A DNA stretch of 40,266 nucleotides. It comes from Erythrobacteraceae bacterium. Lineage in GTDB: Bacteria; Pseudomonadota; Alphaproteobacteria; Sphingomonadales; Sphingomonadaceae. Positions 1 through 40,266 of this stretch are shown piece by piece. The position numbers and the translations under genes are program-made. Within the stretch, counting starts at the first letter, position 1. Each line of letters starts with the position of its first letter. The stretch spans positions 1 through 40,266 of the forward strand of contig JAIYEK010000176.1 in the NCBI GenBank assembly GCA_027487015.1, read 5' to 3'. The notes beneath the pieces are model-generated. The model worked only from the letters and a program-made list of their open reading frames with translations. It was not told the origin of the DNA and searched no databases.

Positions 1-7
1 CTCTTGC

Positions 8-82
8 TGGGGCGTAGCCAAGCGGTAAGGCAGCGGTTTTTGGTACCGCCATGCGAAGGTTCGAATCCTTCCGCCCCAGCCA
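8..82 (+). tRNA. tRNA-Gln (anticodon TTG)
   Basis: A complete cloverleaf can be read. The acceptor arm TGGGGCG (8-14) pairs perfectly with CGCCCCA (72-78), followed by discriminator G79 and an encoded CCA (80-82). The anticodon loop carries TTG between GCGG/CCGC arms, and the T arm contains the canonical GGTTCGAATCC. The UGGGG acceptor start and TTG anticodon fit tRNA-Gln. No copy of its 3' end was seen elsewhere in the window, so nothing suggests that an element has integrated here. Confidence 0.96.
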
Positions 83-182
83 ACAGCATTTGGCGCAGAC
101 CTCGAACCCGGCTCTTGCGCATGGCTGCAAGGCCGGTTCTATTGTCCTCTATGCGACTGGCACAGCTCCCGGCACGCGCCGC

Positions 183-1787
183 ATGACCTTCAGAACCTTG
201 GCCTTTGCCGGACTGGCCCTAGTCGCTGGTCTTGCCGCGTTCCTGTTCTTAGCGGCCGAGCCGCAGGGCGATTCTCTCGCAGTACCTCAAACGGGAGCCG
301 AAGCACCGCTTGCCGCAAAGGGCGCCGCGGCTTTTGCAGGCGGCGGGTTTGGCGGGATATCGCAGACCGCGCTCGAGACCAATGCGGTGCCCTTCAAGCT
401 GGTTGCCGCGGCGCTGGTGCTCGACGAACAGGCCCACGATCCGGCCGCGCGCGCCGACGGAGCAACGTTGCAGCGGTTGCTCCGCCGGTTCGGCTTCCTC
501 TTCCCCGAGCGCGTCGACGGCCTGCCCGAGGGCATGCGCCCCAATCTTCGCGACAAGCCGCTGGGGATGACCCACGGCTTCATCGCCCCGGTCGGCGGAT
601 CGCGGGTCGAGGTCGCCAATCTCGGCTGTGCGGCGTGCCATGCCGGGGTCGCCTATGCGCCCGACGGCGCGCCGTTGCCGGGGCGCGCGGTGCTGGGGAT
701 GCCCAACACCTCGCTCGATCTGGAGAGCTACACGCAAGCCGTCTTCACCGCGCTGCGCCGCCATGCGGGGAGCCCCGAGCTGCTGGCGACCGCCGACACA
801 CTGTTCCCCGACATGGGCTGGCAGGAGCGCGCCTCGCTGCGCTGGATCGTGCTCCCGCTGGCAAAGAGCCGGCTGGAGAGCCTCGCCGGTTCGCCGCGCG
901 CCTTGCCATTTCCCAACGGGTTGCCGGGCGCGACCAATGGCGTCGCGGCATTGAAGCTCCAGACAGGAACGCCGCTCATGGGCGGCGGGGCGGAGGAGCG
1001 CGGGTTCGTCTCGATCCCCGACCTCGCCTTGCGCCATCGCCGCAGCCGCCTGCTAGCGGACGGCGCCTATGCCGCCCCCTCCGGCAAACCCGACATGCGC
1101 GAGCTTGCGGCGATCACCAGCTTCTTCACCGTCCCCAGCATGGGCGTGAATCCCGAAGAAGCGCAGCGCCATATCCCCGAGGCCGAGGCGATATTCGTGT
1201 GGCTCGCGGACTACCGCCCGCAAGGTTTCCCCGGCCCGCTCGATAGGGCAGCGGCAGAGCGCGGCGCGGCGCTTTATGCCAGTGCTTGTGCATCGTGCCA
1301 CGGCAGCTTCGACTGGAACAGCGGCGCGCCCCGGCTCGCGTCCTATCCCGACTGGATCGGCGATGTCGGCACCGATCGCTTGCGGGCGCGGGTGATGGAT
1401 GAGAGGCTGGCAAAGGCGATCCGCGGCTCGGCCTATGCTGCCGCGATCAAGGTGCGCCCCGGAGAGGGCTATGCTGCACCGCCACTCGCCGGGCTGTGGG
1501 CCTCAGCGCCCTACCTCCACAATGGTTCGGTGCCGAGCCTCGCCGCGCTGCTCGACCCGCGCCTGCGCCCGCGGCGATTCATGGTCGGCGGACACGCACT
1601 CGATTGGGAGAGCATGGGGCTGCGGCTGACGGCGGAGGGGCGCTATCCGGCGGGCTACCGAGCGTTCGCGGCGCCGCAATGGGTCGACACGGCACAGCCG
1701 GGCCTCGGCAATGGCGGGCATACCTTTGGGAGCGAGCTGACGGCGCAGGAGCGGCAGGCGCTGATCGAGTTCCTGAAGCTGATCTAG
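183..1787 (+). CDS. Membrane-anchored di-heme c-type cytochrome, RoxA / di-heme peroxidase-like
   Basis: This 534-residue protein starts with a hydrophobic segment (about residues 5-25) that is either an export signal or an anchor, so it should act in the periplasm. It has two haem-c attachment motifs, C149-A-A-C-H153 and C369-A-S-C-H373. Near the C-terminus is the stretch APYLHNGSVPSL, typical of di-heme peroxidase-like proteins and the rubber oxygenase RoxA group. Two CxxCH motifs about 220 residues apart in a protein of over 500 residues fit RoxA-type better than the shorter bacterial CcpA/MauG proteins. The ATG at 183 was chosen because the open frame further upstream runs back through the tRNA. 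The substrate is unknown; peroxidase, oxygenase or plain electron-transfer roles are all possible. Its stop codon lies in a CTAG shared with the convergent nitroreductase gene. Confidence 0.8.
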   Translation: MTFRTLAFAGLALVAGLAAFLFLAAEPQGDSLAVPQTGAEAPLAAKGAAAFAGGGFGGISQTALETNAVPFKLVAAALVLDEQAHDPAARADGATLQRLLRRFGFLFPERVDGLPEGMRPNLRDKPLGMTHGFIAPVGGSRVEVANLGCAACHAGVAYAPDGAPLPGRAVLGMPNTSLDLESYTQAVFTALRRHAGSPELLATADTLFPDMGWQERASLRWIVLPLAKSRLESLAGSPRALPFPNGLPGATNGVAALKLQTGTPLMGGGAEERGFVSIPDLALRHRRSRLLADGAYAAPSGKPDMRELAAITSFFTVPSMGVNPEEAQRHIPEAEAIFVWLADYRPQGFPGPLDRAAAERGAALYASACASCHGSFDWNSGAPRLASYPDWIGDVGTDRLRARVMDERLAKAIRGSAYAAAIKVRPGEGYAAPPLAGLWASAPYLHNGSVPSLAALLDPRLRPRRFMVGGHALDWESMGLRLTAEGRYPAGYRAFAAPQWVDTAQPGLGNGGHTFGSELTAQERQALIEFLKLI

Positions 1788-2761
1788 TCGAGGAGCACCT
1801 CGGACAGCGGCAGACGCGCGCGGGCGAAGGGCGCACCGTCGCGGCGGCCGACGCGCAATGCGCTCACCAACCGGCGGTCCGGCCCGATGTCGTGGGCTGC
1901 GCACAGCGAGGCCGCCGCCGCAGGATCATCGGCCAGTGCGGCGAGAACATTTCCGCCGAGCCCGCCCGCATCAATCTCGAGCCACAGCCGGTGAAAGGCG
2001 CGGCCGCTGTCGAACGGGTCCTCGCTGGCCGTACGGTAGAACAGCACCACGGCGGCAGCATTGGCAAAGCCACTGGCCTCGGCGAGCAAAGCGGGCGCAA
2101 GGCCGAGCGCCGAGAGCGGAGCGAACAGCGGCCCGAGCACTGCGCCCGCGGCGGCCGCCTCGATCCCTGAAAGCTGCATCGCCGCAGCATTGAGCCCGTC
2201 GCGGGCCCAATCGCGGTGGCGCGGGCTCAAGCGCATCCAGTGGCGCAGCTCGGCGCGGAAGGCTCGTCCACGCATGATGCCGTAGCTGGCGCGGTCGTAG
2301 AGCGCGGCGGCCGCGGCAATGGCGGCGGGGTCGGAGAGGATCACGCGGTCCTCGCCCGCGAAGGCCTGCGCCGCTGCGCGGTCCTCACCGCTCGGCGGCA
2401 GGAACGCCCCGCGCCACGAGGCCCGCGTTTCCAGCACCGCCAGCAGCGGATCAGGCGTAGCACCCGGCGCAAAGGTGAGGCGCGCTATCGGGCGCAAGCC
2501 ACTCGGATCACCACCCGAAAGCCGCTCGACCCGCGTCATCAGCCCCACGCCCGAGGCGGCAATCACCGCGCCCTCGGCCGCTGCGCCAAGGCTGATCGCG
2601 GCGTCGTTGCCGCGCGGATCGCCCACGCTCAGCCGCCGCGCGGTGTCCTCCAGCAGCACCAGCGTCTCGCCCTCGATCCGCCAACGCGCGGGCTGGACGT
2701 TGTGGACGCTGGGCGAGGCCATCGCCGCCGCAACGATCTCGCGTAGCACTTCGGCGGTCAT
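1784..2761 (-). CDS. Nitroreductase-family FMN oxidoreductase (last gene of the E1-like operon)
   Basis: 325 residues. The N-terminal ASPSVHNVQPARWR is the FMN/phosphate-binding signature of the nitroreductase fold. The C-terminal part contains DPFDSGRAFHRLWL, typical of longer, Acg- or Rv1355c-like nitroreductases rather than small NfsB-type enzymes. Expected chemistry is flavin-dependent oxidation or reduction; the substrate is unknown. Its ATG overlaps the stop of the upstream acetyltransferase-like gene by 4 bases, so the two are probably translationally coupled. Nitroreductases partner E1-like enzymes in azole-forming peptide pathways, and they are fused to an E1-like domain in mycobacterial Rv1355c (MoeY). 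A role in the same pathway as the E1 gene upstream is therefore inferred, not shown. Confidence 0.82.
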   Translation of the reverse strand: MTAEVLREIVAAAMASPSVHNVQPARWRIEGETLVLLEDTARRLSVGDPRGNDAAISLGAAAEGAVIAASGVGLMTRVERLSGGDPSGLRPIARLTFAPGATPDPLLAVLETRASWRGAFLPPSGEDRAAAQAFAGEDRVILSDPAAIAAAAALYDRASYGIMRGRAFRAELRHWMRLSPRHRDWARDGLNAAAMQLSGIEAAAAGAVLGPLFAPLSALGLAPALLAEASGFANAAAVVLFYRTASEDPFDSGRAFHRLWLEIDAGGLGGNVLAALADDPAAAASLCAAHDIGPDRRLVSALRVGRRDGAPFARARLPLSEVLLD

Positions 2762-3849
2762 GCGATGTCCTTCCGGAACAGGTGCAGCTTGTGGAGCCAC
2801 CGGCCGTTCATCTTCTCGACCTGCCTGAGGCTCGCCGGGTTCTCGTCGGCGATCCATGTCCCGCCGACGGTCTCGTAGCCCGCCGCGCGCACCCGGCCGA
2901 GCGTCTCGGCGAGCATCGCGCTCATGATCCCCTGCCCGTGCGCCGCGCGGGCGACCGAGTAGAAGATGATCACCGCACGGCGTCGATTCATCCGGTAGCG
3001 CAGGAAATGCCACGGGGTCGCCAGCCCGATCCGTGAGCGGGTCGCCTTGAGGAAGCCGTTGAGGTCGGGGATCGCGATGATCACCCCCACCGGCACCCCG
3101 TCCTGCTTGACCACCGAGGACAGGCGCGGGTCGAGAATCGTGCTGAGTTCCCCCGCCTGGAACTGGAATTCCTCCTCCGTCAGCGGCACGAACATCGGAT
3201 TGTCGTGAAACCCGTCGTTGAGCAGCAGCCGGGCCTCCTCCATCCGCTCGGGGAAGGTCGATTTGCGGATCGGGGCAAAGGTGAAATGTGCCGGGTCGAG
3301 CGCCGCAGGCGGCGGGGCGGCGCGGGCGAGATCGATCTCGAAGGTGGTCATGGGGAAGAAGGGCGCGAAGCCGTTCGCTGCGAGCATCACCGGCAGCCAC
3401 GGCGGGCCGACGACCATGTCGGTATAAGCGGTCTCCTCGAACCCGCCGGTCATCACCCCGCATTGCTGCATGGCGGTGAGATTGAAGTTGCCGACCAGCT
3501 CGGCCATGCCCTCGTCGCGCGCGAAGCTTTCAGCGGCACCGAGCAGCCTGCCCGCCGCTTCGGGATTGTCGGCACAGTCGAAGAAGCCGAACTGGCAGCG
3601 GCTCCAGCCCCACCGTTCGTTCGATTGGCGGTGCATGTGGGCGATGATCCGCCCGACCGGCTTTGCTCCATCATGCACCGTCCAGAAACGACAGGGATTG
3701 CCCGCTGTCCACAAGGGGTTCTTCGCCGGATCGAGCATCCGCATGATGTCGCCCCGCATCGGCGAGACATAGCCGATCTCCGGCGGGTAGGCGTGGAACG
3801 GCGCTTCGAAGAAGGCCTGTGCATCGCCTTCGCGCAAGGTGAGGGTCAT
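2758..3849 (-). CDS. GNAT-fold acyltransferase-like protein
   Basis: 363 residues, about twice a single GNAT domain. The C-terminal part has the acetyl-CoA-binding type motif ARAAHGQGIMSAML followed by a strand, and then WIADENPASLRQVEKMNG, a familiar end of GNAT domains. The N-terminal half (residues 1-200) is aromatic-rich and may be a degenerate second GNAT unit. It lies between the membrane-protein gene and the nitroreductase gene, overlapping each by 4 bases (ATGA). N-acylation of an amine or amino-acid-derived intermediate would fit the cluster, but the acceptor cannot be predicted. Some homologues carry misleading labels such as dATP pyrophosphohydrolase; no such motif is visible here. 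Confidence 0.72.
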   Translation of the reverse strand: MTLTLREGDAQAFFEAPFHAYPPEIGYVSPMRGDIMRMLDPAKNPLWTAGNPCRFWTVHDGAKPVGRIIAHMHRQSNERWGWSRCQFGFFDCADNPEAAGRLLGAAESFARDEGMAELVGNFNLTAMQQCGVMTGGFEETAYTDMVVGPPWLPVMLAANGFAPFFPMTTFEIDLARAAPPPAALDPAHFTFAPIRKSTFPERMEEARLLLNDGFHDNPMFVPLTEEEFQFQAGELSTILDPRLSSVVKQDGVPVGVIIAIPDLNGFLKATRSRIGLATPWHFLRYRMNRRRAVIIFYSVARAAHGQGIMSAMLAETLGRVRAAGYETVGGTWIADENPASLRQVEKMNGRWLHKLHLFRKDIA

Positions 3850-4985
3850 GGGGCACGCTCCAGCAGCCGGGCGACGATGGTGAGCTCCTGCGTCAGCCGC
3901 GCCTCGTCCAGCGCGCCGCCCGAGATCGCGAGGAAGCGCGGGGCAGGTCCCGGGGCAAGGCGCAGCAGGTGACTGGCGCCATAGCGGGCGAGGAGCTCGC
4001 GCGCGGCGCCGGTCAGGTTCTCGCTCGCAGGATCGCGCGCCGCGGTCAGTACCGGCCGAGCGGCGAGCGCGGCGAGCACGTCGCCGGGCAGATCGGCCAG
4101 CGCCTCGGCGGTCACCGGCACGGCATTGGCGAGCAGGGGGTGGGCGGCGAGGATTGCGGCTTCATCAGGCGCTGCGCGGGCGATGGGGAGCAGCAGCCCC
4201 TCGCCGCGTGCGGGGCCGCTTGCGAACCGCTCGGCGAGCATCACCAGCCCAGCGGCTGCGCTGGCAGCAGCGGCCAGCGACCAGACCAGCGCGGGGGGCA
4301 CGGCCGCAAGCTGCGCTGCGAACGCAGTCAGCCCACCCGCGCCCGCGACCAGCGCCAGATCGCCCAGAAGTCGCAAGGGCCGGCTTGCGGTTCCGGCAAG
4401 GCGCGAACAGGCGAGCACGAAGACCAGCGCGGCAAAGGGCCCGCCGCGGAACGGCAGGTCGGGGAAGGCCCAGGCAAAATCGGTCGCGAGCAGCGGCAAC
4501 GCCAGCGCGAAGGCCAGCGCAAGCATGTCCGCCGCGCGCCACTCGGCCAGCGACACCGAGGCGCGCTGGGCGAGGAGGTGGAGCACTATCGCCACCACCA
4601 CCGCCGCCTGAAACAGCGCGAGCGCGATGAGTGCTGGCCCCGTCCACACCAGCCCGAAAGTCACCGCCAGCAGTGAGAAAGCCCCCGCCCCGCCCAGCGC
4701 CAGCAGCTTGAGCGGGCGTGGGGCGTGGCGGCGCACCAGCTCCTCGGCAAGGCGCAGCGTGACCAGTGGCAGCCACGCGGCCACGACCATGGTCAAAGCG
4801 ACCACCACCGGGGAAGGCAGCGCCATTCCCGCTAGCCGCAGCGCGAGCAGCAGCGCGATCAGCGTGACAAGGCGCGCCAGATGTCCCGCGACCCCGCCCC
4901 CGCGCGCCGCCGACGCAACGCCCATTCGCGCCACCAGCGCGGCGAGCAGCCCGATCGCTGTCAGGAGAGCGCCGATCGCCGTCAT
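3846..4985 (-). CDS. Polytopic membrane protein with soluble C-terminal domain, unknown function
   Basis: 379 residues. Roughly the first 260 are almost continuous hydrophobic segments (about eight helices by eye) separated by short Arg-rich loops. The last 120 or so residues are soluble, Ala/Leu-rich and end in a helix (RLTQELTIVARLLERAP). No transporter signature was recognised. The ATG overlaps the TGA of the E1-like gene (bases 4982-4985), and its own stop overlaps the next ATG, so it is an integral part of the operon. It could anchor or export the product of the neighbouring enzymes; that is inference from context. The start is supported by the ATGA coupling and by hydrophobic sequence immediately after it. 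Confidence 0.75.
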   Translation of the reverse strand: MTAIGALLTAIGLLAALVARMGVASAARGGGVAGHLARLVTLIALLLALRLAGMALPSPVVVALTMVVAAWLPLVTLRLAEELVRRHAPRPLKLLALGGAGAFSLLAVTFGLVWTGPALIALALFQAAVVVAIVLHLLAQRASVSLAEWRAADMLALAFALALPLLATDFAWAFPDLPFRGGPFAALVFVLACSRLAGTASRPLRLLGDLALVAGAGGLTAFAAQLAAVPPALVWSLAAAASAAAGLVMLAERFASGPARGEGLLLPIARAAPDEAAILAAHPLLANAVPVTAEALADLPGDVLAALAARPVLTAARDPASENLTGAARELLARYGASHLLRLAPGPAPRFLAISGGALDEARLTQELTIVARLLERAP

Positions 4986-5854
4986 GCCAAGAGCTTCGCC
5001 ATAAACCGCCGCACCAGCGCGCGCTTGGCGAAGGCGAGCGGCGCCGCCAGCGGGCGCTCGACCCGCATGGCATGGGCGTTGAAGAAATAGCCGCGATAAT
5101 CCGTGCCGCCGGGCCGGGCGAGGATCACCCGGATCGCTTCCTCGGCCATCAGCGTGCCGGCCATTGTCACCATGGTCGAGAAGCTGAAGCGCGAACGCTT
5201 GCCCGCCGCAACCTCGCCCGCGACGTCGAGATCGACATATTTGTGGCTGGAGGAGTGGACGAGGACATACTCGATCTCCTTCATCAGGCATTCGACGCCC
5301 ATCTCTTTGGTGATGGACTGCCACGGCACGCCGATGGTGGGATAGCCGAGCCGCTCCTCGATCCGCGGATCGCCCGGGCGCACTACCGTGACCGAGGGCA
5401 GCGGCGAGGCATAGGCATCGATCAGCGTCTTCCCGTGTACGCGGCACTGGCGGTAATATTCGGCGCCCGCCGCAGAATCGTCGGTGCCGTTGATCGCGAC
5501 ATCGGCGCGCGGGAGGATCTCGGGCAAGCGCTCGGTCCATTCGCGCCCCAGCACCTCGAGCTGGACTTGCGGATTGATCTCGAGCGCCAGCCGCGCGGCC
5601 GCCTCGGCCTTCAACTGGCCGATGGTGTCGGCGCGGGCGAAGAGCTGGCGGTTGAGGTTCGACACCTCGAACACGTCAAGATCGGCGATGATGAAGCGGC
5701 CGACGCCCGCACGAAGCAGCGCCATGAAGGCCGCGCCCCCCATGCCGCCGACGCCGGGGATGAACACGCAGGCTTCGCGCAGACGCTCCTGCTCTGCCTC
5801 GGTCACGAAACCACGGTTGCGGGTGGTCATCTCGGCATAGTCGAAGGCGGTCAT
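4982..5854 (-). CDS. E1-like / ThiF-family adenylating enzyme
   Basis: 290 residues with a complete E1/ThiF/MoeB core. The nucleotide-binding loop is GVGGMGG (34-40). It is followed by D58, D60 and SNLNRQ (65-70), which contains the ATP-contacting Arg69, then Lys82, and NGTDDS with the Mg-binding aspartate (D125/D126). Adenylating capacity therefore looks intact. The paired CxxC zinc knuckles of MoeB/ThiF are missing; only isolated cysteines remain (C29, one near 136, one near 188), the last being a possible thioester site. No ubiquitin-like ThiS/MoaD gene lies nearby, so a housekeeping thiamin or molybdopterin role is unlikely. The substrate is probably the carboxylate of a small molecule or peptide (inference). 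The ATG at 5854 overlaps the upstream stop by ATGA, which supports this start. Confidence 0.85.
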   Translation of the reverse strand: MTAFDYAEMTTRNRGFVTEAEQERLREACVFIPGVGGMGGAAFMALLRAGVGRFIIADLDVFEVSNLNRQLFARADTIGQLKAEAAARLALEINPQVQLEVLGREWTERLPEILPRADVAINGTDDSAAGAEYYRQCRVHGKTLIDAYASPLPSVTVVRPGDPRIEERLGYPTIGVPWQSITKEMGVECLMKEIEYVLVHSSSHKYVDLDVAGEVAAGKRSRFSFSTMVTMAGTLMAEEAIRVILARPGGTDYRGYFFNAHAMRVERPLAAPLAFAKRALVRRFMAKLLA

Positions 5855-6792
5855 GGGAGGGGCCTCAGGCGGTTGTAGGGACGGGACGCATCGAGCCATT
5901 GGATCAGCGGGGCGAGCACCGCGCCCGCCAGCACCATCGCCGCCTGCACCGCCAGCTGCGGCAGGGCGCTGCGCGGCACGCTGCGCGCGAGGAAGCGCTG
6001 CCCGGCGGCAAGGTCGATCTTGCCGATCTGCAGCACATCATCGCCGCGGGCGTAATCGAGTTCGCGCTCGCAAAAGGCGTTGTAATCCTCGCGCCGGTGC
6101 TTGGCGGCGATGGCGAAGGTCTTCTTCAGATTGTCCGACCCGCCGGTATAGGCATTGGTGATGACCTGCCGGTCGGCGTCGTAGCCCGCATCCTCCCCCA
6201 CCCCGAAGGCTTGGCGGTGGCGGCGCATGATCTGGTGCGCGAGGTGGCGATGGGTGAAGCTCTGCGGCGTTGCGCCTTGGGCCGGGAAGACATCGCTGAA
6301 TGTCTCGGCCACCATGCCGACCACCGCGGGCACTTGGGTGACGCTGCTCACCCACAGGGGTCTCAGGCCCTGCCGCAGGAACAGCGCGAAGCAGGTGAGG
6401 CCGTAGAGGATCCATGAAAGCCCGCCGCTGCGCTCCTCGGGATCGACCATGACCAGGCCTAGGTGAAGCACGTTCTCCTCTGCCCCGCCCCGGATCACGC
6501 CGAGCTGCGGCATGGCGTTGAAAGCGACCGGGCGGCCATCCACGCTGCGGGTGACGAGCGTGATGACGCTGCGATCCCACGCCGCGCCGTCTTCGCCGAA
6601 CAGACCGTAGTCGAGGCTCTGCCCGCCAAGGCAGGCGCGCACCACGGCATCGCAGTCCTGCTTCAGCTGCGCCAGCGCGCCGGGCGCAAGGCTGGTGCCC
6701 GGCCGCTCGACGATCCACACGCGGTATTCACGCGAGGGGCGGAACGAGAGCGACAGGGTTTCTCCAGCAAGGGCACCCAGAAACTGAAGCAA
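5851..6792 (-). CDS. GNAT-like protein with C-terminal membrane helix, first gene of the E1-like operon
   Basis: 313 residues from a TTG start. A central stretch (VLHLGLVMVDPEERSGGLSW) has the strand-turn-helix pattern of the GNAT acetyl-CoA site, though the glycine-rich loop is degenerate. The last 40 residues contain a hydrophobic helix (LAVQAAMVLAGAVLAPLI) that may tether it to the membrane. Start choice: the TTG at 6792 has a strong GGGGAGG ribosome-binding site 8 bases upstream. An in-frame GTG at 6837 would add 15 residues but has no visible site. Its stop overlaps the E1 start by 4 bases. The function is unknown; acyl transfer is possible. It is transcribed divergently from the histidine kinase at 7113. 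Confidence 0.65.
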   Translation of the reverse strand: MLQFLGALAGETLSLSFRPSREYRVWIVERPGTSLAPGALAQLKQDCDAVVRACLGGQSLDYGLFGEDGAAWDRSVITLVTRSVDGRPVAFNAMPQLGVIRGGAEENVLHLGLVMVDPEERSGGLSWILYGLTCFALFLRQGLRPLWVSSVTQVPAVVGMVAETFSDVFPAQGATPQSFTHRHLAHQIMRRHRQAFGVGEDAGYDADRQVITNAYTGGSDNLKKTFAIAAKHRREDYNAFCERELDYARGDDVLQIGKIDLAAGQRFLARSVPRSALPQLAVQAAMVLAGAVLAPLIQWLDASRPYNRLRPLP

Positions 6793-6859
6793 AGGTTCCC
6801 CCTCCCCATGCCGGATTGCCGACCTTACGCGCCGCACCGGCAGCGCTACCGGCGCGCGC

Positions 6860-6916
6860 TATATCAGGCGGCTACGCACATCCGGTTAAGCCTGCCTCGC
6901 GCGGAATATGGTTAAG
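6860..6916 (-). promoter_or_regulatory. Candidate promoter of the E1-like operon with TTAACC repeats (CtrA-like half-sites)
   Basis: On the minus strand TTAACC occurs twice in the same orientation (6910-6915 and 6884-6889), 26 bases apart. The distal copy reads TTAACCAT, matching the half-site reported for alphaproteobacterial CtrA. The proximal copy sits where a -35 box would be, 18 bases before GATATA (6865-6860). Transcription starting near 6853 would give a leader of about 60 bases to the TTG start. The classical TTAA-N7-TTAA spacing is absent, so CtrA control is only a suggestion. Confidence 0.35.
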
Positions 6917-7074
6917 TGGGGGGCAGGCTGGTCGCAAGCGCGGATCCGACCTTGTCGGGGACAAGCAGCACCGGTGCCGGGTGAAGCGCCACGCCCGAAC
7001 CCCGGGTATCAGGCGGGCCGCACTTCAAAAATGATGCGCATTGTGCTTGATGCCTGTGCGGGGATGGGCGGGTG

Positions 7075-7090
7075 GCCCGGATAACCGGGC
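7075..7090 (+). promoter_or_regulatory. Inverted repeat in the leader of the histidine kinase gene
   Basis: GCCCGG-ATAA-CCGGGC is a perfect 6-base inverted repeat ending 22 bases before the kinase ATG. It could be an operator or a small mRNA hairpin near the ribosome-binding site. No T-tract follows, so it is not a terminator. Confidence 0.35.
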
Positions 7091-7112
7091 AACGGGGCTT
7101 GAAAACGACAGC

Positions 7113-8738
7113 ATGCTGAAGCGGATTCTCGATTACCATTCGGGTCGCGGGATCGCATTGTGCAGGCTTGCGCTGGCGGTGGTGTTCCTGCTCGTCCTCT
7201 ATGCCGATCCCGATCAGCCGGTGCGCAATCCCTGGGAGGGCTATGTGTTTCTGGGCGGCTACGCACTGCTCTCGCTCGCGCTGCTCGCAGCGATCTGGAA
7301 CAACTGGTGGCGCGATGTGACGCTGCGCCTGCCTGCGCTCCTGCTGGATTGCGCGGTGTTCCTGATCGCGATCTACCTCACCGAGAGCAGCTCTACCGAT
7401 TTCACCAGCCCGTTCCTTTCTTCCTTCATCTTCATCATACTCACCGCGACGGTGCGCTGGGGTTGGTCGGGGATGGCGATCGTCGCGGGAGCGCTCAGCT
7501 TGAGCTATCTTGCGGCGGGCGTGTGGCTCGAATGGGCCGGCTTTGATGTCGAGCTCTACCGCTTCGGCCGCCGCGGCACCTACATGTTCCTGCTATCGCT
7601 GATCCTCGTATGGTTCGGCCTCCAGCGCCGGGTGCGCGCCGTGGCGCGGCTCGACTTTGCGGGCGAAAGCACGGGCGCGCTGCCCGCCGCCGAAATAGCG
7701 GCTTACGCGATGCAGGCGACCGGCTCGCCTTGCCTCTACATGGGTTGGTGGAGCAACGAGGATCCGCATGTCCTGCTGTGCAAGGTCGATGGCGGCGATC
7801 CGGTCATCCAGAACCTGCCGCCCGAGGCGCTGGCCGCACCGACCGACACGCCCTTCGCGCTGTTCGACCGCCCCTGGCGCCGCATGCTGGTAGCAAGTGC
7901 TGACGGGCGGATCACGACACGACGCGCAGCCTTCGACGCGCCGCTTGCGGAGCATTACGGCATTGCCGAGGGGCTGGTGATCCCGATCCACAGTTCCTCG
8001 GGCAAGGGGATGCTGATCCTCAGCTGCAATCCCGATATCAGCATCGACCACCTCGCCATGGCTCCGGCGCTTGCACAAGAAATCTCCGCCGCGCTCGACC
8101 GGCAGTTGCTCTCGCACATTTCGCGCGAGGCGGCGGTGGCGCACCTGCGCGCCACACTCGCCCGCGACCTGCACGACAGCGTGGCGCAGACCCTCGCCGG
8201 CGTGCGCTTCCGGATCGAGGCGCTGCGCGCACAGGTTCGCGCAGGGAACGACGCCGATGCCGAATTCGACGAGATGAAAGCCAGCCTCAGCAGCGAGCAC
8301 CGCAACCTGCGCCAGATGATCGAGCGCCTGCGCCGCACCGATCTCGAGCCTTCGACCGTCCGGCTCGCGGCCCAGATGCAGGGCGTCGCCGGCGAGCTCG
8401 AGCGCAACTGGCGCGCCGAGGTGCACGTGTCGACCACGCCCGAAGACCTCGCGGTTCCGGTCGGCCTTGCTTACGAAATCCAGCAGATCGCCCGCGAGGC
8501 GGTGGCGAACGGGGTGCGGCACGGCGAGGCGAGGCGCTTCGACATCGCGGTATCGCGCAGCGCATGGGGGATCGATCTCGACATCCGCGACGACGGGAGG
8601 GGGTTTACGGGCACCCCTCCGCCCCACCCGCGCACGCTCGATGAAAGAGCCCGCGCCAATGGCGGCCATCTGGCGGTCTGCGCGAGCAGCGCAGGGGCGC
8701 ATCTGGTGATCAACCTGCCCGATCGGAGCGACAAATGA
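7113..8738 (+). CDS. NarX/DesK-type membrane sensor histidine kinase
   Basis: 541 residues. About six hydrophobic helices occupy residues 15-185. A GAF-like cytoplasmic region follows (about 200-335). Next is a HisKA_3 dimerisation/phosphoacceptor domain with His354 in ARDLHDSVAQTLAG, and then an HATPase domain whose G1 box is DIRDDGRGF (490-498). The kinase has no obvious periplasmic loop, so it probably senses a membrane or cytoplasmic signal. The ATG at 7113 was chosen because hydrophobic sequence starts directly after it and the upstream frame is intergenic. Its TGA overlaps the response-regulator ATG (8735-8738), so the pair is coupled. Being divergent from the E1-like operon, it may regulate it, but this is untested. 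Confidence 0.9.
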   Translation: MLKRILDYHSGRGIALCRLALAVVFLLVLYADPDQPVRNPWEGYVFLGGYALLSLALLAAIWNNWWRDVTLRLPALLLDCAVFLIAIYLTESSSTDFTSPFLSSFIFIILTATVRWGWSGMAIVAGALSLSYLAAGVWLEWAGFDVELYRFGRRGTYMFLLSLILVWFGLQRRVRAVARLDFAGESTGALPAAEIAAYAMQATGSPCLYMGWWSNEDPHVLLCKVDGGDPVIQNLPPEALAAPTDTPFALFDRPWRRMLVASADGRITTRRAAFDAPLAEHYGIAEGLVIPIHSSSGKGMLILSCNPDISIDHLAMAPALAQEISAALDRQLLSHISREAAVAHLRATLARDLHDSVAQTLAGVRFRIEALRAQVRAGNDADAEFDEMKASLSSEHRNLRQMIERLRRTDLEPSTVRLAAQMQGVAGELERNWRAEVHVSTTPEDLAVPVGLAYEIQQIAREAVANGVRHGEARRFDIAVSRSAWGIDLDIRDDGRGFTGTPPPHPRTLDERARANGGHLAVCASSAGAHLVINLPDRSDK

Positions 8739-9358
8739 TCAATGTCCTAGTCGCCGACGATCACCCCTTCCTCAGGGCCGGGCTCGAGGCGGTGCTGCGC
8801 ACGGCCGGCATGGTGGTGGTGGCATCGGTGGGCGACGGCGATGCCGCGCTCGCCGCGATTCCCGCGACCGATCCCGACGTGGTCGTGCTCGATGTCGCGA
8901 TGCCCGCGCGTGACGGGGTGGCGACGCTTGCGGCGATGCGAGAGAGCGGCGACCAGCGGCCGGTGGTGATCCTGACCGCCAGCATCGATGACGAGCAGCT
9001 CCTCGCAGCGATCCATCACGGCGCCAGCGGCATCGTGCTCAAGGAGGACGCCGAGGATTTCCTGATCGATTGCATCCGCAGCGCAAGCGCGGGGCACAAG
9101 ACGATCGACCCGCGGCTCGCCTCGCGGATCACCGAGCTCACATCCGGCGAGAAGCCCGCGCGCCGGATCGACAAGCTCGGGCGGCGCGAGAAGGAGATCG
9201 TCGAGCGGGTCGCACGCGGCCTGCGCAACCGCCAGATCGGCGAAGAGCTGTCAATGAGCGAGGGTTCGATCAAGGTCTATCTCCACACGATCTTCGAGAA
9301 GCTCGAGGTGAGGAGCCGGACCGAGCTTGCCATCCTCTATCACGACGAGACGACCTGA
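8735..9358 (+). CDS. NarL/FixJ-type response regulator
   Basis: 207 residues: an N-terminal receiver domain with acidic pair D8/D9, phosphoacceptor D53 in VVLDVAMP, a Thr in VVILTAS and a Lys in GIVLKED. A LuxR-type DNA-binding domain follows (about 143-205), with LGRREKEIVERVARGLRNRQIGEEL cut here into two parts: LGRREKEIVERVARG and LRNRQIGEEL, then SEGSIKVYLHTIFEKL. It is the cognate partner of the kinase that it overlaps by ATGA. Targets are unknown; the divergent leftward operon and the kinase's own promoter are the nearest candidates. Confidence 0.93.
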   Translation: MINVLVADDHPFLRAGLEAVLRTAGMVVVASVGDGDAALAAIPATDPDVVVLDVAMPARDGVATLAAMRESGDQRPVVILTASIDDEQLLAAIHHGASGIVLKEDAEDFLIDCIRSASAGHKTIDPRLASRITELTSGEKPARRIDKLGRREKEIVERVARGLRNRQIGEELSMSEGSIKVYLHTIFEKLEVRSRTELAILYHDETT

Positions 9359-9498
9359 TCCGCCTCTAAGGTCACGGGACGGGCGGCCCATTCCTTTCAG
9401 GCATGGAAGCTATTGCCGCTGGCCGTCTGCCGGACGGCGGCCGGAGGGTGCATTTCGGGTTCACGGCATCCCGCCGCACTGAACAAGGGAGTTTCCCG

Positions 9499-10050
9499 AT
9501 GACCCGCTTCACCGTTCCGACCCGCGACACCGTTTCCGAAACCAACCAGGCGCTGTTCGACGCCCTTCAGGGCAAGCTCGGCTTCGTCCCCAACCTCTAC
9601 GCGACCTTCGCGCTCTCGCCCAATGCGCTGGGCACCTATCTTGCGTTGCAATCGGCCAAGTCGTCGATCAATGCCAAGGCCCGCGAAGTCGTCAATCTCG
9701 TGGTCAGCCAGTACAACGACTGCCTCTACTGTCTTGCCGCGCACACGATGCTGGGCCGGATGAACGGCTTCACCGACGCACAGATGATCGAGATCCGCAA
9801 GGGCACCGCCAGCTTCGATGCGAAGCTCGATGCGCTCGCCCGCCTGGCCCGCAACCTGGTCGAGACCCGCGGCCATGCCGATGCGGCCGCGATGGACGCC
9901 TTCTTTGCGGCCGGGTGGAGCCAGGAAAATCTCGTCGACGTCATCGTCACTGTCGGCGACAAGATCATCAGCAACTACCTCCACGCCGCGACCGACATTC
10001 CGGTCGACTTCCCGGCCGCTCCGCCGCTGGAACTGGCCGAGGCGGCCTGA
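9499..10050 (+). CDS. AhpD-like carboxymuconolactone-decarboxylase-family protein
   Basis: 183 residues, all-helical by composition. The redox motif C75-L-Y-C78-L-A-A-H82 is the AhpD-type CxxC...H centre seen in peroxidase-related members of the family. Such proteins act as thiol-dependent peroxidase or peroxiredoxin partners in the cytoplasm. The ATG at 9499 has an AAGGGAG-like site 8 bases upstream; an in-frame ATG at 9403 lacks one. No AhpC gene is adjacent. The gene is followed by a convergent LysR-family regulator across a hairpin. Confidence 0.85.
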   Translation: MTRFTVPTRDTVSETNQALFDALQGKLGFVPNLYATFALSPNALGTYLALQSAKSSINAKAREVVNLVVSQYNDCLYCLAAHTMLGRMNGFTDAQMIEIRKGTASFDAKLDALARLARNLVETRGHADAAAMDAFFAAGWSQENLVDVIVTVGDKIISNYLHAATDIPVDFPAAPPLELAEAA

Positions 10051-10081
10051 ACGCTGGGCTTAGCCTGAACCTCACCCTCTT

Positions 10082-10107
10082 CGCCGCCCGGAACCATCCG
10101 GGCGGCG
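10082..10107. terminator. GC-rich hairpin between convergent genes
   Basis: A perfect 10-base stem, CGCCGCCCGG (10082-10091) with CCGGGCGGCG (10098-10107), and a 6-base loop. It lies between the converging ends of the AhpD-like gene and the LysR-type gene. There is no T-tract on either side, so its strength as an intrinsic terminator is uncertain. Confidence 0.5.
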
Positions 10108-10147
10108 CGGACGGTTGTGCCGGCCACCCCTTTTCATTCGCGCAGGA

Positions 10148-11035
10148 TCAGGGTTCCGCGAGGGCCTCTGCGACATGATCGGCAAAGGCCCGCGCCTTGG
10201 CGCTCGCCAGCCTGCCGCCCGGAAACAGCGCCCACAGGTCGATCGGCGGGAGCGCCCAGTCGGCTAGCACCGGAACCACCGCGCCGCTGGCAAGCTCACG
10301 GGTGAACATCCATTCGGAGGCGAGCGCGAGGCCCATGTCAGCGAGCACCGCCGCGCGCAGGCCCTCGGCCGCCGACACCCGCAGCCGCCCCCGGACGCTG
10401 ACCGATGCCTCCGCCCCGCCCGCATGGCGGAAGGTCCAGGGCGCGGCCTCGTAGCGGGTATAGACCACCGCCTCATGCGCGGCGATCTCGGCCGGAGTGG
10501 CGGGGGTCCCGGCACGAGCGAGATAGCCGGGCGTAGCCACCACCAGCCTGCGCCCGGCGGCCAACTTGCGTGCCGTTGCGGTCGAATCCGGCAGCGCGCC
10601 CATGCGCAGCGCCACGTCCACCCCCTCCTCGACCATGTCGATCACCCGGTCGTCCATCACGAGTTCGAGCTCCAGTCCGGGGTGCCGGTCCATGAAGGCC
10701 GGAAGGCCGGGGACGATATGGAGCCGCGCGAAGGTGGTCGCCGCCGAGATCCTGAGCCGCCCGGTCAGCCCGCGCCCTGCGCCGCGAGCAGCGATCTCGG
10801 CCTCGTCCGCCTCCTCGAGCGCGCGGCGGGCTCTTTCATAGTAACGCTGTCCGGCCTCGGTCGGCGAAAGCCCGCGGGTGGTGCGCGTTACCAGCCGCAC
10901 GCCGAGCTGGTCCTCGAGCTGCGCGATCATCTTCGAGACCGCCGGCTGCCCGACATTGCCCTGCCGCGCGGCGGCCGAGAAGGACCCGGTGTCGATCACC
11001 CGCACGAAGGTCGCCATCGCCTGGAAACGGTCCAT
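10148..11035 (-). CDS. LysR-family transcriptional regulator
   Basis: 295 residues. The N-terminal winged helix-turn-helix (about 1-60) contains FVRVIDTGSFSAAARQ and QPAVSKMIAQLEDQLGVRL. The rest is a periplasmic-binding-protein-like effector domain. Two ATGs lie 6 bases apart (11041 and 11035). The AGGGG motif is only 1 base from the first but 7 bases from the second, so 11035 is preferred. LysR proteins often control a divergent neighbour; here that would be the small membrane protein at 11286, whose promoter carries a palindrome. Confidence 0.92.
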   Translation of the reverse strand: MDRFQAMATFVRVIDTGSFSAAARQGNVGQPAVSKMIAQLEDQLGVRLVTRTTRGLSPTEAGQRYYERARRALEEADEAEIAARGAGRGLTGRLRISAATTFARLHIVPGLPAFMDRHPGLELELVMDDRVIDMVEEGVDVALRMGALPDSTATARKLAAGRRLVVATPGYLARAGTPATPAEIAAHEAVVYTRYEAAPWTFRHAGGAEASVSVRGRLRVSAAEGLRAAVLADMGLALASEWMFTRELASGAVVPVLADWALPPIDLWALFPGGRLASAKARAFADHVAEALAEP

Positions 11036-11225
11036 CGTCATTCCCCTTTGGAATGGATCATGGTGCCACGACCCGCCTGCCCTGTCGCGCGGGAAATGGG
11101 CATCTGTCTTGTCAGAAAGCGGGCGGCATCACCCCTCCCCGTCAGGAGACGGGCAATGACCGAGGTCTAAGCAATGGCGTGGGCCGAAGCCCTCGTCCCT
11201 GCCGCCTCACATCCTCGCACATGCC

Positions 11226-11253
11226 TTGTGGATTATGTAGCGCTTGCTACAAT
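11226..11253 (+). promoter_or_regulatory. Promoter with embedded palindromic operator
   Basis: TTGTGG (11226-11231) and TACAAT (11248-11253) are separated by 16 bases and resemble sigma-70 -35/-10 boxes. The perfect inverted repeat TGTAGC-GCTT-GCTACA (11236-11251) lies between them and overlaps the -10 box. This is the arrangement expected of a repressor operator. The regulated gene would be the membrane protein starting 33 bases downstream. The divergent LysR protein is a candidate regulator, although the symmetry also suits a TetR- or GntR-type repressor encoded elsewhere. Confidence 0.5.
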
Positions 11254-11285
11254 AACCCGGATAACTCCGTGGGAGACAAAGTGCC

Positions 11286-11633
11286 ATGATCCTGTTCCGC
11301 CTGTTCCTTGTCGCCTGCATGGTGACGATCCTCGGCTACACCACGGTCACCATCGCCAATCACGGCTGGGATCTGGTGCCGATTTTCTTCGGCGACATGG
11401 CGAAGATGGCGTGGCCGGGACAGTTCAATCTCGACTTCATGTGCTTCCTGCTGCTCGCCGGAATCTGGGTGTCGTGGCGCCACCACTTCCGCCCCGCAGG
11501 GCTCGCGCTGGGGCTGGTCGCGGTGTTCGGGGGCATGATGTTCATGTCGGTCTATCTGCTGGTCCAATCGCTGCGCACGCGGGGCGATATCGCCGCGCTC
11601 ATGCTGGGACCGGAGCGGGCCGCCGGACGCTAG
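11286..11633 (+). CDS. Small membrane protein, unknown function
   Basis: 115 residues with three hydrophobic helices (about 3-23, 47-63, 71-93) and a charged C-terminal tail. The helix pair is separated by WRHHF. No family was recognised. The start at 11286 has GGGAGAC 8-10 bases upstream. It is monocistronic, preceded by a promoter with an operator-like palindrome and followed after 69 bases by the HerA-like gene. Confidence 0.75.
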   Translation: MILFRLFLVACMVTILGYTTVTIANHGWDLVPIFFGDMAKMAWPGQFNLDFMCFLLLAGIWVSWRHHFRPAGLALGLVAVFGGMMFMSVYLLVQSLRTRGDIAALMLGPERAAGR

Positions 11634-11702
11634 GGCGGGAATCGCTGGAAAACTCGCCGCTGCGTCTTTGCTCAGGACCGCCGCCTGCCTAATCCCTCCG
11701 GT

Positions 11703-13199
11703 GTGACGGCACATATCGACATCGGGCGCGGCCCTGCGGGAGAGGCGATCGGGATCGATCTTGCCGAGCTCCTTGCGACGCGCCTGCTGGTTCAGGGCAA
11801 TTCGGGCTCGGGCAAGTCGCATCTACTGCGCCGCCTGCTCGAGGAATGCGCGGGCCAAGTGCAGCAGATCGTGATCGATCCCGAGGGCGATTTCGTCACC
11901 CTCGCCGATGCCTTCGGGCACGTGGTGATCGACGCCGGCGCCTATTCCCCGCGCGAGATCGAGGAGTTGGCCGCGCGTGTCCGCCAGCACCGCGCCTCGG
12001 TGGTGCTGGCCTTGGACGAGCTCGAGGTCGAGGCGCAGATCCGCTGCGCTGCGCTGTTCCTCACCGCATTGTTCGATGCCCCGCGCGAGCATTGGTATCC
12101 GGCGCTGGTGGTGGTCGACGAGGCGCAGATGTTCGCGCCTGCCGCCGCAGGCGAGATGAATGACGAGACCCGCCGCCTGACGCTTGCGGCGATGACCAAT
12201 CTGATGTGCCGCGGCAGAAAGCGCGGCCTTGCCGGGATCGTTGCCACCCAGCGGCTCGCCAAGCTCGCCAAGAACGTCGCTGCGCAAGCCTCCAACTTCC
12301 TGATGGGGCGGACCTTTCTCGATATCGACATGCAGCGGGCCGCCGATCTGCTCGGCATGGACCGTCGGCAGGCGGAGCGCATCCGCGACCTCCAGCGCGG
12401 CCAGTTCCTCGGGCTTGGCCCGGCGATCAGCCGGCGGCCGGTGGCGGTGCAGGTCGGCGCGGTGCGGACCGCCGGGCGCGGCGGCGGTCAGGGGCTGATC
12501 CCGCTTCCGCAGGCGGCCGAGGGTGCGATGGAGGCGCTGCTCACCGATCGCCTCGCCGAGGCCGCTGCGGGGCCCCAGCCGGTTCGCCGCGCGCCCCCGC
12601 CTCCGCCACCGCGCGCCGATCTCGAGGAAGCGCTCACTCGCCCGCGCGATCTGCCCGAGGTGGTGCGGGCAGCCGACCCCCTCCCCGCACCCACACCGCC
12701 CGAGCCGCCCGCCAAGCGCCCCGCCCCGGTGCCCGCCACCGCAGACGGCGCAACACCCGAAGACGTGATCCGCGACATCGCCTTCGCCGAGGGCGCGACC
12801 TATCGCCCTGCCGCGAGCCTGTTCCGCGACTTCGCGATCCGTTGCCGCCAGGCCGGCATCGCCAGCGCGCATATCGACATCGCGCGCTTCCGCCGGATGT
12901 TCGCCCATGCGGTGAGCGGCCTCGACCGGCTCGAGAGCGAAGCGCAGGCCGCCATCGCGCAGGCGGCAGACGGCGTCGATGACGATTGCCTCGCGCCCTA
13001 TCTTGCGATCCTGATCTCCGCGCACGGCGGCCATGCCATGCCCGACGAGGACGAGCTCGGCCGCCTCTATGGCAGCGCCTCGCCTAGCCGGGTGCGGCGG
13101 CTGCTCGACCATCTCGAACGGCAGGGCCGGATCGTGGTGCGCGAGGACTTCGGCGGCGAGCGCTCGATCACGGTGCCGATGCTGCCCGCCGCAGCCTGA
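11703..13199 (+). CDS. HerA/DUF853-like ATPase with C-terminal winged-helix-like domain
   Basis: 498 residues from a GTG start. The ATPase core has Walker A GNSGSGKS (32-39), a downstream VIDPEGDF strand, and Walker B VVVDEAQMF with D139/E140. An arginine-rich CRGRKRGLAGIVATQR segment follows, typical of HerA/FtsK-like helicases. Residues 290-350 form a Pro/Ala-rich linker. The C-terminal 45 residues (ELGRLYGSASPSRVRRLLDHLE...) look like a winged helix. Such proteins are ring-forming DNA translocases or other motor ATPases. No NurA nuclease gene is nearby, so the DNA-end-resection pair is not evident. The start is uncertain because only GTG codons are available in the short upstream gap. Confidence 0.8.
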   Translation: MTAHIDIGRGPAGEAIGIDLAELLATRLLVQGNSGSGKSHLLRRLLEECAGQVQQIVIDPEGDFVTLADAFGHVVIDAGAYSPREIEELAARVRQHRASVVLALDELEVEAQIRCAALFLTALFDAPREHWYPALVVVDEAQMFAPAAAGEMNDETRRLTLAAMTNLMCRGRKRGLAGIVATQRLAKLAKNVAAQASNFLMGRTFLDIDMQRAADLLGMDRRQAERIRDLQRGQFLGLGPAISRRPVAVQVGAVRTAGRGGGQGLIPLPQAAEGAMEALLTDRLAEAAAGPQPVRRAPPPPPPRADLEEALTRPRDLPEVVRAADPLPAPTPPEPPAKRPAPVPATADGATPEDVIRDIAFAEGATYRPAASLFRDFAIRCRQAGIASAHIDIARFRRMFAHAVSGLDRLESEAQAAIAQAADGVDDDCLAPYLAILISAHGGHAMPDEDELGRLYGSASPSRVRRLLDHLERQGRIVVREDFGGERSITVPMLPAAA

Positions 13200-13385
13200 T
13201 TTCCGGCTCACCGACCCGCCCGCGCGGCACCCGCCTTGCCGCTTCATGGCAAGCGTGGCCCTGATGCAGCAATCCCTGCACAGCACGGCCATGCGAGCAT
13301 CGGTTAGACCCCGACTGCCGCTGTGCGCCTTGCCCGGGCCTTGCGGCACACGTCCCGGAGGAGAGGGTCCGACGAGGAGATTTCG

Positions 13386-14321
13386 ATGCACGCGCCTGTC
13401 CATGCCCCCGTGTTTGCCGTCCCGCCCGGCGCCGCGCCGTCCGCCACTCAGGAATGCGCGATGGTCACCGCCCATGAGCTTGCCGGTCCGGCGCAGCGCT
13501 TCGTTCTGCCGGCGGGGCGCGACGCGATCCTGATGCCGCTCGGCCCGAGCATCCTGTCGGCCTTTCCCGGGATCGCCGCCACCCGCGCAAGTCTCGGCAC
13601 GGTGCTCTTCATCCCCGCCGGGACCTGCATCAGCGCCGGGTTCGAGGACCGCCACAGCGCGTGCCTGCTGCTGCTCGACCCTGAGCTGCGCGGCCTCGTC
13701 GGCGAAGCGCTCGCGCCTTGCGCGGTGCAGGTGCCCGGCACCGCTTTCCTGATGCACGGCGCACACCCGGTGCGCGCGCTGGTGCCGCTGATCCGCCGCT
13801 TCGGCGCCGCCGACGGAGAGCCGGGCGCGGCGCTCGCCCTGCGCGCGCTTGCCGAATTGCTGCTCCACGAGATTGCGCTTGGACATGCCGCCGCGCACCC
13901 CGTGGCGGCCATCCGCACCGACACCCGCCGCCTCGGCCGCCCCCCGCGCGCCGAACGGATCCAGCCGCACCACCTCGCCGCCATCGACAGCTTCATCGAT
14001 CGCAATATCGAGAACGTCCTCAGGATCGACGATCTTGCCGCGCAGGTCGGCCTGTCGCGCTATCACTTCCTGCGCTGCTTCAAGCGCGCGACCGGATCGA
14101 GCCCGCTGCAATATGTCCTCGCCCGCCGCGTCGAGCATGCCCGCCAGCTCCTCGCGCAGAGCGAGGAGAGTATTGCTGCGGTCGCCTATGCGGCAGGCTT
14201 CTCCTCGCAGAGCCACTTGAACGCGATGTTCAAGCGCCATTTCGGCATCACCCCGGGGGCCTTCGTGCGGGCCCAGCGCCGCCCTGCCACAGCGCCCGAG
14301 GCCGTGCCCGCCCTGTCCTGA
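13386..14321 (+). CDS. AraC-family transcriptional regulator
   Basis: 311 residues. The C-terminal 100 residues carry two helix-turn-helix units, IDDLAAQVGLSRYHFLRCFK and IAAVAYAAGFSSQSHLNAMF, followed by FGITPGAF, the AraC/XylS hallmark. The N-terminal 200 residues are a putative sensor domain without a recognised cupin motif. The ATG at 13386 has GACGAGGAGA directly upstream; the open frame extending to 13323 has no such site. The dps gene begins 31 bases after its stop, so the two are probably co-transcribed. Confidence 0.92.
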   Translation: MHAPVHAPVFAVPPGAAPSATQECAMVTAHELAGPAQRFVLPAGRDAILMPLGPSILSAFPGIAATRASLGTVLFIPAGTCISAGFEDRHSACLLLLDPELRGLVGEALAPCAVQVPGTAFLMHGAHPVRALVPLIRRFGAADGEPGAALALRALAELLLHEIALGHAAAHPVAAIRTDTRRLGRPPRAERIQPHHLAAIDSFIDRNIENVLRIDDLAAQVGLSRYHFLRCFKRATGSSPLQYVLARRVEHARQLLAQSEESIAAVAYAAGFSSQSHLNAMFKRHFGITPGAFVRAQRRPATAPEAVPALS

Positions 14322-14352
14322 CACCGCCCGCCCCCCCGCCAAGGAGACCCCG

Positions 14353-14838
14353 ATGACCTACACCTCCCGCCTCGATCTGCCGCGCAGCCTGACCAAGGCC
14401 GCGATCGATCTGCTGCAGGCGCGCCTGGTCGATGCGATCGACCTCGAGGCGCAGATGAAGCAGGCGCACTGGAACGTGCGCGGCAAGGACTTCATGCAGC
14501 TTCACGAGTTGTTCGACGGCGTTCACACCATCGTCGAGGAATTCGTCGACACCATTGCCGAACGCATCGCCGCGCTGGGCGGCATCGCCGACGGGCGGGT
14601 CCAGACCGTGGCGACGACGAGCCACCTCTACGAATATCCGCTCGAGGCCCGCGGCGGCGAGGCGCATTTGAAGGCCGTGGCCGGATCGCTCGCCGAGTTC
14701 GGCAAGCTGGTGCGCGCCGATATCGACGCCGCCGCTGCCGCAGGTGATGCCGACACCGCCGACCTCTTCACCGGCATCAGCCGCGAGACCGACAAGCAGC
14801 TGTGGTTCATCGAGGCGCACCTCGACCCCGCCGCCTGA
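14353..14838 (+). CDS. dps: Dps-family ferritin-like DNA-protection protein
   Basis: 161 residues, the usual Dps length. The inter-subunit ferroxidase residues are all present: H39, H51, D55, D66 and E70, each offset by eight from the Listeria Dps positions. They lie in KQAHWNVRG, MQLHELFDG and EFVDTIAER. Twelve-subunit Dps shells oxidise and store iron with peroxide and protect DNA in the cytoplasm. There is no long Lys-rich N-terminal tail, so direct DNA binding may be weak. AAGGAGA precedes the ATG. The upstream AraC gene may respond to the same stress. Confidence 0.94.
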   Translation: MTYTSRLDLPRSLTKAAIDLLQARLVDAIDLEAQMKQAHWNVRGKDFMQLHELFDGVHTIVEEFVDTIAERIAALGGIADGRVQTVATTSHLYEYPLEARGGEAHLKAVAGSLAEFGKLVRADIDAAAAAGDADTADLFTGISRETDKQLWFIEAHLDPAA

Positions 14839-16106
14839 GCGCGCGCGGGTGGGCCGTGGCGGCGGCGCTTGTCGCGGCGTTTGCGTCACCGGCGCTGGCC
14901 GATCCTGAGCCCGACCCTGCGGCTCCTCCCGCCATCCGGCTGTCGGGGGAGCTACGCGAGCGGGTGACGTGGCAATCGGCGCTCGCCTTCGACAGCGCGG
15001 ACCCGGACGCGGGCCTGTTCTGGACCCAGCGGGTGGCGCTCGCCGCAGACGCCGAGATCGCGCCTGTGGTGCGAGTGCGCGCAGCGCTGGTCAGCGCGCT
15101 GATCGAGGGCAGCAACGAGCAGAGCCCGGCCGAACGCAATGTGCTCGATCTGCAGGAAGCCTTCGTCGAACTCGGCCCCGAGACGGCGTTCTTGCGGATC
15201 GGGCGGCAGGAAATCCGCTTGGGCTCGCAGCGACTGATCGCGGTGCGCGACGGGACGACGGTGCGCCGCACATGGGACGGGGTGCGCGGCCATGCGAGCT
15301 TCGGCAAGGTGACCCTCGATGCCTTCGCGCTCAGGCTGGTCGCGGTGCGGCCCGAGGGCGTCTTCAATGACGGCCGCAATGAGGGCCGCGATCTCGCCGG
15401 ACTTCAAGCAAGCTTTCCCGCCCCACTCGGCAGCCTCGATGCCTATTGGCTCTACACCGAAACCAGCGCGCGCAGCACCATCGAGGGCACCGGAAACGAC
15501 CGCCGCCACTCGCTCGGCCTGCGCGCTCACGGAGAAGCGCGCGGGTGGTTCTGGGACTGGGAAGCGGTCTATCAGACCGGCCGCTTCGCGCGCGGCGATA
15601 TCGCCGCATGGACCCTCGCCACCAAGGCCGGCCATCGCTGGGATGATCGCCCGTGGCAGCCCGAAGTGATGCTGTCGGCCAACATCGCCTCGGGCGACGG
15701 CGATCCCGGTGACGGCACCTTTCGCACCTTCAACGCGCTCTATCCCAATGCCAGCTACTTTTCGGAGAATGCCGTCCTCGGCCCCTCGAACTTCTTCAAC
15801 CTCCATCCCTACGTGACGGTGCGCCCGCGCGAGGACCTTACGGTGGGCCTCGACCTCAACCTGTATTGGCGGCTCAGCCGCGCCGACGGCGTCTACAATC
15901 CGCAAGGGGGGCTGATCCGCGCACCCGGCGGCTCGGACAAGCGCTTTGCCGACGCGGCGCTCTCGGGCGTGGTCGAATGGACCCCGCGCGATGGCGTGCT
16001 CGTCAGCCTCGTCGCCACCCGCTCGCAGCCTCAAGGCTTCCTCCGGGCGACCGGCCCCGCCAACCCGTCCGATTTTGTCGAAGCGACGCTGCAATTCACC
16101 TTCTGA
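14802..16106 (+). CDS. Alginate-export-family outer-membrane porin
   Basis: About 434 residues. A signal peptide (WAVAAALVAAFASPALA before DPEP) is followed by alternating amphipathic strands with many aromatic girdle residues, ending in the terminal Phe of a beta-barrel (FVEATLQFTF). Motifs FLRIGRQEIRLGSQR and RRTWDGVRG match the alginate_export/AlgE-like family found in many proteobacteria, where substrates are often not alginate. The start is uncertain: no ATG fits. The GTG at 14802 lies 37 bases inside dps, and a GTG at 14856 would leave a minimal signal peptide. No alginate biosynthesis genes are visible. Confidence 0.85.
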   Translation: MVHRGAPRPRRLSARGWAVAAALVAAFASPALADPEPDPAAPPAIRLSGELRERVTWQSALAFDSADPDAGLFWTQRVALAADAEIAPVVRVRAALVSALIEGSNEQSPAERNVLDLQEAFVELGPETAFLRIGRQEIRLGSQRLIAVRDGTTVRRTWDGVRGHASFGKVTLDAFALRLVAVRPEGVFNDGRNEGRDLAGLQASFPAPLGSLDAYWLYTETSARSTIEGTGNDRRHSLGLRAHGEARGWFWDWEAVYQTGRFARGDIAAWTLATKAGHRWDDRPWQPEVMLSANIASGDGDPGDGTFRTFNALYPNASYFSENAVLGPSNFFNLHPYVTVRPREDLTVGLDLNLYWRLSRADGVYNPQGGLIRAPGGSDKRFADAALSGVVEWTPRDGVLVSLVATRSQPQGFLRATGPANPSDFVEATLQFTF

Positions 16107-16144
16107 CCGCCTATCTTGCCGCCCAACCCAAGGAGCACACCGCC

Positions 16145-17023
16145 ATGATCGAACGCATTATCACCAAACGCACCCATGATCTGGGCGGCGGCTTCGAAGT
16201 CGGGCGGGTGCTGCCGTTCCACGCGCGGCGAATGGTCGGGCCCTATATCTTCTTCGACCACATCGGTCCGGTCGACCTTGCCCCAGGCATCCCGCAGAGC
16301 CTCGACGTGCGCCCGCATCCGCATATCGGGCTCGCGACCGTGACCTACCTGTTCGACGGCGCGCTGACCCACCGCGACAGCCTCGGCTACCATCAGGAAA
16401 TCCGCCCGGGGGAGGTCAACTGGATGATCGCCGGGAGCGGCATCACCCATTCGGAGCGGTTCGAATATGCCCGCGCGCACGGCGCGCACATGCACGGCAT
16501 TCAGGCCTGGGTCGCGCTGCCGGAGGATGCCGAGGAGACCGATCCCGCTTTCTCGCACCATGCCGGAGCGGAGCTACCCGCGTGGGACGAGCCGGGCCTC
16601 ACCGGCCGGCTGATCGCGGGAGAGCTTGAAGGCATGCGCGCGGACACTCCGGTCCATTCGCCGCAGTTCTATGCGCATTGGCAGATGCAGCCGGGCACGC
16701 GGCGGGTGCTGCCTGCGGCCTATACCGAGCGCGCGGTCTATGTCGCGGCAGGCGCGGCGGAGGTCGCGGGCGAGGCCTTGAGCGCGGGGATGATGGCGGT
16801 GCTCGCTCCGGGCGCCGATGTGCCGGTGGTCGCGCAATCCGAGGCAACCGTGATGGTGCTCGGCGGCGAGCCGGTCGGCGAGCGCTTCATGTTCTGGAAC
16901 TTCGTCTCCTCGAGGAAGGACCGCATCGCGCAAGCCGCGGAGGACTGGAAGGCAGGGCGGATGAAGCTGCCCGATGAAGACAGCCTCGAATTCACCCCGC
17001 TGCCCGAATTCAAGGGGCTGTGA
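16145..17023 (+). CDS. Pirin-family protein
   Basis: 292 residues, bicupin. The N-terminal cupin holds the metal ligands H58, H60 (RPHPHIGL), H102 and E104 (GSGITHSE), which are conserved in human pirin and in quercetinase-like YhhW. Pirins act as iron-dependent quercetin dioxygenases or redox-sensitive regulators in the cytoplasm. The ATG at 16145 has AAGGAG 10-15 bases upstream. The following acetyltransferase gene overlaps or nearly overlaps the stop, so they form an operon. Confidence 0.93.
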   Translation: MIERIITKRTHDLGGGFEVGRVLPFHARRMVGPYIFFDHIGPVDLAPGIPQSLDVRPHPHIGLATVTYLFDGALTHRDSLGYHQEIRPGEVNWMIAGSGITHSERFEYARAHGAHMHGIQAWVALPEDAEETDPAFSHHAGAELPAWDEPGLTGRLIAGELEGMRADTPVHSPQFYAHWQMQPGTRRVLPAAYTERAVYVAAGAAEVAGEALSAGMMAVLAPGADVPVVAQSEATVMVLGGEPVGERFMFWNFVSSRKDRIAQAAEDWKAGRMKLPDEDSLEFTPLPEFKGL

Positions 17024-17028
17024 CCGCC

Positions 17029-17358
17029 ATGTCCGAGATCACCATCCGCTTGGACGACCGCGGCCGGAAAGGCCGCTACATCGCCACGGTCGAAGGCCGC
17101 GAGGGGGAGGCCTATATCGCCTTCACCCACCGCGAGGAGGGCGTGATCAGCGCCGACCACACCATCGCGACCGACAGCCTCAAGGGCTCGGGCGCGGCCT
17201 TCGCGCTGGTCGAATATCTGGTCGCCGACGCCCGCGCGCGCGGGTTCAAGGTGCTGCCGCTGTGCCCCTATGTCCGCGCGCAATACAAGAAACACCCCGA
17301 ATGGGCCGACGCCTTCACCGTGCCCCCCGAATGGGAACCGGACCCCGCCTCAGCCTGA
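17029..17358 (+). CDS. YjdJ-type small GNAT N-acetyltransferase
   Basis: 109 residues, the length of the minimal GNAT_acetyltr_2 (YjdJ) family. The motif ADHTIATDSLKGSGAAFALVEYL corresponds to the family's short CoA-binding helix, and it is followed by the characteristic LPLCPYVRAQYKKHPEW (positions read within 45-100). The substrate is unknown for the family. The ATG at 17029 is preferred; an in-frame GTG at 17020 overlaps the pirin stop by 4 bases and is a plausible coupled start. Confidence 0.85.
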   Translation: MSEITIRLDDRGRKGRYIATVEGREGEAYIAFTHREEGVISADHTIATDSLKGSGAAFALVEYLVADARARGFKVLPLCPYVRAQYKKHPEWADAFTVPPEWEPDPASA

Positions 17359-17498
17359 GGCCCGCCCGGAGGCTGTGCGCGGGGCGCCTCGGGCCAAAAG
17401 CGCAATTTCGGTCCACTGGCCGCAAGCCCTGCGGCGCGAGGCGCTGCGCGCACGACTAGGTTGCCCGGCGACACCCCAAGCCAGAGGATCCTCGTCCC

Positions 17499-18155
17499 AT
17501 GCCCACCGCTACCGCCACCGCCGGCTCCAGCCTGCTCACCCCTGCCGATCACCTGCTGGTCATGATCGACCACCAATCGCAGATGAGCTTTGCCACCAAG
17601 TCGATCGACGCGATCATGCTGCGCAACAACGCCGCGCTGGTCAGCAATGCCGCCCGCATCTTCGGCGTGGCGACGATCCTCACCACGGTCGCCGAGAAGT
17701 CCTTCTCCGGCCCGATCTATGACGAGATCAAGCGCGAATTCCCCGGCCATGACATGATCGACCGCACGACGATGAACTGCTGGGAAGACGAGAACGTCAT
17801 CACCGCGGTCAACGCCTCGGGCAAGGGCCGCATCGTGCTCGCGGGCCTGTGGACCAGCGTGTGCATCGTCGGCCCGGCGCTCTCGGCGATCGACCAGGGC
17901 TTCGAGGTCTATGTCATCGCCGATGCCTGCGGCGACGTCAGCGACGAGGCGCACGAGCGCGCGATGGAGCGCATGGTGCAGGCCGGCGCGCGGCCGATGA
18001 CCTCGCTGCAATACATGCTGGAGCTGCAACGCGATTGGGCGCGGCACGAGACCTATGACGCCGTCACCCACGCCGCGATGGCATTCGGCGGGGCTTACGG
18101 CCTCGGCCTGATCTACGCCAAGACCATCCTCGGCGCCGACGCGCACGAGGGCTGA
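17499..18155 (+). CDS. Isochorismatase-family (YcaC-like) cysteine hydrolase
   Basis: 218 residues. D24 in VMIDHQ and the nucleophile C122 in LAGLWTSVCIVGPAL match the isochorismatase-like fold. The long C-terminal extension after the core is typical of YcaC-type proteins. The third catalytic residue (Lys) could not be assigned: the position where YcaC has its conserved loop reads IDRTTMN here. Substrates are likely small amides or similar molecules. A 13-base-pair hairpin lies between its stop and the XapX gene, but homologous neighbourhoods often keep isochorismatase and amidohydrolase genes together. Confidence 0.88.
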   Translation: MPTATATAGSSLLTPADHLLVMIDHQSQMSFATKSIDAIMLRNNAALVSNAARIFGVATILTTVAEKSFSGPIYDEIKREFPGHDMIDRTTMNCWEDENVITAVNASGKGRIVLAGLWTSVCIVGPALSAIDQGFEVYVIADACGDVSDEAHERAMERMVQAGARPMTSLQYMLELQRDWARHETYDAVTHAAMAFGGAYGLGLIYAKTILGADAHEG

Positions 18156-18222
18156 GGAGGCTGTCCGCCATCTCCCCCCGCCGCAGCCCACCTCCCGTGA
18201 CCCCGGGGACAGGCTGCGCGCC

Positions 18223-18256
18223 GGGCCGGCCGCCCTTCCCCAGGGGCGGCCGGCCC
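18223..18256 (+). terminator. Strong GC-rich hairpin (terminator or attenuator)
   Basis: GGGCCGGCCGCCC (18223-18235) pairs over 13 bases with GGGCGGCCGGCCC (18244-18256) around an 8-base loop. It is followed only by TTCCTC, so a rho-independent U-tract is weak. It separates the hydrolase gene (ends 18155) from the XapX-amidohydrolase operon (starts 18283). Confidence 0.6.
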
Positions 18257-18282
18257 TTCCTCGCCTGCCAAGGAGCCTCGCG

Positions 18283-18546
18283 ATGAAACCCTATCTTGCC
18301 GCGCTGGGTGCCGGATTGCTGGTGGGGATCGTCTACAGCCTGCTCAATGTCCGCTCGCCCGCGCCGCCGGTGATCGCGCTGGTCGGCTTGCTCGGGATCC
18401 TGCTGGGCGAGCAGATCGTGCCCTTGGCGAAGCGCCTGTGGAACGGCCACCCGGACGTGGTCGCCGAAACCCGCGCGGACTGCGCCGAGCATATCCTCGG
18501 CCCCCTCCCCGCCCGTGCCGGGCTGAGGGACGAGAAGGACGCATGA
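18283..18546 (+). CDS. XapX-domain small membrane protein
   Basis: 87 residues. The first 50 make up the XapX domain: two hydrophobic helices around YSLLNVRSPAPPVIALVGLLG (split as YSLLNVRSPAPP and VIALVGLLG) and GEQIVP. AAGGAG lies just upstream of the ATG. Its TGA overlaps the amidohydrolase ATG (18543-18546). XapX proteins have no known activity but recur beside amidohydrolases and isochorismatase-like enzymes, as here. Confidence 0.88.
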   Translation: MKPYLAALGAGLLVGIVYSLLNVRSPAPPVIALVGLLGILLGEQIVPLAKRLWNGHPDVVAETRADCAEHILGPLPARAGLRDEKDA

Positions 18547-20492
18547 TCGACCGCCGCACCGTCAATGCGGGACTTGCGCTCGCAGGGCTCGCGCCGCTGT
18601 TCAAAGGATCGCCGATGCACGCCGCCGAAACGAGAGCCGACACGATCCTCGTGAACGGCAAGTTCACCACTCTCGACCGCGCCAACCCCGCGCCCGAAGC
18701 CGTTGCGATCTCCGGCAATCGCTTTGCCGCCGTGGGCACGCGGGCCGAGGTGATGGCGCTCGCCGGGCCGGACACCAAGGTGATCGACCTTGGCGGGCGG
18801 CGGGTGATCCCGGGGCTCGCCGACAATCACATCCACATCATCCGCGGCGGGCTCAACTACAACATGGAGCTGCGCTGGGACGGGCTCACCAGCCTGTCGG
18901 ATGCGATGGCGATGCTGCGGGCGCAGGTCGCAAGAACGCCCGCGCCACAATGGGTGCGCGTGGTTGGCGGCTTTTCCGAACACCAGTTCGCCGAGAAGCG
19001 CCTGCCGACCCTCGACGAGATCAACGCCGCCGCGCCGGACACGCCGGTGTTCATCCTCCACCTCTATGACCGCGCGTTGATGAACGCCGCGGCCCTGCGC
19101 GCGGTGGGCTATACGAAGGACACGCCCAACCCGCCCGGCGGCGAGATCCAGCGCGATGCCAGCGGCAACCCCACAGGGCTGCTGATCGCCTCGCCCAATG
19201 CCGGGATCCTCTATTCGACGCTGGCCAAGGGGCCGAAACTGCCGTTCGAATACCAGCTCAATTCCACCCGGCACTTCATGCGCGATCTCAACCGGCTCGG
19301 CGTCACCAGCGTGATTGACGCCGGGGGAGGCTTCCAAAACTACCCCGACGACTATGCCGTGATCGAACAACTGCATGCCGACGACCAGCTGACGGTGCGC
19401 ATCGCTTACAACCTCTTCACCCAGAAAGCGGGCGAGGAGAAGGAGGACTTCCTGCGCTGGACCTCGACAGCCAAATACCACCAGGGCGACGACTATTTCC
19501 GCCTCAATGGCGCGGGCGAGATGCTGGTCTTCTCCGCCGCCGACTTCGAAGACTTCCGCATGCCGCGCCCCGACATGCCGGCGGAGATGGAAGGCGATCT
19601 CGAAGGCGTGATCCGCATCCTCGCGCAGAACCGCTGGCCGTGGCGGCTGCACGCGACTTACGATGAGACCATCACCCGCGCTCTGGATGTGTTCGAAAAG
19701 GTCAACCGCGACATCCCCTTGGACGGCATCCACTGGTTCTTCGACCACGCCGAGACGATCAGCGAACGCTCGATTGACCGCGTCGCGGCCTTGGGCGGCG
19801 GGATCGCGTTCCAGCACCGCATGGCCTATCAGGGCGAGTACTTCGTCGAACGCTACGGCGCCCGGGCAGCCGAAGCCACGCCGCCCTTCAAGCGGGTGCT
19901 GGAGGCGGGGGTGAAGACCTCGGCCGGGACCGATGCGACCCGGGTTGCCTCCTATGATCCATGGGTTTCCCTCAGCTGGCTGGTGACCGGCAAGACATTG
20001 GGCGGAACCGGGCTCTACCCGCAACGCAATCTTCTCGACCGCGAGACGGCGCTGAGGATGTGGACCGAGAACACCACCTGGTTCTCGAACGAGGAGGGCA
20101 AGAAGGGCCGGATCGAAGCCGGAATGCTCGCCGACCTCGCGGTGCTCGACCGCGATTATTTCACCGTGCCGGGGGACGAGGTTCGCCAGATCGCCTCGGT
20201 GCTCACCATCGTCGATGGCAAGCCGGTTTACGGCGCCGAAGGGTTCGAGGGCCTCGCCCCGCCGCTGCCGCCCGCGATGCCCGACTGGTCGCCGGTGAAC
20301 GTCTACGGCGGCTACAACAAGACCGCACCCGAGGCCGCCACGCTGGCGAAGGTCGCGGCGTCGTCATGCGGCTGTGCCACGACCTGCGGGGTGCACGGCC
20401 ACGATCACGCAAAAAGTTGGGGAGCGGGCCTGCCGGTCGGCGATCTCAAGAGCTTCTGGGGCGCGCTCGGCTGCGCGTGCTGGGCGGTGTGA
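18543..20492 (+). CDS. YtcJ-type amidohydrolase with metal-binding-like C-terminal tail
   Basis: 649 residues. The N-terminus has a twin-arginine-like sequence (DRRTVNAGLALAGLAP), so Tat export is possible. The amidohydrolase_3 core shows ADNHIHI (metal ligands H96, H98), a later GTDATR and a closing ADLAVLDRDYF strand. Residues 607-649 are an unusual tail rich in Cys and His: C609, C611, C615, H618, H620, H622, C644, C646, ending CACWAV. The tail could bind a metal or form disulfides after export. The substrate is unknown (the family hydrolyses amides, carbamates and similar bonds). It is coupled to XapX upstream, and DoxX starts 2 bases after its stop. Confidence 0.88.
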   Translation: MIDRRTVNAGLALAGLAPLFKGSPMHAAETRADTILVNGKFTTLDRANPAPEAVAISGNRFAAVGTRAEVMALAGPDTKVIDLGGRRVIPGLADNHIHIIRGGLNYNMELRWDGLTSLSDAMAMLRAQVARTPAPQWVRVVGGFSEHQFAEKRLPTLDEINAAAPDTPVFILHLYDRALMNAAALRAVGYTKDTPNPPGGEIQRDASGNPTGLLIASPNAGILYSTLAKGPKLPFEYQLNSTRHFMRDLNRLGVTSVIDAGGGFQNYPDDYAVIEQLHADDQLTVRIAYNLFTQKAGEEKEDFLRWTSTAKYHQGDDYFRLNGAGEMLVFSAADFEDFRMPRPDMPAEMEGDLEGVIRILAQNRWPWRLHATYDETITRALDVFEKVNRDIPLDGIHWFFDHAETISERSIDRVAALGGGIAFQHRMAYQGEYFVERYGARAAEATPPFKRVLEAGVKTSAGTDATRVASYDPWVSLSWLVTGKTLGGTGLYPQRNLLDRETALRMWTENTTWFSNEEGKKGRIEAGMLADLAVLDRDYFTVPGDEVRQIASVLTIVDGKPVYGAEGFEGLAPPLPPAMPDWSPVNVYGGYNKTAPEAATLAKVAASSCGCATTCGVHGHDHAKSWGAGLPVGDLKSFWGALGCACWAV

Positions 20493-20494
20493 GG

Positions 20495-20878
20495 ATGCTG
20501 CTGCTGCTCGCTCGCTTGGCGCTCGCCTCGCCCTTCCTGTTCAGCGGGATCACCAAGGCTTTGGACTTCGCAGGGGCGACCGGCGAGGTGCGCGCGCTGA
20601 CCGGGCTCGACCCCGCCTCGCCTCTGGCAGCGCCGCTTGCCGCGCTGGTGATCGCGGTGCAACTCGGCGGATCGGCGCTGCTGCTTGCGAAGGGCCGCGC
20701 GGTGTGGCTCGGCGCCGCGCTGCTCGCCGCCTTCACTCTCGCCGCGACGCTGGTGGCGCATGATTTCTGGAACAAGCCCGAAGGCGCCGCCTTGCGCGAT
20801 GCGACCACTTTCCTCGAGCACATGGGCCTCATCGCGGGCCTCGGCCTTGCAGCCCTGATCGCGGGACGCAAGCCGTGA
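20495..20878 (+). CDS. DoxX-family membrane protein
   Basis: 127 residues with four hydrophobic helices. LLLARLALASPFLFSGITKAL at the start and HDFWNKPE before the last helix are typical DoxX features. DoxX proteins are small quinone- or thiol-redox-associated membrane proteins. The gene starts 2 bases after the amidohydrolase stop, and its own TGA overlaps the GTG of the next gene. Confidence 0.87.
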   Translation: MLLLLARLALASPFLFSGITKALDFAGATGEVRALTGLDPASPLAAPLAALVIAVQLGGSALLLAKGRAVWLGAALLAAFTLAATLVAHDFWNKPEGAALRDATTFLEHMGLIAGLGLAALIAGRKP

Positions 20879-21558
20879 GCGAGCCACTGCCCGCCGCCCC
20901 TCCCGCGATATTGCCCGGTCTAGCGAGCCTCCTCGCCTTCCTCGCCGGCTTCGTCGACACCGCCGCCTTCATCCACATGGGCGGCCTGTTCGTCGCCCAT
21001 GTCACCGGCAACTTCGTGCTGCTCGGCGCAGCGCTGGCGACCGGCGGCGCAGTCGGCGAGAAGGGGCCCGAGGTGCTGCAACTCGCCGCCCTGCCGATTT
21101 TCTTCACCGCCGCCATGCTGACCGGCGCGCTCGCCGCGCGGCTGACGGCGACGCGCGGCCTTGCTGTCATCCTGTGGAGCGCCGCGCTGCTGACCGCAGG
21201 CGTGGCCGGAGCGAGCGCGTGGCTCGGCGCGGGGCCGTGGGACACCGCGAGCGCCGTGGTGCTGATCGCGGCGATGGGCATGCTCAACGCCGCGCACCGC
21301 CTCAACCCGGCGATGGGTCCGCCCTTTGCGCTGATGACCGGCAATGTCGCCGCTCTCGCAATCCGCACCGCGCAATTGCTGCACCTCGCGCCGCCGCCCG
21401 AAGGCCCGCCGAGCGGCATCGAGGCCAAGATGCTGCGCGCGGTGATCGGCTTCGCGCTTGGCTGTGCTTGCGGGGCGCTGGCACAGGTGTGGCTCGGCCT
21501 AGCTGCAGTGGGAATTCCGGCGCTGCTGCTTGCCGGGCGTCTGGTCTGGCCGAAGTGA
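20875..21558 (+). CDS. DUF1275 (YoaK-like) membrane protein
   Basis: 227 residues. The signature AFLAGFVDTAAFIHMGGLF...HVTGNFVLLG of DUF1275 is clear, with a second MTGNVAALA repeat later, and there are about six helices. The function is unknown; some members have been proposed as transporters. The GTG start at 20875 overlaps the DoxX stop by 4 bases (GTGA), making it the last gene of the XapX-amidohydrolase-DoxX operon. Confidence 0.9.
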   Translation: MSEPLPAAPPAILPGLASLLAFLAGFVDTAAFIHMGGLFVAHVTGNFVLLGAALATGGAVGEKGPEVLQLAALPIFFTAAMLTGALAARLTATRGLAVILWSAALLTAGVAGASAWLGAGPWDTASAVVLIAAMGMLNAAHRLNPAMGPPFALMTGNVAALAIRTAQLLHLAPPPEGPPSGIEAKMLRAVIGFALGCACGALAQVWLGLAAVGIPALLLAGRLVWPK

Positions 21559-21631
21559 GCGCCGAAGGTTCCCGGATTGCGCCGACGGTGCCGCGATTGC
21601 GCCCAAGGCGCGTATCTGAACATAAGTTGTC

Positions 21632-21646
21632 GTCCTGAGTAAGGAC
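21632..21646 (+). promoter_or_regulatory. Small inverted repeat upstream of the RND operon
   Basis: GTCCT-GAGTA-AGGAC is a perfect 5-base inverted repeat ending 16 bases before the first ATG of the efflux operon. It could be an operator or a leader hairpin. No promoter boxes were clear around it. Confidence 0.25.
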
Positions 21647-21662
21647 TCGTGCATTGGGGGCA

Positions 21663-22856
21663 ATGATGACGACGCCGAGAACTCTCCTGATCGCCGCCGC
21701 GCTGCTCGCCAGTGCCGCCTGTTCGCAGCAGACCCCGCCGGCGCCGCCTCCGCCCACGGTAGCCGTCGCCGCCCCGCTCCAGCGCTCGATCACCGATTGG
21801 GACGACTATGTCGGCCGCTTCGAGGCGATCGAGGATGTCGAGATCGTGCCCCGCGTTTCGGGCAACATCACCCGTGTCGCCTTCCGCGAGGGGCTGGCGG
21901 TCGGCAAGGGCCAGCTGCTCTACGAAATCGACCCGCGCCCGTTCCGCGCCGCGCTCGCCCAGGCCGAGGCCGAGGTGGCCCGCGCCCGAGCCAACGCCGC
22001 CGTCGCCGCAAGCGAGCTCGCCCGCGCCGCGACCCTGCTGCCCGACGAGGCGATCAGCAAGGAGGTCTACGAGCAGAAGCAGGCCGCCGCCAAGGCCGCG
22101 CAGGCCGCGCTCGGCGCCGCGCGCGCGGGCGCCAATGCGCGCCGGCTCGACCTCGGCTTCACGCAGGTCCGTGCTCCGGTGGCCGGCCGCGTCTCGGACC
22201 GGCGCGTTTCGCTCGGCGATTACGTCACCGCCGGGCAGACCGTGCTGACCCGCGTCGTTTCGGTCGATCCGATCTGGTTCACGTTTGACGGCGCGGAGAG
22301 CTTCTACCTCAAATATGTCCGCCAGGACGCGAGCGGCGAGCGGCAGTCCTCGCGCTATGCCCCCAATCCGGTCGAGATCCAGCTCGCCGACGAGGACGAC
22401 TACCGCTGGCGCGGCAAGATGGTGTTTGTCGACAACGCTGTCGATCCGCGCTCGGGGACGATCAAGGCGCGCGCTGAGATCGCCAACCCCGATGGCTTCC
22501 TCGTCCCCGGCCTGTTCGGCCGCGCGCGGCTGCTTGGCTCGGGCGCCTACACCGGACTGCTGGTGCCCGACGAGGCGGTCATCACTGACCAGACCCGCCG
22601 CGCGGTGTTCGTGCTGGGCAAGGACAACAAGGTCGAGATGCGCAATGTCGAACTCGGCCCAATGGTCGAGGGCCTGAGGGTGGTCCGAAGCGGCTTGAAG
22701 GCCGGCGACAAGGTGGTGCTTGATGGCCTCGCACGGCTTCAGCCGGGCGCGGTGGTCAGCCCCAAGCAAGGCGCGATCAAGCCGCGCGCGAAGAACTCCG
22801 CCCCCACCGCGCTACCCGTCACCGCGCCGCCGCCTGCCGAAGCCAAGACGCAGTAA
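21663..22856 (+). CDS. RND efflux periplasmic adaptor (membrane fusion) lipoprotein
   Basis: About 397 residues. A lipoprotein signal ends in LASAAC (Cys20). VEIVPRVSGNITRVAFREGLAV is the biotinyl-lipoyl-like half motif, followed by a helical hairpin rich in Ala/Glu (about 100-150) and by the second half motif VRAPVAGRVSDRRV. This matches AcrA/MexA-type adaptors linking the inner-membrane pump to the outer-membrane channel. Two tandem ATGs (21663, 21666) follow GGGGG; the second has better spacing. The pump gene starts 12 bases after the stop. No TetR repressor gene adjoins the operon. Confidence 0.94.
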   Translation: MMTTPRTLLIAAALLASAACSQQTPPAPPPPTVAVAAPLQRSITDWDDYVGRFEAIEDVEIVPRVSGNITRVAFREGLAVGKGQLLYEIDPRPFRAALAQAEAEVARARANAAVAASELARAATLLPDEAISKEVYEQKQAAAKAAQAALGAARAGANARRLDLGFTQVRAPVAGRVSDRRVSLGDYVTAGQTVLTRVVSVDPIWFTFDGAESFYLKYVRQDASGERQSSRYAPNPVEIQLADEDDYRWRGKMVFVDNAVDPRSGTIKARAEIANPDGFLVPGLFGRARLLGSGAYTGLLVPDEAVITDQTRRAVFVLGKDNKVEMRNVELGPMVEGLRVVRSGLKAGDKVVLDGLARLQPGAVVSPKQGAIKPRAKNSAPTALPVTAPPPAEAKTQ

Positions 22857-22868
22857 AAGGGCGGCGCG

Positions 22869-25800
22869 ATGAACTTCCCCCACTTCTTCATCAACCGCCC
22901 GATTTTCGCCGCGGTGCTCTCGATCCTGATCGTGATCGTGGGGGCGATCGCCTACCCGACCCTGCCGGTGGCGCAATATCCCGAGATCGCGCCGCCGACC
23001 GTGGTGGTCTCGGCAAGCTTCCCCGGCGCCTCGGCCGAGACACTGGCGGAGACCGTTGCCGCCCCGCTGGAGGAGCAGATCAACGGGGTCGAGAACATGC
23101 TCTACATGTCCTCCTCCTCGACCGGGGACGGCAATGTCGCGATCACCGTCACCTTTGCGCAAGGGACGGACGTCGACCAGGCGCAGGTGCTGGTGCAGAA
23201 CCGCGTCGCCACCGCCGAGCCGCGCCTGCCCGAGGAAGTGCGGCGCTTGGGCGTCACGGTGCGCAAGAACTCGCCCGATCTGCTGCTGGTCGCGACGCTG
23301 ATCTCGCCCGACAACCGCTACAACCAGCAATACCTCTCGAACTATGCGACGCTCCAGCTGGTCGACCGGCTGAGCCGGGTCGAGGGCGTGGGGAGCGTGC
23401 GCATCTTCGGCGGGCGCGACTATTCGATGCGGGTGTGGATCGACCCCGACCGCGCGACCTCGCTCAACCTCGACGCCGCCGAAGTCGTCGCCGCGGTGCG
23501 CGCGCAGAACGTGCAGGTCGCCGCCGGCGCGATCGGCCAGCCGCCCTACAACACCGGCGGCACTGCCTTCCAGCTCAACATCCAGACGCAAGGGCGCCTC
23601 GTCACCCCCGAACAATTCGGCGACATCATCGTCAAGCGCTTCGACGATGGCCGCCTGATCCGCCTCTCCGACGTCGCGCGGATCGAGCTTGGCGCGCAGG
23701 ATTACAGCGTCAACGCCTTCAATTCGGGGCGGCCGACCGTGGCGGTGGTGGTCTCGCAGCTCCCCGGCTCCAACGCGCTGGCAACCGCAGAGGCGGTGCG
23801 CGGCGAGCTTGAGACCGCGAAGAAGGATTTCCCCCCGGGGCTCGAATACGCGATCCCCTATGCCCCCACGACCTATATCGAGGCCTCGATCGCGGCGGTC
23901 GAGGATACGCTGATCGAAGCGATCGTGCTGGTAGCGCTGGTGGTGCTGGTGTTCCTCCAGAGCTGGCGCGCGGCGATCGTGCCGATCATCGCCATTCCGG
24001 TCTCGCTGATCGGCTCCTTCGCCTTTCTCGCCGCCTTCGGATTCAGCCTCAACAATCTCTCGCTGTTCGGGCTGGTGCTCGCCATCGGGATCGTGGTCGA
24101 CGACGCGATCGTGGTGGTCGAGAATGTCGAGCGTTTGATGGAGGAGGAAGGCCTTTCCCCGCGCGAGGCGGCGCACAAGTCGATGGACGAGGTCTCGGGC
24201 GCGCTGATCGCGATTGCGCTGGTCTTGATCGGGGTGTTCCTGCCGACCGCCTTCATTCCCGGCATTTCGGGCCAGTTCTACCGCCAGTTCGCGCTGACGA
24301 TCATGAGCGCAACGGCGATTTCGGCCTTCGTTTCGCTGACGCTGTCGCCCGCGCTCGCGGCGCTGCTCTTGAAGCCCAAGTCGCACGAGGACACTCCTCC
24401 CGCACCGGGCTGGCGCGGCTGGGGGACGCGGTTTGCGCGCGGGTTCAACCGGGCTTTCAACGGGCTGTCGGATCGCTATGGCCGGTTCACCGCACGCGCA
24501 GTGCGGGCGCTGGCGTTGATCGGCATCGCCTATGCCGCGCTGATCGGCCTCACCATGTGGCGCTTTACCGAAACGCCCTCGGGCTTCATCCCCGCGCAGG
24601 ATCAGGGCTACCTCATCGCCGTCCTGCAAATGCCCCCCGGCACCTCGCTCGAGCGGACAACCGAGGCGCTTGAGCAGGCGCAAAAGATCGCGCTCGCCAA
24701 TCCCGCCACCGCCAGCACCGTCGCCTTCGGCGGCTTCGACGGGGCGACCTTCACCAATGCACCCAATGCGGCCGCGATGTTCATCTCCCTGAAGCCCAAG
24801 GACCAGCGCCCGGGCGCCAACCAGTTGCTCGGCGAATTGAACGGCGCGCTGAGCCAGATCACCGCCGGCAGCATCTTCGTGATCCCGCCACCGCCCGTCT
24901 CGGGGATCGGAACCGGTGGGGGCTTCAAGATGATGCTCGAGGACCGCGGCGGGGCGGGCTATCAGGCGCTGGAGACGGTCGCCTTCACGATGATGGCCAA
25001 GGCCAACCAGGCGCCGGGCGTCGGCGGGGCCTTCACCACCTTCAACACCCGCACCCCGCGCCTCTACGCCGACATCGACCGCGAGCGCGCCGAGCAGCTG
25101 GGAGTGCCGCTGGAGAACGTCTTCGCTACCCTCGCGACCTATCTCGGCTCGACCTATGTCAACGACTTCAACCTGCTCGGCCGCACCTTCCGCGTTACCG
25201 CGCAGGCCGACGCGCCGTTCCGTGAGAGCGCAAGCGATATCCTGCGGCTGCGCGTGCGCTCGGACAGCGGATCGATGGTGCCGCTCTCGGCGATCATGAC
25301 GATCCGCAACGAGGGCGGGCCCTACCGCGTGGTGCGCTACAACCTCTATCCGGCCGCCGAGCTGCAGGGGAACACCCTGCCCGGCTTCTCCTCGGGCCAG
25401 TCGCTCGCCACGATGGAGGGCCTTGCCGCCGAGACCCTGCCGCAGGGCTTCGCCTTCGACTGGACCGAGCTTGCCTTTGAACAGCGCCAGGCGGGCAATA
25501 CAGGCACCCTCGCCTTCGCGCTGGCGGTGGTGTTCGTCTTCCTGCTGCTCGCGGCGCAATATGAAAGTCTGGTGCTGCCGCTGGCGGTGATCCTGATCGT
25601 GCCGATGTGCCTGCTGGCGGCGCTGCTGGGCGTCAATCTCATGGGGCTCGACAACAATATCCTGACGCAAATCGGCCTCGTGGTGCTGATAGGCTTGGCG
25701 GCCAAGAACGCGATTCTGATCGTCGAGTTCGCGCGCCAGAACGAGGAGGAGGGCAAACCGCTGCGCCAGGCCGCGATCGACGCGGCACGCCTGCGCCTGC

Positions 25801-26075
25801 GCCCGATCCTGATGACCTCGATCGCCTTCATCCTCGGCGTGCTGCCGCTGGTGCTGGGACAGGGGCCGGGCTCGGAGATGCGGCAGGCGCTGGGTGTGGC
25901 GGTGTTCTTCGGGATGCTCGGCGTCACCATCTTCGGCCTGATCTTCACGCCGACCTTCTATGTCATCGCCCGGATGTTCGGCGACTGGGCGGGCAAGCGG
26001 TTGAATCGCCGCAAGCCGCAGGCCGAGCCCGATCCGCTGCCCCCGCCCCCCGCCGCGCCGGAGGCTGGCGCATGA
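22869..26075 (+). CDS. RND efflux pump, AcrB/MexB-type (HAE1)
   Basis: 1068 residues, the usual size. The N-terminus NFPHFFINRPIFAAVLS is typical of HAE1 pumps. The proton-relay aspartates are in GIVVDDAIVVVENVERL (TM4), and the partner lysine is in GLAAKNAILIVEF (TM10). A large periplasmic loop follows each of TM1 and TM7. This is a proton-driven exporter of hydrophobic or amphiphilic drugs and toxicants. The C-terminal tail is Pro-rich. Its stop overlaps the ATG of the outer-membrane channel gene by 4 bases. Confidence 0.97.
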   Translation: MNFPHFFINRPIFAAVLSILIVIVGAIAYPTLPVAQYPEIAPPTVVVSASFPGASAETLAETVAAPLEEQINGVENMLYMSSSSTGDGNVAITVTFAQGTDVDQAQVLVQNRVATAEPRLPEEVRRLGVTVRKNSPDLLLVATLISPDNRYNQQYLSNYATLQLVDRLSRVEGVGSVRIFGGRDYSMRVWIDPDRATSLNLDAAEVVAAVRAQNVQVAAGAIGQPPYNTGGTAFQLNIQTQGRLVTPEQFGDIIVKRFDDGRLIRLSDVARIELGAQDYSVNAFNSGRPTVAVVVSQLPGSNALATAEAVRGELETAKKDFPPGLEYAIPYAPTTYIEASIAAVEDTLIEAIVLVALVVLVFLQSWRAAIVPIIAIPVSLIGSFAFLAAFGFSLNNLSLFGLVLAIGIVVDDAIVVVENVERLMEEEGLSPREAAHKSMDEVSGALIAIALVLIGVFLPTAFIPGISGQFYRQFALTIMSATAISAFVSLTLSPALAALLLKPKSHEDTPPAPGWRGWGTRFARGFNRAFNGLSDRYGRFTARAVRALALIGIAYAALIGLTMWRFTETPSGFIPAQDQGYLIAVLQMPPGTSLERTTEALEQAQKIALANPATASTVAFGGFDGATFTNAPNAAAMFISLKPKDQRPGANQLLGELNGALSQITAGSIFVIPPPPVSGIGTGGGFKMMLEDRGGAGYQALETVAFTMMAKANQAPGVGGAFTTFNTRTPRLYADIDRERAEQLGVPLENVFATLATYLGSTYVNDFNLLGRTFRVTAQADAPFRESASDILRLRVRSDSGSMVPLSAIMTIRNEGGPYRVVRYNLYPAAELQGNTLPGFSSGQSLATMEGLAAETLPQGFAFDWTELAFEQRQAGNTGTLAFALAVVFVFLLLAAQYESLVLPLAVILIVPMCLLAALLGVNLMGLDNNILTQIGLVVLIGLAAKNAILIVEFARQNEEEGKPLRQAAIDAARLRLRPILMTSIAFILGVLPLVLGQGPGSEMRQALGVAVFFGMLGVTIFGLIFTPTFYVIARMFGDWAGKRLNRRKPQAEPDPLPPPPAAPEAGA

Positions 26076-27514
26076 GCCGCGTGCGCGCGCTTCTCCCGCT
26101 GGCCGCTGCGCTCGGCCTTGGCGGCTGCATGGTCGGCCCCGACTACGCCGAGCCCCCCGCCCCCGGCGGCCCGGCCCCGCGCCTGATCGAGGCCGACGCT
26201 GCGACCACCACGCCCTCCCCGCTCCCGCCGCAATGGTGGCGCTTGTTCGGCGACCCGGTGCTCGACGGTCTCGTCACCCGCGCCTTGGAGCGCAACACCG
26301 ATCTGCGCGTCGCCGCCGCCAACCTCCAGCGCGCCCGCGCTCTGGTGTCGGAAGCGCGCGCGGGTCAGCTGCCCTCGACCACCCTCAATGCCCAATATGT
26401 CCGCCAGCGCTTCGGCGGGCAGGTGTTCAACGCGATCGGCAACGTGCCCGTCGTCACCACCGATTTCTTCACCACTGGGATCGACGCAAGTTACGAAGTC
26501 GACCTGTTCGGCGGAGCGAGCCGCGCGGTGCGCGCTGCGGTCGCCGATGCTCAGGCCGCGCAGGCGCAGGTCGATGCCGCGCGGGTCGCGGTCGCGGCCG
26601 AAACCGCGCGAACCTACGCCGAGGGCTGCGCGCTCGCGATCAGAGTGCGGACCGCCGAGGAGACCGTCGCGCTCTCCCGCCGCTCGCTCGCGCTCATCGA
26701 TACGAGCCGCAAGGCCGGCTATGCCGACGCGCGCGACGTCGCTGCTGCGCGCACCATCCTCGCCCAGGCCGAAGCCGCGCTGCCGCAGCTGGTCGCCGAG
26801 CGCCGCGCCTCGCTCTATGCGCTCGCTTTTCTCACTGGCGATGCTCCCGAGGACGTGTCCGAGACGGCCGCCGCCTGCGCCGCCGTCCCCGCCCTTGCCG
26901 CGCCGCTGCCGGTGGGTGACGGGCAGGCACTCCTCGCGCGCCGCCCCGATATCCGCGTCGCCGAGCGCAGCCTCGCCCGTGATACCGAACGCGTGGGCGT
27001 CGCGGTGGCGGCGCTCTACCCCCAGATCAGGCTGCTCGGCACGCCCTCACTGGGCGCGGCGCGGCCCGGCGATCTCGGCTCTTCGGCGAGCTTCGGCTTC
27101 TCGATCGGGCCCGCGATCAGCTGGAACTTCCCCTTCAACGGCGCCGCGCGCGCGCAGATCCGCGCCGCCAAGGCCGACACCGAGGCCTCTCTCGCCCGCT
27201 TCGATGCTGCGGTGCTCGGCGCGCTGCAGGAGACCGAGCAGGCGCTCGCGCGGCTCGCCGGTGCGCTCGAGGCCGAGGCGCGGCTGCGCGAGGCGGCCGA
27301 TGCTGCGCGTGAGACCGCGCGGCTCACCGAACTGCGCTACAAAGCCGGGAGCGACGATGCGCTCCGCCTTATCCAAGTGCAGCGCGAATGGCGCGCCGCC
27401 GAGGCCGCCTTTGCCGAGGCCGCAGGCGCCCGCGCCGCCGCACAGGTGAGCGTCTTCCGCGCGCTCGGCGGCGGGTGGGAGACGCCCGCGCCCGCCCCTT
27501 CCACGCAGTCCTGA
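26072..27514 (+). CDS. NodT/OprM-type outer-membrane efflux lipoprotein
   Basis: 480 residues. The lipobox LGLGGC places the acylated Cys at 19, followed by MVGPDY, the classic start of NodT-family channels. Two long Ala-rich helical repeats (about 170-250 and 370-450) make up the TolC-like tunnel, with LRVAAANLQRARA and ELRYKAGSDDALRLIQVQR as repeat motifs. It completes the tripartite pump. The ATG overlaps the pump gene stop (26072-26075). A G7/C6 inverted repeat (27519-27541) just after the stop may help terminate transcription. Confidence 0.95.
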   Translation: MSRVRALLPLAAALGLGGCMVGPDYAEPPAPGGPAPRLIEADAATTTPSPLPPQWWRLFGDPVLDGLVTRALERNTDLRVAAANLQRARALVSEARAGQLPSTTLNAQYVRQRFGGQVFNAIGNVPVVTTDFFTTGIDASYEVDLFGGASRAVRAAVADAQAAQAQVDAARVAVAAETARTYAEGCALAIRVRTAEETVALSRRSLALIDTSRKAGYADARDVAAARTILAQAEAALPQLVAERRASLYALAFLTGDAPEDVSETAAACAAVPALAAPLPVGDGQALLARRPDIRVAERSLARDTERVGVAVAALYPQIRLLGTPSLGAARPGDLGSSASFGFSIGPAISWNFPFNGAARAQIRAAKADTEASLARFDAAVLGALQETEQALARLAGALEAEARLREAADAARETARLTELRYKAGSDDALRLIQVQREWRAAEAAFAEAAGARAAAQVSVFRALGGGWETPAPAPSTQS

Positions 27515-27518
27515 CAGC

Positions 27519-27541
27519 GGGGGGGCAACACCGCTCCCCCC
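27519..27541 (+). terminator. Possible weak terminator after the RND operon
   Basis: A run of seven G (27519-27525) can pair with six C (27536-27541) across a 10-base loop. It starts 5 bases after the channel-gene stop. An alternative AGCGG/CCGCT pairing competes. The T-tract is minimal. Confidence 0.3.
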
Positions 27542-27660
27542 TTCAAGGCGCAGGCCGCGCCCCCCTCGGGTGAATCTCCCGCCCCCCGAAAGAGCCGGGG
27601 TCCAGCGCTTGCCAGAGCCCCCCTCTGAGAGGATCATCAGCGGCGAAGGACAGCCCGCCG

Positions 27661-28443
27661 ATGAACCAGCTCGCGATCATTCCCAGGCCCTGCAGCATCG
27701 CTCGCCATGCTGCACTCCCGCCCCGTGCCATGCCCTTTTCCGGCGCCGCCGATCATCAACACGCCGTGGCGCTGTTCCGGATCGGCGAGGCGGACCGGAT
27801 CGATCGCCGCGTCAGTGCCCGCGCGCTGCGCACCGCCTGCGCGCCGAGCGAGGCGGCGGCCGAGGGCTGGTTCGGGGTGCATTTCGACGCGCCCCTGCTC
27901 GCCGCGGCCGAAGCAGCTCACGGGGTGCGTTTCGAGACCCTGCCCGAGATCACCGATCCCGAGACCCACGCGCTCGCCGCGATGATCCACACAGCGTCGA
28001 CCAGCGAGGCCGAGCCCGATCCGCAGTTGCTCGAAGCGCTGCGCCATGTGCTGCTGTGGCGGCTGCTGATGCTCGCCGGGCAGCGCCAGCGGCAGGGTGA
28101 GGCGCGCGGCGGGTTGGCCCCGTGGCAGGCGCGGCGCACTGCCGATTTCCTCGCAGCCAATATCGAGCGGCGCGTGCCGCTTTGCGAGCTCGCCGCGATC
28201 GCCCGGCTCTCCCCCTTCCACTTCGCGCGCGCCTTTGCCCGCACCATGGGGATGCCGCCCTATCGCTACCAGCAGAAGCTGCGGATCGCGCGCGCCGCCG
28301 AACTGCTGGCGGAGAGCGACATGCGGATCATCGAGATCGCGCTGGCGGTGGGCTACGAGACCCCGCAGGCACTGGCGCGGGTGTTCGTACAGCAGCACGG
28401 CATGACGCCGTCGGAATGGCGCCGCGAGCACGCCCAGCGCTAG
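27661..28443 (+). CDS. AraC-family transcriptional regulator
   Basis: 260 residues. The last 100 hold the two AraC helix-turn-helix units, LCELAAIARLSPFHFARAFA and IIEIALAVGYETPQALARVF, then GMTPSEWRR. The N-terminal 150 residues are a divergent sensor region. AAGGA lies 10 bases before the ATG at 27661; an in-frame ATG at 27730 is an alternative. An 11-base palindrome (CCTCTGAGAGG, 27622-27632) lies in the leader and could be an autoregulatory site. It converges on a second AraC gene with which it shares CTAG at the stop. Confidence 0.9.
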   Translation: MNQLAIIPRPCSIARHAALPPRAMPFSGAADHQHAVALFRIGEADRIDRRVSARALRTACAPSEAAAEGWFGVHFDAPLLAAAEAAHGVRFETLPEITDPETHALAAMIHTASTSEAEPDPQLLEALRHVLLWRLLMLAGQRQRQGEARGGLAPWQARRTADFLAANIERRVPLCELAAIARLSPFHFARAFARTMGMPPYRYQQKLRIARAAELLAESDMRIIEIALAVGYETPQALARVFVQQHGMTPSEWRREHAQR

Positions 28444-29318
28444 CCGGCGTGGGCGCGGCGCCACTGGCTGGGGCTCGTGCCCGCCTCGGCCCGGAACATC
28501 CGCGCGAAGGCCTGGGGCGTGTCATAGCCCACCGTGAGCGCAATCTCGGTCACCGGCAGATCGGTTGTCGCGAGCAGCACGCAGGCGCGCTCCACCCGCA
28601 GCTGGCGCAGATAGGCATAGGGCGAGGCGCCGGCCGATTGCTTGAACATCCGGGTGAAGTGGAACGGCGAAAGCCCGACCAGCGCCGCGAGCTCGGAAAG
28701 TGAGGTGTCGCGCGCGAGGTGATCGTGCATGAAGTCGCGCACCCGCCGCTCGGCCCAGGGCGCAAGGCCGCCGCGCGCCTGCACCGCAGCACCCTCGGCC
28801 GCGCGGGCGAGCAGAGCGAGCACCTGCAGCGCCATGCTCTCGGCCAGCAGCCGCCCGCCGCCCCGATCGGCGGCATCGGCCCACATCCGGTCGAGCAGGC
28901 CGCCAAGCTGCGGTAGCCCAAAGGGTCCATCATGGAGCCGCCCGAAATCGAATGCATCGCGGCCCGGGCGGGCTTCCTCCAGAACCTCGCGAAAATGCGA
29001 TGCCTCGAAGCCGAACACCCTGATGCGGTGCGGCACGAACACCTCGATCTCGGAGGCAAAGCCGGGCGGAACCAGCGCAAAGCCCCCCCGCCCGATAGTT
29101 GTGTGCTTCCGGCCGCCGCCAAAATCTGAGTGTTGATCGATGTTGTTGCTGAGCGGCTGCACGAGCACGAGAGATGACGTCGCCGGATCGGACATGTCGC
29201 CGCCAGGTTGCGCGGTCTCGAACAGAGCCAGCGCGTCGCCCGCCGACTTGCGCTCGGTCACATAGGGCGCGAGCCGCCCGGTGCGCATCCATTCGTCATA
29301 GCTGGTCAGAGCGTCCAT
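28440..29318 (-). CDS. AraC-family transcriptional regulator with cupin-like sensor domain
   Basis: 292 residues. The C-terminal domain has LSELAALVGLSPFHFTRMFK and VTEIALTVGYDTPQAFARMF followed by GTSPSQWRR, closely resembling the convergent AraC protein at 27661. The N-terminal half includes a beta-rich, cupin-like segment (GRGGFALVPPGFASEIEVF). The ATG at 29318 has a GGGGGGG ribosome-binding stretch 6 bases upstream; longer in-frame extension reaches 29504 but crosses low-coding sequence. Regulated genes are not evident; the AT-rich region upstream separates it from a divergent beta-propeller gene. Confidence 0.9.
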   Translation of the reverse strand: MDALTSYDEWMRTGRLAPYVTERKSAGDALALFETAQPGGDMSDPATSSLVLVQPLSNNIDQHSDFGGGRKHTTIGRGGFALVPPGFASEIEVFVPHRIRVFGFEASHFREVLEEARPGRDAFDFGRLHDGPFGLPQLGGLLDRMWADAADRGGGRLLAESMALQVLALLARAAEGAAVQARGGLAPWAERRVRDFMHDHLARDTSLSELAALVGLSPFHFTRMFKQSAGASPYAYLRQLRVERACVLLATTDLPVTEIALTVGYDTPQAFARMFRAEAGTSPSQWRRAHAG

Positions 29319-29768
29319 CGTTTGCCCCCCCGGACGGCGAGTTTCAAACGATTGGCTATCACTCTGCGTCCAAAGCGTCTCGCCCTTGAGCGCTCGGAGA
29401 CGCCGCGCACGGGCCCGCGGGGCGCGTTTGCCGCAATTGCGGTTAAGTCGGGTCGCCTCGGAACAACCGCGCGCCGGGCAGCGCCGGATCCGCGCGAAGA
29501 CCAAGTCGACAGATCTTTGGCAAGGGCCTAAAGCCTTGGCGGCCGGTTTTCATCAATTGACTACGACCCAAAGATACGCATCGGGCCAATATGACGAAGA
29601 ATCGCGCTCTGATACTCGGGCCGAGAAATCATAAGTTGATGTCACCCGAATTGTATAGTTTGATTGACTATCGAAAAATCCGAGATAATCTCAGTTTCGA
29701 ACTTTTGATGTCAGTTTTTTCGTAGTGCGATACTTATATTCCCGATCGATATGGTGAAAGGCGCTCAA
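29319..29768. other. 450-base intergenic region with AT-rich core
   Basis: No gene could be supported. The half next to the AraC gene has normal GC-rich composition. From about 29530 to 29750 the DNA is strikingly AT-rich for this window. It contains two copies of ATTGACTA (29556-29563 and 29663-29670) and a candidate promoter for the rightward beta-propeller gene. The AraC gene (leftward) and the propeller gene (rightward) both read away from it. Confidence 0.7.
29664..29691 (+). promoter_or_regulatory. Candidate sigma-70-like promoter of the beta-propeller gene
   Basis: TTGACT (29664-29669) and TAATCT (29686-29691) are separated by 16 bases in the AT-rich gap. A start near 29698 would give a leader of about 70 bases before the ATG at 29769. 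Confidence 0.35.
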
Positions 29769-30791
29769 ATGGCTGTTCCCCCCAAGCTGATTGCTTATGT
29801 AACGAACGCAAATGACAATGGCGTCTCACTCAAGGTCGGATCGGTGATTCCGGTCGATCTCGGTGCCGGGACCCCGCTCAAGCCCATCCGCATATTCGGA
29901 CGCACCATGAGCGATGGGTCGGGGACCAATGCCATCATCGTCACCGCGGATGGCAAAACCGCATTCGTCAGCAACGAGTTCACGAATGCTCCGGCGGGAT
30001 CAGTCTCCCGGATCGATCTGGCGTCAGGCAAGGTCCGCTGGTCGGTCACCGTGGGCGCCGAGCCGGTCGACATCGAATTCGTGCCGGGCACCCACGAGGA
30101 ATGGGCGTGGGTCGCGAATTACAAGGACCAGACAATCACCACGCTGAACGTCGACAAAGGCGAGGTGGGCGCGAGTATCAAGGTGCCGGGCCTGGGGCCC
30201 AATACGGTCGCCTTCACGCCCGACGGAGCCTTTTGCTATGTCGCGAACTGGCAGACCGACAACCCGGCTGGCAGCAGCGTGACGGTGATCGAGGTCACTG
30301 AAAACGGCGCGTCGGGGAAAGTCCTGCTGTCGCTTCCGGTCGGGCTCAACCCGAACTGGGTGACCTTCACCAAGGATGGAGCGACTGCCTATGTCGCCAA
30401 CAAGGGCAGCAGCAGCCTGACGCCGATCGATGTCGCCACGAACACGCCCGGGGCCGCCATCACCTTGCCCGGACCGCCGATCCAGATCGAGCGCAGCCCC
30501 GACGGCAGCTTTGCTTACATCGCGATTGCCGGAGATAAAATCGATGCCGTCGTGCGGCTCGACCTCACCACCATTCCTGCCACGGTCGGGCCGACGATCC
30601 ATCTCGTCAACAAGTCCCAGCCGCACTGGATCGGCTTCACGCCCGACGGGACCACGGCCTATATCGTGGGCAATGGCAACAGCACGCTGACACCGATCAC
30701 GGTCGCAGGCGATGTGATGGGCCAGCCGATAACCGTCGCGACGGGCTCGTCCGCGGATATCCTCGACATCGCGATCGTGGCGGCCGACTAG
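29769..30791 (+). CDS. YVTN-type beta-propeller repeat protein without signal peptide
   Basis: 340 residues composed of six or seven repeats of about 45-50 residues with the pattern hhhTPDGxxAYVAN, for example VAFTPDGAFCYVANW, VTFTKDGATAYVANK and IGFTPDGTTAYIVGN. This is the YVTN/NHL-like propeller seen in surface-layer and electron-transfer proteins. Unusually, there is no signal peptide: the protein begins MAVPPKLIAYVTNAND. The ATG at 29769 has GAAAGG 7 bases upstream, favouring it over the ATG at 29751. A cytoplasmic scaffold, or a protein exported by a leaderless route, is possible. Its TAG shares a CTAG with the convergent csaA stop. Confidence 0.85.
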   Translation: MAVPPKLIAYVTNANDNGVSLKVGSVIPVDLGAGTPLKPIRIFGRTMSDGSGTNAIIVTADGKTAFVSNEFTNAPAGSVSRIDLASGKVRWSVTVGAEPVDIEFVPGTHEEWAWVANYKDQTITTLNVDKGEVGASIKVPGLGPNTVAFTPDGAFCYVANWQTDNPAGSSVTVIEVTENGASGKVLLSLPVGLNPNWVTFTKDGATAYVANKGSSSLTPIDVATNTPGAAITLPGPPIQIERSPDGSFAYIAIAGDKIDAVVRLDLTTIPATVGPTIHLVNKSQPHWIGFTPDGTTAYIVGNGNSTLTPITVAGDVMGQPITVATGSSADILDIAIVAAD

Positions 30792-31159
30792 AACAGCCGC
30801 GCGCCCGGCGGCACGTCGCTGTCGGGCGCGAAGAGCACAACCCGGCCTTGCGCGTCCGGGAAACCCAGCGTCAGCACCTCGGACATGAACTTGCCGATCT
30901 GGCGCGGGGGGAAGTTGACCACGGCGGCTACCATCCGCCCCTCCAGCTCCTCCGGCGTGTAGAGCTCCGCGATCTGCGCCGAGGAGCGCTTCACGCCCAC
31001 GCCCTCGCCGAAGTCGATGGTGAGCTTGAGCGACGGCTTCCTCGCCACGGGGAACGGCTCGGCGCGGATGACGCGGCCGGCCCGGATGTCGACCTTGAGG
31101 AAGTCGTCGAAGCCGATCGCTTCGGCAGGCGGCGCGGCGGGATCGTGGAGAAGGTGCAT
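30788..31159 (-). CDS. csaA: CsaA-type tRNA-binding-domain protein
   Basis: 123 residues, a stand-alone OB-fold tRNA-binding domain as in Bacillus CsaA and the C-terminal domain of MetRS. The motifs FLKVDIRAGRVIRAEPFP, AQIAELYTPEEL, GRMVAAVVNFPPRQIGKFMSE (split across residues 75-95) and a closing LFAPDSDVPPGARLF are diagnostic. CsaA has chaperone-like activity for secretion and binds tRNA. It is convergent with the propeller gene, sharing CTAG, and divergent from the first MAPEG gene. Confidence 0.93.
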   Translation of the reverse strand: MHLLHDPAAPPAEAIGFDDFLKVDIRAGRVIRAEPFPVARKPSLKLTIDFGEGVGVKRSSAQIAELYTPEELEGRMVAAVVNFPPRQIGKFMSEVLTLGFPDAQGRVVLFAPDSDVPPGARLF

Positions 31160-31251
31160 GGCGCAAAGCTAACGTGGATGGGTTGCATTTGACAATCCAT
31201 CACAGCCCCCGCAGTCTGTGCGGCGAAGAGAGGCTCAAAGGGGATCAACCG

Positions 31252-31701
31252 ATGCAAGCGCAAATACTCGCGCCCGCCGCCGTGCTGGCGGTGTGGTCGC
31301 TCGTGATGCTGTTCTGGATGGCCGGGGTGCGGCTGCCGGCGATGAAGAAGGCCGGGATCGACATGGGCGCAAGGCCCGGCGGCCGCGGGCAGGACCTTGA
31401 AGGCGTGGTCGAGCCGAAGGTGAACTGGCCCGCGCACAACTATTCCCACCTGATGGAGCAGCCGACGGTGTTCTACCCGGTGGTGGTGATCCTCGCGGTG
31501 ATGGGCGCTGGGCCGATCGATGTGGCGCTGGCGTGGGCCTATGTGGGCCTGCGGATCATCCATTCGATCTGGCAGTCGACGGTCAACACCGTGACGGTGC
31601 GTTTCGTGCTGTTCATGCTCGCGAGCTTCTCGCTGGTGGCGCTGGCGATCCGCGCGGCGGTGGCGACGCTGCTGGCCGACCCTTCCGCACTTCCGGCATA
31701 A
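31252..31701 (+). CDS. MAPEG-family membrane protein
   Basis: 149 residues with four hydrophobic helices. HNYSHLMEQPTVFYPVVVIL and GLRIIHSIWQ carry the MAPEG signature residues (Asn/Glu in helix 2, Arg-His in helix 3). MAPEG proteins include microsomal glutathione transferases, but many bacterial members are uncharacterised. AAAGGGG lies 8 bases before the ATG. A second MAPEG gene starts 13 bases after its stop, so the two are probably a duplicated pair in one operon. Confidence 0.9.
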   Translation: MQAQILAPAAVLAVWSLVMLFWMAGVRLPAMKKAGIDMGARPGGRGQDLEGVVEPKVNWPAHNYSHLMEQPTVFYPVVVILAVMGAGPIDVALAWAYVGLRIIHSIWQSTVNTVTVRFVLFMLASFSLVALAIRAAVATLLADPSALPA

Positions 31702-31714
31702 GGAGACCAACACC

Positions 31715-32155
31715 ATGATCGGAATGGACATTCTTCAACCCGTCGTCGCCTTGCTGGCATGGACGATGGTCATGTGGGTGTGGATGTATGCGACCCGCAT
31801 CCCGGCGATGCTCAAGGCGGGGCTGGATGCCAAGGGCATGGTCGGCACCACCGGCGCGTCGCTGCGGGCGCAGCTGCCCGATGATGTCAGCTGGAAGGCG
31901 GACAATTACAATCACTTGCACGAGGCTCCGACGCTCTTCTATGCGGTCGCCATCGTGCTAGCGATCATCGGCCAGGGCGATGGGTTCAACACCACGCTCG
32001 CGTGGGCCTATGTGATCTTGCGTGTGCTGCACTCTATCGTGCAGGCGACCATCAACCGCGTCGCGCTGCGCTTTGCGCTGTTCGCACTGTCATCGCTGGT
32101 GCTGATGGCGCTGATCGTCCACGCGGCGATCCCGGTGTTCGATCTGCACGGTTGA
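31715..32155 (+). CDS. MAPEG-family membrane protein (second copy)
   Basis: 146 residues, similar in length and layout to the preceding protein: a first helix with MWVWMYATRIPAML, then NYNHLHEAPTLFYAVAIVLA, and ILRVLHSIVQATINRVALRF. AAGGAGA precedes the ATG. Divergence between the two copies is large enough to suggest distinct partners or hetero-oligomers (inference). It is followed by a hairpin that also covers the end of convergent trxB. Confidence 0.9.
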   Translation: MIGMDILQPVVALLAWTMVMWVWMYATRIPAMLKAGLDAKGMVGTTGASLRAQLPDDVSWKADNYNHLHEAPTLFYAVAIVLAIIGQGDGFNTTLAWAYVILRVLHSIVQATINRVALRFALFALSSLVLMALIVHAAIPVFDLHG

Positions 32156-32163
32156 GCGGCAGG

Positions 32164-32185
32164 GCGGCGGAGGTCACTCCGCCGC
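32164..32185. terminator. Shared hairpin between the MAPEG operon and trxB
   Basis: GCGGCGGAG (32164-32172) pairs perfectly with CTCCGCCGC (32177-32185) around a 4-base loop. The trxB stop codon (32174-32176) sits in the loop, so the hairpin includes the last codons of trxB. It begins 9 bases after the MAPEG stop. T-tracts are short on both sides. Confidence 0.55.
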
Positions 32186-33145
32186 TTCGGCCTGCTGCTC
32201 GGCATGCGCGCGCGAGGCGAGCCAGCGCTCGCCGTCGAGCGCGGCCATGCAGCCCATGCCAGCTGCGGTCACGGCCTGACGATAGACGTGGTCGGTGACG
32301 TCGCCGGCCGCGAAGATGCCTGGGATCGCAGTCTTGGGGGTGCCGGGTTCGGTGAGCAGGTAGCCGCTCTCGTCAATCGCCAGCTTACCCGCGAACAGCG
32401 AGGTCGCCGGGGCATGGCCGATCGCGACGAAGGCGCCATCGGCTTCGAGGGTGGAGGCCTCGCCGGTCACCGTGTCGGTCAGCGCCAAGTGGTGGAGCAG
32501 GCCGTTCTCGCCCGCCTCGAAGCTGTCGACCGCCTTGTTCCACAGCACCTTGATCTTGGGGTGGGCGAAGAGCCGCTCCTGCAGGATCTTCTCGGCGCGC
32601 AAGCTGTCGCGGCGGTGGATCAGGGTCACGTCGGCGCAGTGGTTGGTGAGGTAGAGCGCTTCCTCGACCGCAGTGTTGCCGCCGCCGATCACCGCAACCT
32701 TCTTGCCGCGGTAGAAGAACCCGTCGCAGGTCGCGCAAGCCGAAACGCCTTTTCCGCCAAGCGCTTGCTCGCCCGGAACGCCGAGCCACTTGGCCTGCGC
32801 GCCGGTGCAGATCACCACGCAATCGGCGATGTACTCATCCCCGCTGTCACCCACCGCGCGAAAGGGCGAGCCGTTTTCGAGGTCGACCGAGACGATGGTG
32901 TCCCAGATCATGCGCGTGCCGACATGCTCGGCCTGCGCGCGCATTTCCTCCATCAGCCATGGGCCCTGCACCACGTCACGAAAGCCGGGGTAGTTCTCGA
33001 CATCGGTCGTGATGGTGAGCTGGCCACCGGGCTGAAGTCCTTGAACAACAATGGGTTCGAGCATCGCGCGCGCGGCATAGATCGCGGCCGAATAGCCTGC
33101 GGGGCCGGAGCCGATGATGAGCATCTTGGTGGTGTGGGTGGCCAT
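32174..33145 (-). CDS. trxB: Thioredoxin-disulfide reductase
   Basis: 323 residues. FAD-binding GSGPAGYSAAIYAARA (13-28), active-site C137-A-T-C140 in SACATCDGFFYRG, NADPH-binding VIGGGNTAVEEALYL, and the C-terminal GIFAAGDVTDHVYRQAVTAAG FAD motif (split over two repeats of the fold) are all present. It transfers NADPH electrons to thioredoxin in the cytoplasm. Gene end and hairpin overlap as described in the terminator entry. The phosphatase gene ends 60 bases upstream of its ATG and is read in the same direction. Confidence 0.97.
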   Translation of the reverse strand: MATHTTKMLIIGSGPAGYSAAIYAARAMLEPIVVQGLQPGGQLTITTDVENYPGFRDVVQGPWLMEEMRAQAEHVGTRMIWDTIVSVDLENGSPFRAVGDSGDEYIADCVVICTGAQAKWLGVPGEQALGGKGVSACATCDGFFYRGKKVAVIGGGNTAVEEALYLTNHCADVTLIHRRDSLRAEKILQERLFAHPKIKVLWNKAVDSFEAGENGLLHHLALTDTVTGEASTLEADGAFVAIGHAPATSLFAGKLAIDESGYLLTEPGTPKTAIPGIFAAGDVTDHVYRQAVTAAGMGCMAALDGERWLASRAHAEQQAEAAE

Positions 33146-33205
33146 GTCTGGGGTGCCTCGGATGAGATTCTCAGAGACGCGATATGGGGTTTGGCCGCCA
33201 GAATG

Positions 33206-34021
33206 TCACGCCACCAGCTTGGCTCTGAGACGCGCTTTTCTTTCCTCGTCCACACCTAAGATTGTCGCCAGATAGGCATCGAGCGAGCCGTGATCTGCTG
33301 TCACCTTCGCGATGTAAGTGTCGAGATATTCGGGCAAAACGCCCATCAGATTGTGCAGCGCTTGCGCGTCGATGGTGCCGTAGTGGGCCTCCATCCGGGG
33401 GAGCGACTGGCGCTCGAGGATGTCGCGCGTGGGGGCATCATTGGTGAGCAGAAATTCTGCAACAATATCATCGTGGTGGACACCGAGGACGTGGAGCAGC
33501 AGGCTCGCGGCGACGCCGGTGCGGTCCTTGCCGGCGAAGCAGTGGACCAGACTGCCGCCATCGTTCGCGTCCAAGGCATTGAAATACTCGCGAAAAACCC
33601 AGATCATCGCGGGGTTGACGGGCATGCGGGTATAGACCGCCAGCATCCGTTCGCGCGCCTTTTCGGGCGTCATTTCGATCCGGCCTCCCCCGCCCTCGTG
33701 CGGCGGCGAGTTCGTGGTTTCGCCTTCATAGGCAATGACTTGCGCGGCGAAGTTCGGATGGCGCCTGCACGGAAAACCCTCGCGCTCGCTGTTGCCGCGC
33801 AGGTCGATCACGGTGCGAATGTCGAGCGCATCGATCAGCGCGAGGTCCGCATCGCTCGCTTCCATGTGCTGGCCCGAGCGCAGCAGCACGCCGCTCCGCA
33901 CACGCGCCCCTCCGGGCACCGCATAGCCGCCATAATCACGAAGATTATGAATGCCTTGCGTTACATAGAACGGGCCGATGCGGGCACTGTTGGAAGCCCC
34001 GTCAAGAGAATCGCTGGTCAT
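33206..34021 (-). CDS. Tyrosine phosphatase-like protein (Tyr_phosphatase3 type)
   Basis: 271 residues with the P-loop active site HCFAGKDRTG: nucleophile C161 and R167. NLRDYGG near residue 27 and VIDLRGNSERE (71-81) are typical of bacterial dual-specificity/tyrosine phosphatases of the MptpB/LipA-like type, which may act on phosphoproteins or phosphoinositides. No signal peptide is visible from the ATG at 34021, which has GGGAG 7 bases upstream. Extension to 34186 would add Arg/Pro-rich sequence of non-coding character. The orphan receiver gene is divergent. Confidence 0.88.
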   Translation of the reverse strand: MTSDSLDGASNSARIGPFYVTQGIHNLRDYGGYAVPGGARVRSGVLLRSGQHMEASDADLALIDALDIRTVIDLRGNSEREGFPCRRHPNFAAQVIAYEGETTNSPPHEGGGGRIEMTPEKARERMLAVYTRMPVNPAMIWVFREYFNALDANDGGSLVHCFAGKDRTGVAASLLLHVLGVHHDDIVAEFLLTNDAPTRDILERQSLPRMEAHYGTIDAQALHNLMGVLPEYLDTYIAKVTADHGSLDAYLATILGVDEERKARLRAKLVA

Positions 34022-34203
34022 CGCCGCACTCCCTCGCAGACCGCCACGACAGCGGCAAGACAGCGCAACCACATGGCGACGACTGCGCAACGACTGCGCT
34101 ACGGGCGGGGATAGGGAATGCACCGGAGGGGGCCGGCAGGGCCGTTCCAACTGGCACGTGGTTAATCCGGCATTTGCCAAAGCCACTTGCCGACAGGAAA
34201 CCC

Positions 34204-34665
34204 ATGGCCCGCATCCTGATTGCCGATGACGACGAACTGATCGCGGAACTCGCGAGCGAAGTGCTGATCGATGCAGGGTTCGCCTGCGGCTGGGTCACGA
34301 CTGCCGCAGCGGCGTGGACCTGCGTGCAGAAGAAGCGCCCCGATCTGCTGCTGCTCGACCAGGCGATGCCGGGCGAATCCGGCATGACCCTGCTGCGCCG
34401 GTTGCGGCGCTCAAGCGCACTCTACGATCTGCCGGTGATGATGTTCACCGCGATGAACGGCGAGCAGGACCAGTTGCAGGCGATCTATGCCGGCGCGCAG
34501 GACTTCATCTCCAAGCCCTTCGAGCCGGCCGATCTGGTCGCCCGGGTGCGGCGCATCGTGAAGCTGCGTGGTGACCGGCCGCGCCATGTCGATCTCAAGA
34601 CCGCCGTCGTGCCCGATCCCAACCGCGCGGTGCCGCCGGCCGAGGCCTACCGCCGCCTGCTCTAG
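34204..34665 (+). CDS. Stand-alone receiver-domain response regulator
   Basis: 153 residues: one receiver domain with D8-D10, phosphoacceptor D52 in LLLLDQAMP, T82 and K104 (SKPF), then a 35-residue tail ending PAEAYRRLL with no DNA-binding domain. It could act by protein contact, as CheY- or Sdr-type proteins do, or as a phosphate sink. AGGAAA precedes the ATG at 34204. No kinase is adjacent. The stop overlaps that of the convergent dehydrogenase in CTAG. Confidence 0.9.
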   Translation: MARILIADDDELIAELASEVLIDAGFACGWVTTAAAAWTCVQKKRPDLLLLDQAMPGESGMTLLRRLRRSSALYDLPVMMFTAMNGEQDQLQAIYAGAQDFISKPFEPADLVARVRRIVKLRGDRPRHVDLKTAVVPDPNRAVPPAEAYRRLL

Positions 34666-36320
34666 GCGGCTGCGGCCTTCGCCTGTCCGGCGAGCAAGCC
34701 GCGCCCGATCACCTGCGCCTGAATTTCGGCGGCGCCTTCAAAGATGTTGAGGATCCGCGCATCGCACAGCACCCGGCTGATCGGGTATTCGAGCGCATAG
34801 CCGTTGCCGCCGTGGATCTGCACCGCGTTGTCCGCCGCGCCCCAGGCCGAACGGGCGGCGAGCAGCTTGGCCATCCCTGCCTCGATATCGCAGCGCGCGC
34901 CCACATCCTTGGCGCGGGCGGCGGCATAGGTGAGTTCGCGCGCCATGACCGTGTCGACCGCCATCAGCGCGAGCTTGTCGGCCACGCGCGGGAATTGCGT
35001 CAGCGCCTGCCCGAACTGCTTGCGCCCCAGCGCATAGTCGAGCGCGAGGTCGAAGGCGTTCCATGCCACACCCACCGCGCGCGCGGCGGTCTGGATGCGC
35101 GCGCCCTCGAAGGTGCGCATCAGCTGCTTGAAGCCCTGCCCCTCCTGCCCGCCGAGCAGACCATCGGCGGCAACCGCAAAGCCATCGAGCCCCAGCGCAT
35201 ATTCCTTCATCCCGCGATAGCCGAGCACCTCGATCTCGCTGCCCTCGATGCCTGCGTCGGGGAACGGCACGGCGTCAGTACCGCGCGTTTTCTCCGCCAG
35301 CAGCATCGAGAGGCCCGAATAGCCCGGCTGCGCAGGATCGGTGCGCACCAGCATGGTCATGAGGTCGGCGCGCGCGGCGTGGGTGATCCAGGTCTTGGCG
35401 CCGGTCACCTGCCAGTTGCCCTCGGGCTGCCGCGCGGCGCGGGTGCGGACGGCGGCGAGGTCGGAGCCGGTATCAGGCTCGGTGAAGACGGCGGTCGGCA
35501 GGCATGACCCGTCGGCGATGCGGGGGAGATACTTCGCCTTCTGCTCGGGCGTGCCGTTCTCGCTGATAAGCTCGCCCGCGATTTCGGAGCGGGTGCCGAG
35601 GCTGCCTGCACAGATCCACCCGCGCGACAGCTCCTCCGAAACCACCGCCATCGCCAGCTTGCCGAGGCCGAGCCCGCCGTGCGCTTCGGGAATGCACACG
35701 CCGAAGACGCCGAGCTGCGCCATCTCGGCGATCACCGCATCCGGGATCAGCGCGTCGGCGAGGTGCCAGCCATGCGCATGCGGCGTGATTGTCGCGGCGG
35801 TGAAGCTGCGCATCTGGTCGCGGATGAGGTCCAGAGCCTCGTCGCCGAGCGCTTCGCAGGGGCGCACCCCGTCCGCCAGCAGCGCGGCGAGCGCGGCGCG
35901 GGTTTCGGGCGTGCTGCCCTCGGCGAGGAACCGCGCCACGCCGGGATGTGCGGCAAGGGTGCGCGCTTCGGACGCGGTGCCGAGCGCCGCCGGACGGACG
36001 ACCTCCTGCGCGCTCATCGGCAGGCCGTAAGCGATCTGCGCGAGGTATTCGCCAAAGCCGATGCGAAGGGTGAGCTCTTCCGCCGCCCCCAAGCGCCCTG
36101 CCTGCTGCGCGCGCGCGGCCCAGTCGGCGGTCGCCTCCATCGCGGCGATGCTGGCCGCCACCCAGGCAAAGCCGTGCACGCGGTGCTGCTCGCGCGTCAG
36201 CAAGGCCGGATCGGGCGTGCCTTGCGGAGCGGCCTCCGCCGCCACCGCCTGTCGCACACATTCCGAATACTCCCGCGCTGCCCCCAGTGCTGCGCGCGCC
36301 GCCGTCATCCAATCGCTCAT
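34662..36320 (-). CDS. mcd: Probable (2S)-methylsuccinyl-CoA dehydrogenase (ethylmalonyl-CoA pathway)
   Basis: 552 residues, far longer than ordinary acyl-CoA dehydrogenases (about 380). The extra 150 N-terminal residues include HGFAWVAASIAAM and FGEYLAQIAYGLPMSAQEVVRP; this segment and the overall length match methylsuccinyl-CoA dehydrogenase as I recall it from Rhodobacter. The remainder is a normal FAD-dependent acyl-CoA dehydrogenase, with FTEPDTGSDLAAVRT, GAKTWITHAARAD, QIHGGNGYALEYPISR and a C-terminal FEGAAEIQAQVIGRG. In the ethylmalonyl-CoA pathway it oxidises methylsuccinyl-CoA to mesaconyl-CoA, allowing growth on acetyl-CoA without the glyoxylate shunt. The other pathway genes are not in the window. 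An alternative is a generic long acyl-CoA dehydrogenase. Confidence 0.8.
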   Translation of the reverse strand: MSDWMTAARAALGAAREYSECVRQAVAAEAAPQGTPDPALLTREQHRVHGFAWVAASIAAMEATADWAARAQQAGRLGAAEELTLRIGFGEYLAQIAYGLPMSAQEVVRPAALGTASEARTLAAHPGVARFLAEGSTPETRAALAALLADGVRPCEALGDEALDLIRDQMRSFTAATITPHAHGWHLADALIPDAVIAEMAQLGVFGVCIPEAHGGLGLGKLAMAVVSEELSRGWICAGSLGTRSEIAGELISENGTPEQKAKYLPRIADGSCLPTAVFTEPDTGSDLAAVRTRAARQPEGNWQVTGAKTWITHAARADLMTMLVRTDPAQPGYSGLSMLLAEKTRGTDAVPFPDAGIEGSEIEVLGYRGMKEYALGLDGFAVAADGLLGGQEGQGFKQLMRTFEGARIQTAARAVGVAWNAFDLALDYALGRKQFGQALTQFPRVADKLALMAVDTVMARELTYAAARAKDVGARCDIEAGMAKLLAARSAWGAADNAVQIHGGNGYALEYPISRVLCDARILNIFEGAAEIQAQVIGRGLLAGQAKAAAA

Positions 36321-36692
36321 GACGCAAGGTGCTAGCAGAGCCGCGCGCGCGCGAAAGCCTGCAATTTGGCGATGGCGGCGCAGCCTGTTGCCATTCCATC
36401 ACACCTTGCCCCGCGTGCGACGAACTACGTCGAATGGCCACTAACCACGAATTGGCCGGATCGTAATACCCCAAGGGTCGCAGCCAGATCGCTGGCGCAA
36501 CATTCGTCTGGGGGCAGACGATCAGGGGCCACAACCTCCGGCATCTGTCCTCGCGCAGGAAGGACCGCATTGGATGCGCCTTGATGGGCCTCGTGCCCGG
36601 CAGGACGCGCACCTTGCGAATACGACTTGGTCCGGCACCGCAGCCAACGCGGTTCCAGTCCCTGTCCCGACCTTTTTACGCGAGGACATAAC
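36321..36692. other. 372-base region between divergent mcd and the TonB-receptor gene
   Basis: No gene is supported. The half near the receptor holds two adjacent inverted repeats, described separately. No clear promoter boxes were recognised for either gene, and no known riboswitch consensus (such as a B12 box) was found. Confidence 0.6.
36483..36521 (+). repeat. Tandem inverted repeats in the TonB-receptor leader
   Basis: GCCAG-ATCG-CTGGC (36483-36496) is followed 7 bases later by TCGTCTG-GGGG-CAGACGA (36504-36521), a perfect 7-base stem with a 4-base loop. They lie about 170-210 bases before the receptor ATG, so they could be operators or structured leader RNA. Confidence 0.45.
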
Positions 36693-39600
36693 ATGCGCAT
36701 TACCAAGCTCTCTCTCCAGTCGTCGTCGCTTCCCGCACTTGCCGCCGCGCTGATGATCGCCGGCCTTGCGCCTGCCCAGGCGAGCGCGGCCGACGGCCTT
36801 GCCGCCGAGGAAGAAATCACCGCAGAAGTCCTCGCCGCCGAGGAAGTGGATCCGGCCGAGCCGGGCGAGGCGATCGTCGTCACCGGCTCGCGCATCGCGA
36901 TCGATGCGACGACGGAAAGCACCAGCCCGATCACCGTGGTCGGCTCGGAAGATATCGCGCTGAGCGGTCAGGCCGACCTTGCGACGCAGCTGCGCACCAT
37001 CCCCGCACTCCAGGGCTCGCTGCCCGGGATCGATTCGGTCAACCAGGCCGCGGCGGGTGACAGCTCCGACCTTGGCCTCAGCCTCCTCAACCTGCGCCAG
37101 CTTGGCTCGGTCCGCACCCTCGTGCTTGAAGACGGGCGCCGCCACGTGCCCGGCACCGGCGGCTCGGCCTCGGTCGATATCGGCGCGATCCCGCAGGGGC
37201 GCATCAAGAGCGTCGAAGTGCTGACCGGCGGCGCATCGTCGATCTACGGCGCGGACGCGGTTTCGGGCGTCGTCAATTTCACCCTGCGTTCGGGCCGCGA
37301 TTTCGACGGGCTCGAGCTCAACGTCCAGGGCGGCATTTCCGGTCAGGGCGATGCCGAGAACTATTCGGTCAGCCTTGCGGGCGGCGGCGAGTTCTTGGAC
37401 GGGCGCGGCAGTGCGGTGTTCTCGGTCGATTACTCCAAGCAGGAATCGCTGCGCGCGTTCGAGCGCGACTTTGCCGGCACCGGGATCTACGGTCTCGGCT
37501 TTGCCAACCAGGCGATCTTCGACCTGCTCGGCCTGACCGACGCCGATTACGGCCTGCCCGCCGGCCAGCGGCCGAGCCAGGTGTTCTATCCCAACGTCAC
37601 CCTTCCGGTCTCGAGCCGCTTCGGGATCATCGCGATCGACAATGGCTTTGCGAGCGCGTTCGACGCGGTCAACGCGATCAATCCCAATGGGTCGGTCCCC
37701 CGGCTAGCGGGCACCAATATTCCAATCGCGCAGGTGTTCGACGGGAACACGCTGCGCGCCTTCAATGGCGGCACCTTCGTCGATGCTTTCAGCGCTTCGG
37801 GCGGTGACGGGATCGGCGCCAACGTCAACGAATTGATCGTCCCCGAGGTCGAGCAGCTGGTGTTCAGCGCCGGCGCCGATTTCGAGATCACGCCGGGAAT
37901 CACCGCTTTCTTCGAGGGCAAGTACGCCTTCACCGATGGCGTCGATGCGACCGGCACGCCGTTCAACGACGATATTCCGATCCGCCTCGACAACCCCTTC
38001 ATGCCGTCGGCCCTGCGCGCGCAGGTGACCCAGCTCCAAGGTCTCGGCCAGACCCCGGTGATCGTGATGTCGCGCGACATCCAGGACATCGACGTCCTGC
38101 CGACCGAGAACACCGAGCGCTCCACGCTCCGCTTCGTCGCGGGTCTGCGCGGCGAATTCGAAAAGCTCGGGTGGAAGTGGGAGCTGTCCTACAACTACGG
38201 CCGCACCGAGGTCGAATCGGTGTTCAAGAACACCCGCCTCGACGACCGCTACTTCTACGCCATCGACGCGATCGCGCTGACCACCGGCAACCTCGCCGCC
38301 TTCCGCGCCAACAACCGCGAAGTGGGCGCTGTGCGCGCAGGCCAGAGCCTGAAGATCAACGCCACCACGGCGCAGGTCGGTGATATCATCTGCCGCAGCG
38401 AGCTTGACGGCACCGCGCCGGGGGTCTCGCCCTTCCCGCGTCCGCCGCGCAACCCCGACGGCACGGGCCGGGCGATCAGCTTCACCCCGCGCACCGGGGC
38501 CTGCGCGCCGATCAACCTCTTCGGGCCCGATTCGATCAATGGCCTCGGCGCGGATTTCGCCTTCGTCGACATCACCAACTCGACGATCCTCACCCAGCAG
38601 CAGCTGCTCGGCTCGCTGGCGGGCGATACGGCCGAGTTCTTCGAACTGCCGGGCGGTCCGGTCGGCTTCGCGGTGGGCTTCGAATACCGCAAGGACACCT
38701 CGCTCTTCACCCCCTCCCCGCTCCAGAACTCGCCGGGCATCACCAGCGGCGTGATCTCGAGCGGCTCGCCGGTGCGTCCCTCGCCCGATCCGGCCTTCCA
38801 GGACCCCTCGATCACGGTCACCGAAGGCTTCGGCGAATTGCGCGCGCCGCTGCTGGGCGACATGAAGTTCATCGAGCTGCTCGAAGTGAACGGCGCGATC
38901 CGCTTCTCGGACTACAACACCATCGGCAAGACCCTCGCCTGGACTGTCGGCGGCCGGTACAAGCCGCATGAGACGCTGACCTTCCGCGGCACCTATTCGG
39001 TGGCGGTGCGCGCACCCAACCTTGCCGAATTGTTCGGCCCGGTGCGCTCGGCCACCATCGGCCTGCTGGCTGACCCTTGCGCGGCGCAGAACATCAATTC
39101 GGGCAGCTCCTTCCGCGTTGCCAACTGCGCCAAGTTCGTCGCGCCCGGGTTCAACCCTGCCAACTTCGGCTCGGCATTCCGTCCCGGCACCACCGGCGGC
39201 AACCCGAACCTGCAGGAAGAAGAGGCCAAGACCTTCACCGCCGGCTTCGTGTGGCAGCCCAAAGGCTTCCTGCGCGGTCTCAGCGTGATTGCCGACTACT
39301 ACGACATCGAGATCAGCGGCGCGGTCGGCTCGCTGACCGGCTTGCAGATCGCATCGGCCTGTGTCGACTTGCCGACCACCGACAACCAGTTCTGCGATGC
39401 CATCACCCGCAACCCGGTCAATGGCCTGATCGAGAACTTCACCGCCGGCAACGTCAACCTCGGCTCGCTCAAGGTGCGGGGCATCGACTTTGCGGCGACC
39501 TACACGATCGATGAACCCTTCGGCGAAAGCTTCGGCTCGTTCGATCTGTCGGTCACCGGCACCCGCTTCCTCGAGGACACCTCGGTGTTCGACGCGACTG

Positions 39601-40061
39601 CGGGGGCGCTGATCGCCTCGATCACCGATCCGCTTGCCAAGCTCGAGGCGCAGACCTCGGACGACATCAACAACGACAACCTCGGCGAGTTCGGCAACCC
39701 CGAATGGATCGCGAACTTCGGCGTCACCTGGAAGCGCGACAACTTCAGCTTCGGCTGGAGCGGGCGCTTCGAGAGCAGCCAGCTGGCGCCGGGCATCGGC
39801 AACATCCAGGTCGTCGACGTCGATACCGTGGGCGGGCAGGTGGTCGTGACCGACGACAACACCCTCGTCCCGCTCTCGCAGCGCGACACCGGAGATTCGC
39901 TGGTCCACGACATCTTCGCCAATGTCGAACTCAACGAGAAGTTCAGCTTCTACGGCGGGGTCAACAACCTCACCGACCGCGAGCCCTACCTCGCGTCGCT
40001 GGTGCGGCCGATCGGGGTGCGCGGACGGTTCTTCTACCTCGGCCTGCGCGCCAGCTTCTAA
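36693..40061 (+). CDS. Large TonB-dependent outer-membrane receptor
   Basis: 1122 residues. A signal peptide ends at AQASA. After an acidic, Glu-rich spacer (about 33-62) comes EAIVVTGSRI, the sphingomonad plug-domain start, and then the plug with VLTGGASSIYGADAVSGVVN. A long beta-barrel follows, with LTFRGTYSVAVRAPNLAELFGP and NPNLQEEEAKTFTAGFVWQP (TonB-dependent receptor C-terminal region), ending in a terminal Phe (FFYLGLRASF). It imports a TonB-dependent substrate across the outer membrane; the substrate is unknown, and sphingomonad proteins of this size often take up carbohydrates or other organics rather than siderophores. The ATG at 36693 has GAGGA 8-12 bases upstream. A strong terminator follows. 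Confidence 0.95.
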   Translation: MRITKLSLQSSSLPALAAALMIAGLAPAQASAADGLAAEEEITAEVLAAEEVDPAEPGEAIVVTGSRIAIDATTESTSPITVVGSEDIALSGQADLATQLRTIPALQGSLPGIDSVNQAAAGDSSDLGLSLLNLRQLGSVRTLVLEDGRRHVPGTGGSASVDIGAIPQGRIKSVEVLTGGASSIYGADAVSGVVNFTLRSGRDFDGLELNVQGGISGQGDAENYSVSLAGGGEFLDGRGSAVFSVDYSKQESLRAFERDFAGTGIYGLGFANQAIFDLLGLTDADYGLPAGQRPSQVFYPNVTLPVSSRFGIIAIDNGFASAFDAVNAINPNGSVPRLAGTNIPIAQVFDGNTLRAFNGGTFVDAFSASGGDGIGANVNELIVPEVEQLVFSAGADFEITPGITAFFEGKYAFTDGVDATGTPFNDDIPIRLDNPFMPSALRAQVTQLQGLGQTPVIVMSRDIQDIDVLPTENTERSTLRFVAGLRGEFEKLGWKWELSYNYGRTEVESVFKNTRLDDRYFYAIDAIALTTGNLAAFRANNREVGAVRAGQSLKINATTAQVGDIICRSELDGTAPGVSPFPRPPRNPDGTGRAISFTPRTGACAPINLFGPDSINGLGADFAFVDITNSTILTQQQLLGSLAGDTAEFFELPGGPVGFAVGFEYRKDTSLFTPSPLQNSPGITSGVISSGSPVRPSPDPAFQDPSITVTEGFGELRAPLLGDMKFIELLEVNGAIRFSDYNTIGKTLAWTVGGRYKPHETLTFRGTYSVAVRAPNLAELFGPVRSATIGLLADPCAAQNINSGSSFRVANCAKFVAPGFNPANFGSAFRPGTTGGNPNLQEEEAKTFTAGFVWQPKGFLRGLSVIADYYDIEISGAVGSLTGLQIASACVDLPTTDNQFCDAITRNPVNGLIENFTAGNVNLGSLKVRGIDFAATYTIDEPFGESFGSFDLSVTGTRFLEDTSVFDATAGALIASITDPLAKLEAQTSDDINNDNLGEFGNPEWIANFGVTWKRDNFSFGWSGRFESSQLAPGIGNIQVVDVDTVGGQVVVTDDNTLVPLSQRDTGDSLVHDIFANVELNEKFSFYGGVNNLTDREPYLASLVRPIGVRGRFFYLGLRASF

Positions 40062-40084
40062 GGATAGCCCAGCGGGCACCGCAG

Positions 40085-40127
40085 GGGGCGGGGCAGCTTC
40101 ACGGCTGCCCCGCCCCTTGGCGTTTTA
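40085..40127 (+). terminator. Strong intrinsic terminator after the TonB-receptor gene
   Basis: A perfect 13-base stem, GGGGCGGGGCAGC (40085-40097) with GCTGCCCCGCCCC (40104-40116), and a 6-base loop. It is followed by TTGGCGTTTTA. The T-rich end overlaps the stop codon (40125-40127) of the convergent acyl-CoA dehydrogenase gene. The hairpin starts 24 bases after the receptor stop. Confidence 0.85.
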
Positions 40128-40266
40128 CTCGTAGGTGCCAAGGAGCCCGCGGGCGACCACCCAGTTGTGGATCTCGCTCGGGCCGTCATAGATGCGCATG
40201 GTGCGCAGCTTGTTGCTCATGAGGTAGAGCGGCAGCTCGCGGGTCATGCCCATGCCGCCATAGAGC
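40125..40266 (-). CDS. Acyl-CoA dehydrogenase, C-terminal end (partial at window edge)
   Basis: Only the last 46-47 codons lie in the window. They read LYGGMGMTRELPLY, LMSNKLRTMRIYDGPSEIH and NWVVARGLLGTYE before a TAA stop, the usual C-terminus of acyl-CoA dehydrogenases whose IYDGPSEIH contacts FAD of the neighbouring subunit. The rest of the gene, including the catalytic Glu, is beyond the right edge. It is convergent with the TonB-receptor gene. Confidence 0.88.
   Translation of the reverse strand, partial: LYGGMGMTRELPLYLMSNKLRTMRIYDGPSEIHNWVVARGLLGTYE

Follow-up and report, generated by a model that had tools for sequence, protein, structure and literature searches.

What does an operon make that places an E1-like adenylating enzyme and a nitroreductase-fold flavin enzyme alongside two GNAT-like proteins and a polytopic membrane protein? 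Such an operon lies in the 40,266-nucleotide stretch of Erythrobacteraceae DNA analyzed here (the window), where direct reading of the sequence bears out the five minus-strand open reading frames described in the earlier note (1784-6792), with a 4-base ATGA overlap at all four junctions (Table 1). The family labels given there also hold, being backed by PF00899 for gene 2, Acetyltransf_1 for gene 4, matches of gene 5, both below cut-off, to the nitroreductase superfamily and the Acg profile, and a predicted GNAT fold for gene 1. A linked, convergent sixth gene had been missed. A scan for promoters and terminators found none.

Table 1. Features of the operon and of its convergent neighbor in the window
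Feature	Position	Strand	Basis or remark
Gene 1: GNAT-fold acyltransferase-like protein (P0001)	5851..6792	-	TTG start; predicted structure
Gene 2: E1/ThiF-like adenylating enzyme (P0002)	4982..5854	-	PF00899
Gene 3: polytopic membrane protein (P0003)	3846..4985	-	hydrophobic segments
Gene 4: tandem-GNAT N-acyltransferase-like protein (P0004)	2758..3849	-	Acetyltransf_1, YghO match
Gene 5: nitroreductase-superfamily flavin-dependent oxidase/desaturase-like protein (P0005)	1784..2761	-	motif and profiles
Convergent RoxA-like dihaem c-type cytochrome, linked accessory gene	183..1787	+	start codon inferred
Purine-rich Shine-Dalgarno-like stretch GGGGAGGGGGAA, upstream of the gene 1 TTG start	6796..6807	-	

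Conservation of the cassette

Our locus table holds 29 non-duplicate loci, of which 22, counting the window, have an uncut close gene 2, and in all 22 the five genes stand in the order 1-2-3-4-5 on one strand. The earlier note had allowed that the genes might separate in relatives; they stay together at every one of these 22 loci, with the refinement that genes 1 and 3 also occur alone in five of the 29, without genes 2, 4, and 5. The 22 cassettes are hosted by Sphingomonadales, Rhizobium, Brevundimonas, and Hyphomonadaceae, and the cassette also occurs in Ensifer (PDNC004) and Shinella. Ten plasmid records matched, and the five-gene order is present in all five plasmid loci examined, in one of which gene 5 is broken into several frames. 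Gene 5 is split over two frames in L046, and in L058 gene 2 is split over two frames and gene 1 runs off the contig start. The co-occurrence of the five genes exceeds chance.

The five pair-only genomes gave no gene 4 match (0/5, with both control genomes positive) and no gene 5 match comparable to those of the controls (E 1e-153 and 1e-145). Three of the five have weak, partial matches to gene 5 elsewhere, in two cases at Acg-family genes, and the E1 matches of the five genomes are of half length only. In the gene 1 tree, whose forks are open, four of the five pair-only rows are nested among full cassettes, which favors loss of genes 2, 4, and 5, gain also being possible, and the fifth (L097) sits on a very long branch. 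Since genes 1 and 3 persist without this trio, part of the operon has an activity that is independent of the E1-like enzyme, which counts against the reading preferred below.

Family relationships of genes 2 and 4

The gene 2 protein scores 122 bits against ThiF PF00899, above the Pfam cut-off, and its nucleotide site is intact. The profile of the window-type E1 proteins scored 236.7 over 271 columns against all 28 distant E1 proteins used for comparison and 148.8 over 193 columns against the MoeB type, and the E1 proteins linked to a flavin-dependent oxidase (FDO) scored 140.3 over 132 columns against the MoeB type. A recognized FDO is absent from eight of the 28 comparison loci, so that this E1 lineage need not always partner an FDO, and the comparison with the other 20 had the same outcome (229.5 over 270 columns). 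As judged from these scores, gene 2 is a member of the lineage that is fused to, or encoded beside, flavin-dependent oxidases. The E1 tree, which left out five rows without the glycine motif (L067, L065, L076, and additional short frames of L037 and L039), has three one-sided groups, and the tree alone does not decide which two are closest. No cysteine is invariant across ten E1 rows, and the window protein contains no CxxC; Cys189 is present in eight of the ten, and may therefore have a role.

Gene 4 scores 34 bits against Acetyltransf_1, above the Pfam cut-off, and has a predicted tandem GNAT fold, with the CoA loop of the second domain looking degenerate by eye. Its BLAST match to E. coli YghO (27% identity over 270 columns, E 8e-31) runs from residue 5 to residue 264 of 363, so the similarity is not full-length. 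The roughly 260 homologous residues include the LND-x-(F/W)-x-x-N-x-x-FVP-(L/F)-T region, whereas the C-terminal part differs and gene 4, unlike the bacterial ceramide synthase (bCerS), sits with E1 and FDO genes. By this homology gene 4 is classed as a distant relative of the ceramide synthase YghO/CC_1154. PMC9386255 gives yghO and CC_1154 jointly, and the gene is presumed there to encode the acyl-CoA N-acyltransferase that acts in making dihydroceramide.

In both relatives tested, a separate YghO-type gene adjoins LptF/LptG-type genes (27% identity between gene 4 and such a gene of a relative, and 34% over 393 columns between the relative's gene and YghO), and CC_1154 shares a region with LptF2/LptG2 genes in Caulobacter. 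These relationships would fit a modified sphingolipid-like or diacyl amino lipid, with gene 4 acting on a long-chain amine, gene 1 adding a second chain, and the E1 and FDO enzymes tailoring the head group. Such a product seems decidedly unlikely, however, as neither a serine palmitoyltransferase nor a CerR gene came to notice in the cassette neighborhoods viewed, an E1 enzyme is not known to have a role in sphingolipids, and the cassette is present in Rhizobium and Ensifer as well.

The E1 fold and the retention of Cys189 might alternatively point to a protein- or tRNA-dependent system, in which the E1 enzyme activates a ubiquitin-like carrier or a peptide, or in which gene 4 is an MprF/FemX-type aminoacyl-tRNA-dependent transferase, and lysylphosphatidylglycerol-synthase domains and aminoacyl-tRNA-dependent peptide synthases do appear lower in the gene 4 Foldseek ranking. 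They are outranked there by tandem acyl/acetyl-CoA GNATs (TM 0.62 vs ~0.4), the four overlaps leave no space for a carrier gene between the reading frames, and the E1 profile is nearest to the FDO-linked lineage, all of which makes this system highly improbable. The ubiquitin-like reading in particular is thought unlikely, with no invariant cysteine in the E1 rows and no carrier in the operon, even with Cys189 kept in most rows. A RiPP/azole reading was rejected on the grouping of the E1 protein with the FDO-linked lineage and on the overlaps between the five genes, within which a precursor gene would find no space.

Comparison with acyl-oxazolone pathways

The earlier note had taken azole-forming peptides as the precedent for an E1-like enzyme cooperating with a flavin enzyme, with mycobacterial Rv1355c as the fused example. 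Rv1355c is the tryptazolone synthetase TrzS, a fusion of ThiF cyclase and flavin oxidase that carries the cyclase and desaturase steps in one protein, and in the split form TyzA acylates, TyzB (ThiF) cyclizes with ATP, and TyzC (FDO) desaturates with O2 (PMC12856293, PMC10404671). The nearest precedent is thus the acyl-oxazolone lipids and not the azole-forming peptides, and, as in acyl-oxazolone biosynthesis, E1, GNAT, and FDO genes are encoded together in all 22 loci where the close gene 2 is uncut. We give about even chances to the reading that the cassette directs biosynthesis of an N-acylated, amino-acid-derived lipid by acyl-oxazolone logic, using other acyltransferases. The note's proposal of adenylation, flavin oxidation, and acyl transfer leading to a small membrane-associated product is partly supported; it is still the best reading and has become firmer through TrzS and TyzA/B/C.

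Like TyzA/TyzB/TyzC (Rv2336/Rv2338c/Rv2337c, tyrazolone), the cassette encodes an acyltransferase, a ThiF cyclase, and a flavin oxidase, as predicted, in separate genes, and the relation of its E1 protein to the Tyz, Trz, and Oxz enzymes is indirect, running through the FDO-linked E1 proteins and not through the sequences of those enzymes themselves. The two systems differ in that TyzA has a FeeM/AHL-synthase-like predicted fold (PMC12856293, PMC10404671), whereas the cassette has a ceramide-synthase-like tandem GNAT and a second GNAT outside any filed family; in that the Tyz oxidase is an FDO-A, whereas the cassette has an Acg-branch FDO; and in the addition to the cassette of a membrane protein and an accessory cytochrome or Aas gene. 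In OxzA/OxzB of Pseudoalteromonas rubra and in TrzA/TrzS (Rv1356c/Rv1355c), according to PMC10404671 and PMC12856293, an E1-like cyclase and a nitroreductase-fold oxidase likewise act on an N-acyl amino acid, but the enzymes are fused there, whereas in the cassette they are split and have other partners.

A further likeness is to the NAS/NasY-ThiF-nitroreductase clusters of the stieleriacines and of kyonggic and thalassotalic acids, which are operon-like combinations of acyltransferase, ThiF, and nitroreductase genes (PMC12479983). They employ another kind of N-acyl amino acid synthase, and the passages of that paper describing them report N-acyl dehydrotyrosines with no ring or oxazolone derivative observed and mention no comparable membrane gene. 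They suggest the possibility that the cassette makes an open-chain N-acyl dehydro-amino acid lipid of the stieleriacine or thalassotalic acid kind, with ThiF activation being transient or serving for coupling and no stable ring being formed, and gene 1, as a second acyltransferase, could consume the activated carboxylate. We regard an open-chain product as unlikely, because the same enzyme pair forms rings in TyzBC and TrzS and because tryptazolones are labile in extraction (PMC12856293, PMC10404671). Within the open-license literature searched, the exact gene set is unmatched, as the earlier note had stated, since known pathways differ in their acyltransferases, in the branch of their flavin enzyme, and in the membrane protein; a view that nothing comparable is characterized would be outdated, given TrzS and TyzA/B/C.

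The flavin enzyme itself fits the acyl-oxazolone reading less well. Gene 5 scores 22.8 bits against the nitroreductase superfamily, just below the Pfam cut-off of 23.5, and its best NCBIfam family is Acg NF047509 (Acg/Rv3131 FMN oxidoreductases) at 138.2 bits, below the cut-off of 199; the PSVHN-x-QP motif is intact. Its profile scored 235.6 against Acg-type FDOs and 120.3 against FDOs of the E1-linked comparison loci, and the latter two scored 247.7 with each other, in a comparison that included all nine Acg-type rows and left out the split FDOs of L063 and L075. In the FDO tree, which left out these split FDOs and six of the nine Acg-type rows because the motif used for trimming is missing from them, the gene 5 group stands apart from FDOs of E1-linked loci with support of 100/100 and long branches. 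An identification of gene 5 as FDO-A was rejected from the tree and the profile scores. That gene 5 is, by these comparisons, nearer to the Acg type counts against the reading we prefer, FDO-B enzymes being, according to the authors, not involved in oxazolone biosynthesis (PMC10404671).

A proposed membrane module, neighboring genes, and a candidate pathway

Pfam returned nothing for gene 1 and NCBIfam only a weak match without meaning, but the predicted structure of gene 1 matches GNATs, the best being NatD (Foldseek E 4.7e-6, with a TM-score of only ~0.3-0.4); it has a conserved R-x-x-G-x-S loop and a hydrophobic C-terminal helix. A FeeM/TyzA identity for gene 1 was rejected, as there is no FeeM, exosort_acyl, or autoinducer-synthase match and Foldseek returned NatD and other GNATs. 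The gene 3 protein contains some 7-9 hydrophobic segments and a C-terminal soluble part of ~110 residues, and matches no family above cut-off in Pfam or NCBIfam; PDB profile searches gave no meaningful match for either protein. The pair is preceded by PspA- and YiaAB-type genes in three loci of one genus (7-9 Mb genomes), and YiaA/YiaB are annotated near the cassettes of Ensifer PDNC004 and Shinella, which, together with the soluble part of gene 3, could indicate an envelope-stress or sensory module that detects a signal molecule made by the E1/GNAT/FDO trio. We think this very doubtful, given that gene 1 has a GNAT fold and is better conserved than gene 3 (43-75% vs 22-61% identity to the window) and that no sensor domain is recognized in gene 3.

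The convergent RoxA-like cytochrome adjoins 19 of the 22 cassettes. In the window it has two CXXCH motifs (CAACH and CASCH) and an N-terminal hydrophobic segment, and it matches the RoxA-like cytochrome domain PF21419 (69.5 bits, cut-off 26.7), but scores only 55-76 bits against RoxA/RoxB/RoxC rubber dioxygenase cut-offs of 900-1000 and, against NF040606, 129.9, below the cut-off of 150. Its closest known counterparts are these rubber dioxygenases and the dihaem cytochrome c peroxidases. It was rejected as an essential component, two cassette genomes having no match to it anywhere. An Aas-type MFS/PlsC/AMP-binding fusion (acyl-ACP synthetase/acyltransferase), Pfam-tested in one case, adjoins four of the five plasmid cassettes. 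The divergent histidine kinase/response regulator of the window (7041-9358) was rejected as a dedicated regulator, since it is not kept beside other cassettes, with weak partial matches in L035 and L046 only. A FeeM- or exosortase-type acyltransferase is present in 23 of the 28 comparison loci, five of which supplied the acyltransferase profiles, and is missing from all 38 loci with the cassette or the pair, four of them duplicates. This absence is consistent with gene 4 or gene 1 taking that place; that the FeeM-type acyltransferase usual for the E1 lineage is missing here also counts against the best explanation.

Under the acyl-oxazolone reading, with the genes, motifs, synteny, pair-only genomes, and lipid-gene neighbors as observed and each reaction, substrate, location, and product read from enzyme family, gene 4 would transfer an acyl chain to an amine, with acyl-CoA or acyl-ACP as the donor, gene 2 would adenylate the carboxylate of the N-acyl compound to give an oxazolone (azlactone) ring or a similarly activated product, and gene 5 would use flavin and O2 to introduce a double bond adjacent to the ring. 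These three genes would then form one functional trio, with gene 2 parallel to TyzB, gene 4 to TyzA, and gene 5 to TyzC, and with genes 1 and 3 as a separable membrane module that may supply, further acylate, or move the lipid, and the convergent gene, RoxA-like dihaem or Aas-type, may oxidize the lipid or feed acyl chains. An unlikely extension is an undescribed alphaproteobacterial membrane lipid, in which ceramide-synthase-derived N-acylation of an amino acid or amino lipid would be followed by use of the E1-made azlactone as acyl donor for gene 1 at gene 3, and a RoxA-like haem enzyme in the periplasm would complete the oxidation; if this were true, azlactone chemistry would have been added to an acylation machine that genes 1 and 3 form by themselves.

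The physiological role of acyl-oxazolones is, according to a discovering group, a major unresolved question (PMC12856293), and the cassette genes are directly testable in laboratory hosts. The cassette would represent an alphaproteobacterial form in which the E1 lineage is kept, the acyltransferase and oxidase are changed, a membrane protein is dedicated to the cassette, and lipid genes recur as neighbors. It would show E1-driven lipid cyclization to be a module that can be joined to various acylation machines, among them a relative of ceramide synthase.

Layout and conservation of the cassette

ORF reading bore out the arrangement proposed in the earlier note, in which five minus-strand genes are joined by ATGA overlaps, and it adds a sixth, convergent gene for a RoxA-like cytochrome that overlaps gene 5 by 4 bases. 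In order, the five encode a putative GNAT-fold protein (gene 1), an E1-like enzyme (gene 2), a polytopic membrane protein (gene 3), a tandem GNAT protein (gene 4) and a flavin-dependent oxidase, or FDO (gene 5). Divergent from the operon lie genes for a membrane histidine kinase and a LuxR-type response regulator, and this pair is not kept beside other cassettes.

Features of the window and of compared loci (L-numbers, fetched loci)
Feature	Coordinates	Strand	Basis
Five-gene operon	1784-6792	-	ORF reading
ATGA junctions of the operon	5851-5854, 4982-4985, 3846-3849, 2758-2761	-	ORF reading
Gene 1 start	TTG at 6792, purine-rich stretch ahead	-	sequence reading
Sixth gene, dihaem c-type cytochrome	183-1787	+	RoxA-like domain PF21419, 69.5 bits
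Histidine kinase and response regulator	7041-9358	+	
E1 gene with divergent FDO-like gene	L063:8701-9924; L075:3514-4731		
Second YghO-type gene and neighbors	L118:8292-13630; L119:4731-9508		
yghO of E. coli K-12	L079:9044-11341		annotation
Broken or multi-frame gene 1	L109:11906-12370		
Broken or multi-frame gene 2	L058:648-1509		
Broken or multi-frame gene 5	L046:7616-8492; L158:12167-13145		

Two baits served to collect loci: the E1 (61 genomes, the window's own among them, plus a single scan of GTDB contigs) and gene 1, which matched in 7 of 396 genomes sampled from the order, 3 of 385 from the class and 8 of 398 from the phylum, the window's own genome being in each count; all of these gene 1 matches fall within the window's class. 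Records from the contig scan bear the names Porphyrobacter, Rhizobium, Qipengyuania, Sphingopyxis, Brevundimonas and Hyphomonadaceae. Removing four duplicates by gene 1 sequence from 33 loci left 29, the window among them, and 22 of these have all five genes in order, a count that takes in L058, where the contig start cuts gene 1 and gene 2 is split over two frames, and L046, where gene 5 is split over two frames. Five loci (L096, L097, L106, L107 and L108) have genes 1 and 3 only, one is cut by a contig end inside gene 2 (L036), and one retains a gene 1 remnant (L109). The broken or multi-frame copies could reflect decay or assembly error.

The cassette also occurs on plasmids, with gene 1 found in 10 plasmid records, all of Rhizobiaceae genera, and the five genes in order on 5/5 records examined. 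The convergent cytochrome is retained in Rhizobium sp. WL3, and in Ensifer sp. PDNC004, E. adhaerens CTYH.Ch1 and Shinella sp. WSC3-e its place is taken by a convergent fusion gene of ~1132 residues, annotated in two of the three records as acyl-[ACP]--phospholipid O-acyltransferase (unannotated in the third) and resolved by a family test of one record into MFS, PlsC and AMP-binding parts. The plasmid of Rhizobium 32-5/1 has the same layout; there, both the Aas-type gene and gene 5 are spread over several frames. In the records of Ensifer PDNC004 and Shinella, annotated YiaA/YiaB genes come next.

The RoxA-like gene adjoins 19 of the 22 cassettes, lying on the opposite side in L056 and in two pieces in L058, and is not beside those of L031, L047 and L092. 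At E 1e-10 it had no match anywhere in G022 and G373, the genomes of two of these three cassette holders, nor in 5/5 genus members tested that lack a close E1. Since it stands beside most cassettes yet is unmatched in two whole genomes that hold one, we regard it as linked but dispensable; the dihaem cytochrome is possibly a lipid-oxidizing enzyme.

The E1-like and flavin enzymes

Gene 2 belongs to the ThiF family and has an intact nucleotide site, with GVGGMG, D58, D60, N66, R69, Q70, K82, D125 and D126 invariant in 10 aligned rows, among which no cysteine is invariant (Cys189 is present in 8/10). Its profile scored 236.7 over 271 columns against the E1s of 28 distant comparison loci, of which 20 have a recognized FDO gene or domain and 8 have none; the FDO-linked subset gave 229.5 over 270 columns, the subset without FDO 202.8 over 232, and MoeB-type E1s 148.8 over 193, and the FDO-linked E1s scored 140.3 over 132 columns against the MoeB type. 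Gene 2 is placed by comparison with these E1 groups, and its relation to the E1s of the acyl-oxazolone pathways Tyz, Trz and Oxz is indirect. In the trees built for E1s and for FDOs, branches are long and some rows were left out.

Two comparison loci, L063 and L075, have an E1 gene overlapping a divergent FDO-like gene in which APSADNHH replaces the usual PS-x-x-N-x-Q flavin motif, and no FeeM-type acyltransferase was found in their fetched stretches. The Thiobacillus-type loci (L059-L062, L066 and L067) have the same E1 lineage, no recognized FDO, and a FeeM-type gene at a distance of ~2-2.5 kb in the three measured (L059, L060 and L067); in L067, genes for DNA polymerase I, a TPR protein and an alpha/beta hydrolase precede the E1.

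The gene 5 product belongs to the nitroreductase superfamily and keeps PSVHN-x-QP as an invariant motif. Among NCBIfam families, Acg/Rv3131 fits it best, at 138 bits, under the cut-off of 199, and the gene 5 profile scored 235.6 against Acg-type proteins versus 120.3 against the FDOs of E1-linked loci, two groups that are themselves mutually close (247.7 in profile comparison).

Acyltransferase-like and membrane proteins

Gene 4 is a tandem GNAT protein by fold (predicted model pLDDT 78; match to MAB_4324, TM 0.62) and is related over residues 5-264 to YghO of E. coli K-12, whose annotated gene overlaps at its 5' end the end of an IS5 element. For dihydroceramide synthesis, PMC9386255 names yghO (E. 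coli BL21) together with CC_1154 as the gene presumed to encode the acyl-CoA N-acyltransferase, and PMC11324152 reports that Caulobacter dihydroceramide requires CC_1154. Relatives of the window carry a second YghO-type gene as well, and the one tested is 34% identical to YghO over 393 columns. On these alignments, we regard gene 4 as a specialized distant relative of YghO. The second YghO-type gene of two relatives (L118 and L119) is a probable ceramide synthase; in both genomes tested its neighbors are a pair of LptF/LptG-type genes and the gene of a fatty acid desaturase, a neighborhood resembling the Caulobacter ceramide region as described in PMC11324152.

A GNAT fold for gene 1 has moderate support from a single predicted model (pLDDT 77.8; NatD match at E 4.7e-6, TM-score 0.3-0.4). 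Across a 13-row set that includes pair-only loci, gene 1 is 43-75% identical to the window copy and gene 3 22-61%; the polytopic gene 3 product has a conserved E-x-x-x-RRHA stretch and matched no family above cut-off in profile searches.

Relation to oxazolone-type pathways

Genes 2, 4 and 5 are absent at 5/5 loci that have genes 1 and 3 only. Searching these five genomes with the gene 4 profile gave no match, both control genomes being positive, and the gene 5 profile, which reached E 1e-145 or better in the controls, gave only partial matches in three of the five (E 5e-11 to 2e-18), two of them on Acg-family genes. The gene 2 profile found in each only matches to part of its first half, like those of MoeB-type enzymes. 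Three such loci (L106-L108), from one genus with 7-9 Mb genomes, have PspA- and YiaAB-type genes ahead of the pair; a family test covered PspA in one locus and YiaAB in one, the rest being assigned by similarity or reading. Both neighbors are envelope-stress genes.

As described in PMC10404671 and PMC12856293, TyzA performs N-acylation, TyzB ATP-dependent cyclization and TyzC O2-dependent desaturation, and TrzS, the current name of the Rv1355c that the earlier note had cited as MoeY, combines the cyclization and desaturation steps in one chain. Because pair-only genomes keep genes 1 and 3 without close counterparts of the others, we read genes 2, 4 and 5 as a trio equivalent to TyzB, TyzA and TyzC, with the other two forming a membrane module that can stand apart from it; for the cassette pathway itself, step order, amino acid, chain length and ring closure are all inferred. 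In the open-license literature searched, the papers relevant to this gene combination were limited to those on Tyz, Trz and stieleriacines.

Two features of the known oxazolone systems, an FDO of the FDO-A branch and a FeeM-type acyltransferase, were looked for in the cassette and not found. A FeeM- or exosortase-type acyltransferase gene lies somewhere in the fetched stretch of 23/28 comparison loci (L037-L044 and L059-L078), a count that takes in the five loci that supplied the profiles; the gene is missing from L063, L064, L068, L069 and L075. It was found at 0/38 loci that hold the cassette or the gene pair, plasmids included (33 + 5, four duplicates counted in). Since these two features were not found, we do not file the cassette as a member of the oxazolone systems and would say that it works like them.
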